Shown here in pieces: positions 1-64,000 of a stretch of DNA of 64,000 bases. The notes under the pieces were generated by a model that was not told where the DNA came from, did no database searches, and saw nothing but the letters and a program-made list of their open reading frames with translations. The stretch covers positions 620,001 to 684,000 of the forward strand of contig NZ_JAFMZP010000002.1 in the NCBI RefSeq assembly GCF_024436435.1. The letters are read 5' to 3'. Made by a program: the position numbers and the translations under genes. Each line of letters opens with the position of its first letter. Within the stretch, counting starts at the first letter, position 1. The DNA is from Desertivirga xinjiangensis. Lineage in GTDB: Bacteria > Bacteroidota > Bacteroidia > Sphingobacteriales > Sphingobacteriaceae.

Positions 1-204
1 TAACTGCCTAACATTCCAGCTATCAGGCCGGTAGGTTTTTGTCAAATCCTCAAAAGATAGGTTCGTGGCCACAGTTCTGTACTCTTTCGGTGCTTCCCTA
101 ATTGTTTCGAGCATTGAAGCCATTTCTTCACGGCTGTAGCTGTCTTTTTTTACGAACGGTCCAATTGGGAACTTGAGTACATTAAGATCAAAAGTATTTT
201 CCAT
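1..204 (-). CDS. DinB/YfiT-like (BstA-type) metal-dependent transferase, N-terminal part only
   Basis: The reading frame starts at an ATG (202-204, reverse) and runs off the left edge, so only the first 68 residues are visible. The N-terminus carries a YPIGPF-like stretch (FPIGPFVKKD), an acidic helix, and a YRPDSWNVRQL segment. This is the pattern that opens YfiT/BstA proteins of the DinB superfamily, which bind a divalent metal with three histidines and include bacillithiol transferases. The metal-binding histidines lie beyond the edge and cannot be checked. It diverges from the TetR/AarF remnant. Confidence 0.7.
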   Translation of the reverse strand, partial: MENTFDLNVLKFPIGPFVKKDSYSREEMASMLETIREAPKEYRTVATNLSFEDLTKTYRPDSWNVRQL

Positions 205-403
205 TTAATAAGTTTCCTGTGATGCAAGTTCTCATAAAGAAGTCTTAATAGCAAGAAACGTATGGGATAATAAACATGATTCATGTCATTTTTTTCATAC
301 GACAATGATCTGGTTGTGATCCTTTTCTAGATAGAGCTTTAAATAACGGCGGTGTTATACGTGTTTCTATATATAAATCAAGAACATTTATAATGAGCTT
401 TCA

Positions 404-443
404 CCTTTTAGCTTTTTGTCTGATATTTAAAAAAGCTAAAAGG
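404..443. promoter_or_regulatory. Perfect 14-bp inverted repeat, possible operator
   Basis: Arms at 404-417 and 430-443 are perfect complements (CCTTTTAGCTTTTT and its reverse complement) around a 12-base loop. The element ends 31 bases before the ATG of the truncated TetR gene. There is no T-run after it on the plus strand, so a terminator is unlikely. Inference: it may be the operator of the TetR-type regulator whose gene follows. Confidence 0.4.
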
Positions 444-474
444 ATTATTCATTTCAATCACAAACGTTAATACA

Positions 475-738
475 ATGATGGAAAAAAAGGAGCAACTTCA
501 GCAGGCTTATATTAACCACGTGCTGCTTAATGATGAGCAACCTAGAAGCGTTTTTGTTTTCGCTAAGGAGAATGAACTTGCCGAAGAAGAGTTTTATAAG
601 TATTTCGGTTCGTTTGACAGTATAGAACAAAGTATCTGGAAAGTTTTGCTGGATACAGCGATCACTGAAGTGAAGGCCCAGGAGATCTGGCCGCAATACT
701 CATCCCGTGAAAAAGTACTTTCTTTATTACTTTTATAA
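475..738 (+). pseudogene. TetR-family regulator, N-terminal remnant
   Basis: The 87-residue frame resembles the DNA-binding half of a TetR-type regulator: a helix-turn-helix region with a YKYFGSFDSIEQSIW segment, then a KAQEIWPQYSSREKVLS helix. A complete TetR protein is about 190-220 residues, so the ligand-binding half is missing. After REKVLS the frame reads a few leucines and stops. The DNA then continues directly, in another frame, into the C-terminal half of an ABC1 kinase. This looks like a deletion joining two neighbouring genes. The remnant might still bind DNA but lacks the dimerisation domain. The family call is moderate because TetR sequences vary widely. Confidence 0.6.
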
Positions 739-1243
739 TTTCCAGGAACACGAACTCAGGGCAGTGCATGCGGATCCCCATCCTGGAAATTTCCTCATCA
801 CTGAAGAAGGGAAACTGGGTATCATTGATTTTGGATGCATCAAAGTGCTGCCTGACGATTTTTACTATCCATTCTTCTCCCTTGCGGCAAAAGAGGCTCT
901 AAATGACGAAGCTGAAACTCTGCAGGCATTCAGGGATCTGGAAATGATCCTCCCTGGCGACAGCCCTCAGCAGATAGAGTTCTATTTTAGGAACTTCTCT
1001 GAGATGATCAATCTGTTCACTAAACCGTATACTAACAGCATATTCGATTTCAGTAAGAAGGAGTTCTTTGAGCAGATCTATGCTTATGGCGAAAAGATGG
1101 CGAAGATGCCTGAATTCAAACAAGCAAGAGGCGTTAAACACTTCATTTATATAAATCGTACCAACTTCGGGCTGTATAGTATACTTCATGAATTAAATGC
1201 GACAGTTAGAACCGATACGTTTCCACCGCATTTTAAAAAATAA
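718..1243 (+). pseudogene. AarF/ABC1/UbiB-family kinase, C-terminal remnant
   Basis: The frame holds the catalytic end of an ABC1 (UbiB/AarF) atypical kinase: HADPHPGNF near the beginning, the DFGC metal-binding motif about 20 residues later, then the helical C-terminal tail. Full-length members have about 430-560 residues; only about 170 remain. The N-terminal KxGQ helix and the ATP-binding lysine are absent, so kinase activity is unlikely. The first residues overlap the end of the TetR remnant in a different frame, and the ATG at 707 sits within TetR-derived sequence. I read the pair as one degraded locus left by an internal deletion. Confidence 0.75.
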
Positions 1244-1424
1244 ATGGTACACTTACCATCCTAATATTACATTAATAATAGAATTGAGCAATACTATCCG
1301 GGTAAGCTATGTCGTTATATGTTCAATAATATTCGAATATCCATTTCCACTCCTTTTTTTAAAAAGCTTGTGATCTGTGTTTTGAAGATTTAAACAGCTT
1401 TTTATTTCTTATTAATTTCTATCT

Positions 1425-2159
1425 ATGTTAATTATTTTAAGCTTTTTTGTAGCGCATTGGTTCCTGTCGTTGTTTTTTCAAACCTTTTTTCAGCACCGCT
1501 ATGCGTCTCACAGGATGTTCACTACAAGTAAAACCTGGGAGCGTATCTTTTATATACTGGCTTATGTTTGTGAAGGCGCCTCCTTCTTAAATCCTCGTGC
1601 GTACGCTATCATGCATAGGGAGCATCACGCGTTTAGTGATACTGAGAAAGATCCGCATTCTCCTCATTTTTTCACTGATGTGTTTCAAATGATGGTGGCA
1701 ACTGTTAAAACATTCCGTGATCACGTCAAAAACGTGTCGAACCCAGAACTAAGGTTCAAAGGAAATTATCCCGAATGGCCACTTGTTGATCGAATAGGTT
1801 CGTCCATATTATCGAGGCTTCTTTTTGGCGCCGCCTATACCTGTTTTTATATCGCTTTTGCCACCCATTGGTGGCTGTTTCTACTACTACCTATTCATTT
1901 TTTAATGGGGCCAATTCATGGTGCTATTGTAAATTGGTGCGGTCACAAATACGGTTACACTAATTATGATAATAATGACAAGTCGAAAAATACTACACCA
2001 TTCGACTTTCTGATGCTTGGAGAACTATTTCAGAATAACCACCATAAGCACCCAAACAGTGCTAACTTCGGTAAAAGATGGTTTGAGATAGACCCGGTTT
2101 ATCCGGTGATGAAGTTGATGCACATGCTGAAGATAATCAAACTCCGCAAGAGTGTGTAG
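1425..2159 (+). CDS. Acyl-CoA/fatty acid desaturase (membrane di-iron)
   Basis: This 244-residue integral membrane protein has the histidine boxes of stearoyl-CoA-type desaturases: HRYASH (residues 24-29), HREHH (64-68) and NNHHKH (about 204-209), with an extra WCGHK before the third box. These histidines bind the two irons that insert a double bond into acyl chains. Hydrophobic stretches lie at both ends and between the boxes. It is shorter than eukaryotic delta-9 desaturases, as is usual for compact bacterial members. It follows the TetR/AarF remnant by 180 bases, and the TetR regulator may once have controlled membrane lipid genes here (inference). Substrate and regiospecificity cannot be told from sequence. 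Confidence 0.88.
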   Translation: MLIILSFFVAHWFLSLFFQTFFQHRYASHRMFTTSKTWERIFYILAYVCEGASFLNPRAYAIMHREHHAFSDTEKDPHSPHFFTDVFQMMVATVKTFRDHVKNVSNPELRFKGNYPEWPLVDRIGSSILSRLLFGAAYTCFYIAFATHWWLFLLLPIHFLMGPIHGAIVNWCGHKYGYTNYDNNDKSKNTTPFDFLMLGELFQNNHHKHPNSANFGKRWFEIDPVYPVMKLMHMLKIIKLRKSV

Positions 2160-2249
2160 CTTAAGAGCTCTATGAGAAAGGCTTTTTACAAAAAGCGAAC
2201 AACAGCAGGATAGGGGCAACAATGCATAAAGTGCTCTGTTCCATTCTGT

Positions 2250-4253
2250 ATGAAAAAAAATCTACTTGTTTTGGGACTATTGTTTTCAAGACTTCTGAGT
2301 TTTGGACAATGGAGCAATGATGCGGGAGTAAATACTCCCATAGTGGTTAAAGATGAAAGTCAGGTTGTCTACAACGCGATCAACGATGGCACAGGAGGTT
2401 TGATCCTCGCATGGGGAGATGACACCGGATCTGACGGTCAGGCGGTATTCAGAAACAAGCTTCTTTTGCAGAGATTGTCAGCTGCAGGCTTTAAACAGTG
2501 GGGCGAAGAAGGAAAAAGGGTTTCTGAATCCTTAAATCATACCGTTTACGGTTTTATGGTTCCTGATGGTACCGGAGGCTGTTTCGTGGCCTGGGTTGAA
2601 AATATTAATGACGATGAAAGTACTTCAGATATCTACGCTCAGCGAATAGATGCTCATGGGAACAGGCTTTGGGGAAATAACGGTGTTGTAGTATGCAACA
2701 GTCCCGAGGAGCAGTATGCCAGCAATATGGTTCCTGATGGTGCTGGTGGTGTTGTTATTTCATGGACAGACAACCGTAGCGAAGGCGAGCTCTCCCGTCA
2801 TGTATATGCTCAAAGGTTTAATGGAGGCGGAGCGGCTCAATGGGCCACAAACGGTGTACCGGTGTCTGACAATGAGGGAGATATTTTAGGAGCCCTGGTT
2901 TATCCAGACGGAAGCGGCGGGTTTACGGTACTTTGGAACGAAGAGACTGTCGCGGACGACGTATATGGGTCGAGAACATACTGGCAAAAGCTAAATCTCA
3001 ACGGCAGCAGAAAGTCTGCAACAACAAATACCCTGATCTTTGATTTCGCCCCGTCTGCTAATTTTGTGGATCTCGCCGGTTTTGTCCCTGACGGAGCGGG
3101 TGGGTTCTATGTAGGAATTACAACTGATGATGATGTAACAGCTAAATTGTACCTGCAGCATGTGCTGAACAATGGTACAAAGACTTTTAACAATACGCCG
3201 CTGGGTATTGAGGTTGATCCCTCTATTGGCCGACCATCAGAGGTTCCAGGGGCTAGTTATCTTGATTACCAGGTGAATATGGAAAGTGACAATGCCGGAG
3301 GTGTTGTCATGGCCTGGACAGGTGTGCGTTCGGCGGAGGGTGGATATTTTGCACAACGGATAAATGCTTCCGGAACAAAGTTTTGGGGTGCTAACGGAGT
3401 AACCGTTGTTCCGGAATTTATTCAATATTTAGGAGCAATGGGCCTCGTCAGGAATCAGGGGGGCGATTTTGTTTTCCTGATTTCAAAAGGAACCACATTT
3501 GGCAATTCACTTTTGTATGCTCAAAAGATCAGTGCTGCCGGAGCAGTTCAGTATGCTCCGGGCGGTAATATTGTGTCGAGTGTGCAAAGTCCGAAATTTG
3601 GTTTTATGATACCATTTGCCGATAATGTTGCTGTAATTTGGAGCGATCTGAGGACCTTTGACGGGTATGATATTTATGCCCAGAATGTTCCTCTTAATGG
3701 GGTTTTACCCGTGCGTTTTGCGGGTTTTAACGTGAGGTACGAAAATCAGCAAAGCAAGCTGAGCTGGTCGACTGCTTCAGAGCTGAATAACGACCGCTTT
3801 GAGATCGAACGCAGTAACGATGGAAGGTTATTTAGTGCTATCGGTTCTGTTAAAGGATCGGGCACGGCAACGCAAACCAGCCATTATTCCTATTCTGATC
3901 CGGAAGCTTTTTCGGAGAGCGGGTATTTATACTATCGTATTAAACAAGTGGATTTTAATGGAGATTTTAATTACTCAGAGGTTCAGCCGGTAAAAGTTCC
4001 GCTACTTCAGGCATCAGAAATAACGTATTATCCAAATCCTGTTACAGATAAGCTGATGGTCTCCTTTAAAAAGCCTTCTGATCAGGTTCAATATTCGTTA
4101 ACCGATATTTCCGGGCGATTGGTTTTTAAGCGTTCAGACCAATATACCGCCGGTCCGCTGGAGGTTAATTTGACTACTGTGCCTTCAGGCGTATATATCC
4201 TCAGCGTCAAATCGGGGAACAAGGTATATAATGAAAGGATAGTTAAGAAGTAG
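2250..4253 (+). CDS. T9SS type A-sorted secreted protein with propeller-like repeats
   Basis: The 667-residue protein starts with a signal peptide (cleavage probably after FGQ, residue 20). It ends in a type A sorting domain: YYPNPVTDKL, then a DISGRLV segment and a C-terminal SGVYILSVKSGNKVYNERIVKK. This predicts secretion by the type IX system and surface anchoring or release. The first 480 residues carry about eight repeats of the form DGxGGxxxxW (such as VPDGTGGCFVAW and VPDGAGGVVISW) spaced some 50-60 residues apart, often paired with AQR...G...W. That suggests a beta-propeller or similar repeat fold. No catalytic motif was recognised, so adhesion or binding is only a guess. Confidence 0.85.
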   Translation: MKKNLLVLGLLFSRLLSFGQWSNDAGVNTPIVVKDESQVVYNAINDGTGGLILAWGDDTGSDGQAVFRNKLLLQRLSAAGFKQWGEEGKRVSESLNHTVYGFMVPDGTGGCFVAWVENINDDESTSDIYAQRIDAHGNRLWGNNGVVVCNSPEEQYASNMVPDGAGGVVISWTDNRSEGELSRHVYAQRFNGGGAAQWATNGVPVSDNEGDILGALVYPDGSGGFTVLWNEETVADDVYGSRTYWQKLNLNGSRKSATTNTLIFDFAPSANFVDLAGFVPDGAGGFYVGITTDDDVTAKLYLQHVLNNGTKTFNNTPLGIEVDPSIGRPSEVPGASYLDYQVNMESDNAGGVVMAWTGVRSAEGGYFAQRINASGTKFWGANGVTVVPEFIQYLGAMGLVRNQGGDFVFLISKGTTFGNSLLYAQKISAAGAVQYAPGGNIVSSVQSPKFGFMIPFADNVAVIWSDLRTFDGYDIYAQNVPLNGVLPVRFAGFNVRYENQQSKLSWSTASELNNDRFEIERSNDGRLFSAIGSVKGSGTATQTSHYSYSDPEAFSESGYLYYRIKQVDFNGDFNYSEVQPVKVPLLQASEITYYPNPVTDKLMVSFKKPSDQVQYSLTDISGRLVFKRSDQYTAGPLEVNLTTVPSGVYILSVKSGNKVYNERIVKK

Positions 4254-4292
4254 GAACTTTTTTGAGCGGGATGCTGCTGCAAGATGCAAAAA

Positions 4293-4361
4293 AGCACACG
4301 CGGCACGAGTGCGCCAGCAAAGGTTTTTAAAACTTTTCAGCGCACGCGTGCCGCGTGTGCT
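4293..4361. repeat. Palindromic repeat family A, copy 1 (paired arms)
   Basis: Two 22-base arms (4293-4314 and 4340-4361) are reverse complements with one mismatch, separated by 25 bases. Each arm contains the near-palindromic core GGCACGCGTGC. The element lies between convergent genes (T9SS protein and yceI) and is followed by AAAAAAGCTTTTTT (4362-4375). It could act as a bidirectional terminator, but the same arms recur at four other intergenic sites. Confidence 0.8.
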
Positions 4362-4391
4362 AAAAAAGCTTTTTTGGGAACAAAAAATTTC

Positions 4392-4973
4392 TTAGTTCTT
4401 TATAAACTCAGCGTTTGCGTTCAAAGTGATCTCATCACTTAATACAGCAGCAGGAAATTTCGCGCCGATTCCGAAGTCAGAACGTTTGATAGTTCCTGTA
4501 ATTTTGAAACCTGCAATAGTCTTTTTGCTCATTGGATTAACGCCAGTTTTTGCGACAGCGTTTAATTCCACTGGTTTGGTCACACCATGAAGTGTTAAGT
4601 TACCTTTCACTTTATAGTTATTGCCGCTAAGTTTCTTGAAAGACGTGCTTTTGAAAGTCAGAGTAGGGAACTTAGACGTTTCAAGGAAATCCGCGTTTCT
4701 GATATGCTCGTCACGTTTGTCATTATCAGTATCTACAGAGTTCGCATCTGCAGTAAGCTCTACCACAGCGTCAGAAAAATCTGCTTTAGTTGAGGTGATC
4801 TTTGATTCGAATGATCTGAATGAACCTTCTACATCAGATACCAATAAGTGAGTGATACTGAAGCCAAGTTTCGCGTGCGACTTATCTAAACTCCATGTAG
4901 AAGCTTCAATAGCTGTAAACGAAAAAAGAATTGCTGAAATAGCTGATAGTGAAAGTAATGTAAGTTTTCTCAT
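4392..4973 (-). CDS. YceI-family periplasmic protein
   Basis: This protein of about 193 residues has a signal peptide (MRKLTLLSLSAISAILFSFT) and a YceI lipocalin-like body. It shows WSLDKSHAKLGFSITHL at the mature N-terminus, a RDEHIRNADFLE motif and a KPVELNA strand, ending in SDEITLNANAEF. YceI proteins form a beta-barrel that binds isoprenoid or fatty acyl ligands, and exact roles vary. I start at the ATG at 4971-4973, which gives a clean signal peptide; a longer frame would need a TTG at 4988. It diverges from an HxlR regulator with a palindromic operator between, so HxlR probably controls it. Confidence 0.9.
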   Translation of the reverse strand: MRKLTLLSLSAISAILFSFTAIEASTWSLDKSHAKLGFSITHLLVSDVEGSFRSFESKITSTKADFSDAVVELTADANSVDTDNDKRDEHIRNADFLETSKFPTLTFKSTSFKKLSGNNYKVKGNLTLHGVTKPVELNAVAKTGVNPMSKKTIAGFKITGTIKRSDFGIGAKFPAAVLSDEITLNANAEFIKN

Positions 4974-5021
4974 CTTGTTTTTATTCAATTAATTGTTTTG
5001 TTTTGTTGCTAAAATGTGTCG

Positions 5022-5029
5022 CAAACTTA
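5022..5029 (-). promoter_or_regulatory. Candidate -7 box for yceI
   Basis: Reads TAAGTTTG on the minus strand, matching the Bacteroidota consensus TAnnTTTG. It lies about 50 bases before the yceI ATG. No clear -33 TTTG was found at the expected distance. Confidence 0.4.
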
Positions 5030-5042
5030 CATATATTTGCTA

Positions 5043-5050
5043 TACTTTTG
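5043..5050 (+). promoter_or_regulatory. Candidate -7 box for the HxlR regulator
   Basis: TACTTTTG matches TAnnTTTG and is 50 bases before the HxlR start codon. The expected transcription start falls inside the palindrome at 5056-5073, which would allow autorepression. The -33 element is not obvious. Confidence 0.4.
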
Positions 5051-5055
5051 TAAGT

Positions 5056-5073
5056 ACTATACTAAAGTATAGT
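5056..5073. promoter_or_regulatory. Palindromic operator between yceI and the HxlR gene
   Basis: ACTATACT-AA-AGTATAGT is a perfect palindrome with 8-base arms. A partial match to one arm (CTATACTTTTG) lies just upstream at 5040-5050. HxlR proteins bind such palindromes as dimers. The placement between divergent genes suggests control of both. Confidence 0.6.
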
Positions 5074-5099
5074 GTGTTTAAACACATATTGATATTACA

Positions 5100-5465
5100 A
5101 TGACAGAATCCGATAAAAACCCAAAAGTTCACAGCGAATGTCTAAGCATGATCGTTCCAGTAAGAGATGCCCTGGCCATATTGAGCGGAAAGTGGAAACT
5201 GCCGATAATAATTGCTTTGTCTTTTGGAAACAAAAGATTTAAGCAAATGGCTAACGAAATTCCGGGCATCACGGACAGGATGCTATCCAAAGAACTTAGA
5301 GATATGGAGCAGAACCACCTGATAAAACGCACTGTTCACGATTCTTTTCCCGTTGTGGTGGAATATTCCATGACTGAATATGGCAAGTCGCTGGATGATG
5401 TAATTGATGCCCTGAGAAATTGGGGTATTGAACACCGTAAGCGTATCAGCGGCAGAGTAGGATAG
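5100..5465 (+). CDS. HxlR-family transcriptional regulator
   Basis: The 121-residue protein is a single winged helix-turn-helix of the HxlR type: ILSGKWKLPIIIAL leads into the HTH, FKQMANEIPGITDRMLSKELRDME is the recognition region, and EYSMTEYGKSL is the wing. A cysteine at residue 15 (HSECLS) is at the place where redox- or electrophile-sensing HxlR proteins (HypR, QorR) carry their sensor cysteine; sensing here is inference. It is divergent from yceI, so yceI is a likely target. Confidence 0.92.
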   Translation: MTESDKNPKVHSECLSMIVPVRDALAILSGKWKLPIIIALSFGNKRFKQMANEIPGITDRMLSKELRDMEQNHLIKRTVHDSFPVVVEYSMTEYGKSLDDVIDALRNWGIEHRKRISGRVG

Positions 5466-5519
5466 AAGTATGAAGATATAAACCAATAATCCAGATTACC
5501 CGGATAATTAATCTCATGA

Positions 5520-7832
5520 CTAATCACGGGATTTTTCCTTCTTACCCCAACCGCCAAAGATCTTCCAGCCTTTTCGCTTACCCTTATCTTTCTTTCGTTT
5601 AAAGATCCTTTCGAAGAAAGACTCTTTTTCTTCAGTCCGCACGTCCTGCTCATATCTGAATGAGGCACAAGACATTCTCTGAGCAAGGTAATCGGGCAGC
5701 GTTTCAAAACGGGCGTATCGGAGTTTATCTTCCTTTGAAATTCGTCTCATAAATTCTCCCCAGATAGGTAGGGCAGTTTTCGCACCTTGTCCTAATGCGA
5801 GTGTCCTAAAACGTACCAAAGGGCTTTCGGCTCCAACCCAGACACCTGTCACCAGATCCGGGGTAATCCCTATAAACCAGCCATCAGCATGGTTTTGAGT
5901 AGTCCCCGTCTTTCCGGCGATATCCATTTTTAAGCCATACTGTGATCGAAGGGTGGAAGCACTTCCTTCCTCCACAACGCCTTTCAATAATTCTAGCATG
6001 ATCGCTGCACTTTCTTCACTGAATGCCTGCTTTGGGGGCGCAGGTACATGCTGGAATATGACTGCACCGCTTTGTTCTTTGATCTTTGAAAGGTAAACCG
6101 GCGGATTGTAACGGCCTTTATTGGCAAAAGTTGTATATGCAGCGACCATCTCCATGAGCGACAAATTAGCTGTACCGAGGGCAATGGAGGGTACTCTTGG
6201 AATTTCACTATGAATTCCCATTTGATGGGCAAGTCTTCTAGTCGGTTCAATACCAGTCTGTAAAAGTACTTGTGCCGATATGGTATTAACCGAATGAGCC
6301 AGTGCTCCACGCATACTATATTCGCCTCCATACTGACCGTCGGCGTTTTGAGGCGACCAGTTTTCGTACTCCGGATAGCTTAGACGCTGATTCGGAAAAT
6401 ACTGGCAGGGATCAAGCCCATTTTCAAGCGCCGCCGTATAAACAAAAGGCTTAAATGTAGAGCCAACCTGACGGCGTGATAATACATGATCATACTTAAA
6501 GGACCGGTGATCTATTCCACCTACCCAGACGCGCACATACCCCCTTTGCGGGTCTATAGCCAATAGTCCCGTATTAAGCAGGCGCTGATAATATATAACT
6601 GAATCTCGCGGGCTCATTACCTTGCTTTTATATCCCGACCAGCTGAAAACCGACATTTTTACCGGAGTATTAAACACCTTATCAATTTCTGCCTGATCCA
6701 TACCCGATTCCTGGAGCTGTTTATACCGCAGGGATTGCTTTATTGCATTGCTAATGAAATTGCTGTTATTCCCCCAGGGTTGCCGGCCTTTCCAGTGCTG
6801 GTTAAAACGCTGCTGAACGGAAGCCATCTTTTGTTTAACCGCTTTTTCGGCTTGTGCCTGCAGCCGGGCGTTGATGGTAGTATAGATCTTTAAGCCATCG
6901 GTATAAAGATTATAGCTATCGCCATTGTCTTTTTCATGAGCCGAACACCATTTTTCCAACTCAAGCCGTAGTTGCTCTCTAAAGTAGGGTGCTATGCGGC
7001 TGTCAGAATCTTTATTGTTATATTTAAGACCAAGAGGCAGTTCTTTTAAAGAATCAGCTTTGTGTGACTCCAGAAAGCCGTACTTTACCATTTGGTTCAT
7101 TACCACATTTCTTCGCTGTTTTGAACGTTCAGGATAATTACGTGGATTGTAACTGGTGGTGGCCTTAAGCATTCCAATCAGCACGGCCGCCTGTTCTATT
7201 TTAAGGTCTGCTGCGCTAGTGTCAAAGAAGCGCCCGGCAGCTCTTTCAATTCCATATACATTACTTCCCATAGGAACTGTGTTCAGGTATAGCTCGAGTA
7301 TGGCTTCTTTAGAATAAAAACTCTCAAGACGGTTGGCTGTAATCATCTCTTTGAGCTTGTTAACCGGTGTACTGAGTATGCCGTAATCTTTCCTCGGGTA
7401 GAGATTTTTGGCAAGCTGCTGGCTGAGTGTGCTGCCTCCTCCGGAACTCTCTTCCTGCAATAACATCGTTTTGAAGAAAACCCTGAATGTACTACGGGCA
7501 TCGATTCCCCGGTGGCTGTAGAACCGAACGTCTTCGGTCGCTAACAAAGCTGCGATCACGTTTGGCGAAATGTCTTTGTAGGAAACGTTACTTCTGTCTT
7601 GTATATAATACCTGCCCAGCAAAACCCCGTCTGCTGAATATACTTCAGAGGGCGTACTATTCTTTATAGATCTGAGTGCCTTGTTGGTTGGGAGTGCTCC
7701 GAATGTTCCGGCTAATACGCTAAGATAAAAAAGGAAGCCGGCCAGCATCAGAACTAAAATCAGCAGTCCTGTCTTTTTAATAATATAGAGCAAAATTCTG
7801 ATTACCGTGCCCTTTGAAAATTCGTATCTCAA
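5520..7832 (-). CDS. Class A penicillin-binding protein (PBP1A-type)
   Basis: This 770-residue bifunctional enzyme polymerises glycan strands and cross-links peptidoglycan on the outer face of the inner membrane. A membrane anchor spans about residues 15-42. The GT51 domain shows ATEDVRFYSHRG with catalytic Glu100 and GGGSTLSQQLAKNLY (131-145). The transpeptidase has GSTFKP with nucleophile Ser458 and Lys461, a HSVN motif, and KTGTTQ at Lys641. The C-terminus is very basic and low-complexity (RKKDKGKRK). The start is a TTG; the next methionine (29) lies inside the membrane segment, so the long start is preferred. The gene stands alone, downstream of the metallophosphoesterase. Confidence 0.93.
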   Translation of the reverse strand: MRYEFSKGTVIRILLYIIKKTGLLILVLMLAGFLFYLSVLAGTFGALPTNKALRSIKNSTPSEVYSADGVLLGRYYIQDRSNVSYKDISPNVIAALLATEDVRFYSHRGIDARSTFRVFFKTMLLQEESSGGGSTLSQQLAKNLYPRKDYGILSTPVNKLKEMITANRLESFYSKEAILELYLNTVPMGSNVYGIERAAGRFFDTSAADLKIEQAAVLIGMLKATTSYNPRNYPERSKQRRNVVMNQMVKYGFLESHKADSLKELPLGLKYNNKDSDSRIAPYFREQLRLELEKWCSAHEKDNGDSYNLYTDGLKIYTTINARLQAQAEKAVKQKMASVQQRFNQHWKGRQPWGNNSNFISNAIKQSLRYKQLQESGMDQAEIDKVFNTPVKMSVFSWSGYKSKVMSPRDSVIYYQRLLNTGLLAIDPQRGYVRVWVGGIDHRSFKYDHVLSRRQVGSTFKPFVYTAALENGLDPCQYFPNQRLSYPEYENWSPQNADGQYGGEYSMRGALAHSVNTISAQVLLQTGIEPTRRLAHQMGIHSEIPRVPSIALGTANLSLMEMVAAYTTFANKGRYNPPVYLSKIKEQSGAVIFQHVPAPPKQAFSEESAAIMLELLKGVVEEGSASTLRSQYGLKMDIAGKTGTTQNHADGWFIGITPDLVTGVWVGAESPLVRFRTLALGQGAKTALPIWGEFMRRISKEDKLRYARFETLPDYLAQRMSCASFRYEQDVRTEEKESFFERIFKRKKDKGKRKGWKIFGGWGKKEKSRD

Positions 7833-7870
7833 TAATAAACAAATGAAAAATTGTAAGTAGCCTACTTCCT

Positions 7871-8611
7871 TTAAACCTCAAGCAAAAAGAAGCCTTGTGC
7901 GTACCCAGCCTTCATCAGGATTGGTTTCGCCACATTATAAACTTTTACTCCTCCGGATGTTTCTCCTTCAAGTGTACCCACATGTGCATGACCATGGAAC
8001 GCAGCAACCACGTTTCTTCTGCTAAGCGGTTCTGCAAGCCGGGATGAACCCAGGAACGGAAATATCTGTTCCGATTCACCCACTACGGTCGCCTGGATAG
8101 GGGCGTAGTGCATGACTGCAATCTTCCGGATATGTTCATGTTCCTGATCCAGGCGGGCTAAAGCACGGTCAAGATGAAGTGCTTCATCAACCGCCTCCTG
8201 AACAAAGGCCTTCATAGCACCTTCGCCAAACATCGACAACATATGTTTATCAAAGCCGCCTCCGAAACCTTTTACGCCGGCAAAACCCACACCATGCACC
8301 ACCAGAGCTTCACCATCAAGTATAGTCATCTGATTGTTTTGCAATATTTGACGGATGAGCTTATGCCTGCCTTTTTCGTAATCGTGATTACCAAGAACTC
8401 CCAATACAGGTATTGTACAGGCTTTTAGTTCTTCAGCCAAAACCTGGGCTTCACCCTCGTCGCCGGTATCAGTTAGATCGCCGGCTATGATCAGCACGTC
8501 TGCACGGTTAGATACTTCTTTGAAAAAATCAGTCCATTTACCCTTATCCGTTTCACGAACATGAATATCCCCAACGGCGGCAATGCGCACTTTATTATTT
8601 TCAGTTGACAT
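7871..8611 (-). CDS. Calcineurin-like metallophosphoesterase
   Basis: The 246-residue protein has the motif set of binuclear metallophosphoesterases: GDIHV near residue 14, IAGDLTDTG (40s), GVLGNHDYEKG (70s), a late VMHYAPI, and FHGHAHVG near residue 208. These Asp, His and Asn residues bind two metals. There is no signal peptide, so it is cytosolic. Its ATG lies one base after the stop of the nucleotidyltransferase gene, so the two are almost certainly co-transcribed and perhaps act on a common substrate. Substrate is unknown; a phosphodiesterase or phosphatase acting on nucleotides or RNA ends is possible. Confidence 0.88.
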   Translation of the reverse strand: MSTENNKVRIAAVGDIHVRETDKGKWTDFFKEVSNRADVLIIAGDLTDTGDEGEAQVLAEELKACTIPVLGVLGNHDYEKGRHKLIRQILQNNQMTILDGEALVVHGVGFAGVKGFGGGFDKHMLSMFGEGAMKAFVQEAVDEALHLDRALARLDQEHEHIRKIAVMHYAPIQATVVGESEQIFPFLGSSRLAEPLSRRNVVAAFHGHAHVGTLEGETSGGVKVYNVAKPILMKAGYAQGFFLLEV

Positions 8612-8612
8612 G

Positions 8613-9356
8613 TTAAGTAGTTTTGATTGTACTTACTTTATAGTTCCATTCTTTGATATCTACCTGGTATTGTGTTTGGTCAATAACCGGACCACGGCAC
8701 ACTTTTTCGACTGCAGGCGGCAAATCGTATTGTTCTTTTGCGCGTTCAATAAGTTCATCGAAGAGCCATTTTGGGATGATGTCATGATAGTCGGCAGGGT
8801 AGACAAACTGAAAGATCAGGATCTGTGTCAGTAACAAATGCCAGTGCTGGTCAAGTCTGAACAGCAACCGTTTCCAATCCAGTTTTTTTCCATACTTCAG
8901 GAGAATATGATTTACATCGGCCGCATCGTAGCGCTCCCGGTTCTGTACATAGATTTTGCACCATACTAACTCTTCCGCCGGTAAAAACTTTACCGGTACA
9001 CCGGCAAAAGTGCCTTCTGTTGAGTGCTCGTACCAGGTATCATCAACAGTACAAATGTTGTTCACAGTGTCGAAAATAATATCGATAAAATATTCGCCCT
9101 TAAATATTTTAGCTAACCATCGAACATCTGTCAGTTCAGTTTTGTAGCCTTTTTCAGCGAAGTGCTTCAAAATTTTAGGGTACTCAGAGGGTTTACAGAA
9201 CACATCAAGGTCTTTGGTGTCGCGATATAAACCAGTATATTGAAACATTGCAAATGCGCCTCCTAACATGAAATTCGAACCACTATCGTGAAGTAAGTTC
9301 AGGGCTTCTTTATAAAATTCATTAGCTTCTTTCTTTTGCTCTTCTGTTACGATCAT
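8613..9356 (-). CDS. Nucleotidyltransferase-fold protein (pol-beta type)
   Basis: The protein of about 247 residues begins with a helix, then FMLGGAFAMFQYTGLYRDTKDLDVFC. This is the GG...T.DLD pattern of minimal nucleotidyltransferases, in which the two Asp of DLD bind metal. A further FIDIIFD supplies the third carboxylate. The C-terminal half is helical. I prefer the ATG at 9354-9356 (MIVTEEQKK), which has an AAGG about ten bases before it; a longer frame begins at 9386. It overlaps no other gene and sits one base before the metallophosphoesterase. Similar folds occur in AbiEii/MNT toxins, kanamycin nucleotidyltransferases and tRNA enzymes; the role here is unknown. Confidence 0.75.
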   Translation of the reverse strand: MIVTEEQKKEANEFYKEALNLLHDSGSNFMLGGAFAMFQYTGLYRDTKDLDVFCKPSEYPKILKHFAEKGYKTELTDVRWLAKIFKGEYFIDIIFDTVNNICTVDDTWYEHSTEGTFAGVPVKFLPAEELVWCKIYVQNRERYDAADVNHILLKYGKKLDWKRLLFRLDQHWHLLLTQILIFQFVYPADYHDIIPKWLFDELIERAKEQYDLPPAVEKVCRGPVIDQTQYQVDIKEWNYKVSTIKTT

Positions 9357-9446
9357 ACAAATATTACCTTTTTTTACAGGTAGCATAATAACTTAGATTA
9401 TAAGATTTCTGTTTGAAATAAAAATTTGCCTTATTTTTAGCTCCTA

Positions 9447-9956
9447 ATGGTTAGCTACAGTACGGTTATTTTAAAGTTTGCTGAAAATGGTGAGAAAACC
9501 GGATGGACCTATATTGAAGTTCCTTCTCACATTGCGCAGGAATTGGCGCCGGGTAATAAGAAATCGTTCCGGGTAAAAGGCACTCTCGACTTATGTCCCA
9601 TTGACGGTGTCGCTCTTATACCGGTGGGTGAAGGGAATTTTATTATGGCCATTAATGCCGGAATGCGCAAGTGTATCCGAAAATCAGAAGGTGCCATGCT
9701 CCAGGTAAGTCTCGAAGTGCATGTTAACTATTTTCTCCCGGTTCCGGACGAGCTGCTGGAGTATTTTGATAGCGATCTGGAGGCAGAAGAATATTTCAAC
9801 AGCCTTGCGAAGTCTCACCGCGAGTATTTTATAAAATGGATTGATAGCGCTAAAACACCTGCTACTCGTGAGAAGAGGATCGTAAATACAGCAAATGCCA
9901 TGGCTCGTAAATTGGACTATGGGCAGATGATACGTTCGACGAGATTAAAGGACTGA
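9447..9956 (+). CDS. DUF1905 / YdeI (OmpD-associated) domain protein
   Basis: The 169-residue protein has an N-terminal DUF1905-like beta barrel (GWTYIEVP, then SFRVKGTLDLCPIDGVALIPVGEGNFIMAIN) and a C-terminal YdeI-type helical region (EEYFNSLAKSHREYFIKWIDSAKTPATREKRI). In the family the C-terminal segment is called bacteriocin-protection or OmpD-associated, from a loosely characterised Salmonella protein. The biochemical function is unknown. No signal peptide is seen, so it is cytosolic. It diverges from the nucleotidyltransferase operon and precedes an SRPBCC protein. Confidence 0.85.
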   Translation: MVSYSTVILKFAENGEKTGWTYIEVPSHIAQELAPGNKKSFRVKGTLDLCPIDGVALIPVGEGNFIMAINAGMRKCIRKSEGAMLQVSLEVHVNYFLPVPDELLEYFDSDLEAEEYFNSLAKSHREYFIKWIDSAKTPATREKRIVNTANAMARKLDYGQMIRSTRLKD

Positions 9957-9974
9957 TATTTTTGGGTAAACTCT

Positions 9975-9982
9975 TACATTTG
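9975..9982 (+). promoter_or_regulatory. Candidate -7 box for the SRPBCC gene
   Basis: TACATTTG matches TAnnTTTG and lies 27 bases before the ATG at 10010. It would start a short leader of about 20 bases. Confidence 0.45.
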
Positions 9983-10009
9983 TGCCCTTGTAATAAGATA
10001 TAACGTTTA

Positions 10010-10390
10010 ATGAAAGATTTTAAAAGGTATTATACCCTGCCAGCGCCGCCTGACGACGTGTACCTGGCATTAACTAACCCGAATACCATCCATTTATGGT
10101 CAGGCGAAGAGGCAGAGATGTCAACGGAACCAGGCTCAGAGTTCTCTTTATGGGATGGAAGTATCTCCGGAAAGAATCTTGAATTTGAAGAGGGTAAAAA
10201 AATAGTACAGGAATGGTATTTCGGAGAGCAGCAAGCACCTTCTATTGTAACTATAAAGCTCCATCCAAGTAAAGAAGGAACATCTGTAGAGTTGCGACAT
10301 ACTAATATTCCAGATGTTGATTTTGAGGATATTACAGAAGGTTGGGATACTGCATACTTCGGATCTCTTCAGGATTTTTACGCAGATTAA
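10010..10390 (+). CDS. SRPBCC/AHSA1-domain protein
   Basis: This 126-residue protein has the START/Bet v1-like fold of the AHSA1 family. It opens with FKRYYTLPAPPDDVYLALTNPNTIHLWSGEEAEM, then FSLWDGSISGKNLEFEEGKKIVQEW, a central VTIKLHPSKEGTSVELRHTNIP strand pair and a closing helix with EGWDTAYFGSLQDF. Such proteins bind hydrophobic ligands or assist other proteins; the ligand is unknown. It is soluble and single-domain. It has its own candidate promoter and follows the YdeI-like gene. Confidence 0.85.
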   Translation: MKDFKRYYTLPAPPDDVYLALTNPNTIHLWSGEEAEMSTEPGSEFSLWDGSISGKNLEFEEGKKIVQEWYFGEQQAPSIVTIKLHPSKEGTSVELRHTNIPDVDFEDITEGWDTAYFGSLQDFYAD

Positions 10391-10519
10391 CCGTCATCTT
10401 TCTAAATTAAATTTCTTTGAAAACTATTTTTTCATATTTGTGTACTTTGTATTAGCAATCGGTTAATATTATATTAATGTAACCGAACTTGATAACTTGC
10501 GTATAAGCAATTATCTAAA

Positions 10520-10813
10520 ATGAAAGCGATGCCCAAAAAAACAACTGAATTTAAGTCAGGAATTTCACATTCAATTCTCGCCTGGTCTCATCAGGCAACA
10601 ACAGCATATCGTTTTTTCAGCAAAGAGGATTTTTTGCACATGATGTCGGACATGTCCGTAGAGGATATCAAAGCAGACATTGAGCGATTTAAAGATCTTG
10701 AAGAATACGAGATCTGCCAAAAAATCAAGTTTGTTTTAAGAGTAAAGGAAAACGCAGAGAAGGTGAGTATTGACTCTTTATGCGGTATGGCCCTATCGGG
10801 TGACATGGACTAA
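10520..10813 (+). CDS. Small hypothetical protein
   Basis: This 97-residue soluble protein has no recognised family. It is rich in charged residues and predicted mostly helical (VEDIKADIERFKDLEEYEICQKIKFVLRVKENAEKV). It has two ATG choices close together (MKAMPKK). No signal peptide or membrane segment is seen. It sits between the SRPBCC gene and the DUF6660-like gene on the same strand, with intergenic gaps that suggest separate transcription. The length and codon pattern look like a real gene, but function is unknown. Confidence 0.6.
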   Translation: MKAMPKKTTEFKSGISHSILAWSHQATTAYRFFSKEDFLHMMSDMSVEDIKADIERFKDLEEYEICQKIKFVLRVKENAEKVSIDSLCGMALSGDMD

Positions 10814-10856
10814 GTAATATTTTTCTACTATTGAATTCAAATTTGATGAATTCTGA

Positions 10857-10864
10857 TACATTTG
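10857..10864 (+). promoter_or_regulatory. Candidate -7 box for the DUF6660-like gene
   Basis: TACATTTG matches TAnnTTTG, with a TTG 23 bases upstream as a possible -33 element. The predicted transcript would begin at or next to the GTG start codon (10869), implying a leaderless mRNA. Confidence 0.4.
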
Positions 10865-10868
10865 CAAT

Positions 10869-11189
10869 GTGAAATGGATTAGTTTCATCATATCGGTTTA
10901 CGTTCTCCTTTTAGCAGTATCACCCTGTTGTGCCACTGAGCACCTGAATGCCTCCGGAGATGAGTGCCTTATCGAGCAGCGAGAGGCCGATTGCTCTAAA
11001 GATCCCGATTGCAAAGGTTGCTCCCCGTTCTTTTCCTGCTCTTCCTGCAGCGGTTTTATGATCTACTGCTCTGTTGTTTTTGTGAAGCCTGTTGTTTCTT
11101 TCTCCTCAAGTAAAAAATATTCCCTTTATACCTATTTTTGTCTACAAGACATCTGTTTGCCCATTTGGCAGCCACCGCGGCTGGTTTAA
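10869..11189 (+). CDS. Cysteine-rich DUF6660-like secreted protein
   Basis: This 106-residue protein starts at GTG (an ATG two bases earlier is followed at once by a stop). It has a signal peptide (MKWISFIISVYVLLLAVSPCCA), then a cysteine cluster (CSKDPDCKGCSPFFSCSSCSGF) and a hydrophobic C-terminal half. The CSPFFSCSSC pattern matches small Bacteroidota proteins (DUF6660) that usually precede TonB-dependent receptors, as here. The cysteines could bind a metal delivered to the periplasm; this is inference. The receptor gene follows after a 440-base repeat island, so co-transcription is uncertain. Confidence 0.7.
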   Translation: MKWISFIISVYVLLLAVSPCCATEHLNASGDECLIEQREADCSKDPDCKGCSPFFSCSSCSGFMIYCSVVFVKPVVSFSSSKKYSLYTYFCLQDICLPIWQPPRLV

Positions 11190-11230
11190 GTCCGGGACTA
11201 AAGCACTGCTTATTTAGCACGCCTCCGTCT

Positions 11231-11254
11231 GTCCGCTAGTCTTGTGAGAAGGGC
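11231..11254 (+). repeat. Repeat module D, copy 1
   Basis: GTCCGCTAGTCTTGTGAGAAGGGC recurs in the other repeat island at 36405-36427 on the opposite strand with one substitution and one missing base. Confidence 0.65.
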
Positions 11255-11289
11255 GGTGCGGTAGGAGACTACGGATTGTCCAATAAAAA

Positions 11290-11567
11290 AGAGTCTGTGA
11301 CTCATCGTACGTTAAAATGGCAATCTAGCGAGTCGGAGTCTCTTTTTTATTACTGGTCCGGAGAGACCCTTCGGAACTCTCCGGACAGGAGGGGGGACAG
11401 ACTTTTCAAAACGGTCGTCATGCCGAATTCATTTCGGCAACTCCTGGAATATAAAGGACATGCTTAAGCAAGAGGTCCTGAAACAAGTTCAGGATGACGA
11501 AAGAAAGAACATCCCCCAACTTTTCCGCTTGATCCAGAGTCTCTCACCCATCGTACGTTAAAAATGG
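11290..11567. repeat. Repeat island bounded by 31-base direct repeats (module C)
   Basis: The block is bounded by near-identical direct repeats at 11290-11320 and 11536-11567, which share AGAGTCT and ATCGTACGTTAAAA (about three mismatches and one indel). Inside are a strong hairpin with TCCGGAGAG/CTCTCCGGA arms near 11358-11387 and module B. The 443 bases between the DUF6660-like gene and the TonB receptor (11190-11632) hold this island and no convincing gene. The 63-codon frame inside it is made of repeat sequence. Confidence 0.65.
11416..11499 (+). repeat. Repeat module B, copy 1 (two small palindromes)
   Basis: An 84-base unit begins CGTCATGCCG and ends AGGATGACG, giving short inverted ends. 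It contains two palindromes, GCCGAATTCATTTCGGC and CCTGAAACAAGTTCAGG. A second copy in opposite orientation lies at 36448-36534. It looks like a miniature dispersed repeat. Confidence 0.75.
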
Positions 11568-11632
11568 TACTCTGAGGGAGCCCAGGCTCCGTTTATCCAT
11601 ATAAAACTCTATTTTTTAGAAACAGTATTTAA

Positions 11633-13801
11633 ATGAAGATTTTTTTAATAACCCTACAGATAGTTCTTTTTAGCGCTTATTCTTATGCGCAGCATAATAT
11701 CAGTTTTTTTGTAAGGGACGCCGATACTGGTGATCCTCTTCCGGGCGCTTCTTTCCTTTTGCCTGACAACGGTCTAAGGACGAGCAGTGATAGCCGCGGT
11801 TATGCCGGATTTAAAGATCTTGCTGCCGGTAAACAGCCGCTGCAGATCAGTTTTGTAGGATATCATAGTTATTTAGATACGGTGGACATCACAGGAAATG
11901 ATACCCTCGAGATCTCCCTCGAAAGGGCGGGGGAGGAAATGGAGGAGTTGGTCATCAGTTCAACCCGGTCCAGCCGGACCATCGAAAACATCCCAACCCG
12001 GGTTGAATTTATTGCCGGCGAAGAACTGGAGGAAAAAGCCAATATGAAACCTGGCGACATTCGAATGGTACTTAGCGAGAGCACGGGGATCCAAACCCAG
12101 CAAACTTCTGCAACAAGTGGTAATACGTCCATCAGGATTCAGGGCCTGGACGGACGCTACACCCAAATACTGAAGGATGGATTTCCTTTGTATTCGGGGG
12201 CTGCAAGTGGTCTCGGTTTACTGCAGACGCCTCCGCTTGATCTTAAACGTATCGAGGTAATTAAAGGTTCTGCTTCAACCTTGTATGGCGGCGGTGCTAT
12301 AGCTGGGCTGGTTAACCTGATCAGTAAAGAGCCGGGAAATGAGCCGGAATTAAATTTCCATTTTAACGGTACTTCAGCGGGAGGATTAGACCTGAATGGT
12401 TTTTATAGTGACCGATATGGTAAAGTCGGAATAACTGTATTTGCTGCCCGGAACAGCAATGCTGCTTATGATCCCGCGGACATTGACCTTTCAGCCATAC
12501 CTCGGTTTGAACGATACACTCTCAATCCGAAGCTATTTTTTTACCTAAATGACAAAACCAAACTAAACATCGGGATCAACAGCAATTTTGAGAACCGGAT
12601 AGGTGGTGATCTTCACTATATTGAGGGAGAGCGAACAGCCGGTCATACTTATTTTGAACGGAATAAATCCGAACGTATTTCAAGTCAGTTTGTTCTCGAA
12701 CATGATTTAAGCAGCAGCAACACGCTTACAGTGAAGAACAGTGTCAACCACTTTAACCGGCGAATAAGTGTTCATGATTATACTTTTGACGGCATCCAAA
12801 ACGGCAGTTTTACAGAGCTAAGTTTCGCACATCAGTCAAACGCTACAGAATGGATCACAGGCCTCAACGTTTGGACGGATGATTTTCGTGAGAAAGGAGT
12901 TCCCCCCGGTATATTGTCACGGAGTTATACCCAGACAATTGCTGGTGCCTTTGTACAAAACAATACGCGCATAAAGCCATGGATGGAACTTGAAACAGGA
13001 GTCCGGGCCGACTATGTTGTCGATTATGGTGTCGCATTCCTTCCGCGTATGTCGGTATTGTTTAAAATTAACTCCGGATTAAGTTCCAGGCTTGGAGGAG
13101 GTTTCGGTTATAAAACACCGAATATCTTCACAGAGGATACCGAACGCATTCAATACCGCAATGTGCTACCGGTAGATGCTGACAAAAACAAGTTGGAAAA
13201 GAGTTATGGACTGAATGCTGATTTGAACTATCGTACCGCTTTTTTTGATGATGCAGTTTCTTTCAGCATTAATCAGCTATTCTTTTACACCTATCTTGAT
13301 AACCCATTGCAGCTAATAAGTACAGGAGAATCTTTCTCGCTTGTCAATTCCCCCGGACATATAGACACCCGGGGAGCCGAAACGAACATTAAATTGGGAT
13401 TTAGGGATTTTAAGTTGTTTCTTGGCTATACTCTTACTGACACTAAGTTACATACTGATGGTGAATTTAGGCAGAATCCCCTCACATCAAAGCACCGGTT
13501 GAATAATGTATTGATGTATGAGCTGGAAGATAAATGGAAAATAGGAGCCGAAGCTTATTATTTTGGCAAGCAAAAACTTAACGATGGCCGAAGCGGAAGA
13601 TCATATTGGGTGACCGGTTTTATGGCTGAAAAACTTTGGGAAAAGTTCTCTTTGTATATAAACTTCGAGAACTTCACAAATACCAGGCAGACTAAATTCG
13701 AGAGCATTTATACCGGCAGTATTACCAACCCCGTATTTAAAGATATTTATGCACCACTGGATGGTTTTGTGGTGAACGGAGGTGTCAAATTGAGGTTATA
13801 G
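11633..13801 (+). CDS. TonB-dependent outer membrane receptor
   Basis: The 722-residue protein has a signal peptide ending near YAQ (residue 20) and a CarboxypepD_reg-like domain (ISFFVRDADTGDPLPGASFLLP...). The plug domain has GNTSIRIQGLDGRYTQILKDGFP, then IEVIKGSASTLYGGGAIAGLVNLISK. A 22-strand-type barrel follows, ending in a strand (GFVVNGGVKLRL) with an even hydrophobic pattern. It imports a ligand through the outer membrane using TonB-ExbBD energy. No SusD partner follows, so a siderophore, metal or cofactor is more likely than a glycan. The upstream cysteine-rich DUF6660-like protein fits a metal-related role (inference). Confidence 0.92.
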   Translation: MKIFLITLQIVLFSAYSYAQHNISFFVRDADTGDPLPGASFLLPDNGLRTSSDSRGYAGFKDLAAGKQPLQISFVGYHSYLDTVDITGNDTLEISLERAGEEMEELVISSTRSSRTIENIPTRVEFIAGEELEEKANMKPGDIRMVLSESTGIQTQQTSATSGNTSIRIQGLDGRYTQILKDGFPLYSGAASGLGLLQTPPLDLKRIEVIKGSASTLYGGGAIAGLVNLISKEPGNEPELNFHFNGTSAGGLDLNGFYSDRYGKVGITVFAARNSNAAYDPADIDLSAIPRFERYTLNPKLFFYLNDKTKLNIGINSNFENRIGGDLHYIEGERTAGHTYFERNKSERISSQFVLEHDLSSSNTLTVKNSVNHFNRRISVHDYTFDGIQNGSFTELSFAHQSNATEWITGLNVWTDDFREKGVPPGILSRSYTQTIAGAFVQNNTRIKPWMELETGVRADYVVDYGVAFLPRMSVLFKINSGLSSRLGGGFGYKTPNIFTEDTERIQYRNVLPVDADKNKLEKSYGLNADLNYRTAFFDDAVSFSINQLFFYTYLDNPLQLISTGESFSLVNSPGHIDTRGAETNIKLGFRDFKLFLGYTLTDTKLHTDGEFRQNPLTSKHRLNNVLMYELEDKWKIGAEAYYFGKQKLNDGRSGRSYWVTGFMAEKLWEKFSLYINFENFTNTRQTKFESIYTGSITNPVFKDIYAPLDGFVVNGGVKLRL

Positions 13802-13874
13802 TTGTAACACCCTTATTAAACACATTAGGGGTATAGCGATCAGTTAAAAGTAGCTGTGCCTTTAATTTGTTTTA

Positions 13875-14876
13875 TCATTCGGTTGATCTTCGAACGATCA
13901 ACTCGGAACGGATGATTATTTCTTCATCCTCCTCATAAATGAAATTATTCTTCAAAGCTTTAAACAAAGCGACAGTAGCTTGTTTGCCAATTTCAAATGC
14001 AGGCTGAGTAATAGTAGTAAGTGGTGGCTGTAGCAAGGGAGCCATCTTTAAATTTGAAAAACTGATCACCTTGAGTTTTTCAGGGATACTAACCGAAAGC
14101 TTGTTACACACCTCATACACGGCAACGCCGAGCTTTTCTACAGAAGCAAAGATGCCATCAGGGGCATCTTCCGCAGATAGCAAACCGCTAAGTACCTTTT
14201 CATTCCCCGCGTCATCTTGATGGCAATAGACCACCCGGCTACGGATTTCAAATTTCTTCACTGCATCTAGGAAACCTTTCATTCGCCTTTTATCCATGCA
14301 AAGCTGTTTAGAGATCGACAGGTAGGCGAGGTTTTTACAGCCTTTTTGAATTAGGTGAAGAGCTGACCTGAATCCACTTTGATAATCGTCTGTACCTACT
14401 TTCAGGGTCTTATAGCCGTCATGGATCCTGTCAAAGAGAACAACTGGTATCTTTCGTTCGTTAAAGTCGGCCAGATGTTTCACGTCGGTCGTTTCGCTTG
14501 AGACAGACATCAGCACCCCGTCCACTCTGCCATCTAAAAGTAATCGAGAGATACTAAGTTCCTGCTGGTAGCTTTCATGTGTAAGATAAATAAGTACGTG
14601 ATACCCTTTTTCTCGTGCAATTTCTTCAATGCCATTGATTGCAAGGCTGAAAAAGCTGTTAGTTATTTCGGGGATAATTACACCTATGGTTTTACTTTTA
14701 CGGCTTCTAAGATTACTTGCATACAGATCCGGCTGATAGCCAAGTTGTTCTGCCAGCGCCTTAACTTTCTTTTTCGTTTCTTCACTGGTCTCGTAGCTGT
14801 CACTAAGGGCACGGGAGACGGTAGAAATCGAAAGGTTAAGTTTTTGTGCAAGTTCTTTGATCGTGATTTTAGACAT
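13875..14876 (-). CDS. LacI-family transcriptional regulator
   Basis: The 333-residue protein has the LacI helix-turn-helix at its N-terminus (ITIKELAQKLNLSISTVSRALSDSYETSEETKKKV), the hinge region (LGYQPDLYASNLRSRKSKTIGVIIPEITNSFF), and a periplasmic-binding-like sensor domain with a VDGVLMSVSSE stretch and the C-terminal PPLTTITQPAFEIGKQA. Such regulators usually respond to sugars. No sugar operon lies next to it; the flanking genes are a TonB receptor (convergent) and a small hypothetical gene (divergent). Its target may therefore be elsewhere. Confidence 0.95.
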   Translation of the reverse strand: MSKITIKELAQKLNLSISTVSRALSDSYETSEETKKKVKALAEQLGYQPDLYASNLRSRKSKTIGVIIPEITNSFFSLAINGIEEIAREKGYHVLIYLTHESYQQELSISRLLLDGRVDGVLMSVSSETTDVKHLADFNERKIPVVLFDRIHDGYKTLKVGTDDYQSGFRSALHLIQKGCKNLAYLSISKQLCMDKRRMKGFLDAVKKFEIRSRVVYCHQDDAGNEKVLSGLLSAEDAPDGIFASVEKLGVAVYEVCNKLSVSIPEKLKVISFSNLKMAPLLQPPLTTITQPAFEIGKQATVALFKALKNNFIYEEDEEIIIRSELIVRRSTE

Positions 14877-14989
14877 AACTCATATCTCCACTATTCAGCA
14901 AAGATATAAATGAAATATCAAACGCATTTGCGAATGGACAAAACATTGGGATGCATCCTGTGTTAACCATAAAATTTTAGAATCAAACA

Positions 14990-15238
14990 ATGAAGAGAAT
15001 TAAAATAGAATACCCTGTAAATGGTGCTAATGTTGAACTTTACGCAGAGCCAATGGACCTTAATCACCGTATGTATTCACTGGAAAGAGGCTTGATGGAT
15101 CCACATCCATTATTAATTGAGCATAATGAATACGGTTGGAAAGTAAAGTCTCAGGACGATTGGTCACTAAGTGCTGAAGAAATAAACAATTTGGGCGAGC
15201 TACTTGTAAAAGAATATCCAAACAGGCCTCAGGAATAG
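14990..15238 (+). CDS. Small hypothetical protein
   Basis: This 82-residue soluble protein has no recognised family. It starts with a beta-rich stretch (KRIKIEYPVNGANVELYAEPMDLNHRMYSLERG) and ends with a helix (SAEEINNLGELLVKEYPNRP). There is no signal peptide. It diverges from the LacI regulator and is convergent with a small zinc-ribbon-like gene. The clean ATG and ordinary composition support a real gene. Confidence 0.6.
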   Translation: MKRIKIEYPVNGANVELYAEPMDLNHRMYSLERGLMDPHPLLIEHNEYGWKVKSQDDWSLSAEEINNLGELLVKEYPNRPQE

Positions 15239-15256
15239 ACAAATAAGATACGTGTA

Positions 15257-15466
15257 TTACTTATATGGTGCGGATCTGTCGGGGTTTTCCGGCCGGTTCA
15301 CCCAATTTTTTTCAATTAAGACATAGCGCCTTGTCGAACAGTAGGCACAGAAAAAAATGCGTAACGGGATAAAATAGAAAAGCTTTCTAAACCAGGAAGG
15401 TCTGTGAATCTGGTAATGATAAACAGTTCTACACTTCCTACACCTTAAGTCCTCTAGAAAAATCAA
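15257..15466 (-). CDS. Small zinc-ribbon-like hypothetical protein
   Basis: The 69-residue frame contains CRKC (residues 9-12) and CAYC (about 40-43), spaced like a two-knuckle zinc ribbon, with basic and aromatic residues between. The only start codon is TTG, which lowers confidence. It lies between the 82-residue protein gene and the 70-residue protein gene and has no recognised family. It could be a real small metal-binding protein. Confidence 0.45.
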   Translation of the reverse strand: MIFLEDLRCRKCRTVYHYQIHRPSWFRKLFYFIPLRIFFCAYCSTRRYVLIEKNWVNRPENPDRSAPYK

Positions 15467-15548
15467 TGTTAAACGAGCGTATTTAAGGCGTTAAAAATAC
15501 ATAAAGTTTTAATTTAAAATAAATAAATCTGTGTTTACAGAAATAAAG

Positions 15549-15580
15549 TCAAAAAGAGCAGTCTACGCTGCTCTTTTTGA
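15549..15580. terminator. Bidirectional intrinsic terminator
   Basis: Perfect 13-base arms (15549-15561 and 15568-15580) flank a 6-base loop, with A5 and T5 tracts inside the outer ends. It overlaps the last codons of the 70-residue gene on the minus strand. Confidence 0.75.
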
Positions 15581-15775
15581 CGTCTGTTGTAAGTACGACA
15601 AGAAGTTGTGGTACTCTGTATTAATATCGCGCCACATGCTTTCAGCCTCACATAGTAGTCTTTGTTTACGGAAACGGACACCCATTAGGGCTTTTTCGAT
15701 TTTCAAATTTAAATAGAGCATCTCTATATATAAGGCCTCTTCGCCGAGAGCTTTTAAGTGTTCTGTAGAATCCAT
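15563..15775 (-). CDS. Small helical hypothetical protein
   Basis: This 70-residue protein starts at ATG (15773-15775) and is predicted to be almost wholly helical (EHLKALGEEALYIEMLYLNLKIEKALMGVRFRKQRLLCEAESMWRDINTEYHNFLSYL). No family was recognised. Its stop codon lies within a strong terminator hairpin, which supports it as a transcribed unit. It is downstream of egtD by about 60 bases on the same strand, so it may be the last gene of that operon; a role there is only a guess. Confidence 0.55.
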   Translation of the reverse strand: MDSTEHLKALGEEALYIEMLYLNLKIEKALMGVRFRKQRLLCEAESMWRDINTEYHNFLSYLQQTSKRAA

Positions 15776-15834
15776 AGGTAATAAATTTAATTCCTAAATA
15801 ATCTCCAAAGCCTGTACAAGGATGGTGCCAGTCA

Positions 15835-16809
15835 CTAAATACTCTCCCAAATTACGTCGGTAAACCATTGTTTTCGATCAAAAAGGTGTCTTATTGTTTG
15901 AAAACCACTTTGATCTGCAAGTTTATCAATCTGAACCGGAGTGTATTTGTGAGAGGTTTCCATAAAGATATATTCATTCTCTTCGAAAGTGATTTGCTGA
16001 CCGCAGAGATCCACGTGCTGGTTGCAAAGGCTGATAAGATAACTATTGCAAGCACCTGAAGCCGGGTCATAACTTTCATAGTGTTCAAATTGCTCTGCAT
16101 CGAAGTTTGCACCCAATTCCCGGTTGATCCTCCTCAGAAGATTAAGATTAAACTCTTTGGTTAATCCATCCGCGTCGTTGTAAGCCCGGAATATTGTCCA
16201 GGGATTTTTTTTCAGATCAAATCCAATAAGTGCCATGTCGCCGGTATGGAGGTGTTGCCTTAATTTTAAAAGAAATTGCCCGGCCACATCCGGAGGCATG
16301 TTTCCAATATTCCCACCAAGAAATAGCACCAGCCGCGGGCGCGTCGAACGCTGAGAAGCAAGCTTCAGTCCGGCAAAGTACTCCGCGTCGATTCCCTCTA
16401 TCCGGATTCCTGGAATCTTTTGAGGTAATTCCCTTTCCAGCATTTGTATTATGTTTGCCGATATATCTATCGGAAAGTACCTGAAATCAATATGGGCATT
16501 CGATAAACATCTCAGAAGCTCGGTGGATTTCAATGCGTCTCCGGCGCCCAACTCAATTAGATCAAATCCTTCCTGAAATCTTTTAACCAGACTTAGCATC
16601 TCCCGGCACCTGCTGCTGAATATTTCCATCTCAGAATCGGTGAGGTAATATTCTGGCGAAGTCATGATCTGCTGAAATAACTTGTCTCCCTGTGCGTCGT
16701 AAAAGTATTTGGAATCCAAATGCTTAGGATCACTGCTTAAACCTTTTAATACGTCTTGTTTAAACGAGTTTTCTGTGTCTGCTATTTCCTGTGTGATAAT
16801 AGTGCTCAT
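15835..16809 (-). CDS. egtD: L-histidine N-alpha-methyltransferase (ergothioneine)
   Basis: From the ATG at 16807-16809 the protein has 324 residues, the usual EgtD length; a longer frame reads back into egtB. The DUF2260/EgtD signature is visible: LDSKYFYDAQGDKLFQQIMTSPEYYLTDSE, the SAM-binding ELGAGD (86-91), a FLGGNIGNMPP stretch, LIGFDLKK, and a late MEISHKY-like element (FMETSHKYTP). The enzyme makes hercynine from histidine with three SAM. It follows egtB by seven bases. Both steps needed for the hercynine sulfoxide route are here, but no egtE lyase gene is adjacent. Confidence 0.93.
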   Translation of the reverse strand: MSTIITQEIADTENSFKQDVLKGLSSDPKHLDSKYFYDAQGDKLFQQIMTSPEYYLTDSEMEIFSSRCREMLSLVKRFQEGFDLIELGAGDALKSTELLRCLSNAHIDFRYFPIDISANIIQMLERELPQKIPGIRIEGIDAEYFAGLKLASQRSTRPRLVLFLGGNIGNMPPDVAGQFLLKLRQHLHTGDMALIGFDLKKNPWTIFRAYNDADGLTKEFNLNLLRRINRELGANFDAEQFEHYESYDPASGACNSYLISLCNQHVDLCGQQITFEENEYIFMETSHKYTPVQIDKLADQSGFQTIRHLFDRKQWFTDVIWESI

Positions 16810-16816
16810 GCGCTTC

Positions 16817-17968
16817 TTATTCTGCCAGCCTGATGCCGGTGTATTGCCATTTAAGGTGTGGATGAAAAAAATTACGATAGGTTTTGCGGCTGTGACCGGG
16901 GGGGGTAGCTTCGGATGCACCTCTCAGTACCATCTGATTCACCATAAATTTTCCGTTATATTCCCCGATAGCTCCGGGCGCCTTTTTGTAGCCAGGGTAT
17001 GCCATATAAGCACTCCCAGTCCATTCCCAACGCTTGCCCCATTCAAAATGTTCAGCGGCAACTTCCCATTCAAATTCTGTAGGCAACCGTTTTTCTCGCC
17101 ATTCTGCAAAAGCATGGGCTTCATAATAATTAATATGACAAACAGGGGCATTTAAAGCAAGTGGTTCTAATCCCTGAAGTGTATAATTGAACCATTCGCC
17201 GTCAATGTTATGCCAGTACAGAGGGGCAGTAGCCTTTGATGTCTTTACCCATTCCCATCCTTCCATATGCCAATATTTGAAATCCTGGTATCCTCCAGCA
17301 TTTATAAAGTCTATGTACTCGGTATTTAGCACCAGTGAACTGCTTATTCGAAAATCGTGGAGATAGACCTTATGACGGTTCAGCTCATTGTCGAAACAAA
17401 ATGAGTCTCCCTGAAAACCAACCTCGTATGTGCCTTCGGGTATTTCTATCCAGCCAGGGGCAGGAGGTGTTGTTTCGTCAAGGCTGTGAAGCTGTGTTAA
17501 GTATGGTGGGAAAAGTGGATTGTGACCCAGTATATATTTGATATCCGTGACCAGCAGTTCCTGATGCTGCTGTTCATGATTAAAGCCCAGTAACAACAAG
17601 TCTTTAAGACTCATAGCATGTTCTTCATCCGCCAGTAAGCGTTCCATCGCTTCGTCGACATGTTGCCTGTAGAGATAAATCTCGTCTACCGATGGCCTGC
17701 TTAGATTTCCCCGGTCCGTACGAATAACCCTGGCGCCTACATTTTCATAGTAGCTGTTAAACACATAATTAAAGTCAGGGCTAAATTCCCTGTAGCCTTT
17801 CAAATAAGGCTTTAATAAGAAGGTTTCAAAAAACCATGTGCTGTGCCCAAGGTGCCACTTCGGCGGACTTACATCTACCACGGGTTGCACCACATAATCT
17901 TCAGATTTAAGCGGGGCACAAATATCTTCGGTATGTTTCCTGACAGCTTTATAGGTATTTAAAAACAT
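16817..17968 (-). CDS. egtB: Ergothioneine biosynthesis sulfoxide synthase
   Basis: This 383-residue protein has an N-terminal DinB-type helical domain with the iron-binding histidines (GHSTWFFE with His42, and HEQQHQE with His131 and His135). The C-terminal domain is FGE-sulfatase-like (PEGTYEVGF, RLPTEFEWEVAAEHFEWG, WEWTGSAYMAYPGY, MVLRGASEATPPGHSRKTYRNFFHP). EgtB uses non-haem iron and oxygen to join hercynine with a thiol (cysteine or gamma-glutamylcysteine). It is translated just before egtD (seven bases apart). The usual LRGGS is LRGAS here, a small change. Confidence 0.93.
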   Translation of the reverse strand: MFLNTYKAVRKHTEDICAPLKSEDYVVQPVVDVSPPKWHLGHSTWFFETFLLKPYLKGYREFSPDFNYVFNSYYENVGARVIRTDRGNLSRPSVDEIYLYRQHVDEAMERLLADEEHAMSLKDLLLLGFNHEQQHQELLVTDIKYILGHNPLFPPYLTQLHSLDETTPPAPGWIEIPEGTYEVGFQGDSFCFDNELNRHKVYLHDFRISSSLVLNTEYIDFINAGGYQDFKYWHMEGWEWVKTSKATAPLYWHNIDGEWFNYTLQGLEPLALNAPVCHINYYEAHAFAEWREKRLPTEFEWEVAAEHFEWGKRWEWTGSAYMAYPGYKKAPGAIGEYNGKFMVNQMVLRGASEATPPGHSRKTYRNFFHPHLKWQYTGIRLAE

Positions 17969-18024
17969 AGATGTCTAAATCCTATTAAAGCACAAACATC
18001 CTGAATTGTTTGAATGAATGCATT

Positions 18025-18051
18025 GCTGGCGCACACGTGCCCGCGCGTGCC
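18025..18051. repeat. Palindromic repeat family A, degenerate single arm
   Basis: GCTGGCGCACACGTGCCCGC aligns with the family A arm GCTGGCGCACGCGTGCCGCG with a few changes. It lies between the end of the MATE gene and the start of egtB. Only one arm is seen. Confidence 0.5.
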
Positions 18052-18072
18052 ATATCTTCGCCCTTCAATTCC

Positions 18073-19524
18073 TCACTGCAAAATCCTTTTCAAAAAATGA
18101 TTATACCTAAAATACAACAGCACCGCAGAAACTAGCAGTCCGCCCGTCAGCCCGGTCCATATTCCGTTGGCTCCATATCCCAAAACAATACCCAGATACC
18201 AGGCAACCGGAATTCCAAAGATCCAGTAAGCCATAAATGTAATAATGGTAGGAACATTAACATCGCCCATTCCCCTGAGAATACCGAGTCCGACAACCTG
18301 CGCGCCGTCGAACAACTGGAATAGGCCGGCAATGATTAAAAGCTGCGAAGCTATTTGAATAACAGTGATATCCGAGGTATATATCCAGGGCAGGTATTTA
18401 CTGAAGATAAAAAATATACATGCTGCTACCAGCATGAACACCACTACGATATGATAGTTGGAGTTTGCTGAAAGCTGTAATTCTTTAAAATCTTTACGGC
18501 CAAAATTATTGCCTGTCTTTATGGTAGCTGCCGCCGAGATACCGCTGGCCATCATATAAGTCATCGAAGCCAGATTAATAGCAACCTGATGTGCCGCCTG
18601 CTGAGCAACGCCGATAGTGCCCATCATAACAGCAGCTCCGCTGAAAGCGCTTACTTCAAAAGTATATTGCAACGCCACCGGCGCCCCTATTTTCAAGATC
18701 TTTCTACTACGGATATAGCTGATGCGTCTTAAAACAAAGTTTTTAAGATACTCTTTGAAATTCTTCGAGCGAAAAAGATAAATCCCCATTACTATTGACA
18801 TCAGGCTTCTGTCTATCAAGGTGCTTAAACCGACTCCCCGTACGCCCATGGGTTCTAAACCGAAAAGGCCCTTTACAAAGGTTATCCCTAAAATCACATT
18901 TAACACATTGCCCGCTATGGAAATAACCATGGCCTGCCTTGTAAAGCCCAAGCCTTCAGCAAATTGCTTAAAGGTCATAAATATCATTAAAGGAATGATG
19001 GAAGCGCCGAGTAACGCAAGATATGGCTTTGCCTGCTTAACCACATCTGGAGACTGTTTAAGATCATCAATTACAAGCAGAAGTCCGAAATAGATTAGAA
19101 TAAACAGCAATATCCCGGTAATGGTATTGATTATTAAACTGTTGGATAAGAGCTTTCCACATTCCCGGAAGTTTCGCCGACCGTTTTCCTGTGCGATAAG
19201 CGGGGTAAGGCCATAAGAGATCCCTATGCCAATAACCATCACGATGGTGAAGATACTGTTCACCAGGGAAACGGCTGCCAGCGGAATTGTGCCAGCAAAA
19301 TGTCCGACAATCACACTGTCGGCCATATGTACAAGTGTATGTCCCAACTGAGATATGACCACCGGAATGGCTAAACTAAGATTGGTGATGTAATGAGGTT
19401 TGTATCTAAGGAAAAATGTTTTCAAAGCAAGATCAAAAGTGAATGCTGCCAAAGATAAGTCCCGCTTGGCCTTAATATGAAAATTGTGGATAAGGTTTTT
19501 TGAATTTTCGATAGTTAGCCTCAT
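18073..19524 (-). CDS. MATE-family multidrug/Na+ efflux transporter
   Basis: The protein of about 483 residues has 12 predicted membrane segments and MATE signatures: SLAIPVVISQLGHTLVHMADSVIVGHFAGT at the N-terminal lobe and a repeated half beginning RKILKIGAPVALQYTFEVSAFSGAAVMMG. It exports cationic or aromatic compounds with an ion gradient. I chose the ATG at 19522-19524; another ATG at 19536 is nearly as good, and the frame stays open to 19656 inside tex. Its start lies only about 28 bases from the divergent tex start, so the promoters overlap. It is on the same strand as egtBD, about 105 bases upstream. Confidence 0.9.
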   Translation of the reverse strand: MRLTIENSKNLIHNFHIKAKRDLSLAAFTFDLALKTFFLRYKPHYITNLSLAIPVVISQLGHTLVHMADSVIVGHFAGTIPLAAVSLVNSIFTIVMVIGIGISYGLTPLIAQENGRRNFRECGKLLSNSLIINTITGILLFILIYFGLLLVIDDLKQSPDVVKQAKPYLALLGASIIPLMIFMTFKQFAEGLGFTRQAMVISIAGNVLNVILGITFVKGLFGLEPMGVRGVGLSTLIDRSLMSIVMGIYLFRSKNFKEYLKNFVLRRISYIRSRKILKIGAPVALQYTFEVSAFSGAAVMMGTIGVAQQAAHQVAINLASMTYMMASGISAAATIKTGNNFGRKDFKELQLSANSNYHIVVVFMLVAACIFFIFSKYLPWIYTSDITVIQIASQLLIIAGLFQLFDGAQVVGLGILRGMGDVNVPTIITFMAYWIFGIPVAWYLGIVLGYGANGIWTGLTGGLLVSAVLLYFRYNHFLKRILQ

Positions 19525-19552
19525 TTTCGCGTCCATTACAGTATAGAAGGAT

Positions 19553-21790
19553 ATGATTCCACATTTCAAAAAGATAGCAAACGAATTTTCGATATCAGAA
19601 CAGCAGGTTAGCACCACCATAGGTTTGCTGGATGAAGGCGCTACTGTGCCTTTCATTTCACGTTACCGTAAGGAATTAACAGGTAGTCTGGACGAAGTTC
19701 AGGTTGCGGGTATACGGGATAGGGTAGAGCAATTGCGGGAGCTAGACAAACGCCGGGAAGCGATCCTTAAATCGCTTACAGATTTGGGCAAGTTAAGTCC
19801 AGAACTGGAAGAACAGGTGAGAGCGGCTGAAACCATGACAGCGTTAGAAGATATTTATCTTCCTTATCGTCCGAAACGTAAGACCAGGGCTACCGCTGCA
19901 CGCGAAAAAGGGCTGCAGCCGTTGGCTGATCTGATCATGCAGCAGGATAAGTTTGATGTCAGTTTAGAGGCCTCCAAATTTATAGACGAAGAAAAGGGAG
20001 TAAACTCGGAGGAAGAAGCTTTAGCCGGTGCACGCGACATTATTGCAGAAAATATTAATGAGAATGCTGAGATCCGTGGATCGATTCGTGAACTTTTTGT
20101 TGAAAAGGGAACCTTTCAATCAAAGGTAATAGAAGGTAAAGAGGAAGCAGGCCATAAGTATAAAGATTATTTTGATTGGTCAGAACCAGTAAAGTCTGCC
20201 CCTTCACATCGGATCCTGGCATTGCGCCGTGCCGAAAAAGAGTTGGTTTTATCACTGGATATCTGTCCTCCGGAAGACGAGGCACTAGCTATTTTGGACC
20301 GTTTATGCGTTAAGGGCAACAGTGCTGCGTCGGATCAGGTACGGCTTGCCATTGCAGATAGCTACAAACGACTCATAAAACCTTCTATGGAAACAGAAGT
20401 TCGCCTGCTTACCAAAAGGAAAGCCGACGAAGAAGCGATAAGAGTATTTGCTGAAAATGCCCGCCAGCTTTTACTGGCAGCACCTCTGGGCCAGAAGAGG
20501 GTTTTGGCAATAGATCCGGGATTCCGGACCGGTTGTAAAGTGGTCTATCTGGATGAACAGGGGCAGCTGATTGAAAACACTACTATTTATCCTCATACAG
20601 GAGCCGGTGGACTTGCGGAGGCCGGTAAAACCATACAACATCTGGCTGAAAAATACCAGATTGAAGCAATTGCTATTGGTAATGGTACAGCCGGCAGGGA
20701 AACCGAAACCTTTGTTCAAAAGCTAAATTTACCCGGTGTTACCGTTGTGATGGTCAATGAAAGCGGCGCATCTATTTATTCAGCATCAGAAGTGGCGAGA
20801 GAAGAGTTCCCGGATAAAGACATTACAGTAAGAGGGGCGGTGTCAATCGGAAGGCGTTTGATGGATCCTTTGGCCGAGCTGGTAAAGATAGATCCGAAGT
20901 CAATCGGCGTAGGTCAGTACCAGCATGATGTGGATCAGAACAAGTTACAAACATCCTTAGACGATACGGTGATAAGTTGCGTGAACGCTGTAGGCGTAGA
21001 GTTGAACACGGCATCGAAACAGATTCTTTCTTATATATCAGGTCTGGGACCCCAACTGGCGCAAAACATTGTGGATTACCGCAATAAAAACGGTGCATTC
21101 AAAAGGAGAGAGGAGCTGAAGAAGGTGGCTCGTTTAGGCGAGAAGGCTTTTGAGCAGGCTGCGGGATTCCTCCGCATTCGTAATGCGCAGCATCCTCTTG
21201 ATGCCAGCGCAGTACACCCCGAACGTTATGCACTGGTAGAACAGATGGCTAAAGATTTGAATTGCAGCGTGCCTGATCTTATTAAGGATGAAGCACTCCG
21301 GAAGAAGATCAATTTGCAGAAATATGTGACGGAAACGGTGGGACTGCCAACTTTAACGGATATACTCAGTGAGTTGGCAAGGCCGGGCAGAGATCCGAGA
21401 GAGCAATTCGAAACATTCAGCTTTACGGAAGGCGTCAATGCCATCGAAGATTTGAAGACGGGAATGAAGCTACCTGGAATCGTTACTAACATTACGGCCT
21501 TCGGAGCGTTTGTAGATATCGGTGTACACCAGGACGGACTAGTTCATTTGAGCCAGTTGTCAAACCGTTTCGTGAAGGATCCCAATGAAGTAGTTAAAGT
21601 TCATCAGAAGGTTGAAGTGATCGTTACAGAGGTAGATATTGCACGGAAAAGGATCGCTCTGTCTATGAAAACAGAGGAAAGAACCGCGGTGCAGCGAACT
21701 GGTGGAAGATCCCTGGAGAAGAAAGGAAAACCATCAAAGGAATCGGATATGGCGTCTAAACTTGCTGCCTTGCGAAATAAATTTTCGTAA
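19553..21790 (+). CDS. tex: Tex-family RNA-binding transcription accessory protein
   Basis: This 745-residue protein has the complete Tex architecture. The N-terminal helical region has ATVPFISRYRKELTGSLDEVQV. The YqgF-like RNase H fold has RVLAIDPGFRTGCKVVYLD. The tandem helix-hairpin-helix region has SKQILSYISGLGPQLAQNIVDYRNKNGAFKRREELKKVARLGEKAFEQAAGFLRI. A C-terminal S1 domain has GMKLPGIVTNITAFGAFVDIGVHQDGLVHLSQL. Tex binds nucleic acids and acts with the transcription machinery. The length is typical. It diverges from the MATE gene. Confidence 0.96.
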   Translation: MIPHFKKIANEFSISEQQVSTTIGLLDEGATVPFISRYRKELTGSLDEVQVAGIRDRVEQLRELDKRREAILKSLTDLGKLSPELEEQVRAAETMTALEDIYLPYRPKRKTRATAAREKGLQPLADLIMQQDKFDVSLEASKFIDEEKGVNSEEEALAGARDIIAENINENAEIRGSIRELFVEKGTFQSKVIEGKEEAGHKYKDYFDWSEPVKSAPSHRILALRRAEKELVLSLDICPPEDEALAILDRLCVKGNSAASDQVRLAIADSYKRLIKPSMETEVRLLTKRKADEEAIRVFAENARQLLLAAPLGQKRVLAIDPGFRTGCKVVYLDEQGQLIENTTIYPHTGAGGLAEAGKTIQHLAEKYQIEAIAIGNGTAGRETETFVQKLNLPGVTVVMVNESGASIYSASEVAREEFPDKDITVRGAVSIGRRLMDPLAELVKIDPKSIGVGQYQHDVDQNKLQTSLDDTVISCVNAVGVELNTASKQILSYISGLGPQLAQNIVDYRNKNGAFKRREELKKVARLGEKAFEQAAGFLRIRNAQHPLDASAVHPERYALVEQMAKDLNCSVPDLIKDEALRKKINLQKYVTETVGLPTLTDILSELARPGRDPREQFETFSFTEGVNAIEDLKTGMKLPGIVTNITAFGAFVDIGVHQDGLVHLSQLSNRFVKDPNEVVKVHQKVEVIVTEVDIARKRIALSMKTEERTAVQRTGGRSLEKKGKPSKESDMASKLAALRNKFS

Positions 21791-21867
21791 AGAATAAAAG
21801 ATAAGGGAATTGTTGGTATGCTTATCGAAAAGTTAGAACAATATCAACACTTGTTGGTTAAATAAAC

Positions 21868-22125
21868 ATGTTACACCATCCTGAAAATATGAATCAGAAA
21901 GGCAAAAATAGTTTTAACATCTATATTGATTTGTTTGATAAAGGCGAATTTAACGAAATGATCGTTACTCGCCGGTCGGATGAATATCAGGTGGATTTTG
22001 GCGACACTTATCTGGGAACGCTGTCTCATAAGAGCGATAACAGCTGGGAACTAATCAACGGATCAATCCCTTCCTTTATCATCCCCGATATTACACGCAA
22101 TATCACCAACAAGGAAAAAAATTAA
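21868..22125 (+). CDS. Small hypothetical protein
   Basis: The 85-residue frame (or 78 residues from the ATG at 21889, MNQKGK) has no recognised family. It has a beta-rich pattern ([52 protein letters not shown]) and no signal peptide. It follows tex by 77 bases and is followed at once by a strong intrinsic terminator, into whose downstream flank a group II intron has inserted. The terminator supports it as a real transcribed gene. Confidence 0.65.
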
Positions 22126-22144
22126 TATTTGTCTTGCAGAAAAG

Positions 22145-22168
22145 GCCTCCCAAAGGGGGGCTTTTTTT
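22145..22168 (+). terminator. Intrinsic terminator used as intron target
   Basis: A 7-base-pair stem (GCCTCCC / GGGGGGC, one G-T pair, AAA loop) is followed by seven T. The intron begins three bases after the T-run. Confidence 0.85.
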
Positions 22169-22171
22169 GTT

Positions 22172-24103
22172 GTGCGCCCGGCATGGCGGAATATATATTT
22201 TTTTTTACTAGGAGGTGCAAGTCCTCTATGGGCCCGGTAAGGGGAACCATTAGCTGAGCGGCAAGGGTGTTCCGGGTGACTGGAAATCTGAAGGAAGCCG
22301 AAGGCAAATCGCTGGCCTGACGAACAGAAACCGTATACGAGACTGTCATGACGGATGAGGAGGCAATCATCTCTAAAGTCCCAAACTTACCCGGAAGTCA
22401 TGAAAGTATATACGGCAGGTATAAGCGTGAAAGTAAAACGTCTTACCCGGGGAGACCTGAATGAGAGGCCTGCGGAAGGGACAAGCGGTTCCCGGAAGGG
22501 GCAACCCATTTGGCAACAGATGGCTGAACATTCAGGAGTCAGCAGAAGTCATAGTAATAGCGAATGCTATGAAGGACGGAACCATTAAATAAGGACAGAG
22601 CCTTTTATGATACAGAAGCAAGAAACAGAATTAAGGGAGGAATCTCCTTTGGCCATCGGTATAGGAAAACTCCCGGAAGGAGTAATGAGTTCAGATGGTG
22701 TTGTTCCTTCTGTACCCTTATCAGAGACCTCATGTCCGGAGAGAGCAAGCCTGATGGAACGCATTACCAATAGCGAAAACATGCGTCAGGCGTACCAGCA
22801 AGTGAAAAGGAACAAAGGAGCACCGGGGATCGACGGGATGAAAGTAGAAGAGCTTCCATACTATTTGAAAGCGCATTGGGTTCAGCTTAAATCCCAGCTT
22901 GAAACAGGTCGTTACCAACCACAGTCAGTTCGCAAGGTAGAAATCCTTAAACCCGGAGGCGGTAAACGCATGCTGGGCATCCCCACGGTAGTAGACCGCT
23001 TAATCCAGCAGGCTATCCATCAGGTGCTAAGCCCTCTATGGGAACCAAATTTCTCAGAGCACAGCTACGGCTTTCGTCCTGGGCGTCGAGCATCGGATGG
23101 AGTAAACAAAGCCAGAATATATCAGGAAGAAGGTTATAGGTATGTAGTTGATATCGACCTGTCGAAGTTCTTTGATGAGGTTAACCATAGCCGTCTGATG
23201 TCCCGACTGATGGAACGCACTCCCGGAGAGCAAGCCCTCCACCGATTGGTTCACCGCTTCCTGAAAGCGGGTATAATGGAAGGTGGCCTGGTAGAAACCC
23301 GGGAGAAAGGAACACCTCAGGGCTCACCTCTGTCTCCGCTATTGTCCAATATTGTATTGGATGAATTGGATAAGGAGTTAGAACACCGAGGGCACAAGTT
23401 CGTCCGCTACGCGGACGATTGCAATATCTACGTGAAGAAGAAGCGGTCAGGAGAGCGGGTATTCGCCTCAGTTAGCCAGTTTCTGGAAAAGAAAATGCGA
23501 CTAAAGGTAAACGGTGAGAAAAGTAAAGTGGATCAGCCCCGCAACCGTAAATTCTTAGGCTTCTCGTTCTACTATCGTAAAGGAAGGGTCGGTATCCGCA
23601 TCTCCCCAGAAAGTATCAGTCGTTTTCGAAGTAAAGTAAAAGATCTGTGCCGAATGGGAAGAGGAATGAACATAGGCGACTTTGTCTTTGATCTGCTCAA
23701 CCCTTATTTACAAGGCTGGATCAACTACTATCGTATCGGCGAAACGAAAAGCACGGTAGAGAAACTGGACGAATGGATACGCCGGAGGCTTCGTCTGCTG
23801 CTGTGGCGCAGTTGGAAACGAAGGTGGACAAGACGGAACAAGTTGATGGAACGGGGTCTGCCGGAACAACGGGCAGTCGATTCAGCCTTCAACGGCCGGG
23901 GTCCATGGTGGAACTCAGGAGCCAGCCACATGAATGCAGCCTATGGTAGATCCTATTTCAAATCACTAAAACTGGTGGAGCTAAAGGCAAAGGTCTTGTT
24001 CTATCAGAAATCATTAATTAATGGAACCGCCGTATGCGGAACCGCACGTACGGTGGTGTGAGAGGACGGCGAAAGTAAAGCTAACTTTCGCCTCCTACTC
24101 GAT
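22172..24103 (+). mobile_element. Group II intron, bacterial class C (IIC) type, with maturase
   Basis: The element opens with GTGCGCCCGGCATGG, a typical 5' end of this intron class. A structured leader of about 430 bases (domains I-III) follows, then the maturase gene. It closes with domain V/VI: CCGCCGTATGCGG...CCGCACGTACGGTGG, GTGTGAGAGG, and a hairpin ending CCTCCTACTCGAT. I place the ends at 22172 and about 24103. IIC introns are known to insert just after terminator hairpins, as here. The retained 5' and 3' signals and open maturase suggest it could be functional. Confidence 0.88.
22607..24061 (+). CDS. ltrA: Group II intron reverse transcriptase/maturase
   Basis: This 484-residue protein has the RT fingers-palm: NSENMRQAYQQVKRNKGAPGIDGM, LEILKPGGGKRMLGIP-like, FSEHSYGFRPGRRASDGV, VDIDLSKFFDEVNH, GTPQGSPLSPLLSNIVLDELD. 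The catalytic FVRYADD follows, then FLGFSF. The maturase X domain follows (YLQGWINYYR, WIRRRLRLLLWRSWKRRWTRRNKLMERG). No HNH endonuclease domain is seen, as usual for class C. The reading frame runs on into the ribozyme domain V, where it ends. It assists intron splicing and reverse splicing into DNA. Confidence 0.95.
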   Translation: MIQKQETELREESPLAIGIGKLPEGVMSSDGVVPSVPLSETSCPERASLMERITNSENMRQAYQQVKRNKGAPGIDGMKVEELPYYLKAHWVQLKSQLETGRYQPQSVRKVEILKPGGGKRMLGIPTVVDRLIQQAIHQVLSPLWEPNFSEHSYGFRPGRRASDGVNKARIYQEEGYRYVVDIDLSKFFDEVNHSRLMSRLMERTPGEQALHRLVHRFLKAGIMEGGLVETREKGTPQGSPLSPLLSNIVLDELDKELEHRGHKFVRYADDCNIYVKKKRSGERVFASVSQFLEKKMRLKVNGEKSKVDQPRNRKFLGFSFYYRKGRVGIRISPESISRFRSKVKDLCRMGRGMNIGDFVFDLLNPYLQGWINYYRIGETKSTVEKLDEWIRRRLRLLLWRSWKRRWTRRNKLMERGLPEQRAVDSAFNGRGPWWNSGASHMNAAYGRSYFKSLKLVELKAKVLFYQKSLINGTAVCGTARTVV

Positions 24104-24241
24104 GCTTGCGGGTTAGTCGAAATTACTGGTTTTAGCCTTACATGTAGACTCACCGTTGCCTCACTGTTGACATACTGTGGCTTTACAGATATTTCATTAT
24201 ATGGTGGCCGGGATTTGGGGATTGTGCGATAAAGAACAGCA

Positions 24242-24272
24242 AAGGGGCTGAAATTGAATATTCCAGCCCCTT
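24242..24272 (-). terminator. Hairpin after the cytochrome c gene
   Basis: Nine-base arms (24242-24250 and 24264-24272) around a 13-base loop lie 30 bases after the stop of the minus-strand cytochrome gene. Only a weak T-run follows, so a moderate call. The 24104-24301 gap holds nothing else recognisable. Confidence 0.5.
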
Positions 24273-24301
24273 AAGTGGTGTTTTATAACGAATCGCTAAT
24301 G

Positions 24302-25285
24302 TTAATTGCTAGCGATCGAGGGTGAGAACTTCGTAACCTGGTTCCTTATTGGCTTAACCGTTTTTAGATAAGTAAAAATAGCCTCCAGGTCGCTGGTTTC
24401 CATATTGCCATACATCGTCCAGGGCATTACGGTCTGAAAATCCCCTTCACTAACAGACTTCATTGCGTGAGGATTTTGGTACGACTTGAACCGGCTTATA
24501 AATTGTTCTTTGGACCAACGGCCAATTCCTGTTTCCAGATCCTGTGTGATGTTGGCAGAGCTAACTGTGCCTCCCGGTAGTCTAAAATCATAGCCTCCCG
24601 CGAAATCCATTCCTTCGATAGGAGTGCCTTTTTCCTGTTTGGTATGGCAATCTCTGCAAGATGCAGAATTCACAAGATAAGCACCATAAGCGAGTTGATC
24701 TTCCTTAGCAGGAATTTTTTGTGGCTGTGCTTTAACCGGCATCGTATTGACAAGGAAATTTACGGGGAAATCAAGAGAACGTTCCGGAGAGCCTGTTTCC
24801 TTGGGTGGTAGTGTTCTAAGGTAGGCAATAATTGAATAAATATCTTCGGTATCCATCTTACTATAAGCCTTGTACGGCATGATCGGGAAAATTGCAGATC
24901 CGTCTTTTTTAACGCCAGAAGTGATTGCCCGGTAAATTTCGCCGTCTGTCCACTTACCGAGGTTATAAGGGGTAATATTTGGCACATAAACCTCTCCAGG
25001 GAACCCGATGTTATGGTCAAACTTCTCGCCCCCGGTACCTACACCATTGGTATCAAGCGGGCCGGAAAATTTATTCCAGTGCCTTGTTGAGTGGCAATCT
25101 ACACATACTGTAACATGATTTGCCAGGTATTTGCCTCTCTCAATCCGTGCTGGGGTGAGCTCTACCTGTATATTGGGAGGATCCCCCACATCAGGAAGTG
25201 CAACTTTTACATAACTGAGAGCGCCGCCAACTAGAATTACGACTGCTATGAAAACATAGACAATAATCTTTCCGACTTTTTTCAT
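24302..25285 (-). CDS. Dihaem c-type cytochrome, membrane anchored
   Basis: The 327-residue protein has an N-terminal membrane anchor (IIVYVFIAVVILVGGALSY) followed by two cytochrome c domains. Each has a CxxCH haem site: CVDCH at 61-65 and CRDCH around residue 210. Later methionines in similar GMDF or MPWTMYG segments could be the sixth ligands. The first domain resembles the cytochrome subunits of periplasmic dehydrogenases (PITPYNLGKWTDGEIYRAI). It likely carries electrons on the periplasmic side. No dehydrogenase gene is adjacent, so its donor is unknown. Confidence 0.88.
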   Translation of the reverse strand: MKKVGKIIVYVFIAVVILVGGALSYVKVALPDVGDPPNIQVELTPARIERGKYLANHVTVCVDCHSTRHWNKFSGPLDTNGVGTGGEKFDHNIGFPGEVYVPNITPYNLGKWTDGEIYRAITSGVKKDGSAIFPIMPYKAYSKMDTEDIYSIIAYLRTLPPKETGSPERSLDFPVNFLVNTMPVKAQPQKIPAKEDQLAYGAYLVNSASCRDCHTKQEKGTPIEGMDFAGGYDFRLPGGTVSSANITQDLETGIGRWSKEQFISRFKSYQNPHAMKSVSEGDFQTVMPWTMYGNMETSDLEAIFTYLKTVKPIRNQVTKFSPSIASN

Positions 25286-25434
25286 TGAGAAATTTCATTA
25301 ATTGTGATTAATCCTTCTACCATCGCTAGGTGAAATTTAGTTTCAAAATAGTAATTTATTATGACGTAGCTGTATCCAGTTTCGTTACAGTTAATTAATA
25401 TTTTTTTTACGTTATTCGAGAAGGAGCGAAATCT

Positions 25435-26049
25435 TTACACGGTAAAAAGGTATTTTGTCTTTAGGCTCTCTATTTTTTGGAGTTTGGGAAGCACTAAATT
25501 AAGCTTTGATTTGGGGATTTCAAGTTGCAGCACACACTCACTCTCAAACCACTGTTTCAAAATATTGAGGTTTGAGTCTTTTATTATGCGCATCACTTCG
25601 TTCATCTGCACATAATTGTATTCAATAGAGTAAATGTCGTTAACCGTCAGTTGGATGACATTTGCGGATTTAATTGCATCGGCACTTGCTTCTTTGTAAG
25701 CATTAATAAGGCCCGGAACTCCCAGTAAGGTGCCGCCAAAATATCTCACTACAATTATAAGAATATTGGTAAGGTCGTTTGAAAGTAAGGTATTCAGAAT
25801 GGGCCGGCCAGCAGTGCCTGAAGGCTCTCCATCGTCGTTCAACCTAAAAATACTTCTGTCAGAGCTAAGACGCATTGCCCAGCAATGGTGCCGCGCTTTA
25901 GGATGCTGTGCCCGCACTTGTTGTATAATTGTTTTTGCCTGCTCCTCTGTTTTTATCGGATACGCATAAGTAATGAACTTGCTTCCTTTGTCTCTAAATA
26001 TACCTTCTGAGGGCTTTTCAATTGTTTTATAGGTGTTGTCAAAAAGCAT
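25435..26049 (-). CDS. YigZ/IMPACT-family protein
   Basis: This 204-residue protein has the UPF0029 core: RDKGSKFITYAYPIKTEEQAKTIIQQVRAQHPKARHHCWAMRL, then NDDGEPSGTAGRPIL and VVRYFGGTLLGVPGLINAYKEAS, the best-known signature of the family. The C-terminal half is a DUF1949 ferredoxin-like domain. In bacteria the role is unclear; eukaryotic IMPACT affects translation control. It is a stand-alone cytosolic protein with about 150 bases to the cytochrome gene downstream. Confidence 0.93.
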   Translation of the reverse strand: MLFDNTYKTIEKPSEGIFRDKGSKFITYAYPIKTEEQAKTIIQQVRAQHPKARHHCWAMRLSSDRSIFRLNDDGEPSGTAGRPILNTLLSNDLTNILIIVVRYFGGTLLGVPGLINAYKEASADAIKSANVIQLTVNDIYSIEYNYVQMNEVMRIIKDSNLNILKQWFESECVLQLEIPKSKLNLVLPKLQKIESLKTKYLFTV

Positions 26050-26130
26050 GAGGCAATGATAGCAATTTTGCTATAAAAAAATCTGCATGTGCAGAATTCA
26101 CAATTGTTTGGGGCGATTGAAAATCATTTC

Positions 26131-26200
26131 AAAAAAAAAGGGAGGACTTTTGGTCTCTCCCTTCTTAATCAAACTTAACCTATCAAACCTAAAATGAAAT
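26131..26200 (-). ncRNA. Candidate small RNA 3' end: orphan terminator plus conserved motif
   Basis: A hairpin (26138-26163, GGGAGGAC/GTCTCTCCC) is preceded on the plus strand by A9, so read on the minus strand it is a classic terminator. Next to it is CAAACTTAACCTATCAAACC, then CTAAAATGAAA. No minus-strand gene ends here, so a small RNA transcribed leftward is a possible source; a TAGTTTTG -7 box lies at 26315-26322. A related arrangement occurs at 61471-61520. The 26050-26423 gap holds nothing else. Confidence 0.35.
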
Positions 26201-26423
26201 CTTATACAGTTTTAACGGAATAGATCGTAATGTGTTATGTGTTTGTTAAAGAGTGATTTATATATGACAAATAAGGGCGGGTTTTGATTTTGCCAGATTT
26301 CACTATCCCAGACGCAAAACTATAATCAGACTATTGCGATATATTCAATTCTTACTATATTACGTTAATTTTGATAAGCTCTTATTTGTAGATGAAAGCA
26401 ATATTTCCATAAAATTCCTAACA

Positions 26424-26777
26424 ATGAAAAGACTCCTGACCCTTGTAATATTACTCTTTGCTTTAAGTTCATTCGCACAGAAAAAAGTCAGCGCCACTGA
26501 GCTTTCAAACTATATCGGTGATTCTGTGACCGTATGTGATAAAGTTTATGGAGGAAGATTTCTTCAAAGGACCTCTATAACTTTACTTAGCGTCGGTAAA
26601 GAATTTCCATACCATTTATTAACTATAGTTATAAAGGGGGGCGACCGGGATAAGTTTAAATATAAGCCGGAAGATGCCTTGGTTAAGAAATCTGTTTGTG
26701 TGACAGGGAAACTGACGGAGTATGGCGGGAAGCCTCAGATAATTATCACAGACCCGAGTCAAATAAAGATTCAATAA
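26424..26777 (+). CDS. Small secreted OB-fold-like hypothetical protein
   Basis: From the ATG at 26424 the protein has 117 residues with a clear signal peptide (MKRLLTLVILLFALSSFAQ). The mature part is beta-rich: ATELSNYIGDSVTVCDKVYGG, HLLTIVIKGGDRDKFKYKPEDALVKKSVCVTGKLTEYGGKPQIIITDPSQI. The closing GKLTEYGGKPQIII pattern resembles OB-fold nucleic acid-binding (tRNA anti-like) domains found in Bacteroidota secreted proteins. Two cysteines could form a disulfide. A longer frame back to 26334 reads without signal sequence and is rejected. Function unknown. Confidence 0.7.
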   Translation: MKRLLTLVILLFALSSFAQKKVSATELSNYIGDSVTVCDKVYGGRFLQRTSITLLSVGKEFPYHLLTIVIKGGDRDKFKYKPEDALVKKSVCVTGKLTEYGGKPQIIITDPSQIKIQ

Positions 26778-26816
26778 TGCCGGCGGTTACACTAGAAGGA
26801 ACCAGTTTCAGATTCA

Positions 26817-27383
26817 TCATCCGTTCCCTGTTTTTTTACTTTTCCATAGGGTCAGATATTTTTTTTTGTATTTAATATCTTTTTCCATTCCAATTAGCTG
26901 AAGCGCCTGTAATTTGACGTTTTCTTCAAGCGTATGTTCATATAGGTTTTTTAGAACCTGAATAATGTCGTACCGGATCAGCGTGTAATGTTTTTCAGTG
27001 GTACTATTCATGAAACGATCGATAAGGTATTCGATCACCTTGCTTTGGAGCTCCTTTCCTGCAGCAGCTACCTTCCATAAAGACTGCAGGGAATGCCTGG
27101 CTGTGACAAATCTTTCATCTCTGGTGACTATGATCATGTCATTAAGGTCTTTGAGCATCCGTTTCTCAGGATCACTTTTTGCCAGGTTGGCTAAGATTTT
27201 AGCCGCCACTGCCCGCTGATGGTTATCCCGGTGTTTTAGCAGACTTAGCAGATCCTCCCAGACCTCATAAGCCCAGTCCACCGGCCTTTCGGTTACCCCT
27301 ATAATATAATTAAAGGATTCATTCCTGGATTTTGCATCAGGGGATCCTAGATTTTCCAGATGTTTCCGGGTTAATGAATCCAT
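26817..27383 (-). CDS. HEAT-repeat-like hypothetical protein
   Basis: This 188-residue protein is helical with repeats of the HEAT/ARM type (EDLLSLLKHRDNHQRAVAAKILANLAKSDPEKRMLKDLNDMIIV; VIEYLIDRFMNSTTEKHYTLIRYDIIQVLKNLYEH; ENVKLQALQLIGMEKD). It has no signal peptide. Such repeats usually bind proteins. The gene lies 12 bases after an SRPBCC protein gene on the same strand, so the two are probably co-transcribed. No enzymatic motif was seen. Confidence 0.7.
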   Translation of the reverse strand: MDSLTRKHLENLGSPDAKSRNESFNYIIGVTERPVDWAYEVWEDLLSLLKHRDNHQRAVAAKILANLAKSDPEKRMLKDLNDMIIVTRDERFVTARHSLQSLWKVAAAGKELQSKVIEYLIDRFMNSTTEKHYTLIRYDIIQVLKNLYEHTLEENVKLQALQLIGMEKDIKYKKKYLTLWKSKKTGNG

Positions 27384-27395
27384 ATAATTAAGATG

Positions 27396-27929
27396 CTAGT
27401 TTTTCTCTAACTTGTTTTTTAAGTCATTCAAACTTGTCTGCAGATCCTTTTTAAGCATTCCATCAACAAAGAGGTTGGTTAAATTCATGGGGTATTTACT
27501 CTCTCCACTCATTGTCCATCTTACCCGCGTTTGATTTTCAGAAACTGCTTCGGTGATCATCGAAGCAGAAGCAATTCCTTCAAAGGGTTCTATAAACCGC
27601 AACTCCGTTTCTATTTTTTCACCTTCCTTCAGTGTTTTGATCTCCTGTTCGCCCTTTCCAATCTCGTCGTTGCCATCCCAGGCATAGACAAACCCAACGG
27701 TACCATCTGTGCCTTTAAAGTCTCTTTTAACATTGGGATCCCTCCTCAACCAAATGTTATAGTCTTCCTGGTTTTTAAGGAACTTCACATAATTGAATAC
27801 TTCTTTTTTGGGTTTGTGTACAATGATCTGGTTTTCCACTGCATATTCGTTCTTAACAAATAAGGCAATGATGAGAGGAATTGCTATTAATACAGCAACA
27901 GCGATACAAATTTTAGATACGATCTTCAT
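27396..27929 (-). CDS. SRPBCC-family protein, membrane anchored
   Basis: The 177-residue protein has a hydrophobic N-terminus (SKICIAVAVLIAIPLIIALFVKNEYAVENQIIV) that acts as signal anchor. It is followed by a polyketide cyclase/START-like fold: KPKKEVFNYVKFLKNQEDYNIWLRRDPNVKRDF, then GFVYAWDGNDEIGKGEQEIKTLKEGEKIETELRF and a late VRWTMSGESKYPMNL. The ligand is unknown. It is upstream of the HEAT-like gene, which starts after its stop by 12 bases, indicating an operon. Confidence 0.85.
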   Translation of the reverse strand: MKIVSKICIAVAVLIAIPLIIALFVKNEYAVENQIIVHKPKKEVFNYVKFLKNQEDYNIWLRRDPNVKRDFKGTDGTVGFVYAWDGNDEIGKGEQEIKTLKEGEKIETELRFIEPFEGIASASMITEAVSENQTRVRWTMSGESKYPMNLTNLFVDGMLKKDLQTSLNDLKNKLEKN

Positions 27930-28195
27930 TTTTTATAAGTTTTAAATTAGACAATTAAATTAATTTTTGCTGCACATTTTCAGTTATGTATAACACAGGC
28001 AAACATACGGTCTGCTATACTAGTTAATGAGGGGCAAACACGCCAATACAGAGGTTTAATCCGACAGAACAAAGGAGCGATCGATGTGTGGGTAATAATC
28101 GCTTTAAAGTGGCGTTCTTGCTGCAATTTTATCTATTCTTTAAAACTAATCACCAGTCTTATAGTTGTATTGAAATTATCTAAAAAATACGGCTA

Positions 28196-28729
28196 ATGTC
28201 AGAAACCTTAACGATAACCGGGGAAGACGAATCTGTTCTGTGGAAGAAAGTTACTGAGCACTATTCAACTGTCTCTAATCCGCGAGAATATCATATAGCA
28301 TTAGACCAGCAGGGACGGCGCATACTGCTGGATATCATCGAAGAGCCGGAAGGTACAATTTTTAGTGCATACCTATATGGCCGAAGCGATTTTCGTTTTG
28401 CCATTTATCCTCAGGGATTTATTGATGAGATCGGGAAATTTTTTGGTATGGAAGATGTTGTCCTGGGCTTTAAGGACTTTGACGACAAGTATGTTGTTAA
28501 AACCAACCAGGAAGGATTAACCGAATCTCTCTTTGCTGATGCTAATATCAGGAAGGTCTTTGAGTCGATCCCCGGTTTAAGTATGGGGATTGTTCATTAT
28601 ACACTTGATGACTCAGACGGCAAGGTGCCTTTTCTCGAGCTAAAGGTTGATGGCTGCATAACAGAACCTATTCTGTTAAGAAAGATATACAATGCCTTTT
28701 GTTCCGTTCTGCTGCTGATCGAGCAGTAG
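28196..28729 (+). CDS. Conserved-looking hypothetical protein
   Basis: This 177-residue soluble protein matches no family I recognise. It has an even alpha/beta composition (LYGRSDFRFAIYPQGFIDEIGKFFGMEDVVLGFKDFDDKYVVKTNQEGL) and a C-terminal helix. No signal peptide or membrane segment. It is followed by a small lipoprotein gene after 36 bases. The frame is intact and long, so a real gene is likely. The 266-base gap upstream (27930-28195) holds no feature I can name. Confidence 0.65.
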   Translation: MSETLTITGEDESVLWKKVTEHYSTVSNPREYHIALDQQGRRILLDIIEEPEGTIFSAYLYGRSDFRFAIYPQGFIDEIGKFFGMEDVVLGFKDFDDKYVVKTNQEGLTESLFADANIRKVFESIPGLSMGIVHYTLDDSDGKVPFLELKVDGCITEPILLRKIYNAFCSVLLLIEQ

Positions 28730-28765
28730 TGCGACTAAGATTTACACTATTTTAATCAGTTAATT

Positions 28766-28978
28766 ATGAAGATGCAAACCTTTAAAACTTTTTTTCTAGC
28801 GATTATGACGGCTTTCTGCCTCGCCGGCAGCAGTTGTAATCAGAGTACTAACCAGGGTGTTGATGAATCCGGATCCGCGGATTCGAATGCACAGATGAAT
28901 ACTGATACGCTGATGATCGATACTTCTTCAAATGGCAGCAGCACTGATTCATCCAGTGTCCCTGTTCCTACTCCTTGA
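28766..28978 (+). CDS. Small lipoprotein, Ser/Thr/Asp-rich
   Basis: The 70-residue protein has a signal peptide with a lipobox-like LAGSSC (Cys near residue 24), after which the mature part is low-complexity Ser, Thr, Asp and Asn. It is predicted to be a lipid-anchored envelope protein. The sequence ends next to the end of the convergent outer-membrane protein gene with no spacing. Composition rather than sequence is characteristic, so the function cannot be guessed. Confidence 0.6.
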   Translation: MKMQTFKTFFLAIMTAFCLAGSSCNQSTNQGVDESGSADSNAQMNTDTLMIDTSSNGSSTDSSSVPVPTP

Positions 28979-29509
28979 TCATATCTGGTAGCCGAACGTT
29001 ATAAAAGCAACAGGCTTGAGAAAGCGGGTTCGGACGCGGGCGATATTGTCTGAGGGCGGATCAATAAGGAATTGCGGTCCAAAACCTGTTTTCAGGATCA
29101 TGCCTGTTGCACCCTGCAGACGATAGCCGATACTGGGGTTTAGAAACAACTGCATGTTATAGTCTTTTTTCACCCCTCCGTTGTAGGGATGGAACTTGGT
29201 AAAATAAAGTGCATTTCTAAGATCTATCTCAAAATGATGCAGCTTGCCCCTGGTAAATGTGTTAAGCGAAAAAGGGAATGAAAAATGATCGCTAATTTCG
29301 AAAGGGGCTATTCCGATATTGTACTCCCAATGCCATTTTCGGGATGACGAAAACGTATGACCAAAGTTTATTGAACCTGTATTCCCTTTGCCGCCCCAGG
29401 CGAGTGTGATCTGGTTCTTTTTGAAATTTACCCTCGAAGAATCTGTACGACAGTTCGCCGTGGCATGCATAGTAACTGTTATAAATGCCAGTGTTATGAA
29501 CTTTATCAT
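28979..29509 (-). CDS. Putative outer membrane beta-barrel protein
   Basis: The 176-residue protein has a signal peptide (MIKFITLAFITVTMHATANC) and alternating hydrophobic and polar strands (ITLAWGGKGNTGSINFGHTF, WHWEYNIGIAPFEIS, FEIDLRNALYFTKFHPY, LFLNPSIGYRLQG, KTGFGPQFLI, PVAFITFGYQI). The final aromatic-ended strand fits a small outer-membrane barrel. No family was recognised. It converges with the small lipoprotein gene, the two stops touching. Confidence 0.65.
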   Translation of the reverse strand: MIKFITLAFITVTMHATANCRTDSSRVNFKKNQITLAWGGKGNTGSINFGHTFSSSRKWHWEYNIGIAPFEISDHFSFPFSLNTFTRGKLHHFEIDLRNALYFTKFHPYNGGVKKDYNMQLFLNPSIGYRLQGATGMILKTGFGPQFLIDPPSDNIARVRTRFLKPVAFITFGYQI

Positions 29510-29689
29510 AGTTAAAACAAGTTTTTCGCCTTTCCCGAATTTCGCTGAAAGCTTCGGTTAATTAGTATAAATCAGGTAATTGTATCTCGTTTTGTTCAAA
29601 AAGAGAAATTTATACCAAGTAAACTGTTTCAGGATTTCTTTAAACGAAATGTTTCGTTATTTGACCTTTTTGTCTACTTTCGAAGACGT

Positions 29690-30976
29690 ATGCAAATATC
29701 AAAAAATGATAAGACCCTTGTACGGTCTTGGGCGATGTTCGATTGGGCAAATTCGGCTTATAACCTGGTTATAACATCAACAATCTTTCCCGCCTATTAT
29801 ACTATCATAACTACAACAGAAGAGCATGGAGATAAAGTTTCTTTTTTTGGCTTTAGCTTTGTGAATACCGCATTGTCCAACTATGCATTAGCTGTGGCTT
29901 ATCTAATCATGGCTGCATTGCTTCCATGGCTATCCTCAAAGGCTGACGTGTCTGGTGATAAAAAGTTCTTTATGAAGATCTTTACCTACTTAGGCGGCGC
30001 CGCATGCATGGGACTTTATTTCTTTAAACTGGATACGCTTGAATGGGGAGTGATCTGTTTTGCTATTGCTGCGATGGGGTACATAGGAGGGGTGATGTTC
30101 AGTAATTCTTATCTGCCACAAATAGCTACCGTTGATCAGCAGGATAGAGTAAGCGCGCAGGGTTTTGCATATGGGTATATAGGCAGCGTGCTGCTGCAGA
30201 TCATCTGTTTTGTGTTTGTTTTAAAGCCGGAGCTGTTCGGTATAACTGACGGTTCATTCCCCGCCCGTTTGTCCTTTTTTCTGGTAGGGCTTTGGTGGAT
30301 TGGCTTTGCGCAGATTCCTTTTTCAAAACTTCCTAAAGGAAGCAGTAATGCAGAGAAGACTGCGGTTAACGGATACCAGGAGCTGGCTAAGGTATGGCAT
30401 CAACTAAAAGAGAACAATCAGCTGAAGCGTTTTCTATACGCTTTCTTTTTTTATTCCATAGGTGTGCAAACAATTATGCTGGTAGCTGCCAGCTTTGGAG
30501 AAAAAGTATTGCATCTGGGCACCTCAAACCTGATAGCGACGATTCTTATTATTCAGCTGGTAGCGATTGCCGGTGCTTACCTCATGTCGGGCTTAGCAAA
30601 CATCATCGGCAATGTGAGGGTGCTGATGCTGGTAGTAATCATCTGGATCGCTGTTTGTGTATCCTCGTATTATATTTCAAATGCAACACAATTTTACATC
30701 CTGGCTGCAGTGGTTGGTTTGATCATGGGCGGTATTCAATCGCTTTCACGCTCGACTTACTCAAAGTACCTTCCGGAAAATACGACAGATACGGCATCGT
30801 TCTTCAGTTTTTATGATGTTACGGAGAAAATCGCCATCGTAATTGGTCTGGCTACCTTTGCCTTTGTTGAAGAACGCTCGAACATTCGCAATTCAGCACT
30901 CGGCTTAAGCGTTTTTTTTGTGATCGGATTTTTTATGCTGATCATTTTGTTACGTACAAAAACGTCAAAAGATTGA
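29690..30976 (+). CDS. UMF1/Atg22-like MFS transporter
   Basis: This 428-residue protein has about 12 membrane helices and begins with RSWAMFDWANSAYNLVITSTIFPAYY, a strong marker of the UMF1 (vacuole effluxer Atg22-like) group of the major facilitator superfamily. The central loop and second half are also typical (GLIMGGIQSLSRSTYSKYLPENTTDTASFFSFYDVTEK). The substrate is unknown; eukaryotic Atg22 exports amino acids. The LutA-like gene follows 45 bases after, so the two may share a transcript. Confidence 0.9.
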   Translation: MQISKNDKTLVRSWAMFDWANSAYNLVITSTIFPAYYTIITTTEEHGDKVSFFGFSFVNTALSNYALAVAYLIMAALLPWLSSKADVSGDKKFFMKIFTYLGGAACMGLYFFKLDTLEWGVICFAIAAMGYIGGVMFSNSYLPQIATVDQQDRVSAQGFAYGYIGSVLLQIICFVFVLKPELFGITDGSFPARLSFFLVGLWWIGFAQIPFSKLPKGSSNAEKTAVNGYQELAKVWHQLKENNQLKRFLYAFFFYSIGVQTIMLVAASFGEKVLHLGTSNLIATILIIQLVAIAGAYLMSGLANIIGNVRVLMLVVIIWIAVCVSSYYISNATQFYILAAVVGLIMGGIQSLSRSTYSKYLPENTTDTASFFSFYDVTEKIAIVIGLATFAFVEERSNIRNSALGLSVFFVIGFFMLIILLRTKTSKD

Positions 30977-31021
30977 AAATAGACAGCCTGCTTTTGCATT
31001 TCTGATTACCTTTGGCATTCT

Positions 31022-31750
31022 ATGACGGTTGAACTATTTATTCCATGTTTTATTGATCAGCTATATCCCGAAACAGCCTTCAATACCAAAAAGATTTTGG
31101 AAAAAGCTGGTTGTAAGGTTAAATATAACCCGGAGCAAACCTGTTGCGGTCAGCCTGCGTTTAATGCCGGTTTCTGGGATGAGGCGAAGGAAGTAGGCTA
31201 CAAGTTTTTGAACGATTTTACGGAGAACAACTATATCGTGGCGCCATCGGCATCATGTACGGGTATGGTGAAGAACTATTATAATGATTTGTTTACCAAT
31301 ACGGCGGTTCATAATAAATGCAGGAATATTCAGGGTAATATCTACGAACTCTCTGATTTCCTGATTAATGTATTGAAGAAGGATTATTTCGGTGCCGAAC
31401 TGGAGGGGAGAGCTGTTTATCATGATTCCTGCTCAGGTTTACGTGAATGTAAAATTAGAGATGAACCAAGAGCTCTGCTATCTAAAGTACATGGATTGGA
31501 TCTGGTAGAGATGAAAGATACCGAAAGCTGCTGTGGATTTGGAGGAACCTTTTCAGTGAAGTTTTCGAGTATATCAAGTGCTATGGCGCAGCAAAAAATC
31601 AATAATGCACTCGAAATGGAGGCTGATTATATTATTTCGACGGATGTATCATGCTTGTTGAATCTTCAGGCATATATTGATAAGAACAATATTCCTATTA
31701 AAACCATTCACCTCGCGGATGTGCTTGCACATGGCTGGGGAAATGTTTAG
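31022..31750 (+). CDS. LutA/YkgE-like Fe-S protein (CCG domain)
   Basis: The 242-residue protein has two copies of the CCG domain: PCFIDQLYPETA...CKVKYNPEQTCCGQPAFNAGF and YHDSCSGLREC...SCCGFGGTFSVKFSSIS. These cysteine-rich motifs bind a 4Fe-4S cluster or tie to a redox partner. LutA is part of the LutABC L-lactate oxidation complex in other bacteria. No lutB or lutC lies next to it, so it may work with partners elsewhere. It follows the UMF1 transporter on the same strand. Confidence 0.87.
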   Translation: MTVELFIPCFIDQLYPETAFNTKKILEKAGCKVKYNPEQTCCGQPAFNAGFWDEAKEVGYKFLNDFTENNYIVAPSASCTGMVKNYYNDLFTNTAVHNKCRNIQGNIYELSDFLINVLKKDYFGAELEGRAVYHDSCSGLRECKIRDEPRALLSKVHGLDLVEMKDTESCCGFGGTFSVKFSSISSAMAQQKINNALEMEADYIISTDVSCLLNLQAYIDKNNIPIKTIHLADVLAHGWGNV

Positions 31751-31785
31751 CGGAAGAAAGAAATAGTGTTTGGATTTGTAATAAC

Positions 31786-31854
31786 GTACACGCGGCACGC
31801 GTGCGCAAGCAATTCAGGATATAAGGTTTGCTTGCGCACGCGTGCCGCGTGTAC
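31786..31854. repeat. Palindromic repeat family A, copy 2 (perfect arms)
   Basis: Perfect 27-base arms at 31786-31812 and 31828-31854 flank a 15-base loop. The arm core is ACACGCGGCACGCGTGCGC, as in copy 1. It sits between convergent genes (LutA-like and SRPBCC), where it could also end transcription from both sides, though no T-run follows. Confidence 0.88.
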
Positions 31855-31866
31855 TTAATGTTGGTT

Positions 31867-32613
31867 TTATAATACCGATGTCTTCCGGTTGCTAGAATAC
31901 CTTTTGTATTCGTCGCCTTCAACATAGTGCTTGAAATTGGTGATGTCTTCGCGTACCATGCTCTCAAAAACGCCATTTAAAAGTTTTGCGATACTGTGTC
32001 CTATTGCTCCCGCAGGAGGGAAATAGTTAATTTCTATATTCAATTCAGTTCCGGATCCGCTGATGGCATCAATAAACTCTACTTTTCCTGCGTTATCTAT
32101 CATTGAACCTTCTACGGACTGCCATCCAATATAACGGTCTTGCTCTTCGCGAGTGATTTCGGCGTTCCAGGTAAGTTTTACTATCTCGGCGGGAAGGTTA
32201 GCTCTCCAATAAGAATGTGTGGCGCTGGTTTCATCTACCGAATGGAGATGTTTCATGAATTTCGGCAGGTTTTCCAGGTTTCTCCAGAAAGAATAAACTT
32301 CTTCACGTGGAGCGTTGACGATGAATCGCTCTGTGATCCTGATTGCAGGAAGATCTGTAGTATCTTTTCCAATCTTATTATAAACCGGACAATAGCCTGT
32401 AGCGCCGCGATACAGTAATAAACCGCCTGCAGCAGCTTCCTGTAAACCAATAAAGGGGTGTTTTACCAGTTGGGTCAAGCCTTTATATAACATGAATGTT
32501 CCTGCAGCAATTGAGATCACTCGCTCGGTAGTATTTACATTTTCTTGCTCACCCGGTTCGAGGATTGAACCTTTCAGGTTGTTATTTACTTTTGATGTTA
32601 GTGTTTCAAGCAT
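31867..32613 (-). CDS. SRPBCC-family protein with N-terminal DUF2892-like membrane part
   Basis: The 248-residue protein first shows two hydrophobic segments near residues 32-70 (VISIAAGTFMLYKGLTQL, LQEAAAGGLLLYRGATGYCPVY), as in DUF2892 proteins. A cyclase/dehydrase SRPBCC domain follows (ERFIVNAPREEVYSFWRNLENLPKFMKHLHSVDE, then IGWQSVEGSMIDNAGKVEFID, and GTELNIEINYFPPAGAIGHSIAKLLNG). Function is unknown; such proteins often sit with stress-related genes. It is upstream of repeat copy 2. Confidence 0.85.
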   Translation of the reverse strand: MLETLTSKVNNNLKGSILEPGEQENVNTTERVISIAAGTFMLYKGLTQLVKHPFIGLQEAAAGGLLLYRGATGYCPVYNKIGKDTTDLPAIRITERFIVNAPREEVYSFWRNLENLPKFMKHLHSVDETSATHSYWRANLPAEIVKLTWNAEITREEQDRYIGWQSVEGSMIDNAGKVEFIDAISGSGTELNIEINYFPPAGAIGHSIAKLLNGVFESMVREDITNFKHYVEGDEYKRYSSNRKTSVL

Positions 32614-32629
32614 GTTTTACCTTATTTGT

Positions 32630-32809
32630 TTAATTGCCTTCAATTATTATTTCGTTTTCTGATAAACAGAATTTTTCAGTGAGCTCTTTGATGATCTTAC
32701 GTACACAGTCGAATTTATTTGCGTGATTGCGGACGATAAGTTCCTGAAGCAACTGGTCGTTATTTTTATCTTTAAATATGAATTTGGTGTAGATGTTATG
32801 TTCTGTCAT
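32630..32809 (-). CDS. Small hypothetical protein
   Basis: From the ATG at 32807-32809 (MTEHNIYTKF) the frame gives 59 residues. A longer frame to 32929 begins with hydrophobic sequence that overlaps the divergent gene's start and is less likely. The protein is charged, with KLDCVRK-like basic patches (NHANKFDCVRKIIKELTEKF). No family was recognised. It lies 17 bases before the SRPBCC gene on the same strand. Confidence 0.5.
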   Translation of the reverse strand: MTEHNIYTKFIFKDKNNDQLLQELIVRNHANKFDCVRKIIKELTEKFCLSENEIIIEGN

Positions 32810-32920
32810 GCTTCTACAACAATGTAAGTCCAAAAATGTTAGTAAGATTTTAACAAAGAGCAGGAAAGTAATTGGCACTTCAATTGATAGTGCAATAAGG
32901 TAAAAAATTACACAGAAATA

Positions 32921-33172
32921 ATGAAGCAATTGTTTTTTATATCACACGATACACAAACAGCAGTGAAGGCGGGTATGGCTGTTTCAGGTATACCACAAAT
33001 AGATCAAAATCAGGTCACGGCCTTGAATGCCTTTCTAACGCTGAATCATTTAAAAAATATTATTCCGGTATGGGACGATGATGATCAGTTTGAAGAGGTT
33101 TTAGACACGTATACATTTATTACGACGGAAGACGCTGAAAAAAGTATTTACAGTAAGGATAACTTAACTTAG
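32921..33172 (+). CDS. Small hypothetical protein
   Basis: This 83-residue soluble protein begins MKQLFFISHDTQTAVKAGMAVSGIP and is rich in acidic residues (VWDDDDQFEEVLDTYTFITTEDAEKS). No family was recognised. It is followed at once by a strong intrinsic terminator, supporting it as a transcribed gene. It diverges from the 59-residue gene. Confidence 0.6.
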   Translation: MKQLFFISHDTQTAVKAGMAVSGIPQIDQNQVTALNAFLTLNHLKNIIPVWDDDDQFEEVLDTYTFITTEDAEKSIYSKDNLT

Positions 33173-33173
33173 G

Positions 33174-33208
33174 AAAAGGCGCCCGATATCGATATCCGGG
33201 CGCTTTTC
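33174..33208. terminator. Intrinsic terminator, probably bidirectional
   Basis: GCGCCCG/CGGGCGC arms flank a loop containing ATATCGATAT, with A4 before and T4 after. It lies between the convergent 83-residue gene and pxpA. Confidence 0.75.
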
Positions 33209-33219
33209 TAATGGAAATT

Positions 33220-33981
33220 TTAGTTAAGAGGTGCTTGTATAGTTATACCCTGCTGTTTTAAGGTTAAAAACACCTCTCTGGATGATTCAAGGGCCTGATG
33301 ATTGTCCCCATGGATGCATATTGTTTCTGCGCAGATTGGTATCACAGCACCTGTAGTGGAAGTTACCTGCTGCTGGGTGACCATCATTAGCACCTGGGCG
33401 AGCGATTGCTCCGGCGAATGAATTGTGGCATTTTGTTCTGTTCTTGGGGTAAGCATTCCGTTATTCTGATAAGTACGGTCAGCAAACACTTCAGAAACGG
33501 ATCTTAATCCTTTTCTTTCTGCGGCTGCTATCATTTCGCTGCCTGACAGGGCATACAGGAATAGAGCGGGATCAAAGTCGATTATCGCCTGCGCTATGGC
33601 TTCAGACAGGTCCCTGCTTTTTGCAGCCATGTTATATAATGCACCGTGAGGTTTAACGTGATGGAGTTTTGCTTCTGTTGCTTTTACAAATGCAGCCAGA
33701 GCGCCAATTTGATACAGGGTGATCCGATACGCTTCTTTTGGCGATATTTTCATTTCCCGGCGTCCAAAGCCTTGAAGATCGGGTAGACCGGGATGCGCTC
33801 CAATGGCAACACCTTTAGCATGAGCTTTTTTTACGGTGTGTTCCATTACCTGGTAGTCGCCTGCATGAAAGCCACAGGCAATATTGGCAGAGCTAATAAA
33901 ATCGAAGAGAAGGTCATCATTGGCACAGGAGTAATTTCCAAATCCCTCGCCCATATCGCAATTAATATCAATTGTTGTCAT
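33220..33981 (-). CDS. pxpA: 5-oxoprolinase subunit PxpA (LamB/YcsF family)
   Basis: From the ATG at 33979-33981 the protein has 253 residues, with the YcsF signature at the N-terminus (IDINCDMGEGFGNY...DDLLFDFISSANIACGFHAGDYQVMEHTVKKAHAKGVAIGAHPGLPDLQGFGRR) and VKPHGALYN. PxpABC hydrolyses 5-oxoproline (pyroglutamate) to glutamate with ATP. It is third in the order pxpB-pxpC-pxpA on this strand, 14 bases after pxpC. A TTG at 33999 could extend it six residues into overlap with pxpC. Confidence 0.95.
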   Translation of the reverse strand: MTTIDINCDMGEGFGNYSCANDDLLFDFISSANIACGFHAGDYQVMEHTVKKAHAKGVAIGAHPGLPDLQGFGRREMKISPKEAYRITLYQIGALAAFVKATEAKLHHVKPHGALYNMAAKSRDLSEAIAQAIIDFDPALFLYALSGSEMIAAAERKGLRSVSEVFADRTYQNNGMLTPRTEQNATIHSPEQSLAQVLMMVTQQQVTSTTGAVIPICAETICIHGDNHQALESSREVFLTLKQQGITIQAPLN

Positions 33982-33995
33982 TAATAGGGTAAGTA

Positions 33996-34985
33996 TCAAT
34001 ACTTAGTTCTTATTGTGGCTGCAAGCTGCCGGATGTTTAGCTCTTGTTCTATATACAGTTTTTCGGCTTGTTTGCGTCCGAGGATTTCGAAATAAATTTC
34101 GTCCCGAGGTTTTAACTGGGCACAAAGGGGTAGATCGACCGCGATAACCTGCAAGATTCTGGGATATCCTCCCGTAACCTGGCTATCGGCCATTAACATC
34201 ATCAGCTTTCCATCTCCGGTTGCCTGGATCGTTCCGGAGGTGACCACAGTAGAAAGGAGCTCCTGAGTGTTAAGACGGATGATTGGTGGTCCCTCAAGCT
34301 CATAGGCCATGCGGTTGCACCGGGGACTTACAGTAAATGTTTTTGATAACAGGTCCAGCAGTGTATCAGCAGTAAACCATGTAAATTCCCTTCCCGGAAT
34401 TACACGGATGGTCTTACGTTCGAGAGGAAGGAAATCGTTTTTTGCGGCTTTCCACGGAGGGAAACTTACCGAGGCTGAACCCTTAAGCGATTTTAAAATG
34501 GCGTTACTTTCTGCACTTAAGGAGTCTGTATTTTTAAGTACATCCTTTTCGCGCAGCCGGCGACCTTCGAAGCCACCAAAGCCACCTTGAAGATAAGTGC
34601 TTTTGCTGCCAAGTACTTCTGGAACTTTCCAGCCTCCGGCAACCGCCAGATAGCTGAACGAACCATCATTTTTCTTGAGGAACAACCTCGTGCCAGAAGG
34701 TATGAATATTGGCCTGTCCGCCGGAAGCTCCTGGTCTTCTGTATATAATATACTTCCTTCACCACTTAGCGCAATCAGCAGGTCTGTCTCTGCCAGAAAC
34801 TCGGCGCCATGATAAGTGAATTCGATCACAGCTGCATTTTCTGTATTTCCAAGCACAAGATTGGCAAGACGTGCTGAAAGTACATCCATCGCACCCGATA
34901 CAGGCACGGCATCGGCCAGGAACTGTGTTCTCCCCAGATCTTGTATCGTGCTTAACAAACCAGGTTTAAGTATTTTTATTTGCAT
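33996..34985 (-). CDS. pxpC: 5-oxoprolinase subunit PxpC (biotin-dependent carboxylase-like)
   Basis: The 329-residue protein is of the AHS2/KipA group: MQIKILKPGLLSTIQDLGRTQFLADAVPVSGAMDVLSARLANLVLGN at the N-terminus, VAGGWKVPEVLGSKSTYLQGGFGGFEGRRL, and a late SRVVTSGTIQATGDGKLMMLMADSQVTGGYPRI-like element. It works with PxpB and PxpA on 5-oxoproline. Its ATG overlaps the pxpB stop by one base (TGATG), a sign of translational coupling. Confidence 0.95.
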   Translation of the reverse strand: MQIKILKPGLLSTIQDLGRTQFLADAVPVSGAMDVLSARLANLVLGNTENAAVIEFTYHGAEFLAETDLLIALSGEGSILYTEDQELPADRPIFIPSGTRLFLKKNDGSFSYLAVAGGWKVPEVLGSKSTYLQGGFGGFEGRRLREKDVLKNTDSLSAESNAILKSLKGSASVSFPPWKAAKNDFLPLERKTIRVIPGREFTWFTADTLLDLLSKTFTVSPRCNRMAYELEGPPIIRLNTQELLSTVVTSGTIQATGDGKLMMLMADSQVTGGYPRILQVIAVDLPLCAQLKPRDEIYFEILGRKQAEKLYIEQELNIRQLAATIRTKY

Positions 34986-35743
34986 CAGTAAGCATTTAAA
35001 TAACCGGGATTCTCCACAATATCTCTGAATTCAGAGAAACTGACAGGTTGAAACTTTACAATATCTCCGGCTTTCAAAAGGGAAGGATTTGCCCGGCCAG
35101 CGTCAAACATTTTCAGCGGCGTTTGCGCGATAACCTGCCAACCTCCGGGGCTGTCGAGGGGATATATTCCCGTTTGATTACCTGCAATACCTATTGATCC
35201 CGCAGGAACATACCTGCGGGGGCTTGGTTTACGTGGTGCCGCAATTGTTTCCGGCATTCCACCTAAATAAGCAAAGCCTGGAATAAATCCTATCATATAC
35301 ACTTTATATTCTGCAGCACTATGTTGTTTAATTACTTCCTCTGTGCTAAGATTGTTGATGCCGGCAACATAATCGAGGTCTGGCCCCCAGTTGTTGCCGT
35401 AACAGGCAGGTATGTTGATGATCGAACTTTGCTGGGTTAAAGAAGTGTGATTTTTTCCGGCCAGGCTTTGCAGGTAAGCCGACACTTTATCATAGCTGTT
35501 TATACCAGGCAAAGTTGATTTATAAACTGTTACAGGCTCATAAAAAATGCTCAGCGATGCGTATGTGGGTACAACTGCGATGAGGCCGGGAAAAGGATGC
35601 TGAGATAAAGTATGTTTAAAATCAGTTACGTGTTTTAGAAGTGCTTCGTCGATGACATTTCCAAAGTTAAGCGTAATAGCTTTTTCTGACAAAGCATAGA
35701 TTTCAAACAACCCGGCACTATTTGACTTGTCTTGCATAAGCAT
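34985..35743 (-). CDS. pxpB: 5-oxoprolinase subunit PxpB (KipI/AHS1 family)
   Basis: The 252-residue protein has the AHS1 domain signature: DKAITLNFG-like N-terminus (SEKAITLNFGNVIDEALLKHVTDFKHTL), IPACYGNNWGPDLDYVAGINNLS, YMIGFIPGFAYLGGMPETIAAPRKPSPRRYVPAGSIGIAGNQTGIYPLDSPGGWQVIAQTPLKMFD. It is first in the pxpB-pxpC-pxpA run. ATG is at 35741-35743; another ATG three codons in is possible. Overlap with pxpC by one base supports an operon. No Nramp or lactam transporter gene was seen nearby. Confidence 0.95.
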   Translation of the reverse strand: MLMQDKSNSAGLFEIYALSEKAITLNFGNVIDEALLKHVTDFKHTLSQHPFPGLIAVVPTYASLSIFYEPVTVYKSTLPGINSYDKVSAYLQSLAGKNHTSLTQQSSIINIPACYGNNWGPDLDYVAGINNLSTEEVIKQHSAAEYKVYMIGFIPGFAYLGGMPETIAAPRKPSPRRYVPAGSIGIAGNQTGIYPLDSPGGWQVIAQTPLKMFDAGRANPSLLKAGDIVKFQPVSFSEFRDIVENPGYLNAY

Positions 35744-35916
35744 ATTTAGTACTAAGTTAGGCTTTCCAAAACTGAAATCACAATTTCTATCCGTAGAAGT
35801 GATTCCGGTTTATACAAGGAAGATGAAGCTGTGTTTTAGGTAATGTTAAGTAAATTTAGTGCATTTTTCTTAGTTTTCGAAGAAAAAATACGTCTTTTAA
35901 GTATGTAAGAATTTAA

Positions 35917-36273
35917 ATGAGTCTTATTTTTACAAATATGGATATCGAATCTTTGCGCGACTATTGCCTTGAGAAGGAGGGGGTAACCGAGAGCTTACCA
36001 TTTGGAGATCAAACGCTTGTTTTTAAAACGGGAGGAAAGATTTTTCTGCTTGTTGGTTTAAACTCGCCATCGAGCTTTAACGTAAAGTGTGATCCTGAAC
36101 GTGCAATTCAATTAAGGGAGGAGTATGAGGAGGTGCAGCCTGGTTATCATATGAATAAAGTACACTGGAATACAGTAAGTATGACGGGTAGGTTATCGGT
36201 TAATCAGCTCAAAGAGATGATTGATCATTCTTATGAGTTGGTTTCTAAATCAAAGAAAAAGGTTTCAAAATAG
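35917..36273 (+). CDS. MmcQ/YjbR-family DNA-binding-like protein
   Basis: This 118-residue protein has the YjbR (CyaY-like fold) pattern: SLRDYCLEKEGVTESLPFGDQTLVFKTGGKIFLLVGL, then FNVKCDPERAIQLREEYEEVQPGYHMNKVHWNTV. Homologues bind DNA weakly or have unknown roles. The ATG at 35938 (MDIESL) is an alternative start more like other family members. It diverges from pxpB and converges with the porP-like gene across a repeat island. Confidence 0.9.
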   Translation: MSLIFTNMDIESLRDYCLEKEGVTESLPFGDQTLVFKTGGKIFLLVGLNSPSSFNVKCDPERAIQLREEYEEVQPGYHMNKVHWNTVSMTGRLSVNQLKEMIDHSYELVSKSKKKVSK

Positions 36274-36404
36274 AGGTTATCTCAGATTCCCGAGCAATTG
36301 GTAGGCACACGCGGCATGCTTTCACTAGCAAGAGTCGGTATAAGGTCAGCGAACAACAAAAATCCAGCAAACACTTGATGTCGTCTGTAGTCGCCTGGCG
36401 CTTG

Positions 36405-36427
36405 GCCCTTCTCACAAGATAACGGAC
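36405..36427 (-). repeat. Repeat module D, copy 2
   Basis: The reverse complement reads GTCCGTTATCTTGTGAGAAG then GGC, matching 11231-11254 with one substitution and one missing base. Confidence 0.65.
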
Positions 36428-36447
36428 GGTGGGGGACAGTGGGGGGT

Positions 36448-36534
36448 GATCATCTTGAACTTGTTTCAGGACCTCTTGCTTAAGTAGGTCATCTGAACAT
36501 ACTCAAGAGGTGCCGAAATGAATTCGGCATGACG
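36448..36534 (-). repeat. Repeat module B, copy 2
   Basis: Reverse-complement match to 11416-11499, including GCCGAATTCATTTCGGC and CCTGAAACAAGTTCA, with some changes in the spacer between the palindromes. Confidence 0.75.
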
Positions 36535-36584
36535 TTAAAGTGTCCCGGCTGGCGCCGCGTGCCGCGTGTGCTGAGAATTGAAAT

Positions 36585-37613
36585 TTAATAAAAGTCGTAG
36601 CAGCGCATACTTCCATAGCCTTTTTCGCGGCCTTCGCCAGTTTCGAAACCAACACTAAGTTCTGAAGTACCGCTGGTATTACCGTAGTTTAATTTATTCG
36701 TTGTGGCATCGTGGCTAACTCCCAGACGTAGTTTCTGCTTGTTATAGCTTCCGGTAAAGATGTCGAAGATCAAAGAAAAGACAAATGAGTCGTTACTGCC
36801 TTTTCCGTTTGAACGATACCAGACCCCGGCGTTGACAGCTCTGCGTTTATATTGGACCCCGGCGCTGATTGAAGTTGCCTGAGCTTGTTTATAATAAACT
36901 ACTGATGGAATTAAGAAGGATCCCTCTTCGCTGAAGGGGTCATTTCTGTCCATAGCATACCGGTAACTGGCATGTATGGCGGTGCGCACGGGTGTTGGAA
37001 CCGGGCTGCCAGTGAATGATTCGTCGGGTTTGTTTAAGTGAAGCAGTGATGCACCCAGCATCGCTGAGCCTATCACAAAATTAACTCCTGCACCTGAATC
37101 AAAATAGTATTTGCTGTCGCTAAATGGTTGCTCAGCCTGAGATGCGGATGATTCAAAACCCAGACGGGAATCCAGCTGATCTGAGAACACCAGTTTGCTG
37201 AAGTCCATCTGCCGGTTGGTAAGACCCGCCTGTAGTCCGAAAGAAGCGATAAAGCCGTCGGTGCCTACGTTATAAGCATAGGTGCCCGCTATATTGTTCT
37301 TTTTAAGGTACGCGGTACCTTCAGAAGAACTATTGAACATCAATCCAACACCACCATTGATATTTTTGAACTGGTAATCCATTGACGCTGAAATATAACT
37401 TAAATCGCCCGACATTGCTGTCCACTGGTTCCTGTAGATCATATTCATTCTGAATGAGCCATCAAACTGGCCTGTTAAGGCTGGATTTAGATAGATCGGC
37501 GCATTGTAAAACTGCGAGTAAATATGGTCCTGAGCTTTTATACTACTTCCCAAAAATAGTATAAGGCAAAGGATTAAGAAGTTTTTTAAAGGTACATGTA
37601 TCAACCGCATCAT
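36585..37613 (-). CDS. PorP/SprF-family type IX secretion membrane protein
   Basis: The 342-residue protein has a signal peptide (LKNFLILCLILFLGSSIKAQ) and the family opening: DHIYSQFYNAPIYLNPALTGQFDGSFRMNMIYRNQWTAMSGDLSYISASMDY. An outer-membrane barrel follows, with an ARQRLRLGVSHD-like C-terminal strand region (KQKLRLGVSHDATTN). PorP/SprF proteins are outer-membrane partners that hold type B T9SS substrates on the cell surface. It is downstream of the PKD protein with start and stop overlapping by one base (TAATG), so it is its dedicated partner. Confidence 0.93.
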   Translation of the reverse strand: MMRLIHVPLKNFLILCLILFLGSSIKAQDHIYSQFYNAPIYLNPALTGQFDGSFRMNMIYRNQWTAMSGDLSYISASMDYQFKNINGGVGLMFNSSSEGTAYLKKNNIAGTYAYNVGTDGFIASFGLQAGLTNRQMDFSKLVFSDQLDSRLGFESSASQAEQPFSDSKYYFDSGAGVNFVIGSAMLGASLLHLNKPDESFTGSPVPTPVRTAIHASYRYAMDRNDPFSEEGSFLIPSVVYYKQAQATSISAGVQYKRRAVNAGVWYRSNGKGSNDSFVFSLIFDIFTGSYNKQKLRLGVSHDATTNKLNYGNTSGTSELSVGFETGEGREKGYGSMRCYDFY

Positions 37614-40600
37614 TATCTTATTAAATGTATGGGGCCTGTTTTTTTCGGCTCCTGGTTGTTATACGACATTCCTGCCCATTCGGTTCCATTTTTAAATGAT
37701 GCTGAGACTTCCCAGAAATAAACCCCCTGAGGGGCTGGTTTCCCATTATATATTCCGTCCCAGGCTTCGCCGGGAGCTCCGTTCCCATCAAGTTTTTCTG
37801 TTTGCCAGATCATTTCTCCCCATTTGTTGAAGATTCTGAAATGCCATTTGTCAATTCCGGATCCTTTTGCCGCAAAGCTTCTCAGCTCTGTAGTCGCACT
37901 ATTAGGCATGAAGGCGTTCGGAACAAACAATTGTCCGGGAGTACCCGTGATGCGAACTGTTTTTTCAACAAAACTGCTGCATCCGAATTCACTGGCCATG
38001 ATCAGTTTCACTTTGTATGTACCGGTATCAGGATAGGAGTGCTCCGGATTCCGGGAATTGGATACCGGACTACCGTCTCCAAAATCCCAGCTCATGCTTG
38101 AAATATCACCGGTGCTGGTGTTCTTGAAGGCGAATTTGAAATTGGGGTACTGTATAACTTCACCTGGCTGTACTTCGAAAGCAATTACAGGGGCACTGCT
38201 AACTTTAATATAGTCCTTCATGATTAGAGTGTCCATACAGCCATAGTTGCTTTTTGTAATCAGCTTAACGGTATACGAAGACTTAGCTGAAGTATAGACC
38301 TGTTTTGGTGGATGTTGTCCATTGTAAGTTGAACCGTTGCCAAAATCCCAGAAATAAGATATCGCATTGGTTGTTGTATTACTGAACCTAACATTCAAAG
38401 GAGCACAGCCCACGGTAACGTCTGCTGTAAATGCAGTAGCTGCTGCAGGGAACACGGTGATCTTTTTAACGACCACGGTATCTGAACAATTTGATGCAAT
38501 TAGTTTCACCAGGTAGGTTCCTCCCTCAGTAAAGGTGTGTTCTATAGGATCATCGCTGATTGTTCTTAAAGTATCGGATCCGTCTTCGAAGACATAAGCG
38601 TACCTGGTTGCGCCAACTGTATAATTGTAGAATTTTACGGTATGAGGGGCACAACCACTTAATTGATCGGCATTTACGACCAGGTCAGGCTGTACGGTGT
38701 TCGGAGCAACTTTAATGGTGTGGCTCTGTGATTTCTGACCGCAAGCATTTTTTACCGTCATGGTAACAACAAAGTTTTTACTTTTTCCGGTAGTATAAGT
38801 ATGTACTACAGAACGGTTGTCAGTATATACCTCATCCGGAGTGCCGTCGCCAAAGTTCCAGATATAAGTGTTTGAACCACCCGGCGTCAGATTCTTAAAA
38901 GTAACTTTCAACGGAGAGCATCCTTCAACCGTGCTTAGCGTAAACCGTGGTACTGGTTGGCCGATCACTTTGATATTAAGCGTATCAGAAGATGTTGCAC
39001 AGGCAGAAGTTGCTTTGAGGGCGACAGAGTAAGTGGTGTCCTTGCCGTCGGTGCGTGCCTGGAAGGTAACTGCAGGAGGTGTTTTCAGAGTTGATTTCTG
39101 CCCGTTACCAAAGTTCCATTCAAAGTTAACACCCTCCGGATTTAAGGTTTGATTATTGAAGTTAACTATTGTAGTGCCACAACCTTGCAGCTTGTCGGCT
39201 GTAAACTGTGCAGTTAAGGAAGAATTAGTTTTAAAGGTATGCGAAAATGTCTTTTCACCGCAACCTAAGGCACTTGTTACTTTAAGGGTGATCTCGGTAA
39301 TATCTCCAGGGTTATTTAGGGTATATCCAGGGAAGGCAATACCAGTTCCAATCAGTTTTTTACTAGCGAACCATTGGTAGGTATCTCCGGTTCCCGAAGC
39401 CTGAGCCTTTATATTCTGAGCGCTGATGTTGAACGGTGCGCATGCAGATTCCGAAGTCCAGGTGAATGCAGCAACAGCTCCGTTCGAAACCTTTATCTCC
39501 ACAACATTACTTACGCTTTGCTGAGCGCCGGTACATATTGTGGAAGTGACAAGTCTGCGGAAATATGTTAGTTTGCTGATCGCTTGCGGCTGGTACTCAA
39601 TGCCAGTAGCAGCAATGATGTTTGACCAGTTCTTTCCATCGTTGCTTTGTTGCCATTGGTATTTATAAGTGCCGTCTGCGCCTGCAGGAACACTACCTTC
39701 AAGCTTAGCAGGTGCCGTATTTACACAGATCAGTAAATTTGTGCCTTTGATCGTATTGTTTGTAATTCCCTTTTGAACATCAACCTTTACCAGTCCACTT
39801 ATGATGCTGCAGTCGCCCGAGCTCACAGTACGACGGAATAAAGTGCTTTCAGTAACTACAACACTTAAGTTCTTTTGATTGTTAACGTTAATAGCGGTCC
39901 ATGTGGTGCCATCTGTGCTTGCTTCCCATTTGTAAGCATAGTTTCCGTCGCCTCCTGCTGGTATACTTCCGGTCACTGTTATAGTTGATCCTTCGCAAAC
40001 TATAAAGCCAGGATAGCTAATGGTGTTTCCTGCCAGTGCTGTAAGGTTATTAATTAATACTTCATCGTTGCTTGAATTACAGGTTCCGGGGCCAGTGATC
40101 GTCCACCTGAAACGGTACACCTCGCCTGATACCAAACCGCTGATCATTGCATCGGGTTTTGAATCGGAGTCGAAGGTTACGCCTGTCTGGCCTGATACAA
40201 GCGTCCATTTACCTGTTCCAAGCCCAGCATGGTTGGCATTAAGTTTAACTTCAGTCACCGTACAAAGTTTCTGGTCGGCACCAGCGTCTGCTATTACAGC
40301 AGATGGGGTAACATTAACCACTACTCTTACAGGCTCTCCAGAACAGCCCGTCGCATTTACCGGGGTAAAAGTGTATGTCACTGTGCCGTTAGTTGTTCCG
40401 GTATTTACCAGTATGTCGGCGATTGAAGCGACAGATGTTGGAGTGTTCTGATTTTTGTATCCTGTAATGGCTCCATTAGCTTCAGCTGTCCAGGTATATA
40501 AGATGTTTGGCACAGGTGAACTTAAACTAATTCCTGCAGCCTGGTTCGTACAAATAGTTTCATTAAGAGCCTTTGCCTGAACGGAAGGCATTGGATTGAT

Positions 40601-43054
40601 GGTAACGGTATAAGTAAAGGCTTCACCGGGGCATCCGTTCGCTTCAGGAATGATAGTATAAGTCACTGTCGCGTTAGCGGCTGCATCAATATTGCTAAGT
40701 GTTTCTTTGATGTCACCGGTACCACTTGCTGAAAACCCTCTGGCATTTGCAGAGCCCGTGGCTGTCCAGCTGATCGTACTTCCTTCAACTACTGCTACAG
40801 GCTTGTAGTTTAACTCCGTTCCTGTACAAATAACGGCCGAGTTCGGGGATGTAATTTTATTAGGTGGGTTTATGGTGACAATCACAACATCGACAACTTT
40901 ATCACATGGTGCAGGGATTAAAGTGGTGGCAGTAAGGCTAAGCTGAACTGTTCCCGCTTTGATCTCTGCTGCTGATGGGAGATATTCGGCGTTTAACGAA
41001 TTTCTTCCCGGGATAAAAGTTCCGGTTCCGCCAACCCATGAGAATCCGGCTACCGGGGGACCGCTAAGCGTACCGTTTAAGCGGGCACTGTTCCCGGCGC
41101 ATATAATAAGATCGGTACCGGCGTTTACCGTGGGCGATTCGTTAAAAGTTATGGTTTTTGTTAAAGTTTTGACACCGCAATTATTCTTCGATGTTATCTT
41201 GATTGTATAGGTGCCATAGTCCTCAAAGAAGATCACCGGCTCTTTTGAGTTGGCTGTTGTCTCTTCTTTAAATGAAAATGCACCACCGCTAACTTCCCAT
41301 AAATAGGTATCGGCTTCTTCTTTATAGGTGCCGGAGAAAGAGGTGGTAACCGGATTTCCCTGGGTATTGCTAAAACGGAGCAACTGGCCTTTGCCGCACA
41401 GGTTACTCTGCCAGTTGGCGGTGATACCAGGCTGCTCATTTACAATAATGGTTTGCTCAGGAGAAGTAACAGGTGAACAGGAAGATGTGATGGTAAGTTT
41501 TATCTTATAAATTCCAGCCTTGTTAAACTTGAATTGCGGATTCTGACTTTCGGCATTGGTTCCATTTACGTAGGCAGCTGTCGAAGGACCAGTGGTGATC
41601 CATTGATAGGTATTTTTTGCGCCTCCGGTGGTATCGATCACCGAGGTGTTAAGGGGGGCTAAAATAGAGGATACACATACTGCCTCTTCACTTAAAGTAA
41701 ATGCGGGTTTAGGGGGCATCTGGATTTTTATCTTTTTCTCTACAGGAGCCGCCTGGCAGTCGGAAGTACTCTCAGACTCAAGACGAATTGTGTGTACGCC
41801 AGGAGTGGTAAAAGTGTGTTTCAATTGATAGCTTAACGAAACACCCTGCGGGGTGATAAGAACATTGTCTACATACCAGTAGTATACCACATTATTATTG
41901 GTACATGCAGGTGTTGCCGAACTTGGATTTTCTCCGGCTATCGAGTTGTTTGAAATGGTCAGTTGGGTATTGATACAAGCAAATTCAGGTGGCGCGAAAC
42001 GGTTTTCTGGTTGTGTTACCACTTTTGCCTGAGTAGATACCGGTGTTCCTATCTCATTACAAAAAGGACTCATCAACTGTATTTCAATACCAAATACATT
42101 ATAGTATTTTTGTGAGCCCGCCGTTATCTGGCTACCACAAGATGATTTAATATAGGTGTGCTTAACCCGGCCGCTGTTTGCCCTTATTTGATTTATAGTA
42201 TAATTTTCTATTGTATTATCACCCCACTTAATCCGGTAAGAATAGCCGGGGAAGTTTGAATGAATACCACTCGCCCCGTTAATCTCCACTCCATACTCTA
42301 ATACACCTAAGGGTAAACATACCGTATTGCTTCCGAAGGTACTAAAGGGAGTATTTTGCGTATTATTGATAAGAAAATAAGCCTGAGTACCGACAATGCC
42401 GTTTGATTCAGCTTTTACAAAGATCGTATAATGTGTTACGGCAGCGGTGAACTGCTCCGTTTCGGCACCTTTAAAGGTCACATTTTTAACGTCAGCCTCG
42501 TTAAATCCGTTGGTAAAGGTGGCTGTTACTGTTGCGCCCGTAGTGGAAGCGTTATTAAAGTTAAATCGTAGGTTAGGTCTGCCGGAAGCGCAGTTTCCAA
42601 ATGTTTTGGGATTAGTGCCTATGGTTTGAGAGGGTGCGTCGATACCGGCTACTATACCTGCTGAGCTTTCCACTTTAAATTCATTAGAAGGTGCACTAAC
42701 GACAACTGGATTTGTACTTTTTATCCGAACCCGATAATTTCCTGGAGTGGTATTCACAGGTATTACTCCATTAACAAAGGTGCTATAAAAACCTTTATAG
42801 CTGCCTATTTCCTTTTCTGTTGCGAAATTTCCGGTTGCATCAGAAAGATATAGTTTAAAAACATTGTCAGAAAGTAATTTACCCTTACTGTCTTCAATTG
42901 TTAAAGGAACTGCTAAAGTCGATCCCTTTCCATAGGGTCCTGCATCTACAGGTCCTGTCGCAATGGTCTGGGCAAGTAGCCCAGTTGCATTTACAAACAA
43001 TAAAACTAAAGAAATCTTGATTATTCTACTTAACCGCACTACAAACTCTACCAA
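37613..43054 (-). CDS. Giant PKD-repeat surface protein with T9SS type B sorting domain
   Basis: This 1813-residue protein has a signal peptide (start probably TTG at 43052-43054, with a GTG five codons in) and many Ig/PKD-like beta-sandwich units. PKD marks appear in the C-terminal half, such as YIWNFGDGTPDE, YFWDFGNGSTYNG and MSWDFGDGSPVSN. The end carries the gliding-motility CHU_C domain: VPNAFMPNS, WHFRIFNKWGEMIWQ, WDGIYNGKPAPQGVYFWEVSASFKNG. It is exported by T9SS and displayed on the surface, likely as an adhesin. It is co-transcribed with the downstream porP/sprF gene. Confidence 0.93.
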   Translation of the reverse strand: MVEFVVRLSRIIKISLVLLFVNATGLLAQTIATGPVDAGPYGKGSTLAVPLTIEDSKGKLLSDNVFKLYLSDATGNFATEKEIGSYKGFYSTFVNGVIPVNTTPGNYRVRIKSTNPVVVSAPSNEFKVESSAGIVAGIDAPSQTIGTNPKTFGNCASGRPNLRFNFNNASTTGATVTATFTNGFNEADVKNVTFKGAETEQFTAAVTHYTIFVKAESNGIVGTQAYFLINNTQNTPFSTFGSNTVCLPLGVLEYGVEINGASGIHSNFPGYSYRIKWGDNTIENYTINQIRANSGRVKHTYIKSSCGSQITAGSQKYYNVFGIEIQLMSPFCNEIGTPVSTQAKVVTQPENRFAPPEFACINTQLTISNNSIAGENPSSATPACTNNNVVYYWYVDNVLITPQGVSLSYQLKHTFTTPGVHTIRLESESTSDCQAAPVEKKIKIQMPPKPAFTLSEEAVCVSSILAPLNTSVIDTTGGAKNTYQWITTGPSTAAYVNGTNAESQNPQFKFNKAGIYKIKLTITSSCSPVTSPEQTIIVNEQPGITANWQSNLCGKGQLLRFSNTQGNPVTTSFSGTYKEEADTYLWEVSGGAFSFKEETTANSKEPVIFFEDYGTYTIKITSKNNCGVKTLTKTITFNESPTVNAGTDLIICAGNSARLNGTLSGPPVAGFSWVGGTGTFIPGRNSLNAEYLPSAAEIKAGTVQLSLTATTLIPAPCDKVVDVVIVTINPPNKITSPNSAVICTGTELNYKPVAVVEGSTISWTATGSANARGFSASGTGDIKETLSNIDAAANATVTYTIIPEANGCPGEAFTYTVTINPMPSVQAKALNETICTNQAAGISLSSPVPNILYTWTAEANGAITGYKNQNTPTSVASIADILVNTGTTNGTVTYTFTPVNATGCSGEPVRVVVNVTPSAVIADAGADQKLCTVTEVKLNANHAGLGTGKWTLVSGQTGVTFDSDSKPDAMISGLVSGEVYRFRWTITGPGTCNSSNDEVLINNLTALAGNTISYPGFIVCEGSTITVTGSIPAGGDGNYAYKWEASTDGTTWTAINVNNQKNLSVVVTESTLFRRTVSSGDCSIISGLVKVDVQKGITNNTIKGTNLLICVNTAPAKLEGSVPAGADGTYKYQWQQSNDGKNWSNIIAATGIEYQPQAISKLTYFRRLVTSTICTGAQQSVSNVVEIKVSNGAVAAFTWTSESACAPFNISAQNIKAQASGTGDTYQWFASKKLIGTGIAFPGYTLNNPGDITEITLKVTSALGCGEKTFSHTFKTNSSLTAQFTADKLQGCGTTIVNFNNQTLNPEGVNFEWNFGNGQKSTLKTPPAVTFQARTDGKDTTYSVALKATSACATSSDTLNIKVIGQPVPRFTLSTVEGCSPLKVTFKNLTPGGSNTYIWNFGDGTPDEVYTDNRSVVHTYTTGKSKNFVVTMTVKNACGQKSQSHTIKVAPNTVQPDLVVNADQLSGCAPHTVKFYNYTVGATRYAYVFEDGSDTLRTISDDPIEHTFTEGGTYLVKLIASNCSDTVVVKKITVFPAAATAFTADVTVGCAPLNVRFSNTTTNAISYFWDFGNGSTYNGQHPPKQVYTSAKSSYTVKLITKSNYGCMDTLIMKDYIKVSSAPVIAFEVQPGEVIQYPNFKFAFKNTSTGDISSMSWDFGDGSPVSNSRNPEHSYPDTGTYKVKLIMASEFGCSSFVEKTVRITGTPGQLFVPNAFMPNSATTELRSFAAKGSGIDKWHFRIFNKWGEMIWQTEKLDGNGAPGEAWDGIYNGKPAPQGVYFWEVSASFKNGTEWAGMSYNNQEPKKTGPIHLIR

Positions 43055-43126
43055 GGCTATTTACTTTAATGTTGTAACGTGTATACGGTGAGAGACTTAA
43101 TTAAGGTTCCATTTAATGAAAAATAA

Positions 43127-43157
43127 AAAAAGCCGACGAGTTTGTCGCCGGCTTTTT
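43127..43157. terminator. Intrinsic terminator, probably bidirectional
   Basis: AAAAAGCCGaCGA and TCGcCGGCTTTTT arms with one A-C mismatch flank a 5-base loop. It lies after the DinB-like gene on the minus strand, ahead of the PKD gene. Confidence 0.75.
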
Positions 43158-43182
43158 ATTTGCTGTATTTGAGAGTTTTATG

Positions 43183-43761
43183 TTAAACCGCGAGTTCATC
43201 GATGTATTCAGAAAGCCGCGGCAGATAAATAACATTATCATTTTTTCCTAATTCCATAGACCAGAAACTTCCCGCCATTTTAAATATCTTGAACAACTGG
43301 TTGGATTCATGCAATAGAAAAAATTCAATCCACTGGCTTACGTTCATCCTTCCTAACACGGCATGGGTTCCAACCCGTGCATAGTTCTCTGACGGCATTT
43401 CTTCAAATTGCAACATGAGATCATTACGCAAACGATATAGTTCGTGCAGTAAAGAGCCTGTGGTTTTGGCATTTGTAAAATTGAATTCAGGGTCTAGATC
43501 TGGTTTATAGATTTCAAAATAAGGATTCACCTCATTTACGATTCTATTTATTCTCTCCATAAAAATATGCTGATACCTGGTGAGGTAGGCAATTGTTTCA
43601 TGAATAGAAAACCTGTCCTGGCTAAGCCTGTTGTAAATGGCTTCCGGAGGAAGATCGTCGATGTAATTTTTAATCGTCTTGTGCTGATTACAAAATCGCT
43701 CGACACTATGAGAGTGTAAATTCATAGAAAAATTACTGTTGGTTAGTTCACTAGGTAACAT
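43183..43761 (-). CDS. DinB-like helical protein
   Basis: This 192-residue helical protein resembles DinB-superfamily proteins of Bacteroidota: a first helix with an RFCNQHKTIKNYIDDLP stretch, DRFSIHETIAYLTRYQHIFMERI, then SQWIEFFLLHESNQLFKIFKMAG. The histidines at these three places (His in HETI, RYQH and LLHE) fit the usual metal triad. Function is unknown, though the fold covers thiol transferases and DNA damage-linked proteins. It stands alone between the histidine kinase gene and a terminator. Confidence 0.75.
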   Translation of the reverse strand: MLPSELTNSNFSMNLHSHSVERFCNQHKTIKNYIDDLPPEAIYNRLSQDRFSIHETIAYLTRYQHIFMERINRIVNEVNPYFEIYKPDLDPEFNFTNAKTTGSLLHELYRLRNDLMLQFEEMPSENYARVGTHAVLGRMNVSQWIEFFLLHESNQLFKIFKMAGSFWSMELGKNDNVIYLPRLSEYIDELAV

Positions 43762-43972
43762 GCGTTTATGAATATTGTTCTTTCTCTGATACTATAGTCA
43801 GTAACTATGCCAAATGTCCGGCACGGATGTTAACTGACTGTGAGTTTTCTGATAAGTTTTTCATCCCTGCGCAATAGGGGTGGGGAAGTGTGAGGCTACG
43901 CTTCATAAAAACAAGACACATTCGCAGTTTTGTAGGTATTTAGATACAAATATGAGATCATAATTTGTGACC

Positions 43973-46630
43973 TCATTCCTCCTTAATCGAAAAAGCTTGC
44001 TTAAGTGGAATTTTAAACCAGAAAGTAGAGCCTTTCCCCAGTTGGCTGTTAACGCCATATTCGCCCTTATGTCTTTTTACGATCTCAGCTGAAATGTACA
44101 AACCTAATCCAAGTCCTGAGAACTCCTGGGATTTTTCTTCTACTCTGAAAAAGCGATCGAAAACGTGAGACAACTTTTCTTCAGGTATTCCAATGCCGAA
44201 ATCTGTTACCGAGACTTTAATAAATCTGTTTTCCCTTTTTACGTCAACCCTCACTTCCTTGTTTTTTGGCGAATATTTAATGGCATTACTTAAAAAATTG
44301 GTTATTACCTGCTCGATTCTGACTTTATCTCCCTCAACCAGCTCGTCCAGGTTGTTATTTACAGTAATGTTATGAAGGTTCGAATGGTGCGCGACTGTCT
44401 CCATGATCAGTTCATGCATGGAAAATGCAGAAATATTCATGTTTAATTTTCCTGCCTGAATTTTGGCGTTATCCATTAAGTCACTTATGAGTGAAGTTAA
44501 TTTATTGACCTGTTGAGTAGCTTTTGAGACAAAAACCAACAGGGTGTTTTCATCTGTATGTCTTTCAATGAGGCGTTTCATCACCTGTATAGAGGCCTTC
44601 AGAGTAGTAATAGGGGTTTTTAGTTCATGACTGGCAATACTCATAAATTCATCTTTTTTCTCAACCAGCTTGCTTAAAACCTCATTCTCTTTTTGCTTTT
44701 CAAGCACTTCCTTTTTTTCTGTTATTTCCTGAATGTTAATTATAAATTGGGTTACGTTTCCTTTATCATCTCTTTGAAAAACTTTTCCACGTTCTCTTAA
44801 CCATTTCCATCGATTTTGTCTATTCTGTAATCTGTATTCAATCTCCTTAACATCTTCGTCCGATATATATTTTAATTCTGAATGGAATTTTTCGAAAGCG
44901 GGAAGGTCTTCGTGATAGATCTTCTGTTTCACATCGTTCAGGCTGAGCTCGGTTAGGTCAATACTCCAGCCAAGATCCGGATAGAAACTATGGTTTACAT
45001 AACTTATTTTTTCCAGGGTCAGATCAACCACGAATATAAGGTCAGGACTGGCTTCGGTAACTTCTTTTATAAAGTGTTCATTTTTTTTCAGTTCCTTTTC
45101 TGCTAACTTTTTTGCAGTTATATCTTGCGTAATGGAAATAAAATGTGTTGGCAGCCCTTCTTGATTTCTTTCAAAAACCTTACTTCTGACCTTGAACCAT
45201 TTTAACTCCCCCCCGGCGTCTTTTCCCCGGTACTCAATTTCACGAATTTCCTTGTCTTGGGCCGATCTGAATCCGTTGAAAAAATCCTTGAAGTTTTGCC
45301 AATCGTCAGGATGAATCAGATTTTTTATATCAAAGTAGTCAAGTTTTTTCAATTCCTCTGCTGAGTAGCCCACAAAGGTGCTGACTTCTATATTGGCATA
45401 AGTTATCCTGAAGCTATCGATCTCAATAACAGTGATTAAATCGGGCGTAGCTTCAGCAATCTGCCTCACAAAATGGTGCTGTTGCCTTAAGGCTTCTCCT
45501 GCTGCTATTTTATCACTGATATCATGTATTATTTCGAAGATCTTTTCTGCCTTTTGTTCGCTATTGTAGATCACTGTGCCTTTGGTCAAAATATGCCGCA
45601 ACTGTCTGTTAGGGAGATAAATGCGGCGGATATACTCAAAAGACACGGAAGTAGCGATAGCTTGGTTAATAACATCGTTGATCTTAGGCGGGTCTTCCGG
45701 ATGAGAAACAAAATTGAGGAATTTCAATGTAGGTTCAAATGAGTTGGGGGGATAACCGAATAAGCGAAAAGCCCCTGGCGAGAAAGTGATTTTTCCACTA
45801 TGTAAGTTACACTCGTAGTGCCCTGAGTTTGTCATCATTTCAGCCTTTTCCAGTGTCTCCTTGTTTAGCTTAGTTTCATGGATTTCTGTTGCAGTGCCCA
45901 CCCACATTGTTATTGTTCCATTTCTGGCTGGAATCGGAATGATTCGATCACTATGCCAGCGATATTCGCCACTGGCATTTCTGACCCGGAATTCGGTTTC
46001 GAAGGGGTCCCCTGACTGACTTTTTTCATCCCATAGTTTTCGTTTGGCGGCATAATCATCGGGATGTATCATTTCCGCCCATTTTGTACCTAAGCCGGCT
46101 TCAAGTGTTCTACCGGTGTATTCAGTCCATCTTTGGTTCAAAAAAGAAACCTCCATTCCACTTTTAAGGATAAAGGCTATATGCGGAATAAAGTCGAGGA
46201 CGAGCCGGAAATTGGCTTCATTCTTCTTTAATTTCTCATAGGCGACTTTATCCTCATTAGCGTCAGCGATAAGCACAGCGATACTTGTTTCCGTTGGGTA
46301 GGTAGCAATTTTGAACCATCGGGAATGTGATGTTGAGTAAAGTTGATCAGTTATACTTTTATTTTCTAAAATAGAGAATGTGAGAAATTCTGCCAGTTTC
46401 GATCCTTTTTCAAAGGGAAAAACATGCCATAAGGTGATATGGGAGGTATCCTCATCCTGAATCCCAAAAAAACGGAGAGCTTTAGGATTCAGATACATAA
46501 AGTGCTGGCTGCGGTCAAGGAGAAAAAAAACCTCGCTAATATTACTGACAATGGTTTCGAAACCATTATCGAAGTCTGTCCACGTGCTTTTAAGTGCTCT
46601 GTTCACTGCAAATAAGTAACAATTCAGCAC
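43973..46630 (-). CDS. Multi-PAS hybrid-type sensor histidine kinase (soluble)
   Basis: The 885-residue kinase has five PAS-like domains (about residues 20-120, 140-260, 265-385, 395-510, 520-640), including the repeated FRLVLDFIPHIAFIL and FVRQIAEATPDLIT blocks. A HisKA domain follows with the phospho-acceptor SHELKTP (His668 by this numbering), and a HATPase with N box NFLSNAIKYSP, G1 DFGIGIPEE and G2 GLGLGLYIS. No membrane segment or receiver was found. A GTG at 46606 is an alternative start. No response regulator lies next to it, so it is an orphan kinase. Confidence 0.94.
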   Translation of the reverse strand: MLNCYLFAVNRALKSTWTDFDNGFETIVSNISEVFFLLDRSQHFMYLNPKALRFFGIQDEDTSHITLWHVFPFEKGSKLAEFLTFSILENKSITDQLYSTSHSRWFKIATYPTETSIAVLIADANEDKVAYEKLKKNEANFRLVLDFIPHIAFILKSGMEVSFLNQRWTEYTGRTLEAGLGTKWAEMIHPDDYAAKRKLWDEKSQSGDPFETEFRVRNASGEYRWHSDRIIPIPARNGTITMWVGTATEIHETKLNKETLEKAEMMTNSGHYECNLHSGKITFSPGAFRLFGYPPNSFEPTLKFLNFVSHPEDPPKINDVINQAIATSVSFEYIRRIYLPNRQLRHILTKGTVIYNSEQKAEKIFEIIHDISDKIAAGEALRQQHHFVRQIAEATPDLITVIEIDSFRITYANIEVSTFVGYSAEELKKLDYFDIKNLIHPDDWQNFKDFFNGFRSAQDKEIREIEYRGKDAGGELKWFKVRSKVFERNQEGLPTHFISITQDITAKKLAEKELKKNEHFIKEVTEASPDLIFVVDLTLEKISYVNHSFYPDLGWSIDLTELSLNDVKQKIYHEDLPAFEKFHSELKYISDEDVKEIEYRLQNRQNRWKWLRERGKVFQRDDKGNVTQFIINIQEITEKKEVLEKQKENEVLSKLVEKKDEFMSIASHELKTPITTLKASIQVMKRLIERHTDENTLLVFVSKATQQVNKLTSLISDLMDNAKIQAGKLNMNISAFSMHELIMETVAHHSNLHNITVNNNLDELVEGDKVRIEQVITNFLSNAIKYSPKNKEVRVDVKRENRFIKVSVTDFGIGIPEEKLSHVFDRFFRVEEKSQEFSGLGLGLYISAEIVKRHKGEYGVNSQLGKGSTFWFKIPLKQAFSIKEE

Positions 46631-46760
46631 CTAAATAGTTACTCAGATTCTATTGGATTTTAAAAATTGTAAAGAACCAGAAGATGTGTGCTATTTTTGC
46701 AGAAGGAAGGATATTGGCGAAACACCTCAAGAGGTTTGCTGATGCCTCCTGAGACGTTTT

Positions 46761-47147
46761 CTATTTACTTTCAGTCTCTTCGACCATACCAAGGAGGAGA
46801 TACTTTGCTGAAGCGGGATTGGTAGCCAGGGGGACATTATGAACGTCACAAACTCTGAGTAACATTTGTACATCTGGTTCATGAGGATGCTTACCTAAAG
46901 GATCGCGAAAAAATATGATTCCTTTCAGGTCTCCTTCGGCTGCCATTGCAGCTATCTGTGCATCGCCGCCCTGCGGTCCGCTCAGTTTCCGACTAACTTC
47001 AAGGCCAGTTTCCTGGATCTTTGAACCGGTAGTTCCTGTCGCTATTAATTTCATGTTCTTTAGAATATCATAGTATTCTTTCACGAAAGCCACCATTTCA
47101 GGCTTTCTTCCATCGTGAGCAATAAGAGCAATAGTTTGTGTTGACAT
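46761..47147 (-). CDS. mgsA: Methylglyoxal synthase
   Basis: The 128-residue enzyme converts dihydroxyacetone phosphate to methylglyoxal plus phosphate, a bypass of lower glycolysis. Visible signatures: IALIAHDGRK at the N-terminus, ATGTTGSKI for phosphate binding, LSGPQGGDAQIAAM, FFRDPLGKHPHEPDVQMLLRVCDVHNVPLATNPASA. The conserved active-site Asp and His (in GGD and FRDP/HPHE) are present. It lies downstream of a family A repeat and 68 bases from the nucleoside-recognition gene. Confidence 0.96.
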   Translation of the reverse strand: MSTQTIALIAHDGRKPEMVAFVKEYYDILKNMKLIATGTTGSKIQETGLEVSRKLSGPQGGDAQIAAMAAEGDLKGIIFFRDPLGKHPHEPDVQMLLRVCDVHNVPLATNPASAKYLLLGMVEETESK

Positions 47148-47165
47148 ATGTTATTTATTTATAGG

Positions 47166-47190
47166 GCACACGCGGCACGCGTGCGCCAGC
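47166..47190. repeat. Palindromic repeat family A, single arm, beside an AT tract
   Basis: GCACACGCGGCACGCGTGCG followed by CCAGC matches the family A arm. Next to it (47197-47216) is an alternating AT run. It lies between mgsA and the nucleoside-recognition gene, both on the minus strand. Confidence 0.7.
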
Positions 47191-47215
47191 ATGTGTATCG
47201 ATATATATATATATA

Positions 47216-48448
47216 TTATTTAAAAAATAAATATGCAATTATAATAGCTGCAATTACACCTACGAGGTCGGCAATGAGGCCGCAGACTAGGGCGTACCTT
47301 GTTTTCTTAATACCTACTGACCCGAAGTAAACGGCGAGTACATAAAATGTGGTTTCTGTGGAACCCTGAATGATGCTGGCTAACCTTCCCTGGAAAGAAT
47401 CGGCGCCATAAGTTTTCATGACATCAATCATCAAGCCCCGGGCTCCGCCACCACTTAGCGATTTCATAATTCCGACTGGCAAAGCCGGTACAAACGCCGT
47501 ATCGAAGCCACAGGCCGCTACAACAGATGCAATCCCGTTTATGATGTAATCCATACAGCCGGTGGTTCTGAAAGCACTGATTGCTACCAGTATGGCAATT
47601 AAAAAGGGGATGATCATCACTGCGGTACTGAACCCTTCCTTGGCTCCGTCAATGAATGCATCATATACGTTTAGTTTTTTTGATGCTCCGTAAACGACAA
47701 AGAGAGTAATGATCGAAAAGATGACGAGACCTCCGAGCGAGCCGGTGTAAGCTTCGATCTTTTCAGGAGGGAGGCCATGTAACCAGAAGTATAAGGCAGC
47801 CATTATCCCTAAGAATAAGGATATGAAAACCAGCACCGGAAGCTTAAAAAGATTGATTTTTTGATACAACGCAACTGCCAGCATTCCGGAAATAAAGGAT
47901 ATGAACGTTCCAATGAGCGAGGGAATAAAGATATCCGCGGGATTGGCAGCGCCATTTGCAAGACGGAGGGCAATCACAGAGGTAGGAATCAACGTTAATC
48001 CTGCGGTATTGAGCACCAGAAACATGATCTGTGCATCGCTGGCGGTTTCTTTAACAGGGTTTATTTCCTGCAACTCCTTCATTGCCTTTAATCCCAAAGG
48101 GGTAGCGGCATTGTCCAGGCCAAGCATGTTGGCGGAAAAGTTCATAATGATCGAGCCTGAGGCAGGGTGGTTTTTGGGTATGCCTGGAAACAACTTGCTG
48201 AAAAAAGGATTAACAGCTCTTGCAAACAGACTTATCATGCCGGCACGTTCGCCTATTTTCATTATCCCAAGCCAAAAGGTCATTATTCCTATCAGCCCAA
48301 GGGATATTTCTGCCCCGGTTTTCGCGCTGTCGAACATTCCATTGATCACACTCGAAAATATAGCAGTATCGCCGAAAAACATGAGTTTTACCAGGGCCAC
48401 TACAAAAGAAACGAGAAAGAACGCTATCCAAACGTAATTAAGAGCCAT
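47216..48448 (-). CDS. Nucleoside-recognition membrane protein (SpmA-SpmB fusion type)
   Basis: This 410-residue membrane protein joins two Gate (nucleoside recognition) domains that are separate as SpmA and SpmB in Bacillus. The first has FWLGIMKIGERAGMISLFARAVNPFFSKLFPGIPKNHPASGSIIMNFSANMLGLDNAATPLGLKAMKELQ. The second has KEGFSTAVMIIPFLIAILVAISAFRTTG...LPVGIMKSLSGGGARGLMIDVMKTYGADS. The role in non-sporulating bacteria is unknown; transport across the inner membrane is likely. It precedes mgsA on the same strand. Confidence 0.9.
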   Translation of the reverse strand: MALNYVWIAFFLVSFVVALVKLMFFGDTAIFSSVINGMFDSAKTGAEISLGLIGIMTFWLGIMKIGERAGMISLFARAVNPFFSKLFPGIPKNHPASGSIIMNFSANMLGLDNAATPLGLKAMKELQEINPVKETASDAQIMFLVLNTAGLTLIPTSVIALRLANGAANPADIFIPSLIGTFISFISGMLAVALYQKINLFKLPVLVFISLFLGIMAALYFWLHGLPPEKIEAYTGSLGGLVIFSIITLFVVYGASKKLNVYDAFIDGAKEGFSTAVMIIPFLIAILVAISAFRTTGCMDYIINGIASVVAACGFDTAFVPALPVGIMKSLSGGGARGLMIDVMKTYGADSFQGRLASIIQGSTETTFYVLAVYFGSVGIKKTRYALVCGLIADLVGVIAAIIIAYLFFK

Positions 48449-48476
48449 GCGCTATTGTAACCGGTTTAGTGAGAAA

Positions 48477-49811
48477 TCATTTTCTGCGTTCGTACTCTAA
48501 ACTGGCTAGGATAAATGGGCCAATTGCCTTTCCTTCGTTTTGCGTAATGGTTACGTCCTTGCCGCAAAGATAATAGTTAACGGTTCCGGTTCTAGACGGG
48601 TCTTTAGCCGGACCGAGACCTGCGGATGCACAGGATTGTAAGATATTCAGATCTCCATTCTTCTCTTCGCGAATGAAGTTACTAAGTAGTCCCCTATAGG
48701 CTTTTTCCGCCACTGGCTGGTAGGTGTCTTTATTTAAAAGTCTTAAGCGGATGCCTTTCAGATACGCGTAGGTAAACATCGAGGAGGCGGAAGATTCTAA
48801 ATAATTAGCCTGATCGCACTGGTTATAAAAGTTTCCGGAGATTTCGTCTCCCTTATTGTCGGATTTTTTAGTGTTGTCGTACTGTAACAGTTGGTACCAG
48901 CTGCCGCTATGTTTATCCTGGTATCTTGCAAGTCCGGCAGCAACCTGATTCATAATTTCACTTAAGGATTTATAATCAGAATGCTCTTTAGGCATAATTT
49001 CAAGGACATCTACTAGTGCCGCGAAATACCAGCCCATTCCCCGTCCCCAGAATTCGGGCGAGCAACCTTTATATGGTCCGCTTTTTCTGGCCCAAAATGA
49101 ATTTTCGTCTTCCGGATCAGCGCTCCATCCATGGTAATTCAGCTGCTTTTCTCCGTCGTAGGTGTACTGGTGGATTGTTTTAAACTGCAGAGCGATATCA
49201 GCCCATGATTGATTGTTCTCTTGTGTGCTTATTTCCCGGGCAAAAACGTCCTGCCATTGTGCATACAGAGCAGGACCCATATATAAGCCGTCGAGCCACA
49301 TTTGGTTAGGATATTGAGCTTTATGGTAGAATCCGCCGGCTCCAGGTTTGGAGGCGTCAATTCGACTATGATCGTACTTTAGCTTGTTCCGAAGGAATGT
49401 AGCGCAGTTCTTATAACGTTTTGCATCAGCGGTATTTCCCCTTTTCAATTCCTCGCGGTACAGGGTAAAGAGGATCTTTCCGGCCGCCAGGTCATCAATA
49501 TTGCTTTTATTAACGTGTACTGTATCTTGTCCCTGAAGGCAATGGTCTGTGTAGGTCTTTACAAGCTGATAGTATTCTTCTTTTTCAGGATACTGCTCCC
49601 AAGTCTTTAAAACACTGAAAGCAACTAAACCCGGGACATAATCCCAATGTGCCTTTGCCAGTTGCTGCTGGTTTCTGTTTGTGTAAAAGCTTTTCATAGC
49701 GCGGCTCTCTACCATTTTCTTCGAATAGGTCGCCTGCGGGCTTTCAACTTTCTTTAATGGGGTACTACATGCAGCCAGACTGCAGACTAAGATAAAAAAA
49801 TACAGTTTCAT
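48477..49811 (-). CDS. GH88/GH105-like unsaturated glycuronyl hydrolase, lipoprotein
   Basis: From the ATG at 49809-49811 the protein has about 444 residues and a lipoprotein signal (LVCSLAACS, Cys near residue 15). The (alpha/alpha)6 barrel of GH88/GH105 is seen in FYHKAQYPNQMWLDGLYMGPALYAQWQ (Asp in MWLDGLYMG is the expected catalytic residue), GRGMGWYFAALVDVLEIMP, and SASSMFTYAYLKGIRLRLL. GH105 enzymes remove unsaturated galacturonyl residues from rhamnogalacturonan fragments. No other pectin genes are nearby. The gene diverges from ccmC. Confidence 0.88.
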   Translation of the reverse strand: MKLYFFILVCSLAACSTPLKKVESPQATYSKKMVESRAMKSFYTNRNQQQLAKAHWDYVPGLVAFSVLKTWEQYPEKEEYYQLVKTYTDHCLQGQDTVHVNKSNIDDLAAGKILFTLYREELKRGNTADAKRYKNCATFLRNKLKYDHSRIDASKPGAGGFYHKAQYPNQMWLDGLYMGPALYAQWQDVFAREISTQENNQSWADIALQFKTIHQYTYDGEKQLNYHGWSADPEDENSFWARKSGPYKGCSPEFWGRGMGWYFAALVDVLEIMPKEHSDYKSLSEIMNQVAAGLARYQDKHSGSWYQLLQYDNTKKSDNKGDEISGNFYNQCDQANYLESSASSMFTYAYLKGIRLRLLNKDTYQPVAEKAYRGLLSNFIREEKNGDLNILQSCASAGLGPAKDPSRTGTVNYYLCGKDVTITQNEGKAIGPFILASLEYERRK

Positions 49812-49927
49812 GCGAGGGCAAATTAACATTTTTCGAGGCCTTTTCCTATTTTAACGGTAATCTGATGAAATTCCTGTTTGAAGCGGCTATTTACTTTTAT
49901 ACCTTTGATCCACTAATTTTTAATTTT

Positions 49928-50587
49928 ATGAGAAAAAACTGGTGGAAAGTACTTGCCTCAGTTCTTGTTCTTTACTCTCTTGTCTCGGGTTTTTTATTGG
50001 GAGTTCCGCATTTGCCGATCTTACATGAGAGTATTCGTAACTTATATTTTCACGTTCCAATGTGGTTTACGATGATTGTTCTGTATTTAGTATCGGTCAT
50101 TTATAGCATAAAGTACCTTGGGTCAAATAGCGAAGAGCATGATTTAGTGGCTGTTGAGTTTGTTAATGCGGGGGTAGTGTTCGGATTTTTGGGCTTAATA
50201 ACAGGGATGATATGGGCGAATTATACATGGGGAGAACCATGGCCAAATGATCCAAAGCTCAATAGCGCAGCAATTTCAACGCTAATGTACCTTGCTTATC
50301 TGGTTCTGCGCAATTCAATGGATGAAGAGCAAAAAAGAGCGCGTATTTCGTCAATTTATAACATCTTTGCATTTCCAGTTATGGTGGTGCTGCTTTTTAT
50401 CCTTCCAAGAATGACAGATTCACTTCATCCAGGCAACGGCGGAAATCCTGGTTTCAATTCTTACGACCTCGACAGCAGGATGCGTACTGTATTTTATCCT
50501 GCAGTTTTAGGATGGATCTTGCTGGGCGTGTGGATTGCATCTCTGCGTTTCAGAATGAGGAAACTGGAATACAAACAACATAATTAA
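49928..50587 (+). CDS. ccmC: CcmC-like cytochrome c biogenesis/haem handling protein
   Basis: From the ATG at 49928 the protein has 219 residues with six membrane segments. The periplasmic WWD-like region reads NYTWGEPWPNDPKLNSAAISTLMYLAYLVLRNSM, and the first periplasmic loop has HESIRNLYFHVPMWF with conserved histidines. It is the Bacteroidota version of CcmC/CcsA, which presents haem for cytochrome c assembly. A frame starting at 49865 is possible but adds a non-family N-terminus. ccmD follows after three bases. Confidence 0.88.
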   Translation: MRKNWWKVLASVLVLYSLVSGFLLGVPHLPILHESIRNLYFHVPMWFTMIVLYLVSVIYSIKYLGSNSEEHDLVAVEFVNAGVVFGFLGLITGMIWANYTWGEPWPNDPKLNSAAISTLMYLAYLVLRNSMDEEQKRARISSIYNIFAFPVMVVLLFILPRMTDSLHPGNGGNPGFNSYDLDSRMRTVFYPAVLGWILLGVWIASLRFRMRKLEYKQHN

Positions 50588-50589
50588 TC

Positions 50590-50802
50590 ATGAAAAGACT
50601 TTTTTTTAGCGCCTTATCCCTGTTCTTTATGGTGATGACGTCATTTGCTCAAACTGCAAATGAGGTTGAGATGGCTGATGATATGCGTAGCTCGGGCAAG
50701 ATATATGTGGTGGTTGCAGTTGTTGCTGTGATCCTGATTGGATTGCTGTTCTATCTTTTTACTATGGACAGGCGCCTGAAAAAAATGGAGAACCGTCACT
50801 AA
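50590..50802 (+). CDS. CcmD-family small membrane protein
   Basis: The 70-residue protein has an N-terminal signal-like segment (LFFSALSLFFMVMTSFAQ) and one membrane helix (IYVVVAVVAVILIGLLFYLFTMDRRLKKME), with a basic cytosolic tail typical of CcmD. It starts three bases after the ccmC stop. In other bacteria CcmD helps release holo-CcmE; a CcmE was not seen here. Confidence 0.85.
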   Translation: MKRLFFSALSLFFMVMTSFAQTANEVEMADDMRSSGKIYVVVAVVAVILIGLLFYLFTMDRRLKKMENRH

Positions 50803-50908
50803 GGTTGCATCCAATTTGTCTGCGGAGTATGCAGTTTAAAAACACTTTGTTACCTTAATGCTTTTATTTGGAAATATAATTGATGTATTCTAAACTAAGT
50901 TTATAAAT

Positions 50909-52342
50909 ATGGCAGACAACAAAGTGGCTCCGAATGCCGGTGGTTTTTTTGACGATGTTAGTAATTTTTTTGATCATGCTGCGCAGTTCACAGGGCACCC
51001 TACTGGCTTACTAAACCAAATCAAAGCTTGTAATAGCGTTTACCGTTTTCGTTTTCCAATCAGAAAAGGGGACGGTGTAGAGGTAATTGATGCCTGGCGG
51101 GTGGAGCATTCTCATCACATGTCTCCAACCAAGGGTGGTATTCGTTTCAGCGAAATGGTCAACGAAGATGAAGTTATGGCTTTAGCCGCGTTAATGACCT
51201 ATAAATGTGCTATAGTTAATGTGCCATTCGGAGGCGCCAAAGGTGGCATCAAAATAAATCCTAAAAATTATTCGATTGCGGAGCTCGAAAACATAACACG
51301 CCGCTATACCGTCGAGCTAATTAAGAAGAATTTTATCGGTCCGGCAATTGACGTTCCCGCTCCTGATTATGGTTCCGGAGAGCGCGAGATGAGCTGGATC
51401 GCCGATACTTATTATACCATGAATCCCGGACAGCTTGATGCTATGGGATGTGTTACTGGTAAGCCTATTGCGCTGCATGGCATTCATGGAAGAAAGGAGG
51501 CGACAGGGCGGGGAGTGGCTATAGCTACCCGTGAGTGCGTTAGTGTCGCTGAAGATATGAAAGCGCTGGGCTTAACCGCCGGTCTTGAGGGAAAAAGGGT
51601 TATTGTTCAGGGGCTTGGTAATGTGGGATATCATTCCGCAAAATACCTTTCTCAATTTGGAGCACTTATAGTTGGCCTCTGCGAATTTGAAGGAGCGATC
51701 TATAATGCGGACGGCTTAGATCTCGAAGATATAGTTGCTCATCGCAAAGAGACCGGCTCAATTTTAGGTTTCAAAGGTGCCAGGTCAGAATTTAGTAATT
51801 CAGCGGAAGGCTTAGAACAGGATTGTGATATCCTGGTACCTGCGGCCCTGGAAAACCAACTTACCGGGGAGAATATAGGCAGGATAAAAGCAAAGATCAT
51901 CGCCGAAGGAGCAAATGGTCCGACTTCCCCGGAAGCCGGGGCGATATTTTCAAAGAAGGGCGGGATCATCATTCCGGATATGTATTGCAACGCAGGAGGC
52001 GTAACGGTATCTTATTTTGAATGGCTGAAGAACCTTTACCATGTTGCTTTCGGTCGTATGGATAAGCGGTATGAAGAAACGTCCAGTATGAATCTGATCA
52101 ACCTGATGGAAAAAATGACAGGGGTGTCTTTGAGTGCCGAGCAAAAAAATCTTGTAGCTAAGGGTGCAACAGAGCTTGAACTTGTAAATTCAGGACTGGA
52201 AGAGACCATGATCCGTTCCTACCACGATATCCGAGATATCAAGCTCACAAACAGTAAAATAGAGGATCTTAGAACGGCAGCGTTTATAGGGGCTATTGAT
52301 AAGGTGGCTATATCTTATATGAATATGGGTATCTGGCCTTAA
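50909..52342 (+). CDS. Glutamate (Glu/Leu/Phe/Val-type) dehydrogenase
   Basis: The 477-residue enzyme oxidatively deaminates glutamate. The substrate domain has [50 protein letters not shown], with the catalytic Lys in PFGGAKGG, and [21 protein letters not shown]. The dinucleotide-binding domain has [22 protein letters not shown]. Its order and length are more like the animal GLUD type than the E. coli GdhA type. It stands after the Ccm genes with its own long leader. Confidence 0.95.
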
Positions 52343-52413
52343 GTAATAATTGCCGACTTATTAGTATGAGGCGCGTGATAGGGCACATAAGAGCGTGTGC
52401 CAAATACGAAAGT

Positions 52414-52452
52414 AAAAAGAAAGAGAGACTAAACCAGCCTCTCTTTCTTTTT
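52414..52452. terminator. Intrinsic terminator, bidirectional
   Basis: Perfect 14-base arms (AAAAAGAAAGAGAG at 52414-52427 and its complement at 52439-52452) flank an 11-base loop. It separates the convergent glutamate dehydrogenase and DUF2383 genes. Confidence 0.8.
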
Positions 52453-52907
52453 TAACGTTGCATATCTCTTAGAGATTTAACCTTATCATGTGATTCTTTC
52501 AGGAGAGCTTTTTGCTCGGTAATAAGCTGCCTGATATAAGCCGGTAATGAATCGTCTTCTAATGCCATTTTATATGCTTTTTGTGCAGCATCCTCTCCAA
52601 ATTCACAATTTTCGAGAACTGTTTTTCTGTCGTGACCGCTAAAGAGAGCCTTCACATCCATCCATGCACGGTAAATTTTTCCGCTGTTAGTGGTTCCTGA
52701 ATCAACATCTTCGCCTAATGCAGTAATTTCGCTAGCGAGCGCTAGTTTATTTGTATGACTTTCGGCGATGAAGCCTGCGAAAAGAACTTTAAGATCGGAG
52801 TCACCTTCTTTCAATTCTTTCAACGCTTTTTCATATCCTACAATACGATCGTTGTTAATTTGTACCAGGTCGTTTAATACCATGGTGGTCGTTTCTTTAG
52901 TTTCCAT
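52452..52907 (-). CDS. DUF2383 (PA2169-type) four-helix-bundle protein
   Basis: This 151-residue protein has the ferritin-like four-helix architecture of the PA2169 family: LNDLVQINNDRIVGYEKALKEL, DLKVLFAGFIAESHTNKLALASEITALG, RAWMDVKALFSGHDRKTVLENCEFGEDAAQKAYKMAL, LITEQKALLKESHDKVKSLRDM. Metal-binding Glu and His occur in places that suit a di-metal site, but its function is unknown. Family members are often stress-induced. It converges with glutamate dehydrogenase. Confidence 0.88.
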   Translation of the reverse strand: METKETTTMVLNDLVQINNDRIVGYEKALKELKEGDSDLKVLFAGFIAESHTNKLALASEITALGEDVDSGTTNSGKIYRAWMDVKALFSGHDRKTVLENCEFGEDAAQKAYKMALEDDSLPAYIRQLITEQKALLKESHDKVKSLRDMQR

Positions 52908-53008
52908 AATAGATTAAAATGTTTGATCAGAACTGTACAAGTATTGTTCCAAAGGCGCAGATGTTTATTTAAAAAAATAAAACTATTTTTATTTATAAAT
53001 GAAATTTC

Positions 53009-53016
53009 TATATTTG
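53009..53016 (+). promoter_or_regulatory. Candidate -7 box for rpmE2
   Basis: TATATTTG matches TAnnTTTG and lies 25 bases before the L31 start codon. A strong GGAGG Shine-Dalgarno (53029-53033) follows, unusual in this phylum, and CCTC at 53019-53022 could pair with it. Confidence 0.5.
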
Positions 53017-53041
53017 CGCCTCTCAATAGGAGGATTATACA

Positions 53042-53290
53042 ATGAAGGCTGATTTACACCCAAAAAATTATAGATTGGTAGTTTTTAAAGACATGTCTAA
53101 CGATTATGCTTTTGTAACCAAATCTTGCATAGAAACCAAGGAAACCATTAAATGGGAGGATGGAAATGAATATCCTTTAATCAAATTAGAGATATCTCAT
53201 ACTTCACATCCGTTTTATACAGGAAAAATGAAATTGGTCGATACGGCTGGACGTATTGACAAGTTCCGTACCCGTTACGCTAAAAAATAG
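53042..53290 (+). CDS. rpmE2: 50S ribosomal protein L31, type B
   Basis: The 82-residue protein is the type B L31 form: [73 protein letters not shown]. It lacks the four-cysteine zinc ribbon of type A L31, as usual for the zinc-independent form, with one cysteine remaining. It starts the row of housekeeping genes but is followed by a strong terminator. Confidence 0.98.
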
Positions 53291-53313
53291 TAATTTATTT
53301 TTAAAATATATTT

Positions 53314-53345
53314 AAGTCCCGGTTTCTCCAGCCGGGACTTTTTTT
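53314..53345 (+). terminator. Intrinsic terminator of rpmE2
   Basis: Perfect 9-base arms (AAGTCCCGG and CCGGGACTT) around a 9-base loop, then a T-run to 53345. The T-run overlaps the promoter of the next gene. Confidence 0.9.
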
Positions 53346-53352
53346 ATTTTTG
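53345..53352 (+). promoter_or_regulatory. Candidate -7 box for the glmU-like gene
   Basis: TATTTTTG matches TAnnTTTG, begins at the last T of the rpmE2 terminator and ends seven bases before the ATG at 53360. Transcription would start nearly at the ATG, giving a leaderless or very short-leader message. Confidence 0.45.
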
Positions 53353-53359
53353 CCCGCAT

Positions 53360-54541
53360 ATGAATATTGTTCTCTTTGACGATTCCTCCAGGGAAAGCCT
53401 GTTACCTCTTACATTTACCCGTCCGGTGGCTTCTTTACGCGTTGGTATATTAACTATCGCGGAGAAATGGGAGAAGCACCTAAAGTCTGAAGAAGTATCG
53501 TTTCTCACAGCTCCTTATCTTGAAGAAAAGTTTCCATATAAAGAAGCGGATCATGGGATTTTTATTAACGGTTCTGTTTGCCCCAGTCCTCCGTTACTTG
53601 AAGCTATTGACAAGCTCGAAGACGGCTCGGCACTGTTTAAAGACAAAGTGCTTATTGCAGTTAAAGCAAAAGGAATAAATAAAGACTCTTTTAAAGATAT
53701 TGTACATTTAAGAAATATAGAATTTGAATACACTTTTACTCGAATTATCTACCCTGAAGACATCTTCAAATTTAATGACTCAGAATTAAGGATTGATTTT
53801 GAACTCCTCACTGCAGGAAGAACATCAGAAGTGCTGAGTTCTACCAACAGGATCATGGGCGATAATATCTTTGTAGAAGAAGGTGCAGCTGCCGAGTGCG
53901 CGATTTTTAATACAACCCTTGGTCCGGTCTACCTGGGAAGAAATTCGCAGGTGCTGGAGGGAGCATCTATCCGGGGAGCATTTGCATTATGCGATAATGC
54001 CCTGGTAAAAATGGGCGCTAAGATATATGGGAAAACAACTATCGGCCCGTATTCAAAAGTAGGAGGAGAGATCAACAATGCAGTCTTATACGCTAATTCT
54101 TCCAAAGGACATGAAGGTTTTCTGGGTAACTCTGTGCTAGGTGAATGGTGCAATATTGGTGCTGACAGCAATAATTCTAATCTTAAAAATAACTATGCCG
54201 AGGTAAAGCTCTGGGATTATAACCAGCGCCGCTTCCGGCGAACGGGATTGCAATTCTGCGGCTTAATAATGGGCGATCATTCAAAATGCGGAATTAATAC
54301 GATGTTTAATACCGGGACTGTTATTGGTGTGAGTGCAAATATCTTTGGCGCCGGTTATCCCCGCAATTTTATTCCTGACTTTTCATGGGGAGGGGCGCAG
54401 GGCTATGAGGTGTATGCTTTAAATAAAGTATTTGAAACAGCAGAGAAAGTGTATGAACGGCGCGGCGTTGCATTTGATAGCGCAGACAAAGAAATCCTAT
54501 CCAATATCTTCGAATTAACACGATCTTTTAGAAACTTTTAG
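53360..54541 (+). CDS. Alternative GlmU-like sugar-1-phosphate nucleotidyl/acetyltransferase
   Basis: The 393-residue protein has a nucleotidyltransferase-like N-terminus (MNIVLFDDSSRESLLPLTFTRPVASLRVGILTIAEKWEKHL) and a left-handed beta-helix C-terminus with hexapeptide repeats (GPVYLGRNSQVLEGASIRGAFALCDNALVKMGAKIYGKTTIGPYSKVGGEIN). It belongs to the Bacteroidota alternative GlmU group expected to make UDP-GlcNAc for peptidoglycan and surface sugars. It heads the tpiA-prmA row, with tpiA 10 bases downstream. Confidence 0.9.
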   Translation: MNIVLFDDSSRESLLPLTFTRPVASLRVGILTIAEKWEKHLKSEEVSFLTAPYLEEKFPYKEADHGIFINGSVCPSPPLLEAIDKLEDGSALFKDKVLIAVKAKGINKDSFKDIVHLRNIEFEYTFTRIIYPEDIFKFNDSELRIDFELLTAGRTSEVLSSTNRIMGDNIFVEEGAAAECAIFNTTLGPVYLGRNSQVLEGASIRGAFALCDNALVKMGAKIYGKTTIGPYSKVGGEINNAVLYANSSKGHEGFLGNSVLGEWCNIGADSNNSNLKNNYAEVKLWDYNQRRFRRTGLQFCGLIMGDHSKCGINTMFNTGTVIGVSANIFGAGYPRNFIPDFSWGGAQGYEVYALNKVFETAEKVYERRGVAFDSADKEILSNIFELTRSFRNF

Positions 54542-54551
54542 AATAAATAAC

Positions 54552-55319
54552 ATGAGAAAAAAAATAGTAGCTGGCAACTGGAAAATGAACCTTGATTATA
54601 CAGCAGGTCTAAGCCTGTTCTCTGAGGTGCTGAATATGGTTAACGATGAAGTAAGAGGCGATCAGGAAGTGATCGTTTGCCCACCTTCTCTTTTTGTATA
54701 TAGCCTTGCGCAGCTGGCTAAGCAGAACTCAAGAGTGAGTGTTGGAGCCCAAAATGGTCATCAGGCAGATTCAGGTGCATATACAGGCGAAATATCTGCA
54801 TCGCAAATTAAGTCGGCCGGAGCCGAGTATGTTATCCTTGGTCATTCTGAGCGCCGCCAGTATTTTGCTGAAACAAATCAGCTCCTGGCCGAAAAAACGA
54901 ACGCTGCTTTAAAGAATGATTTGAAACCGATCTTCTGTATTGGAGAGACACTGGACGAGCGTAACCAGAATATTCACTTTCAACTTATAAAAACGCAGCT
55001 AGAAGAAGGTGTATTTCATTTATCAGCTGAGGAGTTTGCTAAGATTGTTTTGGCTTATGAGCCTGTGTGGGCAATTGGTACAGGCGTAACAGCCAGTCCG
55101 GAGCAGGCTCAGGAGATACACGCTTTCATTCGTTCCGAGATCGCTGCAAAATACGGTGCAGAGGTTGCTCAGAATACGACAATATTGTACGGCGGAAGCT
55201 GCAATCCTAAAAACGCTGCTGAACTATTTTCACAAGCCGATATCGACGGAGGGTTAATTGGTGGAGCTTCTTTGAAGTCAAGGGATTTTACAGATATCAT
55301 CAAAGCTTTTAATAAATAG
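54552..55319 (+). CDS. tpiA: Triose-phosphate isomerase
   Basis: The 255-residue TIM barrel interconverts glyceraldehyde-3-phosphate and dihydroxyacetone phosphate. Visible active-site parts: GNWKMN (catalytic Lys near residue 12), YVILGHSERRQYF (His), LAYEPVWAIGTG (Glu) and LYGGSCNPKNAAELF with GLIGGASLK for phosphate binding. It lies between the glmU-like gene (10 bases upstream) and prmA (three bases downstream), so the three are co-transcribed. Confidence 0.98.
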   Translation: MRKKIVAGNWKMNLDYTAGLSLFSEVLNMVNDEVRGDQEVIVCPPSLFVYSLAQLAKQNSRVSVGAQNGHQADSGAYTGEISASQIKSAGAEYVILGHSERRQYFAETNQLLAEKTNAALKNDLKPIFCIGETLDERNQNIHFQLIKTQLEEGVFHLSAEEFAKIVLAYEPVWAIGTGVTASPEQAQEIHAFIRSEIAAKYGAEVAQNTTILYGGSCNPKNAAELFSQADIDGGLIGGASLKSRDFTDIIKAFNK

Positions 55320-55322
55320 ATT

Positions 55323-56162
55323 TTGGATTATTACGAATTTGTTTTCAAGCTTGCTTCAGATGAGGACTATCACAAGGATCTATTGATCAACTCCTTGTCT
55401 GAAGCCGGCTTTGACACTTTTGAAGAGACTTCTGAAGGCTTTAATGCCTACATTATTTCAACTGATTTCGATCAGCAAAAGTTAAATGATGCGTTGACCG
55501 GTTATGATGCGATGTTCTCATTTTCTTATGAGAAGAGTCTTATTCCGCAAAAGAACTGGAATGAGGTTTGGGAGAGCAACTTCGAACCTTTGGTGATAAA
55601 TGATCAGTGTTATGTTCGCGCTACTTTCCATGCACCCATGCCGGAATTTCCTTACGAGATAGTCATTGATCCTAAGATGGCTTTCGGGACGGGGCATCAT
55701 CAAACCACAACCATGATGATGGAATTTATTCTGGAAGAAGATCTTAGATATAAAGAAGTGTTAGACATGGGTTGTGGTACTGGCATTCTGGCAATTCTTG
55801 CCGAGAAATGCGGAGCTAAAGAACTCCTGGCTATGGACTATGACCAGGTTTGCTATGATAGTACCGTTGAAAATACTCAACTTAACCAATGCAAAAACAT
55901 ACACGTTCTTTGCGGCTCTAAGGAAATAATTCCCGATAAAAAGTTCAACATTATCCTGGCCAATATTAACCGCAATATACTAATCGACCAGATAGACCGT
56001 TATTCTAAAGTCTTAGCAACTGACGGTCTGCTGTTTATGAGTGGCTTTTATCAGGAAGATTTGCCTTTGATCACGGCTGAAGCAGCAAAATATAATCTTA
56101 ATTATTCTTTACATAAATTAATGGATAGATGGGTTGCTGTTAAGTTTGTGAAACAAAATTAA
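55323..56162 (+). CDS. prmA: Ribosomal protein L11 methyltransferase
   Basis: The 279-residue SAM-dependent enzyme trimethylates ribosomal protein L11. The N-terminal domain is followed by NWNEVWESNFEPLVINDQCYVRATFHAP, PKMAFGTGHHQTTTMMMEFI, the SAM motif VLDMGCGTGILAILAEKCGAK, and IILANINRNILIDQIDRYS. The start is TTG at 55323, three bases after the tpiA stop; the frame has no nearby ATG. It follows tpiA closely, so translation may be coupled. Confidence 0.95.
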   Translation: MDYYEFVFKLASDEDYHKDLLINSLSEAGFDTFEETSEGFNAYIISTDFDQQKLNDALTGYDAMFSFSYEKSLIPQKNWNEVWESNFEPLVINDQCYVRATFHAPMPEFPYEIVIDPKMAFGTGHHQTTTMMMEFILEEDLRYKEVLDMGCGTGILAILAEKCGAKELLAMDYDQVCYDSTVENTQLNQCKNIHVLCGSKEIIPDKKFNIILANINRNILIDQIDRYSKVLATDGLLFMSGFYQEDLPLITAEAAKYNLNYSLHKLMDRWVAVKFVKQN

Positions 56163-56174
56163 ATTAGATCTTTT

Positions 56175-56182
56175 TATCTTTG
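56175..56182 (+). promoter_or_regulatory. Candidate -7 box for mpl
   Basis: TATCTTTG matches TAnnTTTG and lies 35 bases before the mpl ATG at 56218, just after the prmA stop. No clear -33 element is at the best distance. Confidence 0.5.
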
Positions 56183-56217
56183 TCTTTTACTTCTAGGAAT
56201 TAACTTCGGGTATTTAA

Positions 56218-57576
56218 ATGCGGATACATTTAATAGCAATAGGGGGAAGTGCCATGCATAATATGGCTATTGCCCTGAGTAAAAAAGGTCATACGGTGAG
56301 CGGGTCGGATGATGCGATTTTTGAACCATCATTCTCAAGATTGAAACGGTTTGATATCCTGCCAGCCGAAATGGGTTGGTTTCCCGAAAATATTACTTCA
56401 GACATAGATGCGGTAATACTTGGAATGCATGCGCGGCCTGATAATCCTGAACTCTTGAAGGCACAGGAACTGGGACTAAAAGTATATTCTTATCCGGAAT
56501 ATGTTTATGAGCAGTCTAAGGATAAGATCCGTGTGGTAATTGGTGGGAGTCACGGAAAGACAAGCATCACCTCGATGATCCTGCACGTACTTAAACAGTC
56601 GGGCATAAACTGTGATTTTTTGGTTGGAGCTCAGCTTGAAGGTTTCGACACTATGGTTCAGTTAAGCGATGCGCCTGTAATCATTATTGAAGGGGACGAG
56701 TATCTGTCCTCGCCAATTGATCGTAGGCCAAAGTTTCATTTATACCGCGCGACAACAGGTGTTATAAGCGGGATTGCCTGGGATCATATAAATGTATTTC
56801 CAACGTTCGATAACTATGTTGAACAGTTTCGTCTGTTTTTGACGACAATTGAGCCTGGAGGAACAATTATTTATAATCAGGAAGATGAGACAGTTGCCGG
56901 GCTGGTGAAAAAAGAGGATGTTAATTTAAAGAAAGAAGCATATTCGTCACCAGAAAGTTTCATAAAGGACGGAATAACATATTTGAAAGTTGACGAACAA
57001 TCTACCCCTTTGCTTGTTTTTGGTAAGCATAACCTGCAGAACATTGAAGCGGCTCGCCATGTTTGTAATAGTTTAGGGGTAAATGATAAACAATTTTATC
57101 TTTCAATTAGTACATTTAAAGGCGCTGCGAGGAGACTGGAGCTGTTGGGGAAAAATTCTTTCACATCAGTCTATAAAGATTTCGCTCATTCTCCGTCTAA
57201 ATTAAGAGCCACAATTGACGCCGTTAAGGAGCAATTTCCTGAAAGACAAGTGGTAGCTGTGATGGAATTGCATACATTCAGTAGTCTAAATAAGGATTTT
57301 CTGAATGAATACAGGGGGTGCATGGATATGACAGATGTGGCAGTCGTATTTATATGCAACAAGACATTTGAACAAAAAAAGTTGGAACCTTATGGTCAAA
57401 ATATAGTAAAACAAGCATTTGGTAACAATCAGTTAAATTTCTTCAGTGAGACCGAAATGTTGGTAGAGTTTTTGCGCTCTATTAATTATAAGAGTAAAAA
57501 CTTGCTTCTTATGAGTTCTGGAAATTTTGGCGGATTAGATTTGGAAGGCTTTGCTGAGAGCGTTTTGAGTGATTAG
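56218..57576 (+). CDS. mpl: UDP-MurNAc:L-Ala-gamma-D-Glu-meso-DAP ligase
   Basis: This 452-residue Mur-ligase-family enzyme recycles the peptidoglycan tripeptide by joining it to UDP-MurNAc. It begins with IHLIAIGGSAMHNMAIALSKKGHTVSGSDDAIFEPS (the UDP-binding domain), then VVIGGSHGKTSITSMILHVLKQSG (ATP loop), the metal/carbamate region IIIEGDEYLSSPIDRRPKFHLYRA, FGKHNLQNIEAARHVC and DFAHSPSKLRATIDAVKEQFPERQVVAVMELHTFSSLN. It has its own promoter motif and is followed by an XRE regulator after 24 bases. Confidence 0.95.
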   Translation: MRIHLIAIGGSAMHNMAIALSKKGHTVSGSDDAIFEPSFSRLKRFDILPAEMGWFPENITSDIDAVILGMHARPDNPELLKAQELGLKVYSYPEYVYEQSKDKIRVVIGGSHGKTSITSMILHVLKQSGINCDFLVGAQLEGFDTMVQLSDAPVIIIEGDEYLSSPIDRRPKFHLYRATTGVISGIAWDHINVFPTFDNYVEQFRLFLTTIEPGGTIIYNQEDETVAGLVKKEDVNLKKEAYSSPESFIKDGITYLKVDEQSTPLLVFGKHNLQNIEAARHVCNSLGVNDKQFYLSISTFKGAARRLELLGKNSFTSVYKDFAHSPSKLRATIDAVKEQFPERQVVAVMELHTFSSLNKDFLNEYRGCMDMTDVAVVFICNKTFEQKKLEPYGQNIVKQAFGNNQLNFFSETEMLVEFLRSINYKSKNLLLMSSGNFGGLDLEGFAESVLSD

Positions 57577-57600
57577 AGGTATAAAAAAAAGTAAAGGAAA

Positions 57601-57942
57601 ATGAAAACATTAGGAAAAAAAATAAGACTCCTGAGGCATCAAAAAGCCTGGAGCCAGGAAGATGTAGCAAAACGGTTGGATATTTCTATTCCTGCGTTCT
57701 CTAAAATTGAAACAGGTATAACGGATATTAATTTATCCCGTTTGGAGCAAATTGCTAAACTATTTGATATGACAGTAGTGCAACTGCTTACCTATAATGA
57801 TAATGAGCAGCAGGAGAAGTACGTTTCAGAACTGGAGGTTATTTCCAAGAGGCTTCAGGACAGAGAGTCTGAGGTAATCGAGCTACAGAAAAAGATCATT
57901 GATCTGTTTGAGGAAATCAGAAGAACTAAAGTACTTGCTTAA
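57601..57942 (+). CDS. XRE-family helix-turn-helix protein with coiled coil
   Basis: The 113-residue protein has an N-terminal HTH_3 domain (LGKKIRLLRHQKAWSQEDVAKRLDISIPAFSKIETGITDINLSRLEQIAKLFDM) and a C-terminal coiled coil (EQQEKYVSELEVISKRLQDRESEVIELQKKIIDLFEEIRR). The coil probably drives dimerisation. It follows mpl by 24 bases and may share its transcript. The target is unknown. It ends inside a bidirectional terminator. Confidence 0.93.
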   Translation: MKTLGKKIRLLRHQKAWSQEDVAKRLDISIPAFSKIETGITDINLSRLEQIAKLFDMTVVQLLTYNDNEQQEKYVSELEVISKRLQDRESEVIELQKKIIDLFEEIRRTKVLA

Positions 57943-57970
57943 AAAATGCCCCTTTCGAAGGGGCATTTTT
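57942..57970. terminator. Intrinsic terminator, bidirectional
   Basis: AAAAATGCCCCTT and AAGGGGCATTTTT arms around a TCG loop form a near-perfect hairpin shared by the convergent XRE and GNAT-like genes. Confidence 0.9.
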
Positions 57971-57971
57971 A

Positions 57972-59090
57972 TTAAAATACTTTTCTTAAGGTGACATGCT
58001 TTTTGCCAAAAGTAGCACCTGTTGCTTCATGGATGGCAAGCATCTTTTCGTTAAAGTCGCCCACCCAGGAAAGTTCTAACTCTTCATATTGCTTCAAAGG
58101 AAGAACATACTCTTTCAATTTTATGAACATGGCGCTTTCAAGTCCGTGTTTTTGATAGGCTTCCTTAGTCCCCATAACCACGGCTCTCATCCGGGAAACG
58201 CCCCTCCACCGGTAATATAAAAATTTCATCTTTTCTATCAAACCTAGTTTTCCTTTAAGAGGTTTAATGATCTGGTTTGCATCTGGAAGTATCAGGACAA
58301 AAGAAGCAGGTTCGCCATTCACATAAGCAAACCAGATTAGCTTTGGATCCATAATGGCCTTCATTTTATTAAAGCTTTCCAGAAGTGTAGCCTTATTGAT
58401 AGGTACGAAGTTTTCGAAGTTCTTCCAGGCATCATTATAAATTTCCATAAAATCGGCTGCAAATTGGTCGATCTCATGGATATTCAGGTGCTTGAAAGTA
58501 TAGCCTGGTTTCCGGATGACCCACTCGGCAATTTTTGTGAATCGCTCAGGAAAAGGTTTGTTAACACTTAAATGGTTTGTTATCTGCTCATATAAAGGCA
58601 GGAACCCATAAGAGTCGAACAGCTTTTTGTAATAGGGCGGATGATAATTCATTCCATAAGAAGGATGAGTAAACCCACTTACCAGGAGTCCCCAGAATGT
58701 GTCGTTTTCGCCGAAGTTAATGGGGCCGTCCATTGCCTGCATTCCTTTGTTCATGAGCCATTCTTTCGCTGTATCGAAAAGTAGGTTAGCGATTTTCTGA
58801 TCATCGATACATTCAAAAAAGCCGATCCCTCCGGTTGGTTGAGGATATGAATTTGCTTTCTTATAATTTATGAAAGCAGCAATCCGGCCAGCTAAATTGC
58901 CATTCTCATCTTTTACAATCCAGCGCGTAATAGTTCCATGTTGATGAAAGTTGTTCTTTGCCGGATCAAATATTTTTTCAATGTCTTCATCTAAGGGGCA
59001 AACCCAAACCGGGTCATTTTTATAGATAAGTCGCGCAACATTTAAAAAGTCTTTTTTGTTTCCCTTATTCTGTACCTCAGTAATTGTCAT
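57972..59090 (-). CDS. GNAT-like N-acyltransferase-fold protein
   Basis: This 372-residue protein resembles Bacteroidota proteins with a tandem GNAT-like fold: KKDFLNVARLIYKNDPVWVCPLDEDIEKIFDPAKN, GRIAAFINYKKA, GGIGFFECIDDQKIANLLFDTAKEWLMNKGMQAMDGPINFGENDTFWGLLVSGF, and a second half starting YTFKHLNIHEIDQFAADFMEIYNDAWKNFENF. The acceptor is unknown. It converges with the XRE gene and is followed upstream by a small acidic gene on the same strand. Confidence 0.85.
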   Translation of the reverse strand: MTITEVQNKGNKKDFLNVARLIYKNDPVWVCPLDEDIEKIFDPAKNNFHQHGTITRWIVKDENGNLAGRIAAFINYKKANSYPQPTGGIGFFECIDDQKIANLLFDTAKEWLMNKGMQAMDGPINFGENDTFWGLLVSGFTHPSYGMNYHPPYYKKLFDSYGFLPLYEQITNHLSVNKPFPERFTKIAEWVIRKPGYTFKHLNIHEIDQFAADFMEIYNDAWKNFENFVPINKATLLESFNKMKAIMDPKLIWFAYVNGEPASFVLILPDANQIIKPLKGKLGLIEKMKFLYYRWRGVSRMRAVVMGTKEAYQKHGLESAMFIKLKEYVLPLKQYEELELSWVGDFNEKMLAIHEATGATFGKKHVTLRKVF

Positions 59091-59161
59091 AGGTTTTTAC
59101 AAGCAATATAAAAAAAGCATTCAAAGATGAATGCTTTCCTGTAAAAAGTATTTAAGAAAAA

Positions 59162-59332
59162 CTAATAATCGTCGTCATCATCGTAAGAGCTAAATTCATC
59201 AAAGCCACCCAGATCATCAATTTGTTCATCAAAGTCATCGTCGTCATAGCTTTTGTTTGCTTTTGAATCAACAGGCTTACTGTCTGACATTTTAGCGCTG
59301 TTTGCTGTGCTTGGCTTCTTCGGCGTTCTCAT
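59162..59332 (-). CDS. Small acidic protein (56 residues)
   Basis: The ATG at 59330-59332 opens a 56-residue frame too short for many gene callers. The N-terminus is basic (MRTPKKPSTANSAK) and the rest is acidic with Asp runs (SYDDDDFDEQIDDLGGFDEFSSYDDDDDY). It is probably disordered. Asp-rich tails like this often contact basic proteins or nucleic acid-binding partners; that is inference. It lies between scpB and the GNAT-like gene on the same strand. I recall similar acidic proteins in relatives but could not check. Confidence 0.6.
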   Translation of the reverse strand: MRTPKKPSTANSAKMSDSKPVDSKANKSYDDDDFDEQIDDLGGFDEFSSYDDDDDY

Positions 59333-59455
59333 AATACTCGGTAATTGGGTAAGTTTCTAATCAAATTGATTTAAACACTAATTTAATGTAATTTTTTTAT
59401 TTCTGTCCAAGGCAAAAATAAAATAAAATCCAGGGATGCAGAAAGCAGGGCCCAA

Positions 59456-60034
59456 TTATTCTTTATTTTCTCCGATTTCGTTTTCGTCAGTTGCAATATC
59501 TTTTAATTGAGGTAATTCGGCACTGCTGTTAATTCCGAAGTAGTCCATGAATAATGAACTGGTGGAATAGAGAATGGGTTTTCCGATTGTTTCCGCCTTG
59601 CCAGATATAGTGATCAGCTCTTTCTCAAGTAATTTTTGAATGGTATAATCACAGCTAACCCCTCTTATCTGTTCAATTTCAAGTTTAGTTATGGGCTGCC
59701 GGTAAGCAATAATTGCCAAGGTTTCGAGGGCTGCCTGACTAAGCTTCTTTTTTGATCGCTGCATTTGCAACTGGTTCACGATCTGGTGAAATCTTTTCTT
59801 CGTAAGAAACTGGTATCCGCCATTCAGCTGAACTAAGGAGAATGCAAATTCGTCGCTGTCATACTTTCTGCGGATAATTTCTAAGTGTGATGCAATTTTC
59901 TCTGCTGTTAGTGTCTCTTCTTCACTGCCTTGCAATACCTGCACTATTTCATCAGAGGTAAGGCTCTGTTCAGAAGCAAATATTAAGGCTTCAATATTTA
60001 ACTGTAGTTGCTCCAAATCTGTTTTTTTTGGCAA
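59456..60034 (-). CDS. scpB: Segregation and condensation protein B
   Basis: The 192-residue protein has the two winged helix-turn-helix domains of ScpB: LNIEALIFASEQSLTSDEIVQVLQGSEEE, EFAFSLVQLNGGYQFLTKKRFHQIVNQL, KKLSQAALETLAIIAYRQPITKLEIEQIRGVSCDYTIQKLLEKELI. It acts with ScpA and Smc in chromosome compaction. The start is TTG (60032-60034). scpA is not in view. The C-terminus is acidic. Confidence 0.94.
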   Translation of the reverse strand: MPKKTDLEQLQLNIEALIFASEQSLTSDEIVQVLQGSEEETLTAEKIASHLEIIRRKYDSDEFAFSLVQLNGGYQFLTKKRFHQIVNQLQMQRSKKKLSQAALETLAIIAYRQPITKLEIEQIRGVSCDYTIQKLLEKELITISGKAETIGKPILYSTSSLFMDYFGINSSAELPQLKDIATDENEIGENKE

Positions 60035-60176
60035 ACTTAATTAAAAATTCTTCTTTAAGGCGTTAGAGAAAGGTGCATTTGAAAACTCACAGCGAGCGAT
60101 TTTGTCAGTCTAATTTAATAATTGCTTTTATAAGTAGCATTTTTAGGCGATTTGATTCTAACAGGCAAAACGTTTT

Positions 60177-61403
60177 ATGAAGAAAGTTAATTATATACCT
60201 GTTCTTTTGGTGCTAACACTTGTGTTGTTGATGGACCTATATGTCTTTCAAGGCATCAAGGTGCTTTTACTTGCTGGTGGTATAAGCTTGGGATATCCCG
60301 TTTGGGGGCTTTATTGGCTGGTATCGGTTACAATTGCCGCCACTTTTACTTATAATGTTATCCGTGCGCTTTCGACAGGAAACATTCCGTCTTACTTTAA
60401 TTTCGCAGTAAATACTTTTCTGACTTTTTTCGTGACAAAACTAGTTTTTGTGTTGGTTCTATTTGCTGAGGACGTTTTCAGAATGGGATATGCGATTTTT
60501 AATGATGGCAGGTGGCCGGAACGTTTTCATTTTATCAGTCAAATGGCTCTTATGCTTTCTGCCTTTCCGTTTTTCTCTTTTCTGTACGGAGTTACTAAAG
60601 GCAAATACAATTATAAAATACACAGGCATAAACTTCATTTTGAAGACTTGCCTCCGGTATTTGATGGTTTTAAGATTATTCAGATTTCAGATATACATGC
60701 TGGCAGTTTTGACAACCCTAAAGCAGTGAAAAGAGGAGTAAAGTTAATAAATGCAGAAAACGCCGATCTGGTTGTCTTCACAGGGGACCTAGTGAACAAT
60801 AAATCAGAGGAAATAATCCCGTGGCTAAGTACTTTCAGTGAGATTAGAGCTAAATATGGAAAATTGTCAGTGTTAGGAAACCACGATTATGGGGATTACG
60901 TCCGGTGGGATAGTATCAACGAAAAAATAGCAAATCTGAACAGTTTAAAAAAATATCATGCTGAGATAGGATTTCGTTTACTGTTGGATGAAAGTGTGAG
61001 TATAAGAAAGGGCGGCGAAGAGATTAAAATACTTGGGGTGGAGAATTGGGGTTTGGGTTTTGGAGAAAGAGGAGATCTGAAAAAATCGATGAGGGATTTG
61101 AATCCTTCAGATTTCAAAGTATTATTATCGCACGATCCTACGCATTGGCACACGATTGTTAAAAATTATCCTGTCAAAGTCCATCTCACGCTTTCAGGAC
61201 ATACACATGGCATGCAGTTTGGTATTGAGGCGCTGGGATTAAAGTGGAGTCCGGTCAAATACAGGTACCCACATTGGGCAGGACTGGCGCATGAGAATGG
61301 AAGGTATTTGTACATCAACAGAGGATTTGGCTTCCTGGGTTTTTCGGGAAGGGTAGGAATATGGCCCGAAATAACGGAAATTACTTTACACAAAAGTGTG
61401 TGA
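60177..61403 (+). CDS. Membrane-associated metallophosphoesterase (YaeI/YkuE-like)
   Basis: The 408-residue protein has about four membrane segments in residues 1-140, then a calcineurin-like domain: FKIIQISDIHAGSF, ADLVVFTGDLVNNKSEE, LSVLGNHDYGDYV, KVLLSHDPTHW, LTLSGHTHGMQFG. The conserved Asp, His and Asn bind two metals. Relatives (YkuE, LpxG-like) act on lipid phosphates at the membrane. The final SPVKYRYPHWAGL and YINRGFGFLGFSGRVGIWPEIT match this group. Confidence 0.92.
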   Translation: MKKVNYIPVLLVLTLVLLMDLYVFQGIKVLLLAGGISLGYPVWGLYWLVSVTIAATFTYNVIRALSTGNIPSYFNFAVNTFLTFFVTKLVFVLVLFAEDVFRMGYAIFNDGRWPERFHFISQMALMLSAFPFFSFLYGVTKGKYNYKIHRHKLHFEDLPPVFDGFKIIQISDIHAGSFDNPKAVKRGVKLINAENADLVVFTGDLVNNKSEEIIPWLSTFSEIRAKYGKLSVLGNHDYGDYVRWDSINEKIANLNSLKKYHAEIGFRLLLDESVSIRKGGEEIKILGVENWGLGFGERGDLKKSMRDLNPSDFKVLLSHDPTHWHTIVKNYPVKVHLTLSGHTHGMQFGIEALGLKWSPVKYRYPHWAGLAHENGRYLYINRGFGFLGFSGRVGIWPEITEITLHKSV

Positions 61404-61470
61404 TGTATATACAATGTCTTTAATTAGAAGTACTCAAGGCCTTACCGGACTTAATATTCGCTATTTTCGA

Positions 61471-61520
61471 AAAAAAAAGAGCCAGATTAAAAATCTGACT
61501 CTACATCTACCTATGAAAAA
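61471..61520 (-). ncRNA. Candidate small RNA 3' end: orphan terminator plus motif
   Basis: A hairpin (61478-61502, AGAGCCAGAT/ATCTGACTCT) is preceded on the plus strand by A8, so on the minus strand it reads as a terminator. ACATCTACCTATGAAAAAC follows on the plus strand, resembling the motif at 26169-26200. No minus-strand gene ends here: the next one to the right is beyond 63.7 kb. On the plus strand a 15-codon frame begins in the motif. Confidence 0.35.
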
Positions 61521-61529
61521 CATGTCCTC

Positions 61530-61557
61530 TTTGGAAAGGACACTATTATTACGTTTG
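61530..61557 (+). promoter_or_regulatory. Candidate promoter of the 123-residue gene
   Basis: TACGTTTG (61550-61557) matches TAnnTTTG, with TTTG at 61530-61533 sixteen bases upstream, close to the usual spacing. The start codon is at 61590, giving a leader of about 25 bases. Confidence 0.5.
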
Positions 61558-61589
61558 TAATTCAGTTAATGTTACATCAAAAATCAATT

Positions 61590-61961
61590 ATGCAGGAACA
61601 TTTAATAATTAAACTTTCGGGGATCAGCCTCAATGGAATGATCAGTCGTGCAGCAGAACCTGGATCTATACTTTTAAATGAGTTTTTATTCAATAAAAAC
61701 AGAATAGAAGATCTGCTGATGGGCTATTATTTTAATGCACGAGGTCGTGTTTTCAATGTGATGATCAATAAACCTGTTATGGAAGATGAAAGTAACGGCT
61801 ATTTATATGTACATTATTCCATCGGACATTTTAATGCTTGTGCTGATGTAGACAGTTTCCATGAAGAAAAGATGAAATTAAGTTTTGTTCTGAATATGGA
61901 CAAAGCGGAGCTGAATATTTCCGGAGAGTATTTTCCAGAAAGGGAGCCTGACGAGTTTTAA
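61590..61961 (+). CDS. Small hypothetical protein
   Basis: From the ATG at 61590 the frame has 123 residues; an ATG 21 bases earlier is possible. The protein is beta-rich and soluble (LIIKLSGISLNGMISRAAEPGSILLNEFLFNKNRIEDLLMGYYFNARGRVFNVMINKPVM). No family was recognised. It has a plausible promoter, an ordinary start and intact frame. Confidence 0.6.
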   Translation: MQEHLIIKLSGISLNGMISRAAEPGSILLNEFLFNKNRIEDLLMGYYFNARGRVFNVMINKPVMEDESNGYLYVHYSIGHFNACADVDSFHEEKMKLSFVLNMDKAELNISGEYFPEREPDEF

Positions 61962-62022
61962 AATTGGCGGTAGAAGAGAAAACTTTTAAAATGCTTTTTA
62001 AGTTATCTTTAATAAAGTCTAT

Positions 62023-62232
62023 ATGAGACCGCATTCAGATGAGGATATAATACGAAAGGCATCCCTGCAGGATAAAGAGGCCGGATTAATAAGAGACAAT
62101 AAAATTGATATTGCTGTAGATATGGAAGACGACCATGGAACACTGCATACCTATGTGGTTTCTTTTGAAAGGAGCCCCGGTTCAGAAGGGGGGTGGAAAT
62201 TTTTAGAGCTAAATGAGCTAAGTTCTTTATAA
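62023..62232 (+). CDS. Small hypothetical protein
   Basis: This 69-residue protein has no recognised family. It is acidic (DEDIIRKASLQDKEAGLIRDNKIDIAVDMEDDHGTLHTYVVSFERSPGSEGGWKF) and soluble. It lies between the 123-residue gene and the MCP-like gene, all on the plus strand with moderate gaps. The evidence is just an intact frame with sensible composition. Confidence 0.5.
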   Translation: MRPHSDEDIIRKASLQDKEAGLIRDNKIDIAVDMEDDHGTLHTYVVSFERSPGSEGGWKFLELNELSSL

Positions 62233-62347
62233 TTGTAATCTAACCCATTCCTGATTAGAAGGAGAATGTTTATCTTTAAGATATATATAGAGGACCAGTA
62301 ATCTCTTATAACCGGCTCTCTCTTAATTGTAATTCATTTTTAGCTTT

Positions 62348-63028
62348 ATGAAATGGACTTTTGTAATTCAGCAGAAGCTTAAAGTAGCTTCGTTGCTGGC
62401 CGGTGTAATGTTGATGGTGGTTCTGTTCAATCTAATCGAGCGAAAGAATATTGCTGAAATGAACCGTTCAGTTACTTCTATCTATAATGACCGGTTGGTT
62501 CCGGCTACCGGCATCTTTTATCTTACCGATAATTTATATAGCAAAAGGTTCCTGCTTGAAAAGTTTCTTTCTTCGGGCAGCCAGGACATAAAGGCCCTGA
62601 GGTTAAGTCTGGCAGTTCATGACCAGAATATAAAACTCCTTATCAATCAGTTTGAGAAAACTTATATGGTTGATAAAGAGCTGACTTTTTTGAACGAGTT
62701 TAAGCAAAAGGTGACCAGTTATACCCGGATAGAAGAGCAAATACTTTTGCTGGCTGAAAACCATTCGAAAAGGGAAGCCCTTGCTTTATATGATACACAA
62801 GGCAAAAGCTCACTTATCTCCACTGTTCAAAAGTTATCTGAACTTACGAAAATTCAGACAACGGTTGGAGGAGAACTATTAAATAATACCAAAAGAATAC
62901 TAGCCACGTCTGACCTTTTATCGCATCTTCAGATGGCTCTGGCGATTGGAATTGGCCTGGTAATTGTTTCCTTGATTACTGCTTCCAAGGCCGTTACTCA
63001 TACAGAAAAGAATTTCCACTTGAATTGA
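62348..63028 (+). CDS. MCP-type four-helix-bundle sensor stub
   Basis: The 226-residue protein has two membrane helices (LKVASLLAGVMLMVVLFNLI near residue 12, LQMALAIGIGLVIVSLITA near 196) flanking a periplasmic four-helix bundle (4HB_MCP_1 type). The family opening is RKNIAEMNRSVTSIYNDRLVPATGIFYLTDNLYSKRFLLEKFL. It ends soon after the second helix, with no HAMP or methyl-accepting domain. A real stand-alone sensor in this phylum is possible, since related short forms exist; truncation of a longer gene is the other option. Nothing downstream looks like a lost signalling domain. Confidence 0.8.
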   Translation: MKWTFVIQQKLKVASLLAGVMLMVVLFNLIERKNIAEMNRSVTSIYNDRLVPATGIFYLTDNLYSKRFLLEKFLSSGSQDIKALRLSLAVHDQNIKLLINQFEKTYMVDKELTFLNEFKQKVTSYTRIEEQILLLAENHSKREALALYDTQGKSSLISTVQKLSELTKIQTTVGGELLNNTKRILATSDLLSHLQMALAIGIGLVIVSLITASKAVTHTEKNFHLN

Positions 63029-63222
63029 GCTCTTTGCTAACATTTAATTACTTTAGCGAAATTTCTTGCATCTCAAAAGAATTGTATTCAGTGCTATAAT
63101 GGCTTTTTTTTGTTTGTGAAAACAGAACCAGCTGTTGCCCGTTAAAATTTATCGGATGCATTTACCATTTGCGGCTTGTGGATATTTTATAATGTTCGGA
63201 AGCCGACCTATTTTTTTATATT

Positions 63223-63720
63223 ATGAAGATTCAACCCAACAGCGTAGTGGCGCTTACGTACGATTTGTACACCACCGAAGATGGTCAGGAAGTTTTTGTC
63301 GAGAAAGCTTCAGAAGAACAACCTCTTGTGTTCCTGTACGGAGTAGGCATGATGTTGCCAAAATTTGAGGAAAATTTATCCGGACTAGCTGCAGGTGATA
63401 GCTATGATTTCCATCTGTCTGCCATAGATGCTTATGGTGAAAAAGATGCGAATGCTGTTGCTGAACTTGGCATAGAAATGTTCCAGGGAGCAGATCTACC
63501 GGAAGTTGATGCTGTGTTACCTTTACAGGATAACCATGGCAATCAGTTTCGCGCACGGGTGACCAACGTGTCTGACACCAATGTTACTGTTGATTTGAAT
63601 CACCCTATGGCAGGTCAGGACCTGCATTTCAAGGGGCAGATCTTAAACGTTCGCGAAGCGACGAAAGATGAATTGGCACATGGTCATGCTCATGGTGCTG
63701 ATGGCCATTCAGGACACTAA
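63223..63720 (+). CDS. FKBP-type peptidyl-prolyl isomerase, SlyD-like
   Basis: The 165-residue protein has the SlyD arrangement: an FKBP part (VVALTYDLYTTEDGQEVFVEKASEEQPLVFLYGVGMMLPKFEENLSGLAAGDSYDF), an insert-in-flap domain (GADLPEVDAVLPLQDNHGNQFRARVTNVSDTNVTVDLNHPMAGQDLHFKGQIL) and a His-rich tail (HGHAHGADGHSGH). It folds proteins by proline isomerisation; the tail can bind nickel or other metals in SlyD. A strong terminator follows. Confidence 0.94.
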   Translation: MKIQPNSVVALTYDLYTTEDGQEVFVEKASEEQPLVFLYGVGMMLPKFEENLSGLAAGDSYDFHLSAIDAYGEKDANAVAELGIEMFQGADLPEVDAVLPLQDNHGNQFRARVTNVSDTNVTVDLNHPMAGQDLHFKGQILNVREATKDELAHGHAHGADGHSGH

Positions 63721-63727
63721 GAGTAAT

Positions 63728-63760
63728 AAAAAAAGCGTCGTTTGACCAACGGCGCTTTTT
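63728..63760. terminator. Intrinsic terminator, bidirectional
   Basis: Nine-pair stem (AGCGTCGTT / AACGGCGCT, one T-G pair) with a 5-base loop between A-rich and T-rich flanks. It separates the SlyD-like gene from the convergent DUF481 gene. Confidence 0.8.
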
Positions 63761-63765
63761 GCGCT

Positions 63766-64000
63766 TTAGAAATACCTTTCTGCTTTAAACCCGTAGGTGA
63801 GGATCAGGTTCTCACTCCTCGTTTTTGTTAATTTATTATATTTAAGTGAAGTATTAAGGGATAGGTATTTATTAAGTATCACCGAAAATCCGGAGCTGGT
63901 ACTTATAATATAATCATCCTTGTAATTTAGTGAGTTCTGTAAGAATCCGGTACCGTCCAGGACAATAATTTTCTTTATTGAATATTTAAAAAATACTCGT
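63766..64000 (-). CDS. DUF481-like outer membrane protein, C-terminal part only
   Basis: The frame enters from the right edge and ends at TAA (63766-63768), giving 77 visible residues. The strands are FLQNSLNYKDDYIISTSSGFSVILNKYLSLNTSLKYNKLTKTRSENLILTYGFKAERYF, with the alternating pattern and closing aromatic of an outer membrane barrel. The middle matches DUF481 proteins. The N-terminus lies outside the window. It converges with the SlyD-like gene. Confidence 0.7.
   Translation of the reverse strand, partial: RVFFKYSIKKIIVLDGTGFLQNSLNYKDDYIISTSSGFSVILNKYLSLNTSLKYNKLTKTRSENLILTYGFKAERYF

Follow-up and report, generated by a model that had tools for sequence, protein, structure and literature searches.

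The window analysed here is a stretch of 64,000 nucleotides from the Desertivirga xinjiangensis genome (positions 620001-684000), the assembly of which comprises 5.51 Mb in 26 contigs, with a completeness of 99.98%. At the locus of interest, two open frames on the plus strand, 475-738 (87 aa) and 707-1243 (178 aa), overlap and are one base apart in phase, and the first ends at a TAA stop codon (736-738). Just as the original prediction had it, the N-terminal part of a TetR regulator is joined here to the C-terminal part of an ABC1/UbiB kinase in another frame. The features of the locus are as follows:

404-417, no strand assigned: left arm of a 14-base perfect inverted repeat with a 12-base spacer, not conserved in the congeners
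430-443, no strand assigned: right arm of the same repeat, likewise not conserved in the congeners
478-726, plus strand: 5' stub of a TetR-family regulator gene, residues 1-83 of about 215, based on the alignment of relatives
727-730, plus strand: joint of the deletion, at which 4 bases separate the TetR-homologous codons from the AarF-homologous ones, the exact point being ambiguous by a few bases
731-1243, plus strand: 3' stub of an AarF/ABC1/UbiB-family kinase gene, from residue 270 of 441 (numbering of the Desertivirga arenae protein, genome G001) to the stop codon, with the motifs HADPHPGN and DFG

Pfam reported no TetR domain above the cut-off for the 87-aa stub, and a TetR_N match was listed neither for the stub nor for the intact regulator of G001. 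The stub was assigned to the TetR family because of its intact homologues in relatives, and not by Pfam. Its identity to the 215-aa proteins of the two congeners (G001 and G002) is 69-70% over their first 84 residues, and its residues 1-83 contain the N-terminal DNA-binding region homologous to that of intact family members. The rest of the intact G001 regulator matches the C-terminal ligand/dimer domain TetR_C_23 (PF17931, E = 2.7e-41), a segment that is missing from the window.

The kinase stub corresponds to the last ~170 residues of a 441-aa kinase. In the 178-aa frame, the Pfam ABC1 profile (PF03109) is matched only at model positions 179-239 of 244 (E = 2.6e-9), versus positions 3-241 in the intact G001 kinase (E = 4.5e-49), thus approximately three quarters (~75%) of the domain profile is gone. 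The catalytic loop HADPHPGN and the IDFG motif are kept, as in 80 of 80 relatives; these are the best 80 of 345 confirmed relatives from a scan of named genomes, taken as the locus set (L054-L133). Because a C-lobe remains without the nucleotide-binding N-lobe and about three quarters of the ABC1 domain has disappeared, the kinase allele would most likely be null. Human COQ8A/ADCK3 is the structural reference of the AarF/ABC1/UbiB atypical kinase family (PF03109). An N-terminal extension bearing a KxGQ motif has been described for UbiB-family proteins, as has an Ala-rich loop, and both fold on the active site (PMC4718504). D. xinjiangensis has lost this loop and the N-terminal KxGQ-type motif to the deletion. 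In the relatives, the KxGQ signature reads KVAQ (48 loci) or KIAQ (31 loci) in 79 of the 80 kinase loci (best 80 of 345), the last one giving no pattern match; the signature motif of UbiB therefore has a Gly-to-Ala change throughout this Sphingobacteriales clade (L054-L133, best 80 of 345).

The comparison within the genus included three genomes, D. xinjiangensis (window) and the congeners G001 (locus L054) and G002 (locus L055). In both congeners, a 215-aa and a 441-aa gene are adjacent on the same strand, 6 and 5 bases apart, respectively. A search of 40 other genomes with the 178-aa frame gave close matches (E < 1e-40) in 14, where the open frames measure 434-524 aa, and a further 6 matches that were weak; with the 87-aa frame, 13 of the 40 matched, in open frames of 220-240 aa. 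Both genes were full length in 77 of the 80 named loci (best 80 of 345). The non-standard loci in this set were L096 and L133, which are cut by a contig end, and L094, in which the regulator is intact and the kinase aligns only from residue 40. The intergenic gap in the 77 intact loci (again best 80 of 345) was at most 100 bases in 55, 101-250 bases in 5, and more than 250 bases in 17. The TetR and AarF genes of Hufsiella arboris and two Mucilaginibacter are separated by an inserted gene that carries an FDMDGT motif and that we take to be HAD-phosphatase-like (L056:3542-4210, L084:3539-4201, L111:3354-4028). The possibility that the ancestor already had a chimera-like form, and that the locus is a conserved fused or overlapping gene, is negligible, since both congeners have separate full-length genes and a check of the relatives for a conserved chimera found the chimeric arrangement in none of the 80 named loci (best 80 of 345).

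In the window, regulator-like codons run up to 724-726 (residue 83), and kinase-like codons start at 731-733 (residue 270, G001 numbering). Two Phe-codon landmarks are separated by 1,208 bases in G001, 1,207 bases in G002, and 4 bases in the window, therefore 1,204 (G001) or 1,203 (G002) bases are missing, in line with the ~1.2 kb that had been anticipated. The alignment with relatives placed the breakpoints within the predicted interval (720-745), with the joint at 727-730, and confirmed that the two genes are intact neighbours in the relatives. We are confident that a co-oriented pair of a TetR_C_23-type regulator and an AarF/ABC1 kinase has collapsed by a single deletion of ~1.2 kb. The ancestral order would have been regulator then kinase on the same strand, and one deletion, running from regulator codon 84 to kinase codon 269, would have taken the ligand/dimer domain of the regulator together with the N-terminal extension, the Ala-rich loop and most of the N-lobe of the kinase, and left the remaining kinase end out of frame. 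Both genes are presumably non-functional.

The segments at the two breakpoints are Phe/Tyr-rich, as had been noticed originally, and read FYSFFE in the regulator (FFSFFE in G002) and FYNFQE in the kinase. When placed in register, 11 of 18 bases are identical in both congeners, a level that only 0.21% (G001) and 0.20% (G002) of all possible 18-base pairings of the two genes reach. The suggestion that short common homology was involved agrees with this value of ~0.2%, but not with the position of the joint, which lies out of register with the Phe/Tyr similarity and includes 4 unassigned bases. The longest word that occurs exactly near both ends has 5 bases in either congener and 7 in G021. As far as the breakpoint sequences go, it is plausible that short homology at the ends aided the deletion, and the Phe/Tyr-coding similarity may have helped a misalignment by slippage or template switching, but the out-of-register joint and an exact word of only 5 bases in each congener (7 in G021) make the case for this mechanism weak.

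Neither the missing DNA nor a second copy of either gene was found on any of the 26 contigs (99.98% complete). A search of the D. xinjiangensis genome with the full G001 kinase matched only residues 266-439, at the stub, and the full G001 regulator matched only residues 1-89, with a stop inside. The PF03109 profile likewise gave a single match, the 60-position stub, so that this stub is the only ABC1-type match in the genome. For comparison, an ABC1 match at a threshold of E 0.001 was present in 323 of 399 drawn genomes of the family, D. xinjiangensis included. These searches bear on the only serious rival explanation, an assembly error, according to which both genes exist in the organism and 1.2 kb was skipped during assembly. 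The genome is indeed a draft in 26 contigs, but the joint lies well inside an 812-kb contig, the missing coding sequence was found on no other contig despite the high completeness, and the ends have only 5-7 exact bases in common in relatives, which is probably too little for an assembler to collapse. We therefore regard such an error as unlikely, with a probability that is quite small. The deletion allele is known from one assembly of the species.

With regard to the state of the stubs, all 80 relatives, or all but one, agree in 79 of the 170 kinase columns (best 80 of 345; window left out). The window departs in 2 of these 79, namely columns 2 and 3 at the joint, and in 0 of the 77 beyond it; in the same test, G001 departs in 1 of 80 columns and G002 in 0 of 79. 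In the regulator stub no aligned conserved column is broken, and its 2 departures, out of 22 columns, come from the gap at the joint. Dating the deletion by synonymous rates was dropped because synonymous differences are saturated between these species, therefore only relative rates and invariant columns were used. Amino-acid changes in the kinase stub numbered 11 in the window versus 8 in G001 with G002 as outgroup, and 12 versus 6 with H. ginkgonis (locus L069) as outgroup; for the regulator stub the counts were 10 versus 9 and 8 versus 10, respectively. The kinase counts lean slightly to faster change, although by our own arithmetic they are too few for significance, whereas those of the regulator do not. 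Neither conserved columns nor relative-rate counts thus reveal detectable decay in either stub, and the deletion is probably recent, as was originally supposed, since recency is the simplest explanation for stubs that are intact and undecayed.

The same data could be read as a sign that the stubs still serve as short functional proteins, namely a DNA-binding one of 87 aa and/or a 178-aa kinase C-lobe fragment starting at GTG 707 or GTG 764. Both frames are open and unspoiled, and beyond the joint none of the 77 near-invariant columns is broken, but a recent deletion would look the same, no such fragment occurs among the 80 relatives (best 80 of 345), and ~75% of the ABC1 profile is gone, so that this reading is improbable, to about the same degree as an assembly error. 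Slightly more doubtful still is that the kinase C-lobe or the free DNA-binding stub of the regulator is made and took on a new role after the rest of the operon was lost. We thus keep to a probably recent deletion that would have disabled both genes.

The 14-base inverted repeat upstream of the regulator (404-417/430-443) is real and perfect, it occurs only once in the genome, and it folds well as RNA (z = -4.3). The scan listed no terminator or promoter at this position, and Rfam gave no match in 1-5000 of the window. The repeat had been interpreted as a leftover operator, and this part is not supported, because the regions preceding the regulator in G001, G002, and H. ginkgonis contained no exact arm of at least 9 bases. 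In the 250 bases before the regulator of 79 sequences (window and 78 relatives), exact arms of at least 9 bases were present in 21 and of at least 12 bases in 5, with differing sequences. A common upstream motif, GATATTT, was not convincing (7 of 79, versus a shuffle mean of 1.6). Among 25 listed of the 79 sequences, a palindrome-like TTCAAATATTTTGAAA lies ~85-105 bases before the regulator in the Pedobacter-type loci L063, L064, L065, L066, L073, and L075. Judging from its sequence and position, this is a candidate operator of these loci; it was not seen in the D. xinjiangensis window.

Four genomes (G001, G002, G021, and H. ginkgonis) have a third gene directly after the kinase, and the G001 copy is oxygenase-like (MPAB/rubber-oxygenase-like), with a match to MPAB_Lcp_cat (PF09995, E = 4.7e-10). 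Of the 80 named loci (best 80 of 345; some right flanks are short), 3 have this third gene next to the pair, and a third operon gene of the PF09995 type was observed in few lineages (L038:4991-6001, minus strand; L054, L055, and L069; L043). The D. xinjiangensis genome gave no significant match to the third gene (best E = 0.19). A relic at 1244-1424, after the stub, was considered and rejected, its score being equal to that of shuffles (89 of 200 reached the same). Since both congeners have one, the oxygenase-like gene was probably also lost in D. xinjiangensis. Both the flanking desaturase of the window and the gene on the minus strand at its start were matched in G001, G002, G003, and G021 (4 of 4 tested), at locations away from the pair.

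D. xinjiangensis can apparently live without this regulator-kinase pair, which nearly all of the relatives examined have in intact form. If reads confirm the deletion, the strain would be a natural knock-out of a UbiB-family kinase, for which we know of no established role in this phylum. The membrane/quinone-related role suggested originally is a putative one, taken from the family name. Literature searches found no papers on Desertivirga, none on AarF with TetR in Pedobacter, and none joining KxGQ, UbiB, and ABC1; for AarF/UbiB with TetR in Bacteroidetes the sole match was unrelated by title, and no bacterial microhomology-deletion pseudogene was among the matches listed.

Compared to known systems, the regulator stub resembles the intact TetR_C_23 regulators of the congeners' operon in its first 84 residues, at the identity given above, and differs from a TetR-family regulator with TetR_C_23 in that this whole domain is absent. 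The kinase stub shares with the AarF/ABC1/UbiB family the catalytic loop HADPHPGN and the DFG motif, and is 83% identical to the C-terminal part of the D. arenae protein; unlike intact kinases of this family, it lacks residues 1-269 (G001 numbering), which correspond to the ABC1 positions before 179. Intact orthologues in relatives, truncation in this lineage, and no intact copy elsewhere in the genome together characterize a deletion pseudogene. The scar is a case of ordinary gene loss, a clean example of routine genome erosion, and it is generally like other bacterial deletion pseudogenes in that two adjacent genes were cut by one internal deletion and their remnants are still recognisable, the only difference being its unusually precise ends, which could be defined from the relatives.
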